This document shows positions 1-64,000 of a DNA stretch of 64,000 nt, one piece after another. The stretch spans positions 3,694,501 to 3,758,500 of the forward strand of contig CP126201.1 of the NCBI GenBank assembly GCA_030272155.1, given 5' to 3'. A program made the position numbers and the translations under genes. This DNA is from Tetradesmus obliquus. Taxonomy: Eukaryota; Chlorophyta; Chlorophyceae; Sphaeropleales; Scenedesmaceae. The notes beneath the pieces were generated by a model. The model was not told where the DNA came from, made no database searches, and saw only the letters and a list, made by a program, of their open reading frames with translations. The number at the start of each line of letters is the position of its first letter. The first letter of the stretch is position 1.

Positions 1-186
1 CTGCTGGCAGGAGCAGGCATGCAGCAAAGCAGCTGCATCCAAGCAGGTGCATCCCTGCACAAGTGGACGCACAGCTTTAAAAGTACCAGACAGCCTTTTG
101 ATGGCAGAACGTCTGCTGCGTTTCAGTAGATGTATCATTAAGCCCATGTGCGCCTTACCGCAGCTATTGCTTTGTTCGTCATGCAG
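1..186 (+). other. intron at left edge
   Basis: Intron sequence upstream of the first exon seen. It ends in a CAG acceptor at 184-186. No coding signal was found; the 5' exons of the gene lie outside the window. Confidence 0.6.
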
Positions 187-2822
187 GCTGCGCGCTACCC
201 CAACGTGGCCAGCATCGTGATGCATCACGCGCTGCTCAAGGCGCTGGGCAAGCACAACCTGGCCATGGACAAGCACCAGCAGCAGCTGCTGGCGGCAGGG
301 GAGCTGCAGTGGCAGGAGCTGCTGCCTGAGCTGTCGTACGAGGAGCTGACGGTGAGGGCCATTACTGGCAGCAGCTGGAGGTTGAGGGGTGGGTGGTGCT
401 TTTACACACGGCCTGTTATATCCGTGCAACGGCTTCTTAGCTGTAACAGCACCCCTCCCGCACGTCTTCCAGCAATGCTTAGTACAGTAGCAGTGCTTTG
501 CGGAAGTGACCCGCACTGCAGCTCTTGAAGTCCTCTCTTGTATGCGTGCGCTGCTGCTTGCCGCGCAGCACCTGCCGCTGGTGGTTGACGCCGAGGCGTT
601 CAGGCCGGCAGGCCCCAAGGGCAGCAGCGTGCGGCTGCACCTGCCCAAGCACTACCCCGCTGGCGGGCTGAGCAGGCGCGACGTGCACAGCGACATGGGC
701 CTGGTGGTCATCGCGCTCAACTGGCCCAGGTGAGCATGCTGGTGGTGCTGTGGCAGTGGTGGATGTCTTGCCAAATTGGCTTGACCTGGTGGCCAATCAC
801 CAGGGGATATGCAGCTCCTGCGCATTGTGGTGCTGCGGTGGTCATTGCGCTCAACCGGCCCAGGTGAGGTGTGTACTGCTGTGACAATGATGGGGTTTTT
901 GCCCAAGTTGCTTGCCCTGGGGGTCAATCGCCCGGATATAACTACCTCCATGTTGCGCGTGCTGGTCACTGCGCTGAACTGGTCCAAGTAAACCTGCGAG
1001 GCAGCGGCTTGGTGGCCGAGATGCTTTGGCGAGGGGCTGCTTTGGCACATGCGGCCGTCCTGCCACACTGCGCTGGCAAGATGTGTCGGTGTGCTGCACC
1101 TGCTGCTGCCACAGGTGCCAGGAGTCGCAGCCGCTGCCCAGCATCACGCCGCCGCGGGCCGGGCGCACAGTGCGTCCCGATGCGCAGTACCGCTGGCAGC
1201 TGCTGCGGCTGGCAGTCAAGTTCCACATGGCCTACAGGTGGGCCGGCGTTGGGGGTGTGCGCAGCTGCTGCGATCGATGCATGGTGGCCGCATTCCGCTT
1301 TGTGGAACTAGCATGTCACGGACAGAGCAACCGAAATCCCATCACGGCTGTTGGCATCAGGTAATGTGGAAGCACACGCACAGTTACATATGCACACTGC
1401 AACCCAAACGTGAGTGCGCTGTGATGTGCTCTGCGGCAACTTCAAGCTCGCTGCTGCCACCTGCAGGCGTGCGCTGCGCAGCCGCTGGTATGAGCTGGCA
1501 GAAGCTGCGGAGGCTGCTGCTGAGGAGGCAGCACGCCAGGCTGAAGTGCATGCATGGAAGTCACAGGGGGCAGCTGTGAAGGTGGGTGCATGAAAAGCAC
1601 AGCCGTTCGCAGAATGGTTATTGCTGGTTTGCTCGGTGTGCGCCTGGCAACCTTCGGGCTGGCGCGACTCATGCAGACCAACTTGGCAGCGGCTGCAGTT
1701 GGGAAGTTTGCTTGACAGATACACCGCCCTACATATAGCACTGTACTACAAGCTGGTTATATACGTTCATGGTGTCTGGCGTACCTGCAGGTGAACCTGG
1801 CGGGTGATGTGATGGACACTGCCACGCCCATGCGCATGCGCCACTCACCCATCAAGCCGCCGCTGCAGCTGTCGCCCAAGAAGCGCCCCAGCCCCATGCG
1901 CAGCAGCGGCATCGGCAGCTGCAGCAGCAGCAGCACACACACGTCCGGGCCGCTGGCAGCAGGCGCAGGCGCTGGCGCCACACCCATCAGGTCATCTGCA
2001 GCAGCAGGTGCAGCATTCACAACACCAGCAGCAGCCACTGCAGCAAAGCACACGCCTGGCAGCAGGGGTGCTGACAGCACGCCTACAGCAGCAGCAGCAG
2101 CCACTCCCAGCAGCACGGGCAAGCCCAAGGCGCCAGCGCCGCTGCAGATCTATGAGCGCGAGATCGGCTGCGATGACAATGCCAGTGACATCGACTCACC
2201 CTCACGGCTGGACTCCCCCTCAAAAGCCGCCAAGTCAGCAGCGGCAGCAGCAGCGGCTCCGGCTGTCAAGAAGCAGCTGCCCGGCTCATCATCGCCGACC
2301 AAGGCATACAGCAAGAGCCAGAGCTTGTCGCTGCGCGCCTCACGCAGCACCGCTGCCAGTGCTGGCGCGTCACCGCAGGCTGCAGATGCGGCATGGGCAG
2401 CAGGGCCTGCCGGCTACTGGGCTGGCTACGAGCAGCAGGGCAGCAGCGGCAGCCCATCTGCTGGCATTACAGCAGAGGCCAGCTGGGGCACTGCCAGCAG
2501 GGCGAGCACGCCTGGGCAGCAGCAGCTGCGCAGCAGCCGCAGCAGCGCCGGCCCGCAGCACTCGGCAGGCAAGGCAGGGCTGGCTGCTGCTGCTGGTGGT
2601 GCAGGTGGCGGCTCGCCAGCCAAGCGTGGCGTGCACAGTGCTGGCAGCGGCCGGCCAGTGCAGGACTACAGTGGGTACCATGCCTCTGGCTATGGTGCGG
2701 GGGTTGCAGCGGCTGGGGGTGGTGCCACTGGCAGCAGGGGAGGGGCGGGTGGTGGCGGCAGCCCCACTAAGTTGAACAGAGCAGGCAAGCTCAGCCTGCG
2801 CAAGCCAGCCTCGCACTACTAG
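187..2822 (+). CDS. unknown protein with Ser/Pro/Ala-rich tail (3' part)
   Basis: Exons 187-351, 569-729, 1115-1237, 1467-1581 and 1791-2822 join in phase to give 531 residues and a TAG stop; the start is outside the window. The first about 185 residues look folded: a helical stretch (NVASIVMHHALLKALGKH), a segment ending DMGLVVIALNWPR, and a helix rich in Arg, Glu and Ala. The last exon (344 codons) is low complexity with many SP and TP pairs (HSPIKPPLQLSPKKRPSP, SPTK), which suggests a disordered, possibly proline-directed-kinase-regulated tail. I do not recognise the family. The intron after exon 2 holds two decayed copies of that exon's end. A TGTAA motif at 3396 could end the transcript. 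Confidence 0.75.
700..990 (+). repeat. tandem copies of an exon end inside an intron
   Basis: The end of exon 2, coding VVIALNWPR followed by GTGAG, occurs at about 700-735. Diverged copies follow at about 838-870 (VVIALNRPR, donor kept) and 960-990 (VTALNWSK, donor lost). The spacing is about 120-135 bp. The copies sit in the intron and are not needed for the reading frame. Confidence 0.8.
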
Positions 2823-3555
2823 GTGGTGGGGCTGGGCCAGCGGCTACCTGGCTGCTGGTGAGATAGGTGGTTGGCTATGCGTGTGGAGGCAGCAGCGGTC
2901 CCACCAAGACTGTGGTATGTTGTGGTGGGTGCAGTTGCAAAATGTTACACCAAGGATGAATTCTGACCTGGTGCACAGCACCAGTTGCTGTTGCTGGAGT
3001 GCTTGAGGGTTACTGTGACGTAAGAAGTGGCTGGTTGTTGTTGCACAGCAGGACGTTTGTACTATGGATGGTTGTAATTAGTTGTAGCTGGCACAGTGTT
3101 GGCGGTGATGGGCGGCACAGGCGGGCTGTATGTATGCCAGGTGCTGGAATAGAAGTGCGGCTGCGTGGACAGCCACGGCCAGCACACGAGATTTGCGGCG
3201 TGCTTTTGGATAGTAGAAGGTGCTGACCGTATTGTTGCTCCTGTCTTGGGGTGCCTTGCCCGCCGGGGGCGGTTGGTTGGAAGTAAACTGACAGGAGTGA
3301 GAAGTGAGAAAGAAGTTTTGTCGGGCATGGACTAATCTTCACCCACGGCTGCAGATGATCATTTTCTACTCAAGAACGAGTTATAAGCCTCAACATGTAA
3401 TTCAAAGTTGACGTCCTTCTGTATCGCTTGGCGTGTCGTTGCCAGTGTTACCGCGACAGCATGCTTGCTGCGTAGCTGTTGCGGGCTGTTTCAAAGCTTC
3501 GACATCACTTTCCACCATCACTGACGTTTGAACACATCACGGAAGCGAAGCAGAC
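2823..3555 (+). other. 3' UTR and intergenic region
   Basis: No supported gene. Holds the 3' UTR of the upstream gene (TGTAA at 3396-3400) and the promoter/5' UTR of the next one. No repeat of note. Confidence 0.6.
3396..3400 (+). terminator. TGTAA polyadenylation signal
   Basis: TGTAA, the usual green-algal poly(A) signal, lies about 575 nt after the stop at 2822 and before the next start at 3556. Confidence 0.45.
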
Positions 3556-6500
3556 ATGGCGAAGACAAAGGTGCAATGGGCAGCAACCCTCTTCTTTGCT
3601 GTTGCGACAGTCGCGGCCTTTTCTTACATGGTTCAGACCATTGATCACGATCTTGTTGAGTACGGAAGGCACAGGTGAGCTGATGGGCACTTTGGTAGGG
3701 CACCATGTAGTGTCACTGCAGCAGCTGCTGCATGCAGCTGCCCCCAAGTCGTGTGTTTTGCCATGCAAACTGCCCCCCCCCCCCCTTGCCCAGCACAATG
3801 CTGTCACGATTTCCAGCAGCTATTTTTGCAATGTATGTCTGCGCGTGGAAAGACAGAGCACTGCAGAGTGATGCAGTGTCAACGCTCAACATTCCCCTGC
3901 TTGCATGGCCCTGCTGTGGTGTGTGCACTGCAGTGGGCGCATGCTGGCAGCAGCAACTCCGGAGCAGCAGCTGCAGGAGGAGGCTCCACGCCGCAGGGTC
4001 AACTGGGGAAAGCCCTCCAACATTGCTGGCATCATCCTGTCAGTGCTGGTGAGCTTGGCTGGCTCACTGCGCGACACCTGCTGCACATTTTCCGTATCGC
4101 GGCAGCACTTCCCAGCAGCAGCTAGTCAGCCTCAGGTCCCCCCCCTTGTTGGAGCACTGTAGCCACAAAGCAGAGATGCGCTAAGCGCCTTGGGCGAGGT
4201 ACATGTGCACTGCAACATGATGTAGAGACGGCACACCAGTTGGAGCATTCGATGCCTCTGCTGCCACCCTCACCGCTGACACATATGCTGCTACTGATGC
4301 TGCTACTGATGCGGATGCTAATGCTGCAGGTGTCGCTGACATCATCAGTTGACAGGGAGTGTGGCGCTGCGCTGTACCTGGTGCTGTTTGCTGTGCTGGT
4401 TGATATGCGTGAGTAGCACGCTCAGCAGCTGCACAACATCATCATCAGCAGCAGCAGCATGGGTGGCCTTACCAGGCAGCAGCTGAGAATATGCTGGTCA
4501 TCTGCTGTGTTGACAAGCTGCACAGCAGAAAGCTTAGCAGCTGCTACATGATATCATCGCGGCTTTGCATGGTTCGGCACTTTACCCCCTGCTTCAATGC
4601 GCTGATGCATTCATACTCAACTGCGTCATCTGGTTCAAGCACTGACTGCATACCGGTACCTGCTGCCTGCGCTGCCATCTTACCTGCTGCCCCTGTTGCT
4701 GCTCTGCAGCCATTCGCAATGCAATGGCCATGACAGCATTCACTATTGCATGTGGCTCACTGGCGCCGGCCATTGCAGCCATGTCAGAGCCTCATGTGAC
4801 TGAGCGTGGCGTGCTGGCCCTAGTGGACTACCCTGGTGCCCTCATCCTGCTGCCAACCATGTTCTGGGGCTTGTCACTGGGTGGGTGCATCGAGCAAACT
4901 GTTTGACTGATGTTTGACTTAGACAGTGCAGCTGTGCCAGCGTGGCGTGCTGGCCCTGGTGGACTACTTGGGGGCCGTCATCCTGCTGCCAACCATGTCT
5001 TGGGGCTTGTCACTGGGTAGGTGCCCGGCAGCCAACTTGTACCTGGCGTAGTACTGGTGCTGTTGGTTGTATCATCAGGATGATAACATAGGCGAGGTTC
5101 CTCATCCTGCTACCAACCATTTCTGAAGCTTGTCACTGGGTAGGTGCCCGGCAGCACACCACCCATGTCACAGTGCTTGAGTGCCTCTACCAGCATGGTG
5201 CCGCTCCAGCTGGCTGTCGGCCGTTTCATGTGTGCGCATTTATCAGCAGAGCCGCGTGGAATTGTGTACAACCACTCGCCTTGCAGCTTATCATGCTGCC
5301 AACTGCTGCACCATCACTACCCTGGCAACCCCCTTGGTTTACTAAGCCCTAAACCTTGGTTACTAAGCCGGTCTGCAGGTCCTATGCCTTAGTGATTGCA
5401 CAGGCGTAGTTGCTAAGCCCCACACCTTAGTTGCTGAGCCCCCCCCCCCCCCCCCCTAGTGGCTGGCGAAGGCCTCAGCACGAAATCCCTTGTCACTAAG
5501 CCCCCTTAGCACTGCTGCTGGCTAAGCCTAGTAGCTTCGTGATAAGGGGCTTAGTAGGTGCTGCTGTGAAGCTCTCGGGCGAAGCCCCTTGACATCACAG
5601 CGTATTGGCCTCTCCGGTGTGTTACATGGGCGATTGCAGTGCCATACTCTGGTGCAGTGACTAGCAGCATCTAGCAGGTGCGCCAGTGAGGCAGATATGC
5701 GTGTTTTCAATGCTAGCGCGCTGTGCAGCGCTGTCGATGCTTCTTGTAGCGGGCGATGCACTGCAGCGTGGTAAACAGCTGGAGGCAGCTGAGTGTGCAT
5801 GCAGCTGCAGCAGCAGCAGCACCAGCAGCTGGCACCTCAGGTGACGCAGCAGCAATGTGATGCAGCAGCACTGTGATGCAGCAGTACTCTAATGAATATA
5901 TGGCGTTGTGAAAAAAATGTGACAGCACCTAGCATGCAAATCAAGCAAGCAACAATGGCACTGTTGCATGCAACATGTTGCGCAGTGCGCAGGGCTGCAC
6001 TGGAACCCAGCACTAAGGAGTAGCGTTCAGCAAATGCAAGAAATGAATGTATCCGTACTGGGAGGCGCACAGTACTGTGAAGTCAACTGCACAGCAACAA
6101 AGCCTTCGTACACTGCACTTGCAAGCACGTACTGCGATCCGCTCGCTGGCAAAAAAAGTAACTAGTGTGAGGGATTGCAGCAGGCCACGGCCGCTGTCTC
6201 TTAGAGTCCTTCTCAAGTATCAACATGGTACCAGCACCCCATACCAGTCAATCAACTTGCTTGAAGCAAGCAGCGTTGCCCAAATAATCAACTCGATACC
6301 TACTACAGACCACAACCTGTGTACACCCTGAGAGTCACTCGGTGTCACACGGTGCCTGCTAGCAGAACACTAGCTCTCAATGCCTCCCTTCCTTATTCTG
6401 CTTCTCTATCTGCCTCCACCTGTCCAGCACCTGGTTGGGTAAGCAGCTCTTTGGCTCTGGCTCCCGCAGCATCACACCAGTCTGGCCTGCTAAGGGGCTT

Positions 6501-8507
6501 GTTACTAAGGTCAGGGCTTAGTGACATGGGCAGTCCGGCACCACTAAGGGGGTACCCTTAGTAAACTAGGGGGGTTGCCAGGGTAGTGCATCGCACTCCG
6601 GTATCCCGTGATCGTTTCACATCGTGTACAACCACTTACCTCGCATCTGATTTTGCTGCCAACCGCTGGTCAACTGCCCCCCTGCAGGCGTGATTGTGAA
6701 CATGGTGTTCCCCAGCTGGCTGCTGGCGCTGCTGTGGGTGGCCTTCATGGCAGTGAGCAACACCGAGCTGGTCTGGAGCCTGCTGCGCCTGCGCAGCATC
6801 CGCAAAAAGGTGCGCCAGCAGGCGCAGCAGCTGCTGCAGCTGGACGCACAAGCAGCTGCAGGGGGCGCAGCAGCTGCAGGATCTGCAGGAGACGCGCAGA
6901 GTGAGCAGCAGCAGGCTTCGCAAGGTGAGCTGCTGCGGCGGCTGCAGCGGCTGCGTGGAGAGGCAGAAAAGCTGGAGGCAGTAGCGCTGCTGTACCCAGC
7001 CTTCCACATGCCATCCACGCAGCAGTACATGGAGCAGCACAAGGGGCTCCTGCAGGCGCCCGAGCAAATGATGTCATCGCCGTCAGTATTCGCCGTCGTT
7101 GACGAGGAGCGATTACTCATGGGGCAGCTGCTAGAGCAGACGCGCTCCGGCAGCAGCAGGTTTACCTGGCGCTGGAAAGCATGGTGGGGCCTGCAGAACC
7201 ATTTCGAATTCGCACTGATTCTTAAGGTGGTGGTGCTGCACCTAGTGACAGAGGCTGTCCGGCACAAAACCACAAAGCCCTGCAGCCCGCGGTTCTGGTT
7301 CATGCTGTGTGTTATGACGGGCCTCGTGACGGCCTTCTTGATCTTTGTGGTAAGCAGCTACAGCCGCCACAAGCTGTGGCGGGGGCCGCACTGGGTGGAT
7401 GCCCTGGCGGCTGCAACACAGAAGCGCAAGCAGCAGCAGCTGGCAGCAGCAAGTGGCAAAGCAGCAGCACCAGCAGCAGAGGGTGAGGCTGCAGCTGCAG
7501 GAGGAGCAGGGCTGGGTGCCGGCAGCTCTGCTGTGGCTGCAGGGGCAGCAGCAGGAGAGGCTGCCATCACAGTGCAGGATGAAGCAGCAGCAGCAGATGG
7601 CTCAGCAGGTGATGCCACAGAGAAGCCGCGTGGCTGCTGGGGCAACTGCCGCAAGCGGCTGCCCTGGACGTGGGTGCCTGCCGCCGACGCAGTGACCAAC
7701 ATCACCGCCTGCAACAGCCGCAACCAGTACGCAAACTGGCGCAAGGCGCGGCTGCTGGCGCACACCGCTGTGTCGTTTTTCATCGGCATCTTTGCATGTG
7801 CGCTGGGCCTGCCTGCTGGCCCCATGATGGCCTGGCTGCTGCTGCACCTGGGGCTGAAGCCTCACGTGGTGGCAGGCACCAGCCGCTTCCTGGTGCTGTG
7901 CTTCTGTGAGTGGCACTGAGTGGCAGCGTACAGGGCAGAGTGCTTTTTTGAGTGTGGCATGGCTGCGCTGGCTTTGACTTGGCAAAATCTGCTTCGCCTG
8001 TTGCTGTGGTGCCTACAAAAAAACCTGTACCAACCAAGTTCTGTGAGTGTGTGCATTGTCCTGCACTTGCCACTGCATAGCATGCAGCCACTACACTACA
8101 TGGTTCTTTTTGCTTACTCTCCTTCTTGCTGCTGCGCCTGCCGCTGCTGGTCATATTCTGCTGCTGCAGGCTTTGGCGTGTTTGTGGCCTACATAATCGC
8201 AGGCAACCTGCACCGGCAGCTGGCAGCAGCATACGGCCTGCTGAACCTCGGACTGGCCCCACTGGGCATGCTCATCTTCAGGAAGCTCAACCTGAGGTCA
8301 CACTTGCTGCTGACCTTCTCGCTCATTATGGGCATGCTGGGTATGGTGAGCATTGTGGTGTGGCAGCTGGTGCCGCTGCTGGCACATCTGGCGGGAAAGG
8401 GGCACCTGCTGCCGAGCACTATGGACCAGCGGTCGGTTGTGAACTCTGTGGTGCACCATGGCAATGAGTTTGAGATCATGCGGTTCTGCCTGGGTCACAC
8501 TTACTGA
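3556..8507 (+). CDS. TauE/SafE-family membrane exporter
   Basis: Exons 3556-3674, 3934-4048, 4330-4408, 4710-4880, 6688-7905 and 8170-8507 join in phase to 679 residues. ATG at 3556 opens a hydrophobic N-terminal anchor (WAATLFFAVATVAAFSYMV). Two blocks of membrane helices follow, as in TauE/SafE (DUF81) proteins, which are predicted anion or sulfonate exporters in bacteria and multi-span proteins in plants. The first block has the family-like LVDYPGALILLPTMFWGLSLG region; the second, from about residue 520, has GIFACALGLPAGPMMAW and GVFVAYIIAG. Between them exon 5 encodes a long Ala/Gln-rich loop. The early segment where relatives are glycine-rich reads SSVDRECGAALYLVL, so it is diverged. 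Intron 4 carries copies of exon 4 and a CACTA-like insertion. The transported substrate cannot be told from sequence. Confidence 0.82.
4940..5160 (+). repeat. decayed copies of exon 4 in intron 4
   Basis: About 136 bp after the end part of exon 4, a close copy (about 4940-5016) reads RGVLALVDYLGAVILLPT and keeps a GTAGGT donor. A more decayed copy lies at about 5093-5150. Entering the first copy by its upstream CAG puts it in the wrong frame with a stop at the donor, so it looks non-functional. Confidence 0.8.
5315..6588. mobile_element. non-autonomous CACTA-like DNA transposon
   Basis: A 1,274-bp insertion in intron 4 of the exporter gene. The left end starts CACTACCCTGGCAACCCCC at 5315 and the right end is its near-perfect inverse, finishing GGGTTGCCAGGGTAGTG at 6588. 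The direct repeat CAT flanks it at 5312-5314 and 6589-6591, the 3-bp target duplication expected of CACTA elements. About 200 bp at the left end and 100 bp at the right are dense in short ACTAAG/CTTAGT motifs in both orientations (about 14), like subterminal transposase-binding sites. A run of C lies near 5440. No transposase reading frame is present, so it would depend on an enzyme from elsewhere. Well-preserved ends suggest a fairly recent insertion. Confidence 0.85.
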
Positions 8508-9798
8508 ATCATGCACAGGCAGCTGTGGGTGTGTTTGACTTGTGGAGCACAAACTACAAATACTGCGTAGTGCTGGCAAAAGGGTGCCAATCCTCACATG
8601 CAGATGCATTTGTGTTGGTGTTGTGCAGCAGCATCTGGTGATGGGCTGGCTGGCGGTGCATGCCAGCCTGCAGGCAGCATCAGGTGCTGCAAATCAGGTG
8701 CTGCAAGTGCAATGAGCAGCAAGCACTGTGGTTGTGTTGACATGCAGAAGGCCCCTGTAACTTACCTGGGCCGCTGAACGGATGCTTATCAAATTGGCTT
8801 GTTGTTTAAAATGCTGTCCCTTTGCTTATTGTTGAACTGCGTAGGGCACTGTAATAGTTACAGCCGGCGTGTTGTTTAGGTTGAAGATGATCAACGCATG
8901 TGATTTTGTGGGAGCTGTGTACTGCCATACACAAGCTGAATGCATGTGGGTGTGGTCACTTCTAAATATCCAGTGTTGCTGAGCAACTATGTGTGGCAAG
9001 CTGCACATGCACCAATGCATGCATTTGTGCATGTGCAGTCAATAGTTTGGGATGTTTTTTTGTTTTTACGCAGCAGTGCAGTTTCAAAAGTCTCTTGATT
9101 GCACATGCAGCATTGGCATGTGTAGACAGGGAAGTGTTGTTCGTGGAGGCTGCAATGCGTCAAGCTGTCACAACTTGCCCAAGGGCCTCCTCAATGGTGC
9201 TGAGGTGACGAGCCAGTAGGGTCCCTCTCCCCTGGCAACAAAACAACACGGCCCAGGTTGAGCAGCCTGCTGGCAGCTGCAGAACTGGCAGCAGTGTGGA
9301 TGGGTACATGGATGATACAATGTGGCATGCACATTTGAAGCTCAAGTGCTATACTGGCTGCTGAACGCAGCCAAGGCACAGCCTGAGTTGCTGCTGCTGG
9401 AGCTGGCCAGTGCTGGAATTGGTCCACGTGGCACGACAGCACGTGTGCTGCCGCCTGCAGCGCTCACGCTGCTCATACTTTACAGGCACGTGCAATCTCC
9501 ATCGGTAACCTTTACAAGTTGGTTGACAGGCTACGCCTTTATTTCAAGCAAATGGGACTTGACGCGAACGATGAAATCGCGTGGTGAACGTCATCATGAC
9601 CGACCAAGGGATCCAGGGGTGGCAGCATCATTGAATAAGCCATCAATTCATCAAGTGACAAGCAAGTTCTGCTGTTGCACAATGCAGTGTGTTTGGTCTG
9701 CAACGTCTGCAACACCTAAACTCAACCCTCGCGCCAAGCCTTTCAACTCAACTCGTAGACCCGCTGCTGCAGTCCGAGCCATCCACAGCTCGCGCAAC
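8508..9798 (+). other. 3' UTR and intergenic region
   Basis: No supported coding sequence. Contains the exporter's 3' UTR with TGTAA at 8756-8760, then about 1 kb of less GC-rich DNA with TGCA-rich stretches, then the 5' region of the 12-residue repeat gene. Confidence 0.55.
8756..8760 (+). terminator. TGTAA polyadenylation signal
   Basis: TGTAA about 250 nt after the exporter's stop codon, a normal algal 3' UTR length. Confidence 0.5.
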
Positions 9799-12700
9799 AT
9801 GCAAAACGTACCAGCAGACGATGCCGCTGCTTACAATAGGATGGCCAGCACATCGGAGCAGCAGGTGGGTCTGTGCAGAGGTGCACATCCAGGTGTTGGT
9901 CACATCTGCTCGTATCCATGCAGTAGTAGGCACTGCACACATGCGATACCTTCAATCTTTATTACTTTCTATAGGTTGCGTGCCCGGCATCCTATAGCTT
10001 GGGCTGCTGTGCAATCACATGCGCTGCTAGCCACCCTGGCACCACATGCACACCTCTGCCTTTCTCTGGCTCTTGGCGACTGCTGCTGCTCACTGCCTAT
10101 TTGCCATGTTCTGATGCAATTGCTCCCTGCAGGACTCTGCAAAGGTGCTGCTGCCAGCAGACCTGCCCCACCCCGGGCCTATGGTAGCTCACGAACCACT
10201 TGAAATGTCGAGCACCCGCTTTATTAGTGTGAAGCCTGTCACGCTGTACAGGACAGAACCCAAGCCCGCCAGCCCAGCCACAGCAGCAGCACCAGCCGGC
10301 CCACCTGCCGACATTGATACTGCAGCCACCACAGACACCCGTCTGACATCTGACATGGCAAACCTCAACCTGCAGCAGCAGCAGCACCACCCCGTGCCTG
10401 CTGCGCCGGCTGCTGCGGCAGCAGCTGCAGCTGCATTCCCTGCTGCCGGCAGCCACGAGCACAGCAGCAGCAGGGTGCATGCTGTTGCTGCAGATGACAA
10501 CGTGTATGCTGTGCCGAGGCCTGCGGCTGAGGGCAGCCCAGCACCTGTGCCTGCTGCTGTGCTGGCAGGCAGTGCAGCAGCAGAGCCTGAGCCAGGCCAC
10601 CACAGGCAAGTGGCAGGCGTACACTGCAATCTGCATGCATTCCAACAAACAAGCAGAAGCAAAAGGCTGCATTTTGTTTGTCATGTGGCTCCTGGTGAAG
10701 TCTGGCTGCGTCTGGTTTGCCTGCGAGTGCTGTCGTGCAGCTGCGCCTGACACAGCTGGACTTCAAACATGGTCCAGCGTGACTGTCTCTTTTGAAACAT
10801 TACAGCACACGTGTGTGCACCTCATGTTAAATGTCACGACACCCATTCACTACAAGGTGTCCTTATCTTTGGTGTAGAAAGTAATCACGCACATATGATA
10901 CCATACCAACGCTTGCTGATCGTTACGATGCCGATCTGCTGTTGTCTGACGCCTCGGACGTTGCCACAGAAAGCTCGTCACGCTGCCTGCATTTTCGCAA
11001 AGCGCTGAACGTGCCTGCTGCTCTGCTGGCTGCAGGCGCAAGCACCGCCGCCACAGGCTGAGCAAGAAGATCAAGAAGATGTTTGGCGGCGGCAAGGATG
11101 AGGAAGAGCGCAGCGCTGCAGTTGGTGGCGTGGCGGCAGGTGGGCGCCCTTGTTGCGGGTCAGATAGAAGGCTTGCATTTGCAGTGTGTGAGAGGTAGCT
11201 ACCTCTTTAGCAGCCTCTCTGTTGCATCCACTGCCTCATGAGGCAGTGGATAAGGCAGAGAGGTTGCTACAGAGGCGGCTCTCTGATCAGAGCCCGGCAC
11301 GGCCAACTCACGATATCTTGCACCATGCTAATGTGCCGCATCGATTTATACGGACATGCTGCCCTGTATGCAGGAGGCGACTATGCTGGCAGCGACTACT
11401 CCGCCTCATCCTCGGCTTCTGCCTCGGAGCCCGGCACGCCCACCTTACAGTATGTCACAAAACGCTTATGTGCCGTACTGCTTTCTGCTGCCCTGCTGCA
11501 ACATACATGCAGCAGGTGACTATGCTGGCAGCGACTACTCATCATCTGCCTCTGCCTCGGAGCCAGGCACGCCCACCTCAACAGTATGTCAAAATTTGCT
11601 CTATGCTGCCCTGCTGCACTGTATGCAGGCGGCGACTACAGCGACTACTCTGCCTCATCATCTGCCTCTGCCTCCAAGCCAGGCACGCCCCACTCCCACT
11701 CATCAAACAGCGAGTGGCCGGAGCGCCCGCCTGAGCGCAAGACAGGCACCATCCCCAAGGCCACGCGGGGCATTGTTGACGCGCTGAGCCCTGCCATGAT
11801 CGGCAAGATCGTGAAAACGATGGGGCCGAGCGTGACCAAGCGCATCCTCAACGTGCTGGGTGAGCTGATAGCGCGGAGTCGTCGCTAGTGCTTCATGCCT
11901 GGCAGGGTGCATCAGCACCTGCAGTATGGCAAAGGGTTGAGCTGCGGCCACGCGCTGCTGGCTAGCCAGACAACGATGCAACTGTCACAAGTAACAAGTT
12001 CTATAAATCAGCAGGCAAGGTTTCCTGAGCATGTGTTTTCCGTGCCTGATTCAGACATGCATAACTGTATTGAATCTCTTATCAGCTGCTGTCCAACCGT
12101 GGGAGCAGTGACCAGCTGTTGTCCAACCGTGGGAGCAGTGACAGCTTGCCAGCTGCTGCTAACTCTGATTTTGTGTATCGGCTGTGCAGGGCTGGAGACG
12201 ACTGCCGACACTGCAGCTGAGCTGGGCCCGGACCGTGTGCAGATCATCGTGGACAACCTTGGCGGGGACAAGACCGCTGCACTGGCCAAGAAGCTGGGAG
12301 GCAGCCAGACGGGGCAGCTGGTGACAGACATGGGCCCGGGGGTGAGTGGAGCACTGGCAACTGTTTTAGTGATTTAGTTAATGCTGACTGTTGCATCGCA
12401 CAGAACAGTGCGCAACGAAAGATTGAGCGGGGCAGCGCAATGAGACCTTTGCGTGTAACTGGATGCTGGCAACGCACCAGGATACATCAGGTGCTGTCGC
12501 GCTTGCAGGTGGTGGTGATGTGCAGGGTTGTCGCAGCTAGCGGAAGCACCAGTTCATCCTTTTGCCATGCTGAACTATGGTTTTTACCTGCCTGGTTGCT
12601 GCCTGCCTTGCTGCTGCTGCTGCTGCAGGTCACGTCTGATGTGGTCCAGGGCTTTGGGCCAGAGATGACTGCTGACATTGTGGAGGTGAGCATGCCTGGT

Positions 12701-13467
12701 GCAGACACTGATTTGCATGGTACAGATGCCGATCGCTGCATTGGTCTTGTGCGACTATGCATTGCATAGTAAAAGCAGCCGCAAGCCTGCACTGCATGAT
12801 GTCGGAAGTCATGCCATTGCGCCCTCAGTGAGGGCCAGGCGCCAACCTGACCTATGACGTGCAAGCTTCTGGCTGCAACAGTACAGCTACGGCTGGTAGC
12901 AGGTTCGTCAGCAGCTGCCAGCCACGCTGAGCAGTGGAGTGATTCTGAATTCATTGTGTTTCTGATGCTGTCCTGTGTGCAAGGTGTGCAGACAGCAGCA
13001 GCAGCCGACAGGCTTTATATGGGTGTGTGGCAGCTGCAGCTGCACGATGCTTGCCATAGCCGGCCTACCTGCCGGCCTGTCTACCTGCCTGCTTGCTTGC
13101 CTACGTGCCTGCCAACGTTCTGTCTACCTGCCTGCTTGCTGCTGCTGTCATGTTGCTGTAGCACCTGACCCCCAGCACTGTGGCCGAGGTGGTGGAGGAG
13201 ATGGGGCCAGCGCTCACAGGTGCGTGGCAGCACAGTAGCACTTGATGTATGGCAGACGGCATGTTCTGCAGCAGCAGCATTGCCACTGCATCACAATCGG
13301 CGCAAGTCTGTTGGCGTGATAATCTAGTTCTGTTGTGCACTGCAGGTGGCTGCTTTGAGCACCAGCAAGCTCATGTTATGCAACCTGCTGTATAGCAGCC
13401 ACTCAAGTGCAGCTGCTGCTGCCTAACAGCCAGCGCGCTATCCTCGACTGTTTGGTTATGGTCAACA

Positions 13468-13501
<34 letters not shown>

Positions 13502-14429
13502 AGGCGACCTGGTGCGTGAGATGGGCCCTGGCTTCACTGGCACCCTGGTGGAGGCCTTCGGGCCAGACATGACGGCAGACATCGTGCGCAACTTTGGGCC
13601 ACCACTCACAGGTGCGATATATGCTGTGCTGGACACCAGACGAAGTGCAGCAGTGGTGAATTATGCCATAATCCACAGTGTGGACGTGCATCAGCTGTTG
13701 CTGTGCTGTACAGACCTACGCAGACGGTGGGGAATTTTCACCTTCGGCTGGCCAGCATTCTGTGTTGTATGTCGCCTACTTACCAGCTGTAACGTGCAGA
13801 CAGGTCATGTAGCAAGCTGCACTGTGTCCTGCTGCTTTGTGCAACGTTATCTGTTGCACTGTTGAGTTGCAGCCCTGCCGCTTGTTGCTGCCCTGCTGCC
13901 TGCACTGCGCTCTGCAGCCAGCCTGGTGCGTGACCTTTGCCCGCACCTGACCGCCACCATCATGCACGCCAGCAGCCCGCGCTCACCTCTGTGGCTGACT
14001 TATGAGCTGTTTTGCATTGTCATGTGGTGCTGCTGCCTGCCTTCCGGTCTGCAGCCAGCCTGGTGCGTGACTTTGGCCCGCACCTGACAGCCGACATTGT
14101 GCATGCCATGGGCCCTGCCCTCACCTCGGATCTGGTGGGCCAGTTTGGTGGCAGCTTCACCAGCCAGCTGGTGCGCGCCTTTGGCTACCCGCTGACTGCA
14201 GGTGAGGCAGGGCTGACGGCTGCACACGCCTGTATGTATGCCCACTTCAGGAACAAATGCGTGCTTTTTTTATGTGGCGCAGCGTCACAGTCCGTCCGAA
14301 AGCGGAGCTGTCCAAAATGTTGTGTGTAGTATGTCCAGCCGCTTGCAAGGGCAGGTCTCTTTATGATCAGCATCCCGCTGTGCTTGTCTGATTCTCTCCC
14401 TGCTGCTGCTGCTGCTGCTGCTCCTGCTC

Positions 14430-14463
<34 letters not shown>

Positions 14464-15892
14464 CAACAACTGCAGAAATTGTGCTGGCCATGAACCCCGC
14501 CTTCACTGGCAACCTGGTGGCTGCCTTCGGCCCCAACCTCACTGGTGACGTGGTGGAGGCAATTGGGCCTGACGGCGTGGGGCAGCTTGTTGCGGTGAGA
14601 TGAGGAGTAGGGATGGCTGTGGTCTGATCTATTCCAATAAACGTGATCAAGTTGATCAAGCAGTGCACAACACCAGGGCTGCAGCGCACTGGTGATGTGG
14701 TGGAGGCGATTGGGCCCAATGGGGTGGGTCAGCTTATTGAGGTGAGACGAGGAGAGACGAGGAGAGACGAGGAGTAGGGATGGCTGTGGTATGATCTATT
14801 TTGAACAAGCAGTGCACAACACAAGGCCTGCGGCGCACTGGTGACGTGGTGGAGGCTATTGGCCCTGATGGAGTGGGGCAGCTGGTGCAGGTGCGGCTTG
14901 AGTGATTGCAACGGGGGCCAGTCATGGTCTTGACCTGTTGTGAAGTAGTGCAAAACGTGCTGCGCGCACCCTCACAGGTGTTGTGGTGGAAGCCATTTGG
15001 CCTGACGGCGTGGGGCAGCTGGTGCAGGTGAGACGAGGGGGCGAGCTGTGGTCTGCACTGATCCTACCTCAAAGCGGCTTCCACAGAAATGCAAGCAGCC
15101 GGGGCATGTCAAAGGATATTGTAAAGCTGTGCATAGCTTGGGGAAACTTCTCTGCAGTGCGTCGTTGCTGACGTCCCTGCTGCGTGGTGTGCTGGGTGCA
15201 GGGCATGGGTGCTGGCTTCACTGCGGGCATCGTGCAGCAGCTGGGAGTGACGCCCACTGCTGCCCTGGTGGCCAGGTTTGGCGGCCAGCTCACGGGAGGT
15301 GAGTGCACTGCTGTAACTGGCTGGTGCACGGCTTGCTGCTGTTGCTGCTGTCAAATTGACATTGTGTCGTTGCAGTTGTCGTCGTGTTGGCTGCGCATCT
15401 GCAAGCAGACAGCAGTCGGCTGTCTCAGAGCACGGTGACAGACATCGTCCACGCCGCATACTATTGTCAGGCACATCCCAGGGCTGGCTGCTGCACATGC
15501 TGAAACCAGCGCTGTGCAAGCAGTGCTGTGTTGGTGCGACTTTGCTGACAAGGAACGCCATCTGCTGCCCTGCTGCTTTGCTGCTGCTGCTGCAGCGCTG
15601 GTGCAAGCCTTTGGCCCTGTGCTGACTGGGCAGATTGTGAGGGCGCTGGGCCCTGACCTGACAGGTGGGCTGGCAGAGGCAGCAGTAGGGGCATTGCCTC
15701 AAAAGCGTGCGAGGCAGAAGTGCGTCCGCAAACTGCATCACTGGGCGTCACGTACCTTTTGCTCTGCATCTTGTTCTTTTCGAGCTGGACATCGCCAACC
15801 AGCATCGTCCGCAATGCTAGCATTACCGGAGTGCTCCGGCACGGTTCATCTTGGTGCGTGGCTGCTGCTGCTGCTGCTGCTTCTGCTGTTGC

Positions 15893-15943
<51 letters not shown>

Positions 15944-17754
15944 GGCTGCTGCAGGCCACCTGGCGCTGTCCATGGGCAGCAGCCTGACAGCTGGCATCGT
16001 GGTCGCTGCTGGCGTGGAGCGCATCGGGGCGCTGGTGGGACAGATGGGTGGCGAGGTGACAGGTGGGTGAAGGCCCGGTGCAGAGATGAGTGGCCAGTGC
16101 ACGGGGGTTCAAACCAAGTTGGCTGTGAAGCAAGACAGTGCATCGGGGCGCTGGTAGGCCAGATGGGCGGCGAGGTGACAGGTGGGTGGGGTTGCTGCAG
16201 AGATGATTATGCTGTGCATGGGGTCTTGGTTGTGGAGTAAGACGATGATTGCATTGGGGCGCTGTGGATGCAGATGGGCAGGGAGGTGACAAGTGGGTTC
16301 CAGGTTCTGCGTGAGATGATTATGTTGTGCATGGGGGCGTGGTTGTGAAGCAAGACAAGATAATGAATACATCGGGGCGCTGGTGGGCCAGATGGACGGC
16401 GAGGTGACAGGTGTGTGAAGGGCTGCTGCAGAGATGATTGTGCAGTGCATGGGGGTTTCAAACCAAGTCAGCTGTGAAGCAAGACAGTGCATCGGGGCAC
16501 TGGTGGGCCAGATGGGCGGCACAGTGAAAGGTGGGTGAAGAGCTGATGCAGAGATGATTGTGCAGTGCATGCGGGCTTGCTGTGAAGCAAGACAGTTATT
16601 GGTGTTCCGTAGGCCCATTTTGACAATGGGCGGGAATCACAATAGATGATGTCGAGCAGGCGACAAATTGGTTTCTTTGCTTATCCTGCTTGCTGTTGTG
16701 CTCTGAATCTGCAACGTTGTGCTGCACCGCCCGCAGGTGGCATCGTGCAGAGCATGGGCCCCCAGCCCAATGCTGCAGATGCATGCTGCTGGCTACTACC
16801 CTGCCCAGTAACTTGCTATGTGCAGCAGATGTTCTGGTGTTGTACGTGACTCACACCTGTACATGGGCTGCCGCCGCACTGCCTTGCATGTCTACTTCTT
16901 CCTGTGCAGGTGGCATTGTGCAGAGCATGGGTCCTGTGCCCACTGCTGCGCTGGTCAAAGAAGTGGGCTCTGGCCCCATTGGGCAGCTGGTGGACGCCAT
17001 GGGGCCTGATCTGGCTGCATCAGTGGTGCACAACATGGGAGTGGATCTCACCGCAGAGCTAGTGACACACCTGGGGCCTCAGGTGGCAGCTGGCATTGTG
17101 GCATCAGCCGGCGGTGACACCACTGGTGCGCTGGTGCGTGCGATGGGCGCTGATTTCGTGGCGGCGCTGGTGACGAAGCTGGGTGTAACTAGCAATGTGA
17201 AGCTAGTGGCGGAGCTAGGGCCTGGGCTGCTGGCCCAGCTGGTGGCTGCAATGGGGCCGGTGTTCATTGGGAACCTGTCGCTGAGCATGTCGAGTGAGAT
17301 CTTTCATGCAATCTTTGGGGCAGTGGGCAATGCAGTGACAGGTCATGGGCATAATGGCGAGGGTGAGCAGCAGGGTGTAACTAGTGCTGGCGGTGAGGCA
17401 GTGCCAACTGCCGGGTGGATGCCAGGTCAGCAGGGTGGTGGTGTAACTAGTGACACCAGTGACGTGGCGACAGTGGGTGACCAGGCAGGTGGCAATCGCT
17501 ACCAGGTTGGCACAGCAGCAGCACCAAGGCTGAAGGCCACTACCATCAGTGTGACGCCTCTGGTGGGCACCTCTGTCACCACCAGCAGCAGCAGCAGCAG
17601 CGCAGGTATTGTTCGTGGTGCTGAGTCACCCCTGGCGAGGCCAACCGGCCTGCATCCTCATACAGAGGGGGTGGCAGACATTGGGCTGCGCCGCCAGCGC
17701 AGCGCAGGCAGCCACACAGGCGCAGGCCTTGAGGGCATGCCGCCTGTTGTGTAA
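9799..17754 (+). CDS. 38 x 12-residue repeat protein, family unknown
   Basis: Fourteen exons (9799-9864, 10133-10605, 11036-11139, 11629-11859, 12190-12341, 12629-12685, 13162-13219, 13504-13611, 14055-14201, 14476-14594, 15202-15298, 15596-15664, 15955-16062, 16910-17754) join in phase to 877 residues. Intron 2 has a GC donor (CAG|GCAAGT). Residues 1-267 are disordered: Ala/Pro/Gln-rich, then a basic patch (RKHRRHRLSKKIKKM) and Ser-rich sequence. Residues 268-723 are 38 consecutive dodecads, consensus G-P-x-L/F-T-x-x-L/I-V-x-x-M/F/L, for example GPDMTADIVRNF. Gly is at position 1 in 35 of 38, Thr at 5 in 26 and Val at 9 in 33. The register is unbroken across every splice junction, which supports the model independently. 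The tail is Gly/Ser/Thr-rich. No signal peptide or known domain is seen. The repeats may form short amphipathic helices broken at Gly-Pro. Confidence 0.85.
11290..11583 (+). repeat. two spare copies of exon 4 plus a remnant
   Basis: Exon 4 of the repeat gene (from 11629) begins GGDYSDYS and continues SASASKPGTP. Close copies with CAG acceptors and GTATGT donors lie at 11374-11449 (GGDYAGSDYS...EPGTP) and 11516-11583; a weaker remnant is near 11290. Both copies accept phase 1 from exon 3 but end in phases 2 and 0, whereas exon 4 needs phase 1. They therefore cannot be spliced serially into exon 4 and look like fossils or dead-end alternatives. Confidence 0.8.
13918..14000 (+). repeat. decayed copy of exon 9
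   Basis: After a CTGCAG acceptor the sequence reads ASLVRDLCPHLTATIMHAS, a copy of the functional exon at 14055 (ASLVRDFGPHLTADIVHAM). It then drifts and has no donor. Spacing is about 137 bp. Confidence 0.8.
14685..15027 (+). repeat. three copies of the exon 10 end
   Basis: The end of exon 10 (GDVVEAIGPDGVGQLVA, then GTGAGA) recurs at 14685-14741, about 14833-14890 and 14978-15027. Each copy keeps a GT donor, and two are followed by the same GTGAGACGAGG sequence as intron 10. Spacing is about 135-150 bp. Repeat register and phase are best with all three skipped. Confidence 0.8.
16139..16530 (+). repeat. four copies of the exon 13 end
   Basis: The end of exon 13 (IGALVGQMGGEVTG then GTGGGT) is repeated at about 16139-16181, 16249-16291, 16371-16410 and 16489-16530, period 110-120 bp, along with adjoining intron sequence. 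Most keep the GTG donor. None has an acceptor giving the right frame. Confidence 0.8.
16737..16790 (+). repeat. decayed copy of the last exon's start
   Basis: After CGCAG, the sequence reads GIVQSMGPQPNAADA, matching the start of the true last exon at 16910 (GIVQSMGPVPTAALV). It lacks a donor and drifts after about 45 bp. Confidence 0.75.
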
Positions 17755-18284
17755 GGCAGCCATGCGGCAGTTTAATGCTTGTCCCTGTGATTGAATGTGA
17801 GGAAGTTGCTTCCTTGTCTTCCTATTTGGGGCGGCTTATCCTTCTGACAAAATGAGAGTGAACCTGCATCCTTGTGCTTGGTGAGGGATGTGTATGGTGG
17901 GCATTCTGTACATCATGGGAAGGCTTGGCAGCCTTGCCCACATTGAGCAGCCGGGTGTTGCCTGATCATCTGAGTATGTAAGTTGCCTGGCCTGCAGTTG
18001 GTTTTGGTTGTCTGGGGCTGTTGTATGTGTCTCTGTTGAGCACAGTGTGCTCTGAACAGCTAAGCTCCGCAAGCGCTGATGCAGTTTGTTGCTTGTCTCC
18101 TGTTCATGTCCTGGTTCTGTCACGAAACCCAATGTGTGTATGTTGGTATGTTGCCTAGAGTTGTCGATGCTGTGTACATCTTTGAAGCAACGAGGTCTAA
18201 TGCTAGAAGAAACTGGACGTCAAAAATGAAGCTCACACTTCCAAGATGTGGTTGCGGGCCAGCTGGGCCACACCTTGTGTTCGC

Positions 18285-18289
18285 TGTAA
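18285..18289 (+). terminator. TGTAA polyadenylation signal
   Basis: TGTAA about 530 nt after the stop of the 12-residue repeat gene. Confidence 0.45.
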
Positions 18290-18348
18290 TAGCGCTATAG
18301 ATGAATAGGTGGCAAATGGGATGCTGAAGACTTGCAGAAAAGCGACTG

Positions 18349-18353
18349 TTACA
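18349..18353 (-). terminator. TGTAA polyadenylation signal
   Basis: TGTAA on the minus strand, about 165 nt after the stop of the WDR74/Nsa1 gene. Confidence 0.5.
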
Positions 18354-18516
18354 CTAAGTATCACACTGCTGACAATGCGGTGCAGCCAACTACTGCAAAG
18401 GAAACAAATCTACAGCAGCCATGCCGCAGCTAAAGAACTATGCGCCACTGGGATGTGGCACAGCAGGCCTGCTTAGCCCCCAAAGCTGCTGCAACGACAT
18501 GCAGCAGCTGACTGCG

Positions 18517-21472
18517 CTACGCCTTTTGCCGCTTCTTCTTGCTGAGCCCAGGCAGTGACGCCTCACCAGCTGCTGCTGCATCCGCCTCCCGCTTACCCTT
18601 CTTGTTGCTCTTCTTCTTTTTGTGCGCCTTCACCTCCCCAGCTGCTGCTGCTGCTGCATCTCCTGCATGCTCCTCTACTGCAGCCGCACCCGCTGCTGCT
18701 GCTGCTGCATCAGCAGCTGCTGGCGCCACCTGCCGCACTGGCAGCCAGCAGAGCGCCGTCAGCTGCTGTTTCAGATACACCCTGCAGCTGCCAGCTTTGG
18801 TGGCAGTGCTGTGTACCCGCAGGAAGCGATCCAGGCCTGCTGACGCCACCAGGGCTTGGCCGCCGGGGTGCAAAGCAAGTGCCCTCACTGAACCACCTGC
18901 TCCTTTCAGGGCGTCCATCATCTTGTTGGTGCTCATGTCTAGTACTTGCATGTGGCCGGTGCCGTTGGCAGCCCACACGTGCATGCCTGCAGGCAGCAGC
19001 AGCAGCAGTGGCGCACCAGCCATTAAAGTTAGACATGGTGTCAGTCATTCGGCATGTGCATTGGCGCTTTGGCAACTTCAAGGCCCATAGACATCATGCT
19101 GTACCCACCAACATGCTGCTGCCTGTGCTTCTGCCATGCACATGCACATCCTCCAAGATTGCCATTGCTCCTATACCATCAGCTTGTCTCTGTTATGCAT
19201 GCCACTGACAGCCAACCCCGTTCCCCTCTTACCGTCCCGCTCAGGCGCCAGTGCTGTGATGCGTGTCTCCCCAAACACGACCTCTTTCTGCGGCCGCCGC
19301 CCAGCAGCAGTGTCATACACATAAACCTTGGACGCGGCGCTGCCAGCAACAAACCGCAGCTTCACTGCTGCATCCCCAGCATCCTCATCTGCTGCTGCTG
19401 CTGCTGCTTGTTTGGCGCCGCTGTCACTGCTGCTGCTGCTGCCTGGTAGGAAGGCGACTGCTGTGGTGAAGGGCTTGTCCACCAGTAGGGTTTGCCGGTG
19501 CGGTTTGCCGCCCTTGGCCTGCCACAGCTTGCTGCCTGCTGCCAGGTCCCAGATGCTCGGCTGCACACCCTCACCACCTAGCAGCAGGTGCCGCCCGCTG
19601 CTGCTGATGGCCTGTTGCAAAATGCAATGAGCAGTAGAAGGTACATCAGCAAGAGCAGCCCAGAGTGTCGAAGGATCAGTAAAGGAGCTCAGCAGCTGGC
19701 ACAGACAATGTGACGTTCATTGCCAAGCCCCACGATATCTGCAGAATTCATTTTAACCAGCGTATAAATCTGGTGTGATTGCCCAGATGCATGACAAGCT
19801 CCCCAGCCACACAAGTGCAGCCAAAGCACAGCTGCTGCTGCTGCTGTGGTGTGGCGTGTGTGTTTGCTGCATCTAGCCTGACCCATGCTGCCTGGCAGAT
19901 GCCTTATGTTCTTCATCTCACCATGCATGTTATGCTGGGCCCAGCCTGGAAGCTCCTGCTGACGGCCCAGCTGCTGCTGTCCCCGCTGCTGCTGCAGCTG
20001 CAGACGCTGACCATGCCGTCAGAGGTTGTTGCCACCAGCTGCGGCGGGCTGCGGCAGCAGCAGCATGTTTCATAAGCAGCGCATGTTGCAATCAGTGACG
20101 GTTGCTGAACATGGGCAGGTACTCAGCCAACATGCTACACGGGAGCCATAGTTATGTGCCGGAATCACCATGTATGCATGCTGCCGGCACATGAGGCAAC
20201 ACGAGGAACCGCTGCTGCAAATGCCCAATACAGCAGGCAACGGAAGACAGTGACCTCATAACAACAGCACGTCGTGACATTGGAGGTTGCCATGGCCAGC
20301 TATGCAACCTCAAGCACCTGTAGCTGCCCGCACCTGCCGCCGTCTTGCTGCTGCACGAAGGCCACCGCTGCCAGCTGCACCTTGCTGGCTGCTGCTGCCC
20401 CGCCAGCTGGCTTCTCTGGTGCTGCTGCTGTCAGGCTGGCCTGCTGTGTGCCTGTGGCTGCATCAAGTACATCTAGCCGCCTGCCCTTCCTGCCAACTGC
20501 AACGAGGCCAGCAACACCTGGCAAAGCCAACAAAACAAGCAGCAGCAATGTTGTGGGCGATAACTGTGGGTGGTGGTGATGGTGCTGCTGCATTCTGACC
20601 GGTTGAAGAGTGGCACAGTGGTGTGTACATTTGCTGCCGTGCTCCGTGCAAAACCGGCGAGAGCGTGCTCGCTTGCTGTGATGCCGCAATCAGCAGCAGC
20701 TGCAGACACGTCCGTTCACAGCTGCACCTGCCAAGCCTGCAGGCTGCACTGCAGTAGCCTGAGTATGCTCTTGGCGGTTGCCAACATCACAATAGTGCAA
20801 ATCGCCTGTGTTGTGCTGGTTAACATATACATGTGCAGTCACCTGGCTGCAGGCTGCTGGCTGAGCAGGCCACACACGTCACGCCCTGCTCCTTGTCAGC
20901 CTGGCCCCTGCAGGGGGCACATTGCATGGCAAGCACACTGTTACGGCTGAACTACACCAGCAGGTCCGCTGCGTTGAAATTTCAGTATCAGCAGTGGAAT
21001 ACGGCACTCGTGCTGTGAAGCTGCAGGGCTGCGCTGCGCATGGATGCCTCGTGAACAGCTAGCGCAGGTTAGAAGCATGTGCTCAGTAATCAAAAGCTGC
21101 GATGCTTGCACCACAACATACATGTGCCTACTGGTGACCTGGTCTGTAACGGGGCAGCTCTAACAGCACACTTGGGTTGACAAGGCTGGCACGCTATGCA
21201 GTACGCATACATCAGTATACAATGTGCTGGCTGCCACCTTTCCCCACTCACCAAGTTTGTACCACGGCTGCATCTGCCCATTTGGGACCATCAGGTACTT
21301 CTACCACTGCAACACAGCCATACAAGCAATTCAACCATTATGATACAGATGTATGGGCAGCTGCAGACTTCGTGCAGGTGCTGTGCCAGCTTTGCCCACC
21401 TTTCAGCACGCCAAGCTCATCTGCTGCCAGCAGCCTGTAAGCAGCAGGCTGCTGCTGCTTGCCAGCAGACAT
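18517..21472 (-). CDS. WDR74/Nsa1-like WD40 ribosome-biogenesis factor
   Basis: Minus-strand exons 21472-21400, 21306-21252, 20907-20843, 20517-20334, 20048-19922, 19611-19233 and 18986-18517 join in phase to 450 residues, starting MSAGKQQQPAAYRLLAADE. The protein is a WD40 propeller like metazoan WDR74 and yeast Nsa1, nucleolar factors in 60S pre-ribosome maturation (with the AAA ATPase NVL/Rix7). Family-like segments are LGVLKVVEVPDGPKWADA near the start, LLLGGEGVQPSIWDLAAG, FVAGSAASKVYVYD, a blade reading SVRALALHPGGQALVASAGL, and VYLKQQLTALCWLP near the end. The C-terminus is a lysine-rich nucleolar-type tail (KAHKKKKSNKKGKR, SKKKRQKA). Insertions are Ala-rich. Its start faces the small mitochondrial-type gene across 441 bp. 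Confidence 0.88.
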
Positions 21473-21913
21473 CCTAAAGCTGTTTGCAGGATGCAAGCCA
21501 AAGTGCCGTCAACTGTCTGTGAGAGCAGAGGTATCAAACCGACAGTGACGGCAGCAGCAGTAGCAGCAGTCAGGCCAGGCAAGCATGCATCACGTCAACC
21601 TTGTCCTTTGGCAACCGTAAGAAAGGTTTGAAAACAGTCTTGTAATGCCAGAGAAGACTTTGTCGCTTTTGTGGTGCTTGCGTTGCTACTTGAACTGCGG
21701 TGACAAAGTGACTGCGAGGGTTCGTGGCAAGGGTGTGCAGTGAAGGCTGCCTGTTGCGAAACACACATAGTTGTGGCAAAGGGCACTGTTGCTGCGATTT
21801 GAACGTTAACCACACGAAGCCTCCGTCGTGAACTCTACTGCTGTTGCTCTGTTGCTGGTGTACTTCGCTGTCAGCTGCCGATCTCTACTGGTGCTGGACC
21901 TGCAGCTATCAAG
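21473..21913. promoter_or_regulatory. candidate bidirectional promoter
   Basis: 441 bp separate the starts of two divergent genes, WDR74-like (-) and a predicted mitochondrial protein (+). No TATA box is evident. Shared control of ribosome biogenesis and a mitochondrial protein is only an inference from layout. Confidence 0.4.
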
Positions 21914-23344
21914 ATGCAAAAACTAACAGCTGCTACATCAGCTTTAACAGCAGTATACGCCGCAGCAGGCCTACGACTAGCTGCTGCTGCCTGGCCATCA
22001 ACAGCAGCCTCCTGCCAGCACTTCCACAGCAGCAGATGCAGCGCAAGCGACGGTGCGTGTAGCAGCAGACATCAACTGCTTACGATGGTGCTCAGCCTGC
22101 GGCCTTCACCTAACATAGCAAGCAGTTGGTCGTAAAGCGCAAGATTGGCGTGGATGACTTAGCATAGCAATCCTGGCCTCCCATCTCTGCTCTAGCACTG
22201 CATGACCAATTCAAACAATTGCACACCTCACACATCTAACATGCATCGGCTGCTGCTGCTGCAGAGACTGAAGGGGAGCAGCCAGCAGCCAGCAGCAGCG
22301 GCAGCGGGGAGGATGCAGCAGCAGCAGCAGCCGACAGCAACAGCAGCAGCAGCAGCACGCCGCGTGCGCGACCGCGCCACATCAGCTTGGATGACCCCGA
22401 ACTGAACATCTACCTCAAGTGAATGTTGCTTTGTACAATACTTGTTACTAATAGTTCAACATTGAAGCGCAGCAGCATGCCTGGCAACTGCCTGGGCACC
22501 ATGACAGCAGTCACTAGGTGCTGCGCAGGGCGCCTCATCAACAATGTTGAGCAGGCCTGCTCAACAGGCCTAGGCAAGCACTTCGCGGGTGTTGCTACGC
22601 GTGCTCAGCAAGCGTATTCAGCTGGGTATCATTAAGAATGCTTATAATCGCAGTTCTCCTGGATGTTGCAACAGGCATGGCATTCCTCATGCTGAGATAG
22701 TGCACCTGCCATCACCAAGTTCTGCTAATGCCGTACTGCGCGCCATCTTCTTCTGTATGATGCTGCTGCTGCACTGGTGCTGCTGCTGCAGGCACAACAC
22801 AAACTTTGTGACAGACCCTGACAGGTCATATGCGCTGGGCCACCGTAGGGCCTTTGACCGCGTCACACGGCAAGGTGCGCGCCAGCAGCAGCTGCAGCAG
22901 TGCCAGCAGCAGCTGCAGCAGTGCCAGCAGCAGCTGAAACAGCACCAGCTCTCTCTTCTGTGTACATTGTGTGTGCGATCAGGCGCGGATAGTACGTTAC
23001 ATATGTGCACGTATCGCAGTGCACTTGGTCTCGCTCACAACTCGCCAGCAGCAAATGCAACGCTGCCACAGCCCATATCTGTGCCAGCCGCCGCTGCGGC
23101 GCATGCAAGTCAACACACAGCCCCTCTGCTGATCAGCCCTACCACCTGCTGTGCACACCTGCTGCTGCTGCTGCTGCTGCTGCCGCCTGCAGAGCTGCGC
23201 AAGGCGCTGGCAGCGCAGCGGCTGTGGCTTGCTGACGAGGCTGCAGCGCTGACGGGCGGCCCCGCGGGCGGCAGGCAGCTGCCGATGCGTGAGGCCATGC
23301 TGACACGGCTGGGCGAGATCCAAGACGCTGCCGCCAGCAGATGA
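21914..23344 (+). CDS. small predicted mitochondrial protein
   Basis: Exons 21914-22052, 22265-22418, 22792-22874 and 23193-23344 join in phase to 175 residues. The first about 45 residues (starting MQKLTAATSALTAVYAAAG, ending CQHFHSSRCSASDG) resemble a mitochondrial presequence: Ala/Ser/Leu-rich, few acidic residues, and an HFHSS element like common cleavage regions. An acidic Ser/Ala linker follows. The conserved-looking core starts RPRHISLDDPELNIYLKHN, continues FVTDPDRSYALGHRRAFDR and ends in a charged helix (ELRKALAAQRLWLADEAAAL). I do not recognise the family. Three of its introns end in CTG-repeat tracts. A TGTAA at 23739 may end the transcript. Confidence 0.72.
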
Positions 23345-24158
23345 TGGATAGATAGGCAATATGATGATGGTGGTGATAGGACTGATGATGCTGGGCTGAT
23401 GGCTGCGCAGCGCAGTGCAGCGCGGAAATGGCATGCAGCCAGCAAATTGTGCGCTGAAGTGTAGCTGTGCTTAGAAACAGCTGGAGCGCCACCTGCATGC
23501 TGCAGCTGTTGCTGCTGCTGGCATGCACTTAGTCGCTTGCATGTATGCCTGCAGACGGCGGCATCCGAACAATGCCTGCTAGTTGCCATGGCTGCAGCTG
23601 CAGCAGCAGCTCTAGATGCATGCGGGTGGCATGCATAAGTTGTTCGTGCAGCACAGGTGGCTGCATGAAATATGCATGCAGTGTGCAGTGCGATATTTGT
23701 ACAAGCGAAGATTGACTTTGCTCATTCGTTGCAGACATTGTAACAGCAATGTTGATGAATGTTTGTATACTGCTGTCCGGCAGTCAGCAGTTGCACGCTT
23801 GCCGAGCGGATGCTATGCATCCTGTCCTGCAAACACCACAATGCAAAAACCACAATGCAGAACAGCAGCGTGACAGCACCACCGGTGGTGCACCACCACA
23901 CAAGTAAAGAAGCCTTGCTGCCAGCCCGGGGCAGAGCCTTGCTGCCAGCACCACAGGTGCCAACTGCAACTGCAAGTACTACGTCCAGCGGCTCACCCCA
24001 AACCCATGCTCCTCACACCAGCATTTGCTCACAGGCAAGCACAATCCATGTGAAAGACATGCGTCTGTATCCAACTCCGGGGGTGGCAATAGTGCGGCAT
24101 GCTGTGTGTGACACTGACCGACTATGAAACAGCAAAAGCGGCTGCAGCAACTCTCTTG
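23345..24158. other. convergent 3' region
   Basis: Between two tail-to-tail genes. TGTAA at 23739-23743 on the plus strand fits the upstream gene. No supported coding sequence or clear repeat. Confidence 0.55.
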
Positions 24159-24764
24159 CTATGGTTGATCGCTGCTGCCGCCTGCTGCTGGCCCTTCCCC
24201 AGGCAAGCCAGGGAAAAACTCGGAGCTCAAAAAGTAGTGTGCCACAGCATCATTGGCTTTCAAAGCAGCAGCACGCCACCCTGCATCTGTCAGCAATGCT
24301 GGTGCAGCACGTGTTGCTGCTGTCGCGTCTGCTGCCACTGCTGCAAGCATGAACTCAGCATCACTGAAGAGCCGGGGGTCTGCCAGCTGCAGGGTTGCGG
24401 CATCTTTCCGCACTGCTTGTAGCACAACCTGTGGGTTGTTCTTCAAGTTCCTGCATGCGTACTCCAGGGCGAATGGGTCGCTGTGGATTGCTGCTGCCAC
24501 AACTGCTTTGTCAGCTTTGAGGGCAGTGCTGGCAAACTGCAGGGCACTGCCGGAGGCCTTCACTGCTGCCAGTACGATGTCTTTGTCGTTCCTGCAAGCT
24601 GGTGGTAGCTGCTCCAGCAGGAATCCATCTTTGCTGCATGCTTGCAGGATGTAGTGCTTGTGCTGCTGCTGGCGTGGGTCTATGATGTACTGCAGGATGG
24701 CACTGGGCGTCAGGCGATAGTCTTCAACACTTAGTTCTTCATTGCCGTCAGCAGAGCTGTGCAT
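24159..24764 (-). CDS. DUF4116 repeat protein
   Basis: Open frame of 201 residues starting MHSSADGNEELSVEDY. The centre has successive DUF4116 units of about 25 residues, each with the D-K/P-x-V-V-x-A-A pattern followed by a helix ending in A-L-x-x-A: NDKDIVLAAVKASGSALQFA, ADKAVVAAAIHSDPFALEYA, NNPQVVLQAVRKDAATLQLA, and a fourth from SDAEFMLAAVAADATA. DUF4116 proteins are frequent in protists and algae; their role is unknown. The frame stays open upstream through an Ala run coded by a CAG/CTG tract, but without an ATG. An upstream exon beginning at the ATG at 24937 in another frame is possible, so the N-terminus is uncertain. Confidence 0.75.
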   Translation of the reverse strand: MHSSADGNEELSVEDYRLTPSAILQYIIDPRQQQHKHYILQACSKDGFLLEQLPPACRNDKDIVLAAVKASGSALQFASTALKADKAVVAAAIHSDPFALEYACRNLKNNPQVVLQAVRKDAATLQLADPRLFSDAEFMLAAVAADATAATRAAPALLTDAGWRAAALKANDAVAHYFLSSEFFPGLPGEGPAAGGSSDQP

Positions 24765-24809
24765 GCTGACCAGGACGCGAGCTGGTAGCTGTGTGCATGT
24801 TGTGGTAGT

Positions 24810-24852
<43 letters not shown>

Positions 24853-25101
24853 CAGCAACAGTAGTGGTCAGTGTGTGGGGCCGACGGTCGGTGCTGCGGC
24901 GAAAACAGGAATCTGAACAATAATGCCTCGCCGTCATGAGCGTCTGGTCACCAACGTGCGGGATGCTCCTGCTCCGTAAACCCTGATGCTATTTGAACGA
25001 CTTTGTAACTCATGGCCGCTCTACACAGTGGTAGCCGGTGTTGACGGCCAGCTTGAGACGCAGCTGATTATTGTTTACAATTACGAGTAAAGTATGTCAG
25101 C
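24765..25101. promoter_or_regulatory. divergent promoter region with CAG tract
   Basis: 337 bp between the DUF4116 start (-) and the FIGNL1 start (+). Contains about 13 CAG units at 24811-24850. Just before the FIGNL1 start, an ATG at 25094 opens a six-codon frame overlapping the main ATG. Confidence 0.4.
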
Positions 25102-28100
25102 ATGCAGGACGTAGGGCGCTACTTGCTGTTCAGTGGAGCACAGGCAGATGGTCTTCCAGCCCAGCTGCATGCACTTCGGCTGGGCGTTGCAGCTCGAGCG
25201 GAAGCGACCAGGGACGCTAGTAATGGGCAGCTGTGGCAAGGCTTGATAGCTGAACACAGCAAGCTGCTGGCCAAGGCCAACCTGAGCGATCAAGCAGCAG
25301 ATGCCAGGTGTGGCAAGCAGGGACAGCAGCGCTGCATCATCGCCAGCTGAAGCTTTTGCATACGCGCACATGCGAAGGGACAGCGATATAACTCTTCTGC
25401 AACTTGCAGGACTGCAAGGCGGGTTGCCATTGGCGCTGCCAATGGACCTCTGCTGCAGGCAGCTGGGCTGGTGCGTCTTTAGAATTGAAGTGAACACCAG
25501 CCTCAGAGCAGCAGCAGCAGCAGCAGCCAAAACTAAAAAATGAAGTTTTAACAGACATACACCTGCAGCAGTTCTGGTTATGCTCTTGCTGGTCTGCACA
25601 CATACAGCATACTCTTTTTGCCGCAAACCACGCTCATGTGGTGCCGCTGCCTGCAAGCCGGCAGAAGCATCATTCTGCAGGATGTCAGAGGTTGCGCCAC
25701 TGACATGGATCACTGCCATGCTGCCTGGTCTGTGCTTGCAGGAGCCTGTCAGCAGCAGTGCTTGCTTTGCTGGCCTGCTGGATCAGGGCGACAAGGCAAA
25801 GCAGCAGTTGGCACAGGTACCGCCAGCAGCTCCACAAGCAGCGACCCGTCTGACACGCAACCATGCATGCAGCCGTATATGTGCAGAGCAGTGCTACATG
25901 CTTTGTCTGCCTGCTGCTGGTTTTTCACAGTTGCTCTTGCAAGGGACATGCGTTATGACCTGTCATGCCGTGCCAAGCCTGCACTCATGCACGCATGACT
26001 CACACGCTCAGCCATCCTACTTCTTGTTGCTGAAAATATTGTGCTGCTGTTGCTGCTGCTGCTTCTGCATGATGTTATGTGGCAGGTGACTGCGTTGCTG
26101 CAGAGCAAGCTGGCGGCGCAACAGGCTGCCCTGGCTGGCAGGGACCAGCAGCGGGCCAGGGGAGCAGCAGCAGCACAGCAAGATGTGAGCAGGCCACTCC
26201 AGGGTGCATATACAGTGCAGGGCATTGGATAGATGCAGGGGATGTTCCCATTGGAACTGCATACAGTTGAGGGCAGCTGCTGTTACGCTTGACATGTAGC
26301 TGGGGCAGCACAACAGAACTGAGAGCACCAGCAGCATGTGTGCTGGCTTAGCATGCTTGCTGCTGTTTGCAGGACAGTGCCTCCTTGAGTCCACACTGCT
26401 CTGCCTGGTGTAAGGATTTGCACGGCATCAATTCTAGGGGCAATCTGTAAGGGGCATTTCTGTGTCTGGCTGCTGTTGTGGTTGCTGCAGCAAATGGACG
26501 TAGGTGGAGGTGCAGGCAACAGGCGGCGGGAGATCTCCGTGCCCTGCAAGGTGAGGCTGCTGCACATCACCCTAGGGGGCGTGCATGCATGACATTACAA
26601 GAAGCGCAACTAAGGGGATGAACAGGGCTCAGATTGCTGAGGTTGCGTGCAAGAACCTAGAAGGAAGAGCAGCGCAGGGCTGGCTGTCTACCCTGCAGGC
26701 ACGCTGAGCTGTGACGGATGCTGGCCTGCAGGAATTGCGGTGTGTGCTGCTGCTGCTTCAGCAGGCACTCCGTACCAACACTGTGTGATATGCATATCGC
26801 AGTGCGATAAGATCTTATCGCAATGCAGCTGAAGCTCGCCACATGCTGCAGGTTGGTTCCCTGTAGCCATGCCTGCATGCACACACATGACGGCATACTT
26901 GCTGCTCCCTGCCGGTAAACATCAGCGGCTGTATATGCCAGCGCTTGCCACATGCACGTAATGACTCGCATGCGTTTACCCTGCTGCCGTCAGGAGCGCA
27001 AGCGTGATGCAGCTGGCAGCTTCAGGCAGCAGCAAGCCGGGCCTGACGCATCCACAGCAGCAGCGGCAGCGGCCTCAGCACGCTGGGGCAGCGGCAGCGT
27101 GTTTGCGCCAGCCAGTAAGCGCATGGCAGCCGGCGGCAATGGCAGCAGCAACGGCGGCTTGCCTCCTGTTGGGCCAGGCCGCGGGGCGGGCAGCGCATGT
27201 GGCCACCCGCAGCAGCAGGGCCCTGATGAAATTGAGGATTCTGATGGGGATGATGAAGGGTTTGCGGCTGGGGCCCATGGTGGCAGCAGCAATGGCAACA
27301 GCAGCAGCCGGCCTGGTGCCACACCCTTCCAGCAGATCATGCGGCAGGGCCATGCGCAGCAAGGGGCAGCAGCAGCTGATGCAGGCGCAGCAGGTGGCGG
27401 GGGTGGTGATGGCAGCTGTGTGGGTGGGGCTGGGCGGCCTGGCTTCACGAGTGCACGTGCACAGCTGGTGACAGACTTGCGCAAGAAGGGGCAGCACCAA
27501 CAGGCCAACAGGCTGAACCAGGTAGGGCAGGCCGGGAGGTGCTGTTTGCCTCCTGGATGGAGTCCTGTGGGGTGTTACCATTGCGCTGTGTCGATGAACG
27601 CTTTCTGCAAACCATGGCATACGTGCAGCAGCTGAACTTCTGATTAGCTGTCTTGCATGTAGCATGGCTGCTGTTGCACATCACCTTGAGGTGCGGCTCA
27701 ATCGAGCAGTGTGCTACAGTGCAGGCTGGATATGGTGGAGCGGGGTGTATGGAAGCTCAGTTTACTCCTACTGCTGCTGCTGCTGCTGCTGCTGCTTCCC
27801 TCTGTTGCAAACTTGGGTGCGCCCAGCAGCAGGCAGCGCCCCGCACCGGCCTCACTCGGCCACGTGGCAGCGGCCGCCAGGCGGGTGGTGCTGCTGCTGG
27901 CGGTACCGGCAGGGGCGGCTTTGTGCCTCCTTTCGTGGGCAAGGCCATCGACCATGCAACAGGTGGCGGTGGCGGCGGTGGTGGTGCTGCTGGTGCCAAT
28001 GGAGCTGGTGGTGAGGAGGGCCCGCTGTCTGCACGCACGCTGGAGATGCTGGGAGGTGAGGAGGGTGTCGGGGCTTGCAACTTGTGCGACAGCGTGTGAT

Positions 28101-28317
28101 GGTGCATGTGCGCAAGTGACGGTGCTTGGTGCAAGGGTGGAGGTGATGCTGCCTGCTGATCCACATGTCGGGTGGCTTCTGTGTTGCAGAGCCCTAAGGA
28201 GACGAGGCTAGGGTGATTGGTCCTTCAGATTGCATCTTGATGAACCCACAGCACGTGTTCCTGCCTTTTCAGCACAATGGTGTTGTCACTTCTCTATCAC
28301 TTTCACGAACCCCAGCC

Positions 28318-28359
<42 letters not shown>

Positions 28360-30867
28360 CCCCGCAGTGCCCCCTGATGGCGAGCTGCCGCCCGAGCTGG
28401 CCAAGCACGACCCCAAGCTCATCGAGCAGGTGTGCAACGAGGTCATCGATGCCAGTGGTGGCGTGGCCTGGGAGGACATTGCGGGCCTGGAGACAGCCAA
28501 GCACCTCATCAAGGAGATTGTGGTGTGGCCCATGCTCAACCCGCAGATCTTCACGGTGAGCTGGATGATGTCATTGCTATAGCTTTATTGTGGGCTTGAT
28601 TGTGGATTTGATGATGATGGCGGTGGGGCTATATCTGCACGCGGCTTGGCAGGGTATGCAGCTGTGCATGTAGCTTTGTCCCTTGATGTTGATCAGTTAG
28701 TGTGCATGGCAGTCCGCCCAGCGCTGTGTCACGCTACATTGAGACACCTGCTGTGCTCATACGTTTAACACGCGCCACTGACACACCTCATCATCCACTC
28801 CATGCGCACCGACTCCCAATGACGACGGCCATCCACTGCCTCACCACCTGTGTGTCCCCGTGTGTCCCCTCCCACCCTGTTGCACGCTGCTGCCTCTGCT
28901 GCAGGGCCCGCGCGCGCCACCCAAGGGCATCCTGCTGTTCGGTCCGCCTGGCACCGGCAAGACGCTGATCGGCAAGGCCGTGGCCAGCAACATCCGTGCC
29001 TCCTTCTTCAGCATCAGCGCCAGCAGCCTCACCAGCAAATGGATAGGCGAGGGAGAGAAGATGGTGAGGGGGTGGTAGCGAAGTGAGGTGCTTGGATGAC
29101 ACTGGGAGGCAGGCAGACCTGGCTTGGCACCTAAACATCTGAGCTACTGCTGACTGAAGCTGGGTGCCTATTGTGCCGCATGTGCCAGTGCTGGCCTTCT
29201 GCAGCGGGGTTCTCCTGAAAGGGTGGAGGCGTGCGGTGTGATGACGTGTGGTGGTGCTGCCGCAGGTGAAGACGCTGTTTGCGGTGGCTGGCGTGATGCA
29301 ACCCTCCGTCATCTTCATCGACGAGATCGACTCCATCCTCAGCGCACGCAAGTCCGAGGGTGCGTGCAGCCGCAGACAGTGCACAGCCTTGAGGTGGCAT
29401 CACCGATTGCCTCTTGAACTTTGATCTCTGGGCTGGCTTGGTGGGAAGCCGCTTTGCCGTGAAGGACTGCTGGATCTGCAGCGGTGGTTGAGCATGCTGG
29501 CGTTTGACGCATGCGCATGTGATGTCGCCTCAAAGCGCAGCTTGCGCTGTGCTTACGAAAGGCGCCGCAAGGTGCGGCACTGACGCCTTGCTGGTACTGC
29601 CTGCCTTCTCCTCTGCCTGCTGTCTGCCTGGGCACATCTGCAGGCGAGCATGAGGCCAGCCGACGGCTCAAGACGGAGATGCTGGTGCAGATGGAGGGCT
29701 GCGACCCCACCAGCTCCTCACGCCGCGTGCTGCTGGTGGGCGCAACCAACAGGCCAGAGGTGCGCGCACAGCATCTGGGGCTGTGCAGCTGTGATCTGTA
29801 TCCTGCAGTCGCAGCCCCACCATACACTGGCACCACTTGGACAGCGCCTCCTGCCGCTGTAAACTATACGCTGCAGTGCCTGCAAGGTGTGTTATAACCC
29901 CCACTGTTGTCACTTAATGTCAAAGATTGTGCCTGCTGCTGCTGGTGCTGCTGCTGCTGCTGCTGCTGCTGCTGCAGGAGTTGGACGAGGCTGCGCGGCG
30001 TCGCATGCCCAAGCAGCTGTACATCCCGCTGCCCTGCGGTGAGGCGCGCCGCCAGCTCATCCTGCGGCAGCTGGGCCCAGGGGCCAAGGTGGCGGCTGAC
30101 CTGTCACCCAGCGACCTGGATAAGGTGCGGCTTCCCACTGAGGTCGCTGGAGAAAGTGTCAACATAGCCTGCACGTGTGCTGAATTTGCCTCCTGTGATG
30201 AGCAGTGGGCACTGTTGCGCAATATCAATTTGCAAACATTGTTGATTCAATGCAGAGAACATGCACACTGTCTCAGCTACCTCAGGGTGCTCAACTCTCC
30301 ACTGTATCATGTTGCATTAGCCTTGCTGTTATGATGGGTTTCAGCTGCCAACTTTGCTGTCTTGCTGCTCGCCTGCCAGGTGGTGGCCAAGACTGAGGGC
30401 TACAGCGGCAGCGACATGCGCAACCTCATCCAAGAGGCGTGCCAGGGGCCTGTCAGGGATGCGGTGGCGCGGGTCGGAGAGGCAGTGGCCACACTCAGCG
30501 ACGCCGACTTGCGCCCGGTGAGTAATGGCTACGCCAATGCACTGACGTTTTCTGTGATACTCAGTTGGCTTAATCATGCTTTGACGGTGTGCTAGTCATG
30601 GCATGCTGCTTGCCTCGCTACGTTGTCAGATGCAGTCTATCTGGAGTGACACGCAGCCCTGACTGACTGATGCTGCTGTGTTTTGCCACCTCGCAGGTGC
30701 GAGTGAAGGACTTCCAACATGCCGCGAAGGCGCAGCGCGCCAGCGTGACGTCTGCAGAGATTGAGCGCTATGAAGCTTACAACGACCGCCACGGCGCCAA
30801 GTATGTGCTGCAGCAGCAGGAAGGTCACGCTGGAGATGGCCCAGAATCGGATGATGACGACTGGTGA
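25102..30867 (+). CDS. FIGNL1: Fidgetin-like AAA ATPase
   Basis: Exons 25102-25307, 25410-25470, 25742-25816, 26086-26184, 26491-26550, 26994-27521, 27833-28055, 28368-28555, 28905-29063, 29266-29359, 29644-29759, 29978-30124, 30380-30517 and 30697-30867 join in phase to 754 residues. FIGNL1 is a meiotic-clade AAA ATPase that dismantles or regulates RAD51/DMC1 filaments. The N-terminal part is low complexity with a short GFVPPF motif, like the RAD51-binding region of FIGNL1. The catalytic core follows: [19 protein letters not shown], Walker A GPPGTGKT near residue 493, Walker B VIFIDEID near 548, a second-region-of-homology segment ([16 protein letters not shown]), and a Vps4-type C-terminal helix ending DDDDW. 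The acceptor of exon 7 could lie a few bases upstream, at another in-frame CAG. Confidence 0.92.
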
Positions 30868-31732
30868 TCAGCATGGTGCTGATGTGGCGCGGCTAGGAAA
30901 GAGCTTGAAGCCCAGCTGGCACGTTGCCAGCCATGCAGCAGTCAATGTGGTGGTTGTCACCGTGACACCATCATGGCATGGTGCAGTGCAAGGTGTCACC
31001 AGGGGCTGGGCAGGCTGCTGTTGGGCAGCAGGGCTCTATATGCGCCTGCTTCAAGTTGCAGACGGCCGTCTGCTTTCATGCTTTCATGCTACACTTGCTT
31101 GGCTGATCTCGCTGTGTAAGCAGTGTAGAAAGCTGAGTACTGCAATGCAGCTTGTTCTGGGACGTACCGTAGGGTGGTTGCTGCAATGTGTTGCACAACC
31201 TGCCACAGTCACTAGCTGAGTGCGTCTTCTGGGACCGTGCCGGACTTGGTCAACGGTCACTTACGCTCCCACCATCACTTGCAGGACGCGATCCTTTGAG
31301 CAGTTGCATTCATACATGACCAAATATATATCTGGCTATTGTTCAAATCACGTCACTGTCCGCACGCACTGACCACAGGACCAGTGTCGGTTTCTGTCCA
31401 TTGCAGCCTGTGCGCGTGCAGTGTTGCACTTATTTGCAAGCTCCCATTATATCCTCTAGCTTTCTGCTACACTCGAGTAGTGTTTGTTCTCTGCGTATTT
31501 CAAATCAAAAGCTGTCGAGGCGCCTTTCGCACGGCTCCACCTACATACGTAGAACCACTGATTGGTAAATGTGTTTCAAAGTAGTTGGAAAAAGGACGCT
31601 GCAAACATAAACTGCAGCAAACCCAGCAGTGCAGGAGGTGCAAGCAGTAGCATGCACTGCAGCACATCACAGTCTAAAACTCTGATGTCTCTCAGAGCAT
31701 GACACAGCAACACTAGCTAGGAACTGCTGAAC
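30868..31732 (+). other. 3' UTR and intergenic region
   Basis: FIGNL1 3' UTR, with TGTAA at 31115-31119 about 250 nt after the stop, then the 5' region of the coiled-coil gene. No coding sequence supported. Confidence 0.55.
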
Positions 31733-34700
31733 ATGACAAGGGAGCAGGAGGAGAGCAGTGCCTGGCTGTCATCCGTGCTGCCCTGCAACTTGGCGAGCAG
31801 CAATGCCTGCAGAAGCTCAGGCCAGCAGCACCAGCTGGAGCTGCACAGGCGCATCGTGCACCTCGCCACCCTGCGGGAAGAGGCACTGCTTCGGTTACAG
31901 GAACTGGACTCAGTCAAGGTGTCCCTGACCGAGAAAAAGGCAGTGCAGCAGAGCAGGCTGATAGCTGCTTTGGATGCACGTCTGTCAGCGGCACATGCAG
32001 CAGTAGACCCGTATCGTGTGTCACTGCATCAGCATGTGCAGGCGCTGGAAAGGGCTGCAGGATACTATAGCAGCGTCCTGCAAGGTTTAGTCACACAGCC
32101 AGCGTCTGAGGAGTGGGCAGCAGCGACGCAGAAGTACCAGCAGCTGTTGCAAGGGCAGGAACAGCAGCTGCAGCAACAGCAGCAGCCAACAGAGCTGGCA
32201 ACCAAGCTGGCAGCTTCACTCCAACCAAGCCGGGTGGGTGTGCGGGAGCGGTGGCATGATAACACGCATGATTGAGGGCTAATTGGCCATGGCAGTTTAC
32301 AAGGAACCTCACATGGCAGGAGGATCCTGCCGAGCAACAGCATCGCCATTTCATTCATCCCGGCCACGCATGTTGACCTTTTCACAACATCAGTGAGCAG
32401 AGATACCCAGGCTTGACATCGGTGCTTTTATTGCTTGTGTTGGCTTGTGCGACAGGTCGCTCATGTTGAGGCAGTAGAACAGCTGCGCTCAGAGACAGAC
32501 CAGCTGCAACAGCAGCTGCAGCAGGCACAACATGCGAGCGAGGCGGCAACCCAGCAGGCCAACCAGGAGCGGGCAGCCAGGTTACTAGCACAGCAGCAGC
32601 AGCAGGGCATGCAGCAGGAGCTCCAGACGCTGCGGCAGCTGGCAGAGCAGGTGGTGCAGCAGCTGCAAGGGTCCAAGCAGCCATGGCAGCAGCAGCGGCA
32701 GCTGTCAACTGACCCTGGCAGCAGCACCTTTCATGCCTTGGACGGTGCAGCAGGTGGTTGTGCCAGTGCATCGGCAGGACCTGCGCAGGCATTCTTGTCA
32801 GAGTGCCAGCAGCTGCGGCAACAGCTGCAGCAGTTGGCTGCCATGGGAAGCGCCGCTCCTGGTGCCAACAGCACTGACACACATGGCACCACCTACCAGC
32901 AGCAACAGCAGCAGCAGCAGCAGCAGTCTAGAGATGAAGGTGCTGACTTGCTGCAAGAATTGGAGCTTGGTGATGCGGCAGCAGCTGCTGTGCTAGCCAG
33001 TGACCCCTTGCAGCAGCTGCGTGCAGCAGTGCTGGGCCTCTCTCCTGGGGAGTCTGGCATGACAGCAGCAGCAGCAGCAGGTGCAGGCGGGCTGTATGGC
33101 CCTCAGCGCGGCCCCAGTGGCCTGTGGGGTGCTGCTGGTGCCTCGCAGGAGCGGCTGCGGCAGGCCTACCAGGCCATGCTGCGCCAGGTGCAGGCGCGGT
33201 ACCAGCAGGAGCAACGGCAGGCAGAGCTGCAGCACCAGCAGGTGGGTCAGCTGGCAGTAGGTGGGATGTAGCATCTGGGGCTGCACAGGAGTTGCGTAGG
33301 CATTGCATAGGCGCCAATGTGTATTCCCAGGTGATGCAGCTGATGTGGTGGGGCTGCCTGTTCTGACATGATTGACTGCCCTGTGCCAGTCAGCTTGCTT
33401 GCAGGACGCCTTCTGATGATGGCGAGCACTGCGGCGGTTGCTGCGCAGCCGCGTGCACTTGGACTTGCTCACAACTTGGGCTGTTGCTGTTGTTGCTGCT
33501 GGCTGGTGCGTGATACACAGGCACTGGCCTCACAGGCCACCAGCCATACAGAAGCCCTGGGCCAGCTCACGCAGCAGTACCAAGATGTGTGCGCGCGTCT
33601 GGCTGCTGCCTCATCAGAACAAGGGGAGCTGCAACAGCAGCTGGCGCGCAGCCAGCAGGAGAGCCAGCAGCTGCAGCAGCAGGCGCGGCAGCTGCAGCAG
33701 CAGGTGCAGCAGGTGGGCACCTTGCACATGTCACTGTGTTGCACACTGCTGCCTGGTTCCTACATGTTCCGTTGTGTGCTGAGGACTGTGATACAGGCAT
33801 GCTAGCAGCTTTCACCACACGCTTGAGCCTGTGCTGCTCAGTCATAAACAATGCGTATGTCCCTGCTTTACATCACTTGCTTTTTGTTGCTGCTGCTTCT
33901 GTTGGTGTGGCTGCAGTTGCAGCAGGAGCTGTCAGCCTCAGCAGCTAGTGCTCTGGCAGCAGCGCAGATACAGCAGGAGCAGCAGCTGCTGGCAGCGCGC
34001 GAGGAGCAGCAGGGCATGGTGGCGCAGGCCAAGCAGGACCTGGAGGCACTCACGCAGCAGCTGAAGGAGCAGGTGAGATGGACTGTGGAATTGTAACGTT
34101 TGCAGTGAGGTGCTTGCTGTGGCACAGCAAGCGCAGTGTCAGATGCAGCAGCAGTGATAGATATGCTGTTGCACAGCACGTGTCTGCTGCTTTGCTGAGT
34201 GCTCAGCCGGTTCTGCTGCCTACCTGGTTGTTGAATGCGACGCATTCCTGCACTTCTGCACTCCTGGCTGATTGACATGGCCTCTCCTGCTGGGTGCGCA
34301 TTGCTAGGCTGCTGCACTGCCAAGTGCTGTTGCCATTGCCAGCATGGTTGACCAAGCAGCAGGCAGGCAGCTGAAGGAGCAGGAGGAGCGCTACGAGGCA
34401 GCGCTGCAGCAGCGGGAGCAGCAGCACATCAGCCTGCTGCAGGAGCTGGCAGCACTGCGCCAGCTGCATGCAGAGACGTCCAGCAGCAGCATACACAGCC
34501 AAGCAGAGCAGCATCCTGCGCTGCCAACACAGCAACAGCAGCAACCAATGCCTATGGACCCGCATCAGCATCAGCAGCAGCAGGCTTCTGCAGAGCATGT
34601 GTGGGAGCAGTGGCAGCAGCAGCACCTGAAACAGCAAGGGCATGCTGGTGCTGATGACCAGCAGGAGGTGCTTGCTGAGGCCACACTGCGGCCCTTGCAT

Positions 34701-35505
34701 GGTGCTGATGAGCAACACCTGGCAGGCAATGCTGAGATTCACCATACCGCTGGCCGGCAGGGCAAGCTTGAAGCAACAACCGGCAACAGGTCAGCCAGCG
34801 GGGAGGAGCATGTCGGCTCACCCATGAGCTCCCTCATTGCAGCAGTGCTGGGCTCAGGCCCACGCGCAAGTGCGCTGCAGGCAGCACATCAGCAGCGCCT
34901 CCACCAGCAGCATCTGCTGCAGGCTAAGCAGCAGCAGCAGCAGCAGCAGGAGGAGGAGGGGGCTGCCGCCGCGCAGCTTGAGACGTATCAGGACCTCAGC
35001 CAGCAGCTGGACCAGATGCTAGGCCTGGCAGCAGCCGGGCACGGTGCGCCAGGCAGTGCTGCTGCTGCTGCTGCTGCCACTGGCAAGCGGGTGCAGTCGC
35101 CGCCACGAGCCAGGCAGTATCCTGCTGCAGCTGCTGCTGGTGCTGCTGCCGCCGGCTGGGGTGTCTCGGCTGGTTCGAGAAGCAGCGCCCTAGCCATGCA
35201 GCACTCCGGCGGCAGCAGCTGCAGCAGCAACAGGGCTCCAACAACACCCAAGCAGGCACAGCAGGGCAGGCTTGCAGCGCAACAGCAGCAGCCGGACGAC
35301 AGCAGCAGCGGCAAGTGCTTGCGCTGTGGCAGTGATGATGGCTTGAGCCCCGGGCGCTGCTGCTTCCACCCTGGGCTGGTGCCAGTGCCTGGCCCGCTGA
35401 TGTACAGCCCAGAATGGCACGCCTGCAGGGCAGGCTGCAGCCCTGATGCCCCAGGCTGCTACAGCAGGAGGGAGCACTACTACCTGCCCAGCTTCAACAC
35501 CAGCA

Positions 35506-35538
<33 letters not shown>

Positions 35539-35780
35539 GGACTCGCAGCATGCTAGGGGCTTCGCAGCAATCAGGCTCGCCCAGGAGTGTGCATCTAGCG
35601 CAGCAGCACGGCCTTGGGCAGGCGAGTAGAGGCAGCGTGGGGAGTAAGGTGCGGCTGGCAGCTGGCGGGCGGGTGGCTGAGCAGCAGCAGCATGGCGCAG
35701 GCGAGCTGCAGCCCCGCAGTGTGCTGCCTAGGCCGATGACGCCTAGGTCGGCGCTGAGGGCTTCGCAGCAGGCGCTGTAG
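31733..35780 (+). CDS. Gln-rich coiled-coil protein with Cys/His module
   Basis: Exons 31733-32233, 32456-33241, 33521-33712, 33917-34072 and 34371-35780 join in phase to 1,014 residues. Residues 1 to about 600 are mostly heptad-rich coiled coil (LELHRRIVHLATLREEALL; long LQQQLQQ stretches). After a low-complexity linker, about residues 855-905 hold a Cys/His cluster: CLRCGSDDG, CCFHPG, EWHACRAGC and PGCYSRREHYY. This resembles the small zinc-binding C-x2-C ... C-x-FHPG ... C ... H modules found after coiled coils in some ciliate, trypanosome and algal proteins. The rest is Ser/Ala-rich. A cytoskeletal or ciliary scaffold is plausible but not shown. The acceptor of exon 5 is inferred from phase. 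TGTAA at 36023 may end the transcript. Confidence 0.78.
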
Positions 35781-36517
35781 ATGGTACTAGTCAGCAGGCT
35801 TGATGCCCTTGCTGTGCATTGCTGCCGAGTACTTATCAGCCATCTGTTGCAAGGTGTTGAAGTTTCATTAGCAGGGTGGCACGTGACAAAGCAGCAGTTG
35901 TACTTTGTGTGTTTGCGTGTGTCTGCTTCGACAGTTAGGGACGTTCATTGAGGAAGCGTTGATGCTGTTGGGTTTTGGACCAGGAGCCCATGTCTTAGGG
36001 CCTTGGTGTGGCTGTGAGCTTGTGTAATCTTCAAGTGCGGCAACGTTGCAATTGCGGCGACGTTGCTGGTCAGCCATTGCGATCACAACAGGGTATCAGA
36101 CCACTGGCAGCGCATCAGGCACTGTCCCGCCTGTGTTGATGCAGTTTGAAACGGTGAAGCATTTCACTTGAAACAGGGATGACTGTGCTTGCAGCCGAGG
36201 CTCCAGACTGGAGCTCCTGCTTTTGACCTTCTGACATGTGATGGTCAAACTTCCTGCCACAGCCATCATCGCGGTGTGTGACAACGTTCTGTTGGCGAAG
36301 CTGATCGTTGCTGACGATAAATTCAGAAAGCCTGTAAAATTGTGATGTACGGCCGCACTATGCTGCGCCAACCTGTCGGCACAGCACAGACAGTGTCGGG
36401 GTTGTAGCTCGTGTTGACGCTGTTTCGCCTCTCTGGGAAGGCTGGCAGCGCTACCGTCGTTGAAGCAACATCTAGCTTACATCTGCGTTCACTGCTGCTG
36501 CCGGCTACAGCAGGCGA

Positions 36518-36563
<46 letters not shown>

Positions 36564-36582
36564 GCAGTGCCTGCTGAGCAAC
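35781..36582 (+). other. 3' UTR and intergenic region
   Basis: Contains TGTAA at 36023-36027 (about 245 nt after the upstream stop) and the 5' region of the methyltransferase gene, including a CAG tract at 36522-36562 just before the start. An upstream exon cannot be excluded; none is supported. Confidence 0.5.
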
Positions 36583-37984
36583 ATGCAGACCTTTGAGGGG
36601 CAAGTAACGTACAGGAGAGCTGTCAGCAAGAAGCTGGTGCGAACCACCGTGATGTGCTGTGTGTTCTTTCTGCCTGCTATCTGCCTGCCTCCTGTATCAG
36701 CCCTTGATGGGCGGCAGGCACCTGCCACGTAGTTGTGTCTGCTGAACAGGAGTGAGTTGGGCCTGCACGGGGCTGTTATCTTGATTGCAGGTGTTCTATG
36801 ACCTGCTATGCAGCAGTAGCAGCAGCAGCAGCGTGTCAGACAGTGCTGCAGGAGCAGACCCTGACAGCGGCACATGGATCGAGGTTATCGTGAAAGAGGT
36901 GAACAGAGCAAGCAGCTGTAACCAGCTGCTGGGTCACCGGCTCCATACCCTGCTGACTATACAACAGCAGCTGCATCAGCCTACTCCCTTGAGAGAGAAG
37001 AAGCTAGCATGTATCTGCCTGCCTTGCTCCATTTCCAGCAGCTGTGCTTGTGATGTATGCTGTGCTGGCAGTGGTAGGCTGGTGCTTGGCTCTGCTACTG
37101 TGCCGTTGTTGCCACTGTGCGCTGCAGGGTGTGTGTGGCAGCATCCAGGCAGTGAAGGACCTCAGGGACAGCATCAAGCTGGGTGACACAGTGGCAGTCA
37201 CAGGCAGGCTGGAGAGCGAGCATGTGCTGCAGGCAGTGAGCGTGACAGTGCTGCAGGCCTGGAAGGCGCAGCATGGCCAGGTTGCTTTTAAGCCGCTGCC
37301 CTCACCGCTGAAGCAGCTGCACCAGCAGCAGCAGCAGCAGCAGCAGCAACTGCAGCAGCAGCAGCAGCAGCAGCATCAGCATCAGCAGCAGGTGGGTGCT
37401 GTGAGGCAACCTCCAGCTGCTGTGGAAGCTGCTGGCGGTACTGCTGCTTGTGCCGCTGCAGCAACCCCAGCAGCAGATCCTGAAACAGCTGCAGCAGCAG
37501 CAGCAGCAGCAGCAGCAGTGGTTCACGAGCCGCAGCTTGCTGTGTGTAAGTTCTGGGTCAACACGGGCAGGTGTGCCAAGGGTGCTGCGTGCTCTTACGC
37601 CCACCTGGTGGACGCCAGGAAGTCATGGGTCAGCCGCAGGTGGGTGCAGGCTGGGTTACAGCTGTACAGCAGCAGCTGGTGGTGTGTTGAAAACACTGGT
37701 TGATGGGTCGCTGCTGCACCAAAGCTGCAGCAAAGCCGCACTGCTTGTAATCTATCAAGGTGCCTGGCACAGCTGCCGAGACCTGACTTTGTGTTGCCTG
37801 GTGGCTCGGCAAAGCCTAGCAGATGCCAGCGACCTGCTCATGCTGTCAGGGGTTGGCAGTGGTGCAGATACCTGCACCCAGGAGCACTTGTGTATGGTCC
37901 AGGACTGCAGGCAAGCTTGCACAGCTGTTGCATGGCATGCATACTGCACCTGTTGCGGCATGTGTTGCCCTGCTGATTCCTTGC

Positions 37985-38024
<40 letters not shown>

Positions 38025-38361
38025 CGTAGTGAGCGGCAGCTGCTGTCATCCTCGCTGCTGGGTGTCAGCCACCCCGCTGATGAGTCAGCGGCAGCCAAGG
38101 GCCGACGCGCGCAGCTCTTTGCGGCCTGGCTGGTGGACACGTACGGAAAAGAGGCACTGAGCGCGGGGGCTGGGGTGCTGGACGTGGCAGGTGAGTGTGT
38201 ACAAGCAACACGCAGGGTGGTGCAACTGGTGACCCGCTTTCTGAAAAGCCAGAAACAGGGGGATCTGGGTATCCTACCTTTCACCTGCTGGGCATGCTGC
38301 GTCACTCAGCGTAGCAGGAGAAACTGGTGCAGTACTGACGCGACTGTTATTGCTGCTGTTC

Positions 38362-38402
<41 letters not shown>

Positions 38403-38795
38403 TGTGCGTGTCCAGGTGGGGCTGGCGGCATGACATTTGAGCTGGCTGCTGTGCATGGCATCCGCTGCACGCTGGTTGACCCGCGGCCCCTCAAGCTCAA
38501 CAAGCAGCAGCACAAGCACCTGGCCAGGGCAGGCGCCAGTGCTGTGCTGACCAGCTGGTCGGCAGAGCAGCTGCAGCAAGGCTGCATCGCTGCTGAGCGC
38601 GTGCTGCTACAGAAGCAGCAGCAGCAACAGCAACAACAGCCAGAGCATCAGCAACAGCAACAGCAGCAACAGCCTGATGCGCTTTCGCAACTACATCGGC
38701 AGGATGCAGAGCAGCAGGAGCAGCAAGTGGTTCAGCAGCAGCAGCAGCAGCAAGTGGCTCAGCAGCAGCAGCAGCAGCAGCAGCAGCAAGTGGCT

Positions 38796-38843
<48 letters not shown>

Positions 38844-39296
38844 GTGGCTCAGCAGCGGCAGGAGCTGCAGCTGCACCAGGTGCAGTGCTGGTTTGGGCCG
38901 GAGCTGTGGCGCAGCAGCGGCTGGCAGCAGCTCTTCGGCAGCGGCAGCAGCAGCAGCAGCAGCGGCAATGCTGCCGGCAGCAGAGGCTTCTCTCTAGTGA
39001 TCGGACTGCACCCTGATGAGGCAACTGAGCCCATCCTGGATTATGCCCTGGAAGCCCGGCTGCCGTTTGCTGTGGTGCCCTGCTGCGTGTTTCCGCGGCT
39101 GTTCCCGCAGCGGCGGGTGGACAGTGGCGGGGGCGTGCTGGTGGCTGTTGAGGGGTATGCGCAGCTGGTGGCGTACTTGGTGCAGAAGGGTGCGGCGCAG
39201 CGGGAGGTGCTGGGCTTTGTGGGTGCCAATGTGGTGGTGTTCAGGCACGCGCCAGGCTCACAAGGAAGACATGATGTTGCCATCTGCCCTAGCTGA
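36583..39296 (+). CDS. CCCH zinc-finger SAM-dependent methyltransferase
   Basis: Exons 36583-36636, 36791-36898, 37128-37639, 38024-38190 and 38416-39296 join in phase to 573 residues. The N-terminus (FEGQVTYRRAVSKKLVFYDL ... GDTVAVTGRLE) looks like an OB-fold of nucleic-acid-binding type. After poly-Gln and poly-Ala comes one CCCH finger, CKFWVNTGRCAKGAACSYAH (C-x8-C-x5-C-x3-H). The methyltransferase domain follows: AAWLVDTYGKEAL, SAM motif I VLDVAGGAGG, and the acidic post-I strand CTLVDPRPLKL. The domain is interrupted by about 80 residues of CAG-coded poly-Gln, then resumes (FSLVIGLHPDEATEPILDYA, FAVVPCCVFPRLFP) and ends soon after a hydrophobic strand. The combination suggests an RNA methyltransferase, substrate unknown. 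ATG at 36583 is the first in frame; the frame stays open upstream without an ATG. TGTAA at 39417. Confidence 0.82.
38620..38845 (+). repeat. CAG/CAA tract coding poly-Gln
   Basis: Interrupted CAG/CAA repeats with a higher-order unit: runs of CAG separated by AAGTGGCT (coding QVAQ), repeated about four times with growing run length. It lies inside the methyltransferase domain. Confidence 0.85.
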
Positions 39297-41018
39297 TGGT
39301 ACCTAAATTAAGCAGAAGGCTGGATATGTCTGTGCTGGCCAGCCATGGGTGGGTGATGCCACAAAAGAGATGCAACGTGTGGCCGGCGAGCCCAGTTCCT
39401 TTGTGCTGCTGCCTGCTGTAATAGTAGCCAAGCGTTGGCACTAGTTTCGTGCCTGACACTGGCTGACAGGGGCGTAAAAGGCGTAGGGTCGGCAATCACA
39501 AGAACGTTACACCCAGCCATCACACACACCGCTGGTGGCATGGCTTTGCCGCCATACCTGCCAGCCTGGCAGTGTAAACTATACTCTTGAAGAGTTGCAA
39601 GAGAGACAGCAGCTGCACCAAGGAGGCGTGCCTCAACATACGCTCAAGATCTAAGTGCCAACATATCTGTGATCGCGTGTGCTGCTTGCGTCTGTGCACA
39701 CTCCTCGCACATATTCACCCCACACTGCATCCACACATTCACCCCACACTGCATCCACAGCAGCACACCTCCAACCACAAAGCACGCTGTCAGCACGCTG
39801 ATACAAACCAGTTTCCAAACACTGGTGCTGTTGATACACACGGCCTGGTCCAACGGCTTTGATACAGAGAATCCACTTCAAAACGTGCCATTGCAAACTC
39901 ACCACTGGTGGGTGTGGCTGCAAACTGGCAGCAGCCCCAGAACTGCTTGCGAGGTGAACCAGCCGGCCAGCCTCACACACAAGTGCAGCATGCAAGGTGC
40001 GCATACGCACGCTCACTGCTCAAAAGCTGGACCTTACAATACAACACTAGTATACAAGTAGGACAGGCGCGGCACGGTTTGGCACTGATGCAAACACAGC
40101 CTTGCCCAGCGTGCATTGCCACCCCTTGGCTCTTGGCACAATCGTTGTGTAGTGACTACAGCCATCAGCAGCAGCAAACAACATGTGCCAGCAGCAGCAA
40201 ACAACATGTGCCAGCAGCAGCATACAACATGTGCCAGCAGCAGCAAACAACATGTGCCAGCAGCAGCATACAACATGTGCCAGCGCCACAAGCAAAAAGC
40301 AGAGCTGATCGCTGCCAGGGGTGTGCCCCTGCAACTCCAAGCTCTGGCTGAAACAGTACAACAGCAGCACACCGGCTGCACGCAAGTATACAAACAAACA
40401 GAGAGAGCCCCAACTCGCAGCGCTTTGCAGTGCTGTTGTTGAAGTGCAGCAACCTGTGACACAGCCCATCAGGGTGGATCAGCACACCCTGCAGCACTGC
40501 TGCATGCGCATGTGTGCTCAACTGCATGCATGCAGGAGCATGCATGGTGTGTGTGTGTGTGACACTTGCAGGCAGCGCAAGAAAAGGGGTCCAGAATGCC
40601 TGCATGGCCAGCCATCTAGCCAAGTCACTCTGTGTGTTTGGCATCTCTGAAGGCTCTCGCTGCATTCTCACAAGTATACAGGAGCCACTGCTCCATACAA
40701 CACAGATGTATTGTACACTGCACAGCACACCTGGCCACAGGACTGCAGCTGCAGCAGGGGTGCTTGGCAAACACTTCAAAAGCAGCTGAGCTGCTGCGAA
40801 CATCCAGAGCACGCAACCATCCATGTACCAGCGCAGCCAGAACAGCACCAACATAGGCACAGCTCTGGCTTACTTGCATGCTATGCCTGGGTCAGCACAG
40901 GCATCGCCAAACATCAGCTACTCTATTGCCATCTGCTCAACTACTCTACGACTCAACCACCCCATCAACAGCGGCATCATTAGGGCGCTGCTGCCCTCAT
41001 CTCATGGCTATCATTCGT
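39297..41018. other. convergent 3' region with short tandem repeats
   Basis: No supported gene in about 1.7 kb. TGTAA at 39417-39421 fits the methyltransferase. A 24-bp unit occurs twice at about 39712-39760 and a 23-bp minisatellite at about 40174-40283. Open frames here follow the repeats and show no domain. Confidence 0.5.
40174..40283 (+). repeat. 23-bp minisatellite, about five copies
   Basis: Five tandem units of ACATGTGCCAGCAGCAG plus six bases that alternate between CAAACA and CATACA in successive units. Nearly identical copies, so recent or homogenised. Confidence 0.9.
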
Positions 41019-41687
41019 CTAGTACGCCATGCCGACGCGTGTGCGCACCAGCTGCGCTGCATGTGCTGCTGCTGGCGCTGCACCATCCAGGTCTCCCTCA
41101 AGGGGCATCACCTGCCGCGGGAACAGCAGGAAGTACCAGCTCTGCAGCATGCTGGCAGCACACAGCAGCTGCCACAGCCACAGCCACTCCTGCAGCGCCT
41201 GGTGAAAGCCATCGCCGCTGCTGCTGCTGCTCCAGCCCCAGCCGCCGCTGCCGCCGCCTCCGTTGTAACCGTTATTGTTGTTATTGTTGTTGTTACTGTC
41301 AAAGTCGTTCAGCCAGAGCTGCTCCCATGCTGCATCATCGTGCCAGTGCCAGCCGTGGCCATCGCCAGCCTCATCATCATCGCTGCCACTGCCACTGCCA
41401 TGCCTGCGGCGCCGCACCTTGCCCTTTGTTGAGGCTGGAGCAAACCGCAAGGCGCCAGTTCTTGTGCTGCCGCCCGTGCGTGGCTTGCAGCGAGCGCTTG
41501 CTGCAATTTGTAACGCGCAGACCACAGGGTTGCTGGTGCTGGTACTGCTGCTACTGCTGCGCTGGCAGCGCTGCTTTATGCTGTGGCGCTGCTTGCTGCT
41601 GGCACCCTCTTGCAGGTTGGAACCAAACAGGCCAGGGATGCAGGCCGTAGAGGTGGCTGTGGCCAGTGGCGCAAGAAGAAGAGTCAT
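41019..41687 (-). CDS. predicted plastid-targeted single-span protein
   Basis: Single-exon frame of 222 residues from ATG at 41687 (MTLLLAPLATATSTACIPGL). The first about 70 residues are Ser/Ala/Thr/Arg-rich with almost no acidic residues, like a chloroplast transit peptide. A basic segment (KGKVRRRRHGSGSGSDDD) leads to an Asp/Gly/Asn-rich stretch with seven or more Asn codons in a row, then a Trp/Leu-rich hydrophobic segment (LQEWLWLWQLLCAASMLQSW) that could be one membrane helix. I do not recognise a family. Its start faces the GST gene across 530 bp. Confidence 0.6.
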   Translation of the reverse strand: MTLLLAPLATATSTACIPGLFGSNLQEGASSKQRHSIKQRCQRSSSSSTSTSNPVVCALQIAASARCKPRTGGSTRTGALRFAPASTKGKVRRRRHGSGSGSDDDEAGDGHGWHWHDDAAWEQLWLNDFDSNNNNNNNNGYNGGGGSGGWGWSSSSSGDGFHQALQEWLWLWQLLCAASMLQSWYFLLFPRQVMPLEGDLDGAAPAAAHAAQLVRTRVGMAY

Positions 41688-42217
41688 GACTACTGCTTGC
41701 TGAGCTGGGCACGTTGGCGCGCGATCTGTTTGCTCTGACCGCTAAGGAAGGCTTAGCGCAACCTTCAGCAGCTTGTAGTCCCGGTGTATGAGACAACACG
41801 CGCTCCAGGCTCTCAAGCGCTTCTAGCGCAAACAGATGGCGCTGAAGAGTGGGTGAGGGAGCTCAACCTTCCAGCGCGCTATGCACTCGTAAGTGCTGGA
41901 CGTGCCACTATAACCGAAGGTGTTTACACTAAACACAAGCAGAGAAAAGTCAAGGCGTGTTTGCTAGGTGGAGGTTGGTGACACCGATCTGATGCTCTCA
42001 AGCGCTGGCACCACTACAGCGTGCGCAGTCACGAGGAACATACAGTTTGAGCAGAACACCTCTCACGACCCAGCGATGCTGAGTTGACACAACAATGCGC
42101 GGGTTGTGGGGTTCATGGCACGGTTCGTTCCTGGTTGTGTTCACGTTCCTGCAGCCATCTCGCTGTGAACCACGTTTTTGAGGTCCAACTTCTGCGATTT
42201 AAACCGTAACAGCTTCA
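41688..42217. promoter_or_regulatory. candidate divergent promoter
   Basis: 530 bp between the starts of the predicted plastid protein (-) and the GST gene (+), whose leader also looks plastid-targeting. No specific element recognised beyond a short palindrome around 41741-41757. Confidence 0.35.
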
Positions 42218-44621
42218 ATGCAGTCTTTGTCTACTGTCGCAAGGTGCAAGCTTGCTCCTGCTGCAGCAGCACGACCAACACGCAGCGTCTGCCGCAGATC
42301 TACAGGCATTGCCATGGCTGCGGCACAGGAGGTGCGCCTGGCTCCCTTAGGCGCTGCACACACGCTGCCTGCAGCCAGAGCACTACACCAATGTTTCTGA
42401 CCTGGAAGAGGAATCTTCGCAAGATGCAGCGCCTGCAGTGTGTGCATCTACAGTCATGCGCTTGCTGTGTTACCAATCACCCTCTGCACTTTACCGCCTC
42501 ATCTCCATGTAACTGCACGCAACCCGTGCAGTCAGCTGCATTGCACTTGCACCTGCATCTGTGTGGCCCAGGATTCACCCGAGCACTGCACCTCACCCAC
42601 AATCCAGCGTACCACCTGCAAACGTAGCACTCACCATTGTGGCCCCAACTGCTCTCACTGCTGCCAGGTGTTGGCTGCCGGCAGTGCTGAGCCTGCTGCG
42701 GGGCCTGACAGGCAGCAGCCGCTGTTCATCACCACCTGGTCGTGCCCCTACGCGCAGCGCACCTGGATCGCGCTCAACGCCAAGGGCATCCAGTACAGCA
42801 AGGTCTTCGTGGACCTGTGAGTGATGGCATGTTTAGGGCTTTGTGTGTCCCAACTGTGTTGCAGTGCGCAGCAATATGCGAGTGCACCCAGTACAGCAAG
42901 GTCTTCGTGGACCTGTGAATGCGGTGGCGTATAGCTTGCATGGCATTTTTGTTTTCAACGAGTGTGTTACAGTGCGCAGCAAGATGCTCTGCTGTGCAGC
43001 ACTGTAGCCCAGCTGCATGGCACAGCGTGAAGTTTATTGGATCATGCTGTGCTGCTGCTGTGCTAGTTGCTGTCCTCTGCTGTGAGGCATGCATCGTTGG
43101 CACACCAGCATTTGTTCGGTGTACGTGATCCTCGTTGTGCCCAGGCTGCAACGCCCCCAGCTACACCACAGCTGATGCTGCGTTACCACGCCGTGCTGCT
43201 GTTGCATGCCACCGACTTCTGTCACGTGCCTGACACTTGCAAAACCTCGTGTTCTCCTCTTGCTGCAGCACCAACAAGCCGGAGTGGTTCTTCCAGCACA
43301 ACGAGTACGGGCGCGTGCCCACACTGGTCTGGAAGGAGGGCGGCGACACCAAGAGGTGGGCGCGGCATGGCAAGTGCAGCTGTTAGCAGAGGTCTGCTTG
43401 GCAGGCGTTAGTTTTCACCCTGAACAGTCTTGGTCAAAGTATGTGAACATGCAGGGATCCTGTTGCCAGCGAGGAAAGCAGAGGTCAGGTCACACTCCAC
43501 TGCTGTCCTTGCACACAGCTTTGCCCACATAAGGCGATGTAAGGTTTGAGTGGCTCATGACATGCCTTGGATGGGTGCTGGCTCTACACATTGTGCTGCC
43601 CACCCACATCTGCACCTTGCTTTCCCGCTTGGCTTGCTGGACCTGCAACCCCGCCTGCACCCTGCAGCATGTACGAGTCGCTCATCTGCAACGAGTTCAT
43701 CAACGACCTGCCGGGGCCCAGCCTGCTGCCGGCAGACCCCACGCAGCGCGCACACGCACGCCTGATCATAGACCAGGTGCGGCCTGGGTGTGCGCTGCAG
43801 CTGACCACGGTGGCGCGGACACATGCTATGCACATAGCCACGTGCAGGCAGCCGTGTGCAGCAGCAAGCAATTGGATGGCGGTGACGCGCTGTGCAATGT
43901 GCTACTGAATGGTGGCGAAGTGGCACGTCATCACAAATGCGCACCACCTGGGCTGGCGGCGGCAATGTATGAGGCGGCAGCACAGCAGCACGTTCCTTGC
44001 ACCCACATGTAGGGCGCTGCTGCCTTGCACACCATGCATATCGTGCGTGCAGTCGCTGGCTGCTATGCACAAGCGGCTCGCTCCCGCTCCGTAGCTCATC
44101 CGTTGATCACCCTGCAACACTGCCGCTGCTCTTGCTCTTGCTGCTGCGCTGCAGTTTAGTGCCAAGTTTGGTGGTGCATTTGGCAGGGTCATGTTCTCTG
44201 CCTCTGCCGAGGATGCAGCACCTGCTGCTGAGGACCTCAGCGCTGCATTGGCCTGGCTGGAGGGGCAGGCCAGCAGCAGCGGGCCATTCATCCTGGGCGC
44301 TGAGTTCAGCCTGGTGCGGCGCTGGGCCAGCACTGCGTGTTGTACAAAGGCGATCTTATACAGAACATGCTAGGCTGCGCACCTTCAAGCAAAGCTGGCC
44401 CAGGAGACCGCCGCCCAAAGTCTCCTGATGTGTATGCAGTTGTGTCTGAACAGCAGCCTATGCTGTTTGTCTGGTTGTAGCAGTGGCGTTGTTTTGAGGG
44501 TGGACTGCAGGTGTGTTGTTGTTTGTAAGGGTGCGAGCATGCGTCACAGTGCCAGGGGTTTGCTCCACGCAGCAGCTTCAGCAGCACAGTTGCTCGACAT
44601 TACACCTGCTGCTGCTGCTGC

Positions 44622-44672
<51 letters not shown>

Positions 44673-45282
44673 AGGTTGATGCCGCGCTGGCTCCCTTCTA
44701 CATCCGGCTGCAGCTGCTGGAGAAGCTGGGGCTGTACACAGTGCCTGATGGTGAGCGGAGGGGAGGGGGGCCTGCGTTGCACCTGCGATGTGTGGCTTGG
44801 GTGCATTTTTACACCCGGACAGTGAGGGGCTGGGGCCGGGGGCTGGGTGCACTTGATGATGTGTCTGATCAGCTGGCCAGCTGTTGGCCTGCTTGTGCCA
44901 GGTACACATGGCCAACTGTGACTCAGGCGTGATGCATTCTGCCAGAAGCACACGCTGCTGGCATCAGATTCATCAACGCAATGGCATCAGTGGTCCGCAT
45001 GCCATGCATGCTGGTTCGGCTGCTTCCCGCGTAGTTTGACATGCAGCTAGGCTTCTGCGGTGATGCTTGTGTCATACATCACCACTCTTGTGTTGCTGCT
45101 GCCTGCTGCTGCTGCTGCTGCCCTCAGGCCTGCCCAAGCTGTCGGCGTGGGGCGAGGCGCTGATGGGCCACCCTGCGGTGGCGGGCAGCATCGTGCCGCC
45201 CGACCCCTCCCAGCCGTACATCGACCAGCTGCTGGCCAACTACAAGGAGTTCATCGCCAAGCGCAAGGCAGCGGCAAAGTGA
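42218..45282 (+). CDS. glutathione S-transferase, Lambda-like, plastid-targeted
   Basis: Exons 42218-42331, 42668-42816, 43269-43355, 43668-43776, 44155-44313, 44675-44750 and 45128-45282 join in phase to 282 residues. The first about 40 residues (MQSLSTVARCKLAPAAAARP) look like a transit peptide. The thioredoxin fold follows with active-site SCPYAQRTWIALNAKGI: a catalytic Cys, as in Lambda, DHAR and Omega classes, which reduce or deglutathionylate substrates rather than conjugate them. Next are the cis-Pro strand GRVPTLVW and the glutathione-binding segment, here MYESLICNEFINDL where ES-I-I is usual. The C-terminal helical domain has FILGAEFSLVDAALAPFYIR, the GST N-cap-like S/D motif. Ends KRKAAAK. 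TGTAA at 45553. Confidence 0.88.
42791..42918 (+). repeat. tandem copy of GST exon 2 end
   Basis: The last about 26 bases of exon 2 and the start of the intron (42791-42820) recur identically at 42889-42918, 98 bp downstream. Flanking intron sequence (TGTGTTGCAGTGCGCAGCAA) is duplicated too, with changes. Confidence 0.85.
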
Positions 45283-46265
45283 AGCCGCGCTAGCCCAGGC
45301 TGCTGTCAACAGTGTTACATTGTGTTCAACAGCCCACTCGGAGTGCCAGGAGACTTTGGCGGGGGTCTTCTGGCTCAGCATTGCTTGAAGGTGCGCAGCT
45401 GTGCATGACCAGCCTCCTTTGGGATTCTGGCTTTTTCTAGAATTCGTCATTTTTACATTGTGGTCAGGAGAGCAGGCGGCCTGATAGGGCGGGTCATTGC
45501 CCAGCGCAAGGCGGCGGCCAAGCAGTGGGCGGCGCGCGTGTGGCACAGCAGATGTAATGACTCACCGCACGTGGCGCAGCGCTGTTGGTGCTAGCAGCGT
45601 GCATGGCTGGTCTGTACAGGTGGACATGTTCTGCTTAAAGACTACAAGTGGCAACTGTGGATAATGGTTTACTGATCAGCTGTGTGACGTGTGGCAGGTG
45701 CAAGGAAGGCGCCTCGCCTAGGTCCATTTCTCGTCAGTGAGCATTTGTGGGCAGGATTAGGCATGCATGTCATTTGTGGTCAAGCTTAGGCATTGCGCAT
45801 GCACGTGCACGGCATGTAAGTGCGTTAGGTGATGACGCAAGGCCTAAGCAGATTTGTTACAACACATATGGGTGCATGCATGCTGTCTCGAGCCAAAGGT
45901 TTTCGCCTGAGCTGCAGGTGGGTTAGCAACCCAAACCTGCAGGTGTGGTAACAAAAAGGAGGTGTGACAACGCAACTGGGGATAACTCTCCGACATCAGC
46001 CTTTCACAGATGACGGTCACACGCTGTGCATGATGTCACCCACCAGTGACCATGCATGGCTGCAATGTCAACGGCGCCCTCCAGCTGTTTGACAGCAGCA
46101 GTGCAGCCTGCAAAAAAACGGCTGGTGGCTGTGAAACTGCACGCATGCATTAGCTGAAGGCCTGCTGCATGCAGCCGCATCAAACACGCACTGCATGCCG
46201 CTCAAATGCAAACGCTGACATGCAAGCAAGCAGAAAACAACGCGCCATCATGATAAGATGCCGCC
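45283..46265 (+). other. 3' UTR and intergenic region
   Basis: GST 3' UTR with TGTAA at 45553-45557. At 45496-45522 lies a copy of the GST C-terminal codons, reading IAQRKAAAK against the true IAKRKAAAK. A hairpin-forming sequence with CTGCAGGT arms is at about 45912-45943. No supported gene. Confidence 0.55.
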
Positions 46266-46535
46266 ATGCCTTTGCCCAATGTATCCCTGGACGCTGAAGA
46301 CAAGGTATGGTGGTGCACCTGCGGCAAAGTTCCAAGCCAGCCTCACAGCGCATGTTTCAACGCCGGGCTGCAACCCAAGACCATAACAGCACACGGCGGT
46401 GCCTTGCCTCCACACATGCGGTGCTGCACAGAGTGTCTGGAGTCCTTCAAAGAACAGCACACTTGCTTCGCTGTGCCTCTTCACGCGCCTAGCACTGACA
46501 CTGGTTGCTTACGGAGGAGCAAAGTGGTGGGCTGA
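46266..46535 (+). CDS. possible small Cys-rich protein
   Basis: Open frame of 89 residues starting MPLPNVSLDAEDKVWWCTCG. The ATG sits in a strong GCCGCC-ATG context. It has eight Cys and four His residues (CTCGK, CF, RCCTEC, HTC), so metal binding is conceivable. A GTATGG donor-like site after codon 13 means it could instead be the first exon of another gene. No family recognised. Confidence 0.3.
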   Translation: MPLPNVSLDAEDKVWWCTCGKVPSQPHSACFNAGLQPKTITAHGGALPPHMRCCTECLESFKEQHTCFAVPLHAPSTDTGCLRRSKVVG

Positions 46536-46942
46536 CACATGTCGATAGCCGGGCGTTTGAACTGCTGCTGGAAAGTCACTGACTACCCACGCCAATGGCA
46601 AACCATGCACTGGCGAGGCACAACATATGGCGCGCCCACTCAGGGCAAGGTGTGACAGGGCTGACATACTCTGGACAAAAGTGGCCGCCAGGATGCCGCC
46701 AGCAGCATTGCTGCACGGCAGCTCAGCGATTGCTCAATATCGTGCAGTGCTGCCACCCATGTCGATGCTCACTGCCCAGTGCACCAACTGTGTGCTGGGC
46801 AGCCATGCAGCTGCCGTCCTCGAATGGCACGGCTGCCAGTGCGGCTGCTGCTGCCGCACAACAGGCTGGCGCGGAGGAGCAGCAACAGAGGTAAACTGCA
46901 GAGGTCAACTGCAGAAGCCATGTGCTGCTGCTTTTGCTGCAG
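46536..46942. other. intergenic
   Basis: About 400 bp with no supported feature; GC-rich and CTG-rich toward the right end. Confidence 0.5.
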
Positions 46943-47752
46943 CTATTGCTGCTGCGACTGCTGCTCTGCGCCGACGCCGTCGCCGCCGAACTTGTTGTAG
47001 AAGGCTGAGAAGTCGACGCGCTTCATGCGCGCGCTGTCTGCCGCCTCCATGCCTGCCACCTTGACTGCCCAGGCGTTGTGCTGGAACAGGTCCTGCAAAT
47101 GAGTGCGTGGAAGTGGCAGTGGCAGTGACAGGCACATGCTGCAGTTTGTGTTGTTGCTGTGGGCATGCAGGTTGTGCTGTTCATGCCCGCCACCTTGACT
47201 GCCCAGGCGTTGTGCTGGAACAGGTCCTGCAGGAAGTCGGAGAGGCACAGAGCCATTGGCAGGTGCGGTGCAGATGATGTTGCTGCTGTGAGCATGCATG
47301 CAGTTCGGTGGGTAAGCATGCGTTGTGGTGGTGGCGGTGGTGGCAGCCGCATGAGTGTGCCTCTTGCCCCCAGTGCAGCCCACAACACAAAGCTGTTGCT
47401 GGTTGCTTGTCCAAGCCTGGTGGTGTTTCACTCTGCTAGAACAGACCAGCGAATGGTCCTACAGGCCCAGATTCCAGACTTCTGGGTTGTGTATCAGCTG
47501 AATGATGCTACACGCCTGCAGCTCTTGCACCAGCACCACCAGCAGCAGCAGCAGCAGCAGCAGTAGCAGCAGCAGCCCGCTGCTGTTGGCTGCAGCACCT
47601 GACCGCTGCTGCTCAGACAGCGTACAAACCTGCTTTGCATAGTATGGGCGTGTTTTCAGCGCGGAGGTGGGCATCTGCAGCGTGGCTCCGTTCGACAGCA
47701 TCACTCGCATCATCTTAATGGCGGGCCGTACGGCCTTCTGCGCTCCTGACAT
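46943..47752 (-). CDS. bL31m-like mitochondrial ribosomal protein
   Basis: Two minus-strand exons, 47752-47630 and 47092-46943, join in phase 0 to 90 residues. Exon 1 reads MSGAQKAVRPAIKMMRVMLS then NGATLQMPTSALKTRPYYAKQ; exon 2 starts DLFQHNAWAVKVAGM and ends in Gln. A short basic N-terminus, a strand pair with L-S-N/D-G-x-T, and a later D-x-x-x-H-x-x-W motif recall mitochondrial bL31 proteins of fungi and algae. The assignment is tentative because the protein is short. An in-frame ATG at 47806 could add 18 residues. The intron contains a second copy of the start of exon 2. Confidence 0.55.
47182..47226 (-). repeat. duplicate of exon 2 start in intron
   Basis: After a CTGCAG acceptor the minus strand codes DLFQHNAWAVKVAGM, identical in protein to exon 2, then diverges. 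Phase 0 is preserved, so splicing to it would give a different C-terminus. Spacing to the true exon is about 134 bp. Confidence 0.8.
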
Positions 47753-49183
47753 TGCTACAGTTTCAATATCTTGCTCGTATATGTGATCGAAATACGTTAT
47801 ACGCACCTATCTCGTGAGAAACATCATGCTTCCGCACTGCAGCGCTACTGCTGTCACCTGCAACAGGTTACTGCAACAATTTGACGTTGAACAGCTCTCA
47901 GGTTTTGATTTGTATGTAGGCAATGAGACAGCAGTGGATATAGTGTAACTGTGCTCCTTAGGTGGTCAGTGAGCATTGCTGGGCAACTTCCTGATCCCAG
48001 GTAACAAAGCAGTGACGATCTGTTACACAGCTACTGCCGTCACCTGCACAATCTGTTACACAGCTACTGCCGTACCTGCTGTCACCTGCACAGCTGGGCT
48101 GGATGCTTGCATGGCCGTAACATACCACTGGCTGGCAGCGCTCAACAGACAGCTGTCCTGCAGCGAGCTGCAAGGCTGTACTGCTGCTTTGGGACAAGTT
48201 ATGTCAGGCTGTAACTGCTATGTAACAAGCAGCAAACCTCTGACTCATATCTTGCTGACAACGCAAAATTGCCAACGACAAGCTAACAACAAGCTGGTGG
48301 GACTCAGTCCAGGGTGCAGGAGGCTCCAGCAGCTGCATACATACAGTATCAACATAATCATGCAAAAGGTGCGCATCTTTTCAGGGTGCAACAGCCAAAC
48401 ATATTCCTTTTTCCAGCCCTCCATAGTTGACTGGTCAAACACAAGAAAATACAGCCGAGCACAGCAGTGCTCAGCGCCGTGCATGGTTACATATGTTATG
48501 TACAAACTGGAGCTAATCGAACAAATATCCAATTGGTCACGTCAGCATGCCTGCACCTAGGTAGCACGAGAAGTGCCACTTCTGGCACTCTGTTGCACCC
48601 ACACACACAACATCACTGTTGATACATAGTGATGAATAATGCATACATAAAGACCGGCTCGACATGTATGTGGCGGCCACAAAACTGTCAGCCAGAGTCT
48701 GAGCGTTTGGTGTCACGTGCAACAAAACAGGAGGCAGTGGTTCTGCCAGCCCAGTGGTCAAAGACGTCACTGAGTAAAGCCAACTGGCTCTGGCAGGCGT
48801 GGAACATTGGACAAAGTGGTCAACTGCAAGTTCACCCAGGTATAGGTCACACAGGTTACACGGCAGGTCACAAAGGTCACACAAAACACCCTTCACACAA
48901 AACACCCAGCATCCACAGGATCAGACACCAGGCCCTCACATCACCCATTGTGCAGGGCTATGACAACAACATGACTGACGAAACATTTGGATATACAACA
49001 AACCCACTTGCCGAGAACCTTTCCCGCTTGACTACTGACCACAGCAACTCCCCTGCAGGTCTTACTGTTGGGGTTGGGGATGGACTGGGGTTGGCGGGTT
49101 TCACAGGCTCTTACAGGCACTACAAGAGCAGCAGACACGGACAGTACAGGCGGCGCTTCAGGGTGATACTAAGGCGGGGCTTG
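47753..49183. other. intergenic, expansin 3' region
   Basis: No gene supported. A roughly 37-bp unit around TCTGTTACACAGCTACTGCC occurs twice at about 48018-48090. TTACA at 49111-49115 (minus-strand TGTAA) lies about 70 nt past the expansin stop. At about 48990-49040 the minus strand codes QAGKVLGKW, resembling the start of a CBM1-like exon (SGKVLAKW), probably a decayed copy. Confidence 0.5.
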
Positions 49184-52100
49184 TCAAGCATCCGCAGGGG
49201 TGCATGACAGTTTCGCAAGGATATGCTGACAGTAAGTTGCCCTGGCGTCAGATTTGTTTGTGGCTGACCCGCTGCATTGCAGCTGCAACATCGGGTCCAA
49301 AGTTAGCACTACCTGTGACCATTAATGATCAATATTGGCCCCATCTAGGCTGGTTGTAGCCGATACGTAGTGCGTATTTCAGAACTCAATGGATGGACCT
49401 GCCCCCCTTCCTCCACACACAATTTTGGCTTTATTTATCAAAGCTTCAAGCCTTGATCAGTTATCAAATTGCTCACCTGCCAGTAGTAGACCGATTGCCG
49501 AGCACACTTGGAGCCAGAGGCACAACTGGTGCCGGGGAAGGGCCCATCAACGCACTTGCCGCCTGTGGCGCTGCTGGCGCATGCACCCCCGGTCCCTCCA
49601 CACTGGGCCCACTTTGCCAGCACCTTGCCGCTGGCGGGGGGCGGGGTGGGGGGTTTGGTGGGGGGCGTAGTGCTGCTGGACTTCAGGCACTGCAGATCAC
49701 AGGACGATGCAGAACTTTTCCGAGACCAGTAACTGATTGGCAATGGCACAGTTTGTCTCAAAGACAGAACAGTGGAGCAGGACTCTGGGGGTTACGTATA
49801 GTGCCAGGCTCGCAGTCAGTACAGGCTTCGAGCAGCTGATGATCTGTTGTGTCATCTGTGCCACACTCTGAGGACTGAACATCAACTCGTTTCATGATGA
49901 TGTGCAGGCTGCAGTGAAGTTGTGACACAAGCACTCCTGGCGTGCGTAACAACCGTGCATTGATCAATGCATCATGATGCTTTGTGGCACGTAGTCTTGC
50001 CTTCCCACTGCGGCTCCTGTGACTCACTAAGCACTACCGGTTCGCACTGGGTACCTGTAACAGTACTGTACTACTGTAACCGTGTTATCTGTTAGTAACT
50101 TATTAGCACCAAATACGGCCGGCATCGTAAGCCTCGCACCTGGTAGTACCATTTGTTCTGCTTGTTGCAGGTGAGGCCAGTACCGCATGAGCGTGTGGCC
50201 CACACGTGATCGGCACACTCGCCAAACACGTCGCACAGGCCGCCCGCACCCCCGCACTGCATGAACTCAGGCAGAGGGACTTTGCCGGTGGATGCAACGT
50301 TGTGCCTGTGTGGCGGGGCAGGGGTGGAGGTGAGGAGTACAGGTGCAGGGGGATTGTGCACAATCACGTGAGGTTGTTGGATTGCTTTTTAAGCTAGTGA
50401 CTTGCTTCGGCCCAACCATTAAGCATACAACACGGTGCTTGCTGAGCATTCCACGCATTCATTTCATCACAACCACACATTGCAGCATGCTGGCTGTCAG
50501 GCCCTGTTGGCCCCGCGGACTTCTGCTTATGATCAACTCAGCCGCAAGGGGCAATCTTGTCACCGTGTGCAAGCTACAGGGGTGAAAAGGGGAAATCTTG
50601 TCACCGCGCCGAGGGCCCCCTCCTGCCCCGCCCCACACACCCAAACCCCTCAGTGAGACCCCGTGAACGCAACTTGCTCATGATGCATCCAGCTTACATG
50701 GTCATGTTGGCAGGCATCTGGCCAGGGGTGGGTGTGGTGGGCTGGCCAGGGACGCCCCCAGTCATGTCGGGTGAGCCGGGCATAGGTGGGGCTGTGGGCA
50801 GAGTCACAATAGGAGTAGCGAGTCTGCTGCAAGGCACCTGGCGATACCTGTGAGAGTGGCATATACATGGCAGCAGCATGCATGTTTGCCAAACAATTGA
50901 TGGGACACTGTGTGACACACTTCTGTGGTGCAGTTGGACTGGCACTGCAGTAAGACTGGCAGCGCTAACCAGTCCCTAACTCAGTCCATAAGGCTTACCC
51001 ATGGTGTGCAAAGACCAGTGCCCATAGCATGCTAGCTGCGCATCTGGTTGTGTAGTAACTGCGCAGTACATGCACATTGGCAGGCGCTTATGACAAGCTG
51101 CTATTTTTGGGCCCCATGGTACTGTGGGCCCCGATGCGGGTGCCAGGGCTAGTAGCTGCACAGTAACAGCTGTCATGATCAGGCTCGATCCTTGAAGTCT
51201 TGCGTGTGCGTTTGTCGGGCGCTGTGAATCATGAGCAGCTGATGACCACTGGTTGGCGACCGGCAATCTGCTCAGGGCCGATGCAGTGCAAACTGCTGCA
51301 GATTGCAATTGCGTCCCTTTCCAAACTCAACGTTGCAAGTGCACATCGAAGCTGCCAATTTCAGCTGGGGGCTCACCTGATGCCAATGATGCCAACATTG
51401 AAATTTCCACCCCTGACCAGCTGAGGGTGCAGCCATCATAATGGCACGAGGGGTGCAGGGCCAAGGGCAGGAAGGCAGCAGAGGCAGCAGCAGAAAGGCA
51501 GCAGCAGCGAAAAGGTGGCAGCAGAGGCAAGGCGGCAGCAGCAGAGCAGCAACAGACTGGAGGGTGAGATACGGCATTGCAGCTAGCTATCAGCTAATAT
51601 GCCGCATCTCAACCATAGCAGTCTTAGATAGTACGACCGCTCTAACATGTTCAGTCAAACGCAAAGAAACGACAACACGGCACAGGCGAACCAGACCACC
51701 GCAAAAAGCCACGCTTTAGATGAGCGCACGCAAGCAATACGCCCCGCTTGTGCCCTAGGGCGCAAGTGGACGGGTAGAGGGTGTGGAGCCCAGGGGCGCC
51801 GCCCCTGGCCACACACACCCTCTTAGCCTTAACTTACCCAGGAGCTGCAGAGCTGCCTGGGTAGTCACTCACTCACTCACTCACTCACTCAGTAAAACAT
51901 GCTTGGAGAATTGATGTACCAAGGTGCAGGGTCTGTCATCCCCACCTCCAGAAACAGCCTGCAAGACTGAACCAAAGCCGTGATTGCCGCCAGCAGTCAC
52001 TACTGGTTGGCCCTGTGCGTGTACAGACAAGTGGTATGGTAACAGCGACCTAGAGAGCTGGAGCAAAGTAGAGTGTGTTCTGTGCTCAAAAGCCTGACAA

Positions 52101-53659
52101 GACAACTAGTTTTGCCTTCATTAAGCCTCAATCAGGAGGGAAGGCCTTGCATGCGCCCACCTCAGTGAAGGCCACCTTGCCCAGGTCGATGTGCCTGTTG
52201 ATGCCCAGGCGGGGGGTGGGGGTGTTGCAGCACCACAGAAAGTTGCCACGGGGCCCGCCAGGGAACGCCGGGAGGCTGCACCTGCACTCGTCTGCACGTA
52301 GATTGCACAAGGCAGCACATGCCAAACCGTGAGCAGCGTCAATGTTTACAGGCTTAGTGAGTCAAGCTTGCCCAGCACCGAAGGGCAAGGAAGCATGCAG
52401 GCCGGGGACAGGGCATGCAGCTGCGTGCCTGCATGAACATATGAAAGTTGTCCTATATGGTATGTGATATGCTGTGATTTTATTTGAATACTGTCAAGAA
52501 AGTAGAACCTGGTGGCATTAGGGCATTAGGCAGCAGTGCATGGATGGTGTGGCATGTACTGTAGCAAGGCAGCTCACCAACAATCTTGATGACAATGGCC
52601 TTCCTCGTGTCTGCACATGCATCCCTGCGCGACACAGCACAGCACAGCATATCAGCTGGGAGAAGTGACTGGTCAGCTGGCATCAACACAGCTATGCAAA
52701 TGTGCATGGCATACAACGCGACATAGTGGGACGGTGTTGTTTCTCTGTATGACTTCAGTTGCACAGCAGCGCCATGGCAGCTGCCATGGCGCTGCAGCAT
52801 CGTCTGTGACTGAGCTGATACAAGGCTAAGGTTGCCTACAAGAAAGGCCAACATGAAGTCCGACCTACCATTTTAAGGGTGGATTGCAGTATGAGACATG
52901 GCAATATTGGTTGCTGATCAGGCTTGCTGTGTTCAGGAGTGGCAGCAAGGCCTAGTGCAAGCCCGGCTATATAGCGGATCCGCAACACATTTATCCGCAA
53001 AACAATATATTGGCAATAAATGTGTTGCGGATTTAAACCCGCCAGCTTGGATCTTTTCTTTCCCGCGTGTACAGAACAGAAGCAGAGTGAAACCATGCCA
53101 AAGACCTGGACATCAGTTTTAAACCCCTCACAAGAGCGAAGCTGAGGCGTTTGCATTGAGCTGCACAACGCTGCGAGCCAGCGTACACATTGGCAGCTCC
53201 AAGAACTGCGCACTGCTTGCCTGCGATCGAGGTATATCTCGCCGTTGGAGCTCTCCACGAACTGTGGCACGCATGATACCTCCATGCAGACGTCGTTGCA
53301 TTGTGACGTTGCGCCTGGCTGTATCACTCCGACACCACCAGGACCGGTCTCGATAAATGGCCAGGCTCCGACAAACCTTGGAATGTCCTTGAAGAAGCCA
53401 CAGTATCTGCAAGACAGATTTACCGGGTAAAATTAGTGTTTTTATTTATCGGCTTGCTCGGACAGAGCAAGATGCTGACGTGTCGGATCTGCTGTTCCGA
53501 AACAAGCGTGTGGGGGCCTGGAGCGGCCACGCACCCAGCGTCAACTGGCTCATACCAAGTTGCTTGGCCGAAACTATACCCCTGTGCAGTCGCGCTGCTC
53601 ACAGCGACAGACAGGCATACTGCGAGCAGCAGAGCTTGCACGTGTTCCCGGCGCATCAT
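49184..53659 (-). CDS. secreted expansin-like protein with two CBM1-like modules
   Basis: Minus-strand exons 53659-53535, 53406-53221, 52624-52578, 52291-52161, 51420-51377, 50847-50698, 50305-50140, 49689-49477 and 49282-49184 join in phase to 386 residues. A signal peptide (REHVQALLLAVCLSVAVSSA) precedes YSFGQATWYEPVDAGYCGFF, the expansin/GH45-like double-psi barrel start. Barrel motifs are Cys-rich (CMEVSC, DECRC, WCCN), then HIDLGKVAF in place of the expansin HFD motif, and the domain end IRYRQVPC. A Pro/Gly/Thr linker leads to two fungal-type cellulose-binding-like modules (FMQCGGAGGLC ... NKWYYQCL; KWAQCGGTGGAC ... SVYYWQ) in place of the usual expansin C-terminal domain. A cell-wall loosening role is inferred. 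Intron 2 has a GC donor (CAG|GCAAGC). The last exon is the least certain. Confidence 0.82.
51747..51863. repeat. three adjacent hairpin-forming palindromes
   Basis: In the intron between expansin exons 4 and 5. Three inverted repeats follow each other: 51747-51766 (CTTGTGCCCTAGGGCGCAAG), 51776-51823 (arms AGAGGGTGTGG and CCACACACACCCTCT around an inner CCAGGGGCG/CGCCCCTGG palindrome), and 51835-51863 (arms TACCCAG and CTGGGTA). A (CACT)n microsatellite of about seven units follows. Confidence 0.85.
52766..52795. repeat. 30-bp perfect palindrome
   Basis: Each half is the exact complement of the other: GCAGCGCCATGGCAG followed by its reverse complement, with no spacer. It lies in the intron between expansin exons 2 and 3. 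Confidence 0.95.
52978..53032. repeat. inverted repeat, 17-bp arms
   Basis: ATCCGCAACACATTTAT at 52978-52994 is matched perfectly by its reverse complement at 53016-53032, with a 21-base AT-rich loop. Lies in an expansin intron; markedly AT-richer than its surroundings. Confidence 0.92.
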
Positions 53660-54732
53660 GACTAATGTGATGCTGAAAACGGTGATCTCAAAACAAATAT
53701 TACTGTTGGTCATGGCCTGAGTAATTTCAATATCAGTTCAGCATGTGTACCAGTATCTGCCTCCGAGGTCGAACAAGGTCAACGCGTTGACCTTGTCCGA
53801 TACACATGACGATCCAAGAACACGTCGACTTGTTCCATCCAAGACGTCTTGGCCCATCTGCCGCTAGCATCATTTTACTTTGACCAATAATAAGTTGGGT
53901 TTTCTCGCTACATCCTTCAACAAGATGGCGTGTCGTCGCGCTTGTGGCTTCAGAACTATGAATTCAGTTACGTCTAAACGTTACTGTGTGTCATGCAGCT
54001 GCTGCGATGTTGCAGTTTGACGCTCTTTACAGAACACAGTCACACATGTTGTCGGCACATTCTCGAAACAAATTCAACGAGCATGAGGCTGCATAACAGG
54101 GTCAAGCAAGCAGCTATGCAAGCAGCTGCTGTAGCTACGAGCTGCTGATAATCAAGCAATTATGCAAGACAACTATGCATCCTTTGCCTTGCTGCAAAAT
54201 GAACATGCCTGGCCCGTTGCTGCAGAGCCATGCTGAACAGTTTCTGAACTGTTGTGATCAAACTGAGATGACGGGTGTAACTCACTTCAATTAAACCTCA
54301 CCTGAACCCAAGTAACAAAGCAGTCACGGTGACAATCTGTTTCAAAGCCTTGAAACTGGATCAGTCAGCTCTGCACGGTGCACATGCAAGCCACAACCCC
54401 ACAAAGATGGAGCGATGCTAGCACCAAAGCCAGCGCCCAAGCTTGGTGATTCCAAGCAGTAATGCCAAGGCCTGGTCATTAGCTCAGCTGCTGCGCCAGG
54501 CTACTGACATAGTGTGCATGTTGCATGTGAGCATGCATCAGAAGCTGATGCAGCAGCAGCAAGGACGACTCAACACAGCCTTGCATACATTCAAAGCGGA
54601 ACAACATGAAGAACTCCATCGCAACAACTGCCAAGATGCAGCGCACTGTCGTGCACGCAGCTACTGCTTAAACTTCCCCTTGCTCACGGCTGCACTGCAG
54701 CTGCAGTTGCATCTAACCAGCCTGAGCAGCGC
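53660..54732. other. intergenic
   Basis: Expansin 5' flank and FIP1 3' flank. No supported coding sequence. About 54310-54342 resembles the sequence at 47994-48027 (shared AGTAACAAAGCAGT-like core), so a dispersed repeat seems to flank the expansin gene on both sides. Confidence 0.45.
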
Positions 54733-55881
54733 TCACGCCCAGCGGCCCCTGCTGACGCTCCTGCTGCGGTGCTTGCTGCGGCTGCGGCTCCTGCTGCGGC
54801 TGCTGTGCCGCCTGCTGCTGTGCTTCCTGCTACTGCCCTCCTTGTCTTTCTCCTTGTCCTTGCTGCTCCGGTCCTTGCGGCTGCTCTTGTCCTTGTGCAT
54901 GCTGCGCTCCCTGCTGCGCTCCCGCGAGCGCTCAGGGGCGCGCTCCTTGTCCCTGCTGCTGCGCTTGGCCTCCTTCTCACGCTCTCGCTCCCGCTCCCGC
55001 TCCTTTTCGCGCTCCTTTTCCCGCTCACGCTCCCGTTCACGCTCCTTTTCGCGCTCCTTTTCCCGCTCGCGCTCCTTGTCCTTGCGGCGCTCGCGCTCCT
55101 TCTCCTCCTCCCTGGCACGCGTGCGCTCAGCCAGGCCCAGGCTCCTGAGGGGTGGCGGTGGGGGCACAGCACGGCAGCAGCGTGGCGACACAGCAAAACA
55201 GCAGGCTAAGAGGAGGGCGAGAGCAGTAAGCTCCAAAGCAGCCATTGGGGCGCAAGTTGTGGTGGCGGTGGTAGGGGGGGCAGACACAGCAGCAGGGCGA
55301 AGAGGGCATGAGCGCTAAGCTTCGCGACAGCAATGGAAGCGCAGGGTTAATCCTCGGCAGCATAGAAGGGCAGCAACAGTGATGCGGGGGCAGTGCAGGC
55401 TGAGCACACCAAGTGTGTGGGGCAGGCAGCAGAACCGGCAGCCACAAAATCCCAATGAAACATAACAACACACATCACACACACGCCCCCCACCTGCCAC
55501 TGGAGCCGCCGCCACGGCCGGGGCTGGGCACGCCCTCAGCCGCCCGCAGCCGCCGGTCGATCTCAGCCTCGCGCGCGGCACGCTCCTCCGGCGTCTCAAA
55601 CCTGCCAGGCGGCGGCCCACCGTCCCAGCCGGGCGGTGGGCCGCTGCCGCTGCCGCTGCGCCCTAGGCGGTCAAAAACGGATCGGGCCCCTGGGGGTGGC
55701 ATCATCATGCCTGGGGGAGGGCCCCGCGGGCCTCCTCGCTGCTGCAGTGGCGGATTGGGGCAGTCCCGTGCGATGTGGCCATCCTGGCCGCACTTGAAGC
55801 AGCCGCCGCCTGGGCCGCTTGGAGGGCCGCCGGGCCTGCCTGGCGGGCCGCTGGGGTCCCACCTGCAGGCAGGTGGCAGGT

Positions 55882-55941
<60 letters not shown>

Positions 55942-58420
55942 AAGCTCATTGGCTGCGATCTCAGTGTGTTGGATTGTGATGTGGGGTGGCCTGGATCTGA
56001 GGCAGAGTGGCCTGTCGGCCGCAAGGCACGGTGCACGATGGCAGCAGCGCAGAACAACGGCGTTGCTAGCTGCTTGGTGCAGTGGCTGCGGCCACGTTGG
56101 GTCGGCACATGCCAGGGCTCTACCGGGTGATTAGCTGTAGCTGCTAAGTTGCTGCAAGGAGCACGTCAGCCAACAGCTGAAAGGCCATAGCCAGCCGCCT
56201 GCTGGCATGCATTCCATGCGGCGACTGCCAGCTGCCTGGTGGCCTGCTGCTGCCCCGCCGCATGCACTGCTGCCTCAGCTGCTGGCAGGCAGCCCACCCG
56301 TCAGGGCACAACACTTTCACCTACGTGGAAAACGAAATGATATATTTGAATCTTGAAACAAAATAATAAACAGGTAGCCCACCTGTCAGGGCCGCCGCGG
56401 GGTGGTGGGCCAGGCAGGTTGGGGCAGTCACGCGCATAGTGGCCCTCCTCCCCACACCTGCAGCATGCACACATGCCAGGCAGCAGCAACAAAGCATATA
56501 TGATGGCATGATATCCCTGGAAGCATGTGAGTTTTGTGTGTGCATGTGCTCTGCCGCTGTGTAGTACAAGCATGCAGCTGCAGCACATGCTCCGCTCTGC
56601 ACCTGGCTACGTACAGCGAGGCACTATACACAGTTGCGACTGCTGCTGCTGCCTGCTCGTTTTCACTCAACATGCTGCTGCTGCTGCTGGGCCGTGCATC
56701 AGGGCATGCAGAGCTGTGGCAGCACCAGCGCACCTGTAGCAGTTGGGTGGCTTCATGCCGCCGCCTTCCCTTGGGGGACTGGCTGGGGGGTTGGGGCACT
56801 CGCGCGCATAGTGGCCCTCCTTGCCGCACCTGCAATGGACACAGCAACACAGCAGTGCAGGCAGAGCATAGCAGAACGTGAGCAACCCAGTTGCATCACG
56901 TGTGCCACCAGCCCAGCAAGGGCCATGTCGTAACATCCAGCGTACATCCAGGCTGTCTGTCAAGGCCACGAGAGGGATGAAGGAGCTGTGCTCATGAAGC
57001 TGCATCGCAGGCTAGCAGCAGCAGCTTTATTTGCTCAAACTGCATGTCAGCTGGTCCTGATCTACTAGCAGTTGCTACATGACTCCACTGTATGAGGTGG
57101 TCCAAATTGCCCGTGGTTGCCACTGGTGAGCCAGCTTCATCTGCTGTACATTGCCAGATGTCTACCAGCCACATGCAGTATGCACAACGCATGCGCACCC
57201 CTGCTGCAGCTCACAATGCACCTGCACCTACACCACACCCACACGCCACGCCACCCACCTGAAGCAGACCTCTGCAGCTGCTGCAGGCGCGCCGCCGCCG
57301 CGATCAGGCCCACAGCCCGGCCGCGGCGGCGGCGGCGGCTGCACAAACGGCGGCGGCGGCCCGCCTTCCCTCCTGCCTGGTGGGCCTGACGGGTGCGGGC
57401 AGTCCCGCGCAACGTGCCCCAGCTCGCCGCACTGGAAGCAGCGGCCTGCGCTGGCGCCAGGGCCAGCCGGCCTTGGCGGCCCTGTGCAGTCCTTGGCCAT
57501 GTGCCCCACCTCCCCACACTTGAAGCAGGTGCTGTTGAAGGCCTTGGGGTGCGGGCACTGCCGCGCGATGTGGTCCGAGGCGCCGCAGTTGAAGCAGCCG
57601 CCGCCGGGCGGCCCACCGCCTGGCCCCATGTGGTGGGCTGGGCCGATCATGCCGCCACCTGGTGGGCCGGGTGGTCCCCAGTGGCCGTCAGGGCCGGCTT
57701 CATGCATGCCCATGCCGCTGCCATCACCACCCCAGCCAGCATCATCGTCAAAGCCGTCCCCTGCTGCTGCTGCTGCTGCCCCTGGCATGAGTCCATCGCC
57801 ATCATCAAACTGCTGCTGCTCGTCCAGCTGCTGCTGAGGATCAAAGCCGCCGTCGTCAAACATGCCCTGCTGCTGCTGCTCGTCGTCACCCATCATGTCA
57901 TCATCACCATCACCCTGCCAGCCTGCCTGCTGCCCATCCCCGCCCATCATCATCATGCCGCCCCCTGCTGCACTGCCTGGGCCCATCATGCCCCCAGCAG
58001 CAGCAGCAGCAGCAGCACCCCACCCCATGCCAGGCATACCACCGGGCCCTGCCATGCCACCCATACCCCCCATCATACCGCCCATACCTCCCATGCCCTC
58101 GCCCCAGCCCATGCCAGCAGCAGCAGCAGCCATAGGGTTCATGCCACCCATGGCAGCCATAGGCCCCATGCCCATGCCAGCAGCCATGGCAGCAGCAGCA
58201 GCAGGGTGGTACATCATGCCACCCATACCCCCAGGCATGCCAGCCATCCCGCCCATGCCACTGCTGCCAAAGCCACCACTGCCATCCTCATCGCCCTGCT
58301 GCATCATCATGCCGCCCTGCTGCTGCTGCTGCTGCTGCTGCTGCCCGAAGCCGTCGTCAAAGTCGTCATCAGGCTGCTGCTGCTGCTGCTCGTCGTAGCC
58401 AAAGCCGTCGCCGCCAGGGC

Positions 58421-58463
<43 letters not shown>

Positions 58464-60873
58464 AAAGTCCTCCTCCATGAAGTCACTGCAGCAGCAGCAT
58501 CAGCATCAGCATCAGCATCAGCAGCAGCAGCAGCAAGAGGTGAGGGTAGAGACAATGCGAGTGCAACACACAGCAAACACGTAGCAGCAGATGCAAGCCG
58601 AGAGGGCGCATGCGATGAGGATCAGCGCTGCAGGCTTGAACACGCGTGCGCGTGCAGGGCATGCCTCACAGCAATGCCAGCAGGCTTGAACACGCGTGCG
58701 CGTGCAGGGCATGCCTCACAGCAATGCCAGCAGGAAGATCAATGTGCAATCCCTCTCCTTGTTCAGGGAGTGAGCCATCAAAACAGCATGCAACAGAAGG
58801 CTCACCCGTCGGGCTGCTGCTGCTGCTGTGCCTCTTCTTGCTTCACAGCGGCTGCTGCTGCTGGCCCTGTGCGAGCAGCCAGCTTGATCTGCACGCCCCG
58901 CCCGGGCTTGCCTGCAGGCAGGTCACGCCAGCAGCAGGTGTGCAGACACAGGATGACAGTGTTGCGGCATGACAAGTGAACGCCCAGCAGCAAGGTGCAC
59001 AGGCATGGCATCAGGCTGTACAGCATGACAGCTCAGCACTGTACGCATTCATATATACAGCATGCACGCACGCCACGCCAGCAGCAGTTCACAGCAGTTG
59101 CACACGAAGGATGAGAGGCGGAACCACCAGCCCAGCAGCATGGTGCGCAGGCACTGCAGCACACTATGCCATACGGCAGCGTAGCACTGTGCCTGTTGCT
59201 GATGCACAGAATGCAGAACATGTGCTCAAGCAGAAACACAGCAACCACCCTCTACAACACCGCCATCTAGCCAGCCAGCCAGCCAGCCAGCCCCACACTC
59301 ACTCTGCTGCAGCTCGCCGCTGCCGCCAGCCGCCATGCCGCCAGCACCCCTCAGGCCAGGCCCCACCATGCTGGCCTCGCCCTCGCCATCAAGCAGATCC
59401 AGCGCTGCTGACGCGCTGCTGCGCCGCGACTGCAGCTGCAGCAGCTGCTGCCCGCCCTGCTGCTGCTGCTGCCCTGAGCCCATGCTGCGCATAGAGCTGT
59501 CATGCTGCTGGTGCATGGCAGCATCCTGCTCATCATGACTCATGCCAGGCATGGGGCTGGGTGGCCCCACTGTGTCAGGGGGCAGGTCAGGGATGCCGCT
59601 CAGCTGCAGCTCCACTGCCTCAGGCCCATCATAGTCACCACCCAGCGGCTGCTGGCTGCCTGCAGGGTGCTGCTGCTGCTGCTGCTGCTGCTCGCCAGAC
59701 TCGTCCTCTGCACCTGCGGCTGCATCATCGTCCTTGGCAGCAGCAGCATCCTTTGCTGCTGCTGCTGCTGCTGCTGCTGCCGGGCCGCAGGAGGCCACCA
59801 GGGTGAGCACCACGCTGAGGTCAGGCACGCGCTTGTACTCGCGGCCCCGCGCGCGCGGCACTATGTGCTGCTGCTGCGGCTGCACGCCGGCTGGCTCGTC
59901 CTTGTTGGGGTGCTGCAGGTGCAAGTGCAAGAGGCCAAGAGCGGTGCAGACATGCGGGCGCTTGTCAGCTGCAGCGCAATTACAGTGCATGCAGCCAAGT
60001 GGACACACACCGGCTCGTACTTGTTGGGGTGCTGCATTGTGTTGGTCAACAGACAGACACCAGCGCAGATGTAGGCATGGCTCAGCAGCGCAGTCAAAGG
60101 AGTCAAGCATGCCAGCTGGGGCGGGCGACCTCCATTGGGTCATGAATTTGGGTAGCCCAGCCCTGTACACACAACCTACAGCCCGCAGTTACGCAGCAAC
60201 GTGTTAAGCACGCGGCCTGCAGCAAGGCCAGCCGCAGCAGCCCACCTGCTGCCTCCAGGCAGCCACAGCCGCCACCACCTCACGCGGCAGCCCTGCCAGG
60301 TCATCAGCCTCCCCTGAGGCGGCCAGCACCTCGATCTTGCTGCGCACACTGTACGCCGCACGGTACTTGGCCACCAGGCGCTGCAGGCAAACAAGGCACC
60401 GCAGAAGTTCAAGCAGAGACATCCACATAGTGATGTCAAGGGATTGGCATGCAGCACAGAGCAGTACTTGGCCACCAGGCGCTGCAGGCAAACAGACAGG
60501 GCGGGGGTGCAAGGACATCAGATCAACAGGAAGCACAGGGCGACTTGGTCACGAGCTGGCGTGTGACAGTTGCAGGTGGTGCGAGCTAGATGGCAGCGCC
60601 AGCACGCGATTCAAGCCAACTAGGCAAGCGTTCTCCACTCCCCCACCTGGTAGCCCCTCCAGCACACAGGCCACCAGCTGACATCACTGACCTGTTAAGT
60701 GCGTTGCCCTGTGTGTGAGCTGCAAGACGCTCCAACAAACAGCCCAAAGCAACACTGCACTCTCCACTCCCCCACCTGGTATCCCCTCCAGCTCTTCTCA
60801 GTGAGCCCGTAGTTGAAGAAGTCGCTGATGTCAGCGCCAGCGGCACGCCACGGCGCAGTCGTCACCCTGGCGG

Positions 60874-60907
<34 letters not shown>

Positions 60908-63832
60908 CGATTGTGAAGGTCATCATGAATATGTGAACGTTGCGGTGCGGTGCAGCCAACAGCCATGCATGCCGCAGTTGCAACAAGGTCCAGCGCCTTC
61001 GTACTGCCACACGAGACTGCCTGCCCACCTCCGGCGCCCGATTCCGGCACCCTCCCCAACCCCCGGCCACCCCCCGCAACACATAGCCAGTGGCCCCACC
61101 CCCAGAAGCCCCCTGAGGGCCCCTCCGCTATTCTCACCACCTGTCCAGCTCCAAGGAGAAGATCTCTCTCCCTCGAATACACCCCCACTGCCCAGCATTG
61201 TGTGTCCCAATAGGCGATTGATGCCCACAAACATGCCCACTGTCCCGCTCCAGGGAAAAGATCTCTCCATGCCCCAGGTTAAAGAACTTCTTGTAATCCA
61301 CAACCACCCCTACCCCCAAAACCTTGCAATGAAAGCCCTAAGCCCTTAACACACTAAACCTCAATGTTTATGAAATAAACCCCGGTCCCTGCCCCCATCT
61401 GTCCAGCTCCAGGGAGAAGATCTGGCAGTGGCCCAGGTTCAGGAACTTCTGGTACTCCACAACCACCCCTGCCCCCAAACCTGGCAATGCCCTAAGCCCT
61501 TGACACACTAAACCTCAATGTTTATGAATTTAAACCAACCTGTCCAGTTCCAGGGAGAAGATCTCGCCGTGCCCCAGGTTGAGGAACTCCTTGTACTCCT
61601 CCTTGTCCACGTTGTGCTGGCGGGGCAGCTTGATGGGCTGACCGGGGCCCGCAGCACCAGGGAAGGCCGCGTCAGCGTCACGCAGCGCGGCTGCCACCTG
61701 CAAGAGGGGGGGGGGGGGAAGCAAAAGAGGGCGGGTGATGCGCGGGTGATGCGCAGGGTGAGCTGCATGTGTGCAGGGGTGATGCGCAGGTGATGCGCAG
61801 GGTGAGCTGCATGTGTGCAGGGATGATGCGCAGGTGATGCGCAGGCTTGAGGGAGGATGCCACAGCATGGCAAGGGCCTGTTGCCTGCAGGGGTGCACAG
61901 AAATGTGGTGTACATGTCTGGAGTAGCAGCAACGCCTGCCGCACATCTGCAGCAGCCAGCAGCACTGGGGAAGGCCGCGTCAGCGTCACGCAGCGCGGCA
62001 GCAACCTGCAGCGGAGGCGAAAAGATGGAAAAAAAGCGGAGAGAATTGGAACAGTGTAGCTGTATGTGCAGTGAGATATATGTGTGGTCGGTGCATGATG
62101 TGTGGGTTGAAAATGCCTGAGTGAAGAGAGGCGCGATATGGCAAGGGGTGCACAGCCCCATGTATGCAGATGGCGCAGCAGCAGCGCTCTTTGAATTTCA
62201 GCTAAAAGGGGGAAGGCAGAAGACAACAAGTTGGTCAGGTGTTCCTCAGCCACACCAGGCAGCCAGCCGCACCAGGCCCGCCATGCCACCACCAAAATCA
62301 AGAAGCAGCAGACAACCTAAAGCTGGCAGACAATCGAATCAAGGAAGGAACTTTGAACCTGGCCACCAGTTGCTGCAGGCAGCCGCACCTGGTAGCCGGC
62401 CATGCCCATGGGGATGAAGTTGAGGGAAGGGGCCTCAGCAGGAGGGGGAGGGCCGCCGGGGGGCGGGCGCGGCGGCGGCACGGCACCCGGCGGGCCCCCT
62501 GGCGCATCTGCACCTGGGTAGGGCACTGCAGCAGGCAGCAGAGCAGCACAGCGAGGCGAGGGGTGTTGTTGACAGGGACGATGTATTTTGCTTTCAAGCG
62601 TTTAAGCAAAGTGGTTGGTAAATGATGCATCCGACTAGGATAGTGCTACTGTTTGCGCGAAAAAAAGTTGCATTAGCAGCAGACCAGGTGAATGTGCAGC
62701 AGGCAGCTGATGCGACAACAGCCAGTGTGTGTTGGCTGCGTTTGAAGACACTTGTTTTACCCACTCCTGCAGCTGCTGCTGTCACACGCTATGCCTCTTG
62801 CATGCAGCACAGCACACATGTGGCAGGGACATGCTGCACACACACAGCTGCCTGCTACTGCTGCTGCCTGCTGCACTCCTCCTGCAGCTCCGACCCCCGA
62901 CAATATTCAAGGGCCACCCGCCCCTCACCTGGTGGGGGCCGTGGCCCAGGCACACCAGCCTGCCCCGGCATCACACCCAGCGGAAGGCTGTACTGCTGCT
63001 GCTGCTGCGGGCCGCCCATGCTGCCCGCCGCACTCAAGCTAGACATAAGAGAGCCCTGCCGCTGCTGCTGCTCCATGGATGGCATGCCTGCCATGCCACC
63101 CTGCTGCTGCTGTAGGTGCTGCTGGCCTGGCATTTGGTGTGGCCCGCCAGCAGCAGCAGCGGCAGTGCCGAGTGAGGCCTGCGGCTCCAGCCCAGGCCGC
63201 ACATACTGCAGGTGGCTGCTGGGCACCCTGCTGCCTGCTGGGGGAGCCCCCCCTGGGCCTGCAGGGGGCTTGGGGTAGCCGCCTGCTGGCGTGCCACCTG
63301 CTGCTGCTGCTGCTGCTGCCTTGGCTGCTGGTGCTGGCGTGGGTGCTGTGTCCTCGTCAACTAGGATGTCAAAGTCCTGTTTGGGTGCAGATGGTGTATG
63401 GCATTGCAGCGGGTGAGGGGAGGCGGGGGCAAGGTGCAAGAGCAGTCCACTGATGGTGATGTCAATGTCCTTGCAGGGTGAGTGCAAGCACCAGTGCGAG
63501 TGCAGGCGAGTACCGTTGCAATCAATTATGAACGGCATGCAAGCAACACAGCTGCTGCAGTTGCAGGAATGAACAGCGCCAAAAGCAAACCACGGCAAGC
63601 GCAGCCATGTCAGCAGTCCTGGCAGCGGAGCAAGCTAGCCATCATCTGCTGCTCACATCATCATCGTCGTCATCAGCTGCTGCAGGCCGCACTGTTGCTG
63701 CTGGCTGCTGGTGTTGTTGCTGCTGCTGCAGCTGCTGCTGCTGCAGCTGCAGCTGTTGTTGCTGTGTGAAGCTCTGCTGCTGCAAGCCAGAAGGAACAGC
63801 ATGCTGCGCTGCAAAGGGTGTGGCTGTGGGCC
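54733..63832 (-). CDS. FIP1: Fip1-family polyadenylation factor with six CCHC knuckles (5' end outside)
   Basis: Minus-strand exons 63832-63657, 63376-62929, 62525-62389, 61697-61540, 60866-60776, 60380-60246, 59912-59303, 58911-58806, 58485-57259, 56829-56734, 56457-56383, 55862-55494 and 55144-54733 join in phase to at least 1,345 residues. An Asp run and DFDILVDED open a Pro/Gln/Gly-rich region. The Fip1 signature is at about residues 312-336: WRAAGADISDFFNYGLTEKS. Fip1 is the CPSF subunit that binds CPSF30 and poly(A) polymerase. A Met/Gly/Gln-rich stretch follows, then six C-x2-C-x4-H-x4-C knuckles at about residues 916-1125 (CFNCGASDHIARQC, CFKCGEVGHMAKDC and others), two of them split by introns at the same place (CFR|CG, CYR|CG). 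The tail is Arg/Glu then Arg/Ser/Lys-rich. Known Fip1 proteins have charged tails, but I know none with this knuckle array. Confidence 0.88.
55863..55940 (-). repeat. GGCA/TGCC tetranucleotide repeat at a 3' splice site
   Basis: About 16 tandem GGCA units on the plus strand, that is TGCC units on the coding strand. They run almost into the CTGCAG acceptor of the exon at 55862 and take the place of the polypyrimidine tract. Confidence 0.9.
60003..60690 (-). repeat. decayed exon copies in three FIP1 introns
   Basis: Minus strand. About 60632-60690: copy of the end of the Fip1-motif exon including GGGGCTACCAG and the GTGGGGGAGTGGAG donor side. About 60463-60484: copy of the next exon's start (CAG then CGCCTGGTGGCCAAGTAC). 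About 60008-60033: copy of the following exon's start (CAG then HPNKYEPV, true exon HPNKDEPA). None is needed for the frame. Confidence 0.8.
61139..62010 (-). repeat. four copies of one FIP1 exon in its flanking introns
   Basis: The exon at 61697-61540 starts VAAALRDADAAFP and ends FLNLGHGEIFSLELDR. Its start is duplicated upstream at about 61960-62007 (VAAALRDADAAFPSAAG). Its end is duplicated downstream at about 61398-61450 (FLNLGHCQIFSLELDR), 61233-61302 (FFNLGHGEIFSLERD) and 61140-61170 (FSLELDRW). The surrounding intron sequence is duplicated with them. Confidence 0.85.
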
Positions 63833-64000
63833 CTGCAAGCAACATACACAGGTGTCAGCAACGTCAGCAGGCACAGCATACCTGTCACAGTTGCGCGCAT
63901 GCAAGCACACTCAGGCATGCTCACAGCAGGGGTACGCAGCCCCGGCACAACCCAAAAACGCAACGCAAGCACCATGTCCGTGCATGCTGTCACAACGGCC
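63833..64000 (-). other. FIP1 intron at right edge
   Basis: Intron sequence ahead of the first FIP1 exon seen; 5' exons lie beyond the window. No coding signal recognised. Confidence 0.5.

What the first reader, a model, noticed from the sequence alone, without database searches (positions are those of the whole stretch)
11765..17300. Unrecognised protein built from 38 consecutive 12-residue repeats
Spliced in phase, ten exons encode 38 dodecads with consensus G-P-x-L/F-T-x-x-L/I-V-x-x-M/F/L and no insertion or deletion between units. Position 1 is Gly in 35 and position 9 Val in 33. The register continues through every intron, so the array is under selection for exact spacing. I know no named repeat family with this pattern. 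It may form a tight solenoid or a long chain of amphipathic helices broken at Gly-Pro; lipid, membrane or filament binding are all possible. A basic patch precedes the array.
Basis: partly seen in the sequence, partly recalled or inferred. Interest (0 to 1): 0.9.

Follow-up and report, generated by a model that had tools for sequence, protein, structure and literature searches.

The report
Long MgtE-N-type helical repeat array
A gene in a probable green alga encodes 38 back-to-back 12-residue helical repeats that look like a much extended, free-standing version of a small helical module known from bacterial magnesium channels and flagellar rings, probably used as a protein scaffold.

Summary
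In detail: my splice model (14 exons, 9799-17754, 877 aa) gives exactly 38 dodecads without insertion or deletion at residues 268-723; Gly is at position 1 in 35 of 38, Val at position 9 in 33 of 38. The claim that no repeat family is known does not hold. Pfam puts the array in MgtE_N (PF03448; 68 bits, cut-off 25.9), the ARM-like superhelical module of bacterial MgtE, FliG and FlgY, itself built of 12-residue helices. Controls mostly back this: profile-profile score 29.6 against at most 19.3 for 20 permuted arrays; nine hits at E <= 1e-6 in 301 bacterial genomes, all nine MgtE_N (reversed array: 0 of 301). New is the form: 38 units, no CBS or MgtE membrane domain, low-complexity flanks, a eukaryotic host, three more Gly-led dodecad genes and one MgtE_N-like gene in the same genome, related frames in metagenomes, and 11 decayed exon copies in four introns. 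Relatives keep positions 1, 5, 8, 9 (96-100%) and vary at 3 and 7 (41-45%), as expected of a solenoid with a buried core. Function is inferred: most likely a scaffold. Fold evidence is moderate: one of five AlphaFold models is confident and no structural match is decisive.

The parts
9799..9864 (+). exon 1, start codon, 22 aa
   Evidence: splice model
10133..10605 (+). exon 2, low-complexity N-terminal region; followed by a GC-AG intron
   Evidence: no Pfam family in residues 1-267 up to E 10
11036..11139 (+). exon 3, basic segment RRKHRRHRLSKKIKK followed by an acidic stretch
11629..11859 (+). exon 4, Ser/Asp/Tyr-rich linker and dodecads 1-2 (last base begins dodecad 3)
11787..17289 (+). span of the 38-dodecad array (residues 268-723), interrupted by 10 introns
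   Evidence: coordinates computed from the exon table
12190..12341 (+). exon 5, dodecads 3-7
12629..12685 (+). exon 6, dodecads 7-8
13162..13219 (+). exon 7, dodecads 8-10; weakest acceptor (TAG, 3 of 9 AGs within 75 nt score higher)
13504..13611 (+). exon 8, dodecads 10-13
14055..14201 (+). exon 9, dodecads 13-17
   Evidence: related frames P0014, P0016, P0018, P0019
14476..14594 (+). exon 10, dodecads 17-20
   Evidence: related frame P0022
15202..15298 (+). exon 11, dodecads 20-23
   Evidence: P0024 joins exons 11 and 12 without an intron
15596..15664 (+). exon 12, dodecads 23-25
   Evidence: P0024
15955..16062 (+). exon 13, dodecads 25-28
   Evidence: related frames P0025-P0027
16910..17754 (+). 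exon 14, dodecads 28-38, conserved C-terminal segment SSEIFHAIFGAV, low-complexity tail, stop
   Evidence: related frames P0001-P0010 and P0017; fold model
11390..11574 (+). two decayed copies of the start of exon 4 (11390-11441, 11529-11574) in intron 3
   Evidence: blastn 85-87% identity
13918..13989 (+). decayed copy of the start of exon 9 in intron 8
   Evidence: blastn 82%
14687..15023 (+). three decayed copies of the end of exon 10 in intron 10 (14687-14739, 14836-14886, 14967-15023); 14855-14890 is a 36-nt in-frame, in-register stretch with a poor acceptor
   Evidence: blastn 85-90%, cassette test
16137..16520 (+). four decayed copies of the end of exon 13 in intron 13 (16137-16181, 16251-16291, 16370-16410, 16486-16520), within a tandem array of about 120-bp units
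   Evidence: blastn 78-93%; TRF
16737..16776 (+). decayed copy of the start of exon 14 in intron 13
   Evidence: blastn 85%

Best explanation
The gene encodes a free-standing alpha-solenoid of 38 short helices. Each dodecad is one helix ending at a Gly-Pro break, and successive helices stack into a superhelix of the MgtE_N/FliG/FlgY ARM-like type. Positions 1, 5, 8, 9 and 12 form the core; positions 3, 7, 10 and 11 face solvent. Flexible, low-complexity arms with one basic segment flank the array. It most likely works as a protein scaffold whose exposed positions bind partners along its length, and it may stack end to end. The array grew by duplication of exon-intron pieces; failed copies remain in introns. 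Shown: the array, its register, its conservation, and profile-level similarity to MgtE_N. Partly shown: the helical fold. Inferred: the scaffold role, partner binding and intracellular location.
Confidence: 0.6

Rival explanations
1. Convergence: the alga invented a 12-residue helical solenoid of its own by unit duplication. It resembles MgtE_N because a tight one-helix-per-12-residues stack needs the same spacing of hydrophobic residues; there is no common descent.
For: Gly at position 1 is nearly fixed here (35/38) but rare in the MgtE_N windows examined. Foldseek is not significant. HHalign probabilities are 64% and 8.7%. A periodic control can score highly by chance. The C5 gene has clear Gly-led dodecads but no Pfam match.
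Against: The order of residues matters, not only the period: 20 permuted controls stay at or below 19.3 against 29.6, the reversed array finds nothing at E <= 1e-6 in 301 genomes, and all nine strongest hits there are MgtE_N.
Confidence: 0.25
2. A chain of separate amphipathic helices, broken at Gly-Pro, that coats lipid or membrane surfaces.
For: Short amphipathic helices with Gly-Pro breaks; a basic segment lies before the array. The C5 paralogue ends in a hydrophobic stretch that may be a membrane anchor (read by eye).
Against: Array net charge -18 with 19 Lys/Arg in 456 residues. Conserved positions 5, 8, 9 and 12 fit a buried core; 3, 7, 10 and 11 vary. The one confident model is a compact stack.
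Confidence: 0.07
3. A magnesium-sensing regulator: a detached MgtE N domain that acts on a magnesium transporter of the alga.
For: Profile similarity to MgtE_N. The genome has a separate MgtE membrane-domain locus on C6 at 2.08 Mb with no PF03448 match beside it. Algal MgtE homologues exist and one in Ostreococcus affects magnesium and clock timing (PMC13022745, passages).
Against: No CBS or MgtE membrane domain in the protein. Position 3 is D/E in 13 of 38 and position 7 in 11 of 38 units, so no acidic site recurs through the array.
Confidence: 0.06
4. A decaying or mis-assembled repeat locus that is not translated as one protein.
For: Eleven decayed exon copies sit in four introns; no cDNA of this gene was available.
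Against: Related frames, one of them a EukProt protein whose name looks like a transcriptome reading frame (P0008), keep the last ten dodecads without gaps at 68-90% identity, while the tail diverges.
Confidence: 0.03

Closest known systems
MgtE intracellular N domain (Pfam PF03448) of bacterial MgtE magnesium channels
   Same: Consecutive 12-residue helices with hydrophobic residues at dodecad positions 8, 9 and 12 and often Pro at position 1 or 2; best Pfam hit and top bacterial hits.
   Different: The Pfam model has 102 positions and in MgtE is followed by CBS and membrane domains. Here there are 38 units (456 residues), no CBS or MgtE membrane domain, near-fixed Gly at position 1, and a eukaryotic host.
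ARM-like motifs of FliG and the FlgY/FlbB/MotE E-ring proteins of bacterial flagella
   Same: Right-handed superhelix of short helices that matches MgtE_N (PMC11870540, section 4 read; PMC13023049, passages read); FliG_N at 25.1 bits with cut-off 25 for the array piece.
   Different: Those domains are short (four helices in FlgY) and stack between subunits. The algal array carries 38 units in one chain, and the full protein scores 20.4 for FliG_N, below cut-off.
Canonical Armadillo and HEAT solenoids
   Same: Alpha-solenoids; importins and designed ARM proteins appear among the weaker structural matches.
   Different: Their unit is about 40 residues with two or three helices (recalled); no Arm or HEAT family was listed by Pfam, and the period here is 12.

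Membership tests
MgtE_N domain (PF03448) | score above the curated Pfam cut-off (25.9 bits) | tested here: met
   68.3 and 63.1 bits; C10 paralogue 32.9. Last exon alone 21.8 and C6 paralogue 20.5 are below; the C5 gene gives no match
MgtE_N domain (PF03448) | consecutive 12-residue units in the MgtE_N residue pattern | tested here: met
   register-specific profile alignment against permuted controls; ungapped dodecad windows of 14 MgtE N domains, 12 above all 300 shuffles but 10 of 14 with negative log-odds
MgtE_N domain (PF03448) | right-handed superhelix fold | tested here: inconclusive
MgtE magnesium channel | CBS pair (PF00571) and MgtE membrane domain (PF01769) with the N domain | tested here: not met
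   not listed for the 877-aa protein up to E 0.5; PF01769 matches lie on other contigs
FliG | FliG_N domain above Pfam cut-off (25) | tested here: inconclusive
   25.1 for the 530-aa piece, 17.2 for a 264-aa piece, 20.4 for the full protein
FliG | FliG_M domain above Pfam cut-off (25) | tested here: not met
   15.0 and 12.4 bits
FliG | C-terminal torque domain and rotor function | not testable with these tools
   no FliG C-terminal family was listed; rotor function needs experiment
Armadillo/HEAT repeat protein | Pfam Arm or HEAT match and a period of about 40 residues | tested here: not met
   none listed up to E 10 for the array piece; period 12

The most novel reading that the evidence does not exclude
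Green algae took up or rebuilt the MgtE_N/FliG/E-ring stacking module and, by duplicating exon-intron pieces, turned it into a long scaffold family (at least four Gly-led dodecad genes here, beside an MgtE_N-like gene). In bacterial flagella the module makes rings from many subunits; here one chain holds 38 modules and could itself form a ring, spring or filament.
Probability: 0.2. Interest if true: 0.75.

Novelty: new variant of a known kind. Interest (0 to 1): 0.45.

Why it matters
It would be an MgtE_N/FliG-type helical module extended to 38 units, more than four times the length of the Pfam model, in a eukaryote and apart from any magnesium channel or flagellum (I did not survey the lengths of all MgtE_N proteins). 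The exact 12-residue repeat, the 38 slightly different copies and the exon relics in introns make it a good natural case for how solenoids grow, and a possible template for designed repeat proteins. It also warns that a Pfam name (MgtE) can mislead: the shared part is a structural module, not a magnesium function.

Tried and rejected
Own-genome hits: one search translated the minus-strand loci on the wrong strand; one search repeated them on the right one. Real dodecad loci are C6, C10, C5 (334516) and C4 (6722365). Read and rejected as tandem DNA repeats: C1, C12, C13, C17 (two places), C4 at 2916674 and 313612. C16 (713020) was rejected as a Gln-rich repeat although it scores 32.4 bits for PF03448.

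NCBIfam gave nothing useful. Sequence search of the PDB with the array listed no MgtE and FliG at E 1.8; a profile search listed one unrelated protein.

The full 877-aa protein as query (region 268-740) found 1 protein, at E 0.58, among 7,999 scored; this shows only that no full-length relative was among the candidates scored.

Cassette-exon test in ten array introns: only intron 10 holds 36-nt in-register stretches scoring near real dodecads (2.0 and 1.2 per residue; real mean 2.06); the better one begins at an AG inside former coding sequence, so I treat it as a relic. Five blastn rows of exon 2 against the CTG repeat of intron 12 were dropped as low complexity.

The conservation table used only HSPs above 55% identity and flattered the result; one search repeats it for ten related frames without that filter, placed without gaps by construction; absence of gaps is taken.

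The second structure job (C10) was poor. In one search three of six genomes matched at E <= 1: two are MgtE by reading, the third (L051, frame with a stop) was not identified. Those six genomes had been picked as MgtE holders; the 301 were drawn evenly from one phylum, with few candidates scored per genome.

Papers: searches listed no paper on an algal or other eukaryotic dodecad or MgtE_N array. Several lists were capped (10 of 493: 20 of 29: 8 of 33). PMC13022745 was seen in passages only; there algal MgtE homologues are defined by PF01769, and the passages shown do not speak of N-domain arrays. PMC5882242 was seen in passages.
Full report
OBSERVATION. The region was read directly and spliced at hand-picked sites. 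Fourteen exons (9799-17754) give one open frame of 877 aa. Residues 268-723 are 38 consecutive 12-residue units with no insertion or deletion; Gly stands at position 1 in 35 of 38 and Val at position 9 in 33 of 38. Ten introns cut the array; six of them (introns 7, 8, 9, 11, 12, 13) fall at dodecad position 6 or 7 in phase 1. By splice consensus alone no GT within 75 nt scores higher than the chosen donor in 13 of 13 introns, and no AG higher than the chosen acceptor in 9 of 13; of 183 open in-frame pairs near the array introns, modelled ones included, 26 keep the register. So the register does not come from choosing odd splice sites.

HOST. The window lies on contig C11 of a 104.7-Mb genome in 17 contigs. 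Of four contig ends fetched, three carry TTTAGGG telomere repeats and one reads N throughout. With window GC 58% and CTG-rich introns this suggests a green alga; no call names the species.

RELATIVES. A search with the array found 10 proteins at E <= 1 among 8,000 scored: frames that match the last exon, nine from metagenome sources and one from EukProt. A profile of three arrays found 16 more at E <= 10, all at or below 3e-4. By reading and BLAST, ten of the 16 belong to this gene (exons 9, 10, 11+12, 13 and 14) and six to the C10 paralogue. These 26 are exon-level frames, not 26 genes: some share contig lengths and may lie on one contig, and P0001 (97%), P0015 and P0016 (98%) are so close to this genome that they may be the same species. 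P0024 runs through the place of intron 11 without an intron and in register; P0002 looks as if it had an intron at the place of intron 13. Over the last ten dodecads ten frames (68-90% identical; P0005 and P0010 cover 96 and 84 of 120 residues) keep position 1 at 96%, 5 at 96%, 8 at 100%, 9 at 96%, 12 at 86%, 2 and 6 at 80-81%, but 3 at 45%, 4 at 61%, 7 at 41%, 10 at 60% and 11 at 63%. The alignment has no gap in this stretch. The tail diverges. This is the pattern of stacked helices with a buried face under purifying selection.

PARALOGUES. On C6 three exons give 15 dodecads in register through two introns; its 5' end is not defined. On C10 seven exons give about 20, with a few units of 9, 13 or 15 residues (counted by reading). 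On C5 one open frame of 704 codons holds eight in a row (by reading); six of them score 60.2 where 500 shuffles reach at most 3.3. On C4 (6722365) separate frames carry Asp-led dodecads of the MgtE_N type; one reaches 26.5 bits for PF03448, above cut-off, and two neighbours 13.5 and 14.5, though three of its units do not stand out clearly against shuffles with the Gly-led matrix (12 of 500 reach them). This C4 gene was not spliced.

WHAT THE REPEAT IS. Pfam gives MgtE_N (PF03448) at 68.3 bits for a 530-aa piece and 63.1 for the full protein, cut-off 25.9. The C10 paralogue scores 32.9, C6 20.5, the C5 frame nothing. Ten of 11 members of the last-exon alignment list MgtE_N; the window's own piece scores 21.8. 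Because periodic proteins can gather false scores, controls were run. Against Pfam, six position-permuted, one reversed and one shuffled array gave no MgtE_N match (0 of 8), and a column-shuffled array kept 37.1 bits; but one permuted array scored 60.6 bits against PTAC, so the Pfam score alone is not proof. By HHalign a profile of overlapping 8-dodecad blocks of this array matched ten bacterial MgtE_N sequences at 29.6 (probability 64%) over 95 columns in register, and the last-exon family at 21.7 (probability 8.7%); permuted controls, 20 for each, reached at most 19.3 and 14.2, a reversed control of the last-exon family 10.4. As a search without a chosen target, the array was run over 301 genomes of one bacterial phylum: nine have a match at E <= 1e-6, 9 of 9 carry PF03448 and 8 of 9 CBS, the ninth being scanned only as a 96-aa fragment. 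The reversed array matched 0 of 301. Best ungapped five-dodecad windows of 14 bacterial MgtE N domains beat all 300 shuffles in 12 of 14, the exceptions being L045 (17 of 300 reach it) and 2yvy (3 of 300); 10 of 14 have negative log-odds, so the match is in pattern rather than in letters.

HOW IT MAY WORK. The array is acidic (net -18; 19 Lys/Arg in 456) and the flanks are low complexity with one basic segment. No other Pfam domain above cut-off was listed; no transmembrane predictor was run. The simplest reading is a scaffold: a long superhelix with a conserved core and variable exposed positions, tethered by flexible arms. Partner, place in the cell and function are unknown; the basic segment could be a nuclear signal or a membrane contact (recalled motif knowledge, untested).

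HOW IT GREW. Eleven decayed copies of exon pieces (78-93% identical) lie in introns 3, 8, 10 and 13, including a tandem array of about 120-bp units at 16139-16594. The array therefore seems to have grown by duplication of exon-intron pieces, with many failures. Two 36-nt stretches in intron 10 would still fit in frame and in register, but at least the better one lacks a good acceptor.

VERDICT. The claim of an unknown repeat is wrong at the level of the unit (MgtE_N-type module), but the architecture is unusual: a new variant of a known kind, with function open.

Noticed in passing
L033:4948-8277 (G000 C10) and L035:6580-7940 (G000 C6): Two further dodecad-array genes in the same genome; the C10 gene has a few units of 9, 13 or 15 residues, so spacing is not absolute in the family.
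   Followed up: partly
L011:976-3087 minus strand (G000 C5, match 334516-334725): An open frame of 704 codons with eight Gly-led dodecads in a row and, by eye, a hydrophobic stretch near its end that may be a membrane anchor; no Pfam match.
   Followed up: partly
L026, minus strand, 1435-1701, 2218-2643 and 3015-3167 (G000 C4 near 6722365): Asp-led, MgtE_N-like dodecads in at least three frames, one at 26.5 bits for PF03448; a possible link between bacterial MgtE_N and the Gly-led algal arrays.
   Followed up: partly
P0011 residues about 717-815: A bacterial-looking hypothetical protein of 1146 aa has Gly-led dodecads like the algal ones (33% over 99 ungapped residues, but database E 0.58) and no Pfam match; a lead to dodecad arrays outside MgtE.
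   Followed up: partly
window 18517-19044 (minus strand): Downstream frame on the opposite strand looks like a WD-repeat (beta-propeller) protein; all listed Pfam scores are below cut-off.
   Followed up: partly
G000 C6:2077651-2078460: Several MgtE membrane-domain (PF01769) matches in a row, apparently a magnesium transporter gene with no PF03448 match beside it.
   Followed up: no
window 14855-14890: A 36-nt in-frame, in-register dodecad inside intron 10 that could in principle be a cassette exon.
   Followed up: partly
P0002, P0003, P0008, P0009: Several relatives share a C-terminal motif like VKIIPAVxL in an otherwise variable tail; this gene lacks it.
   Followed up: no
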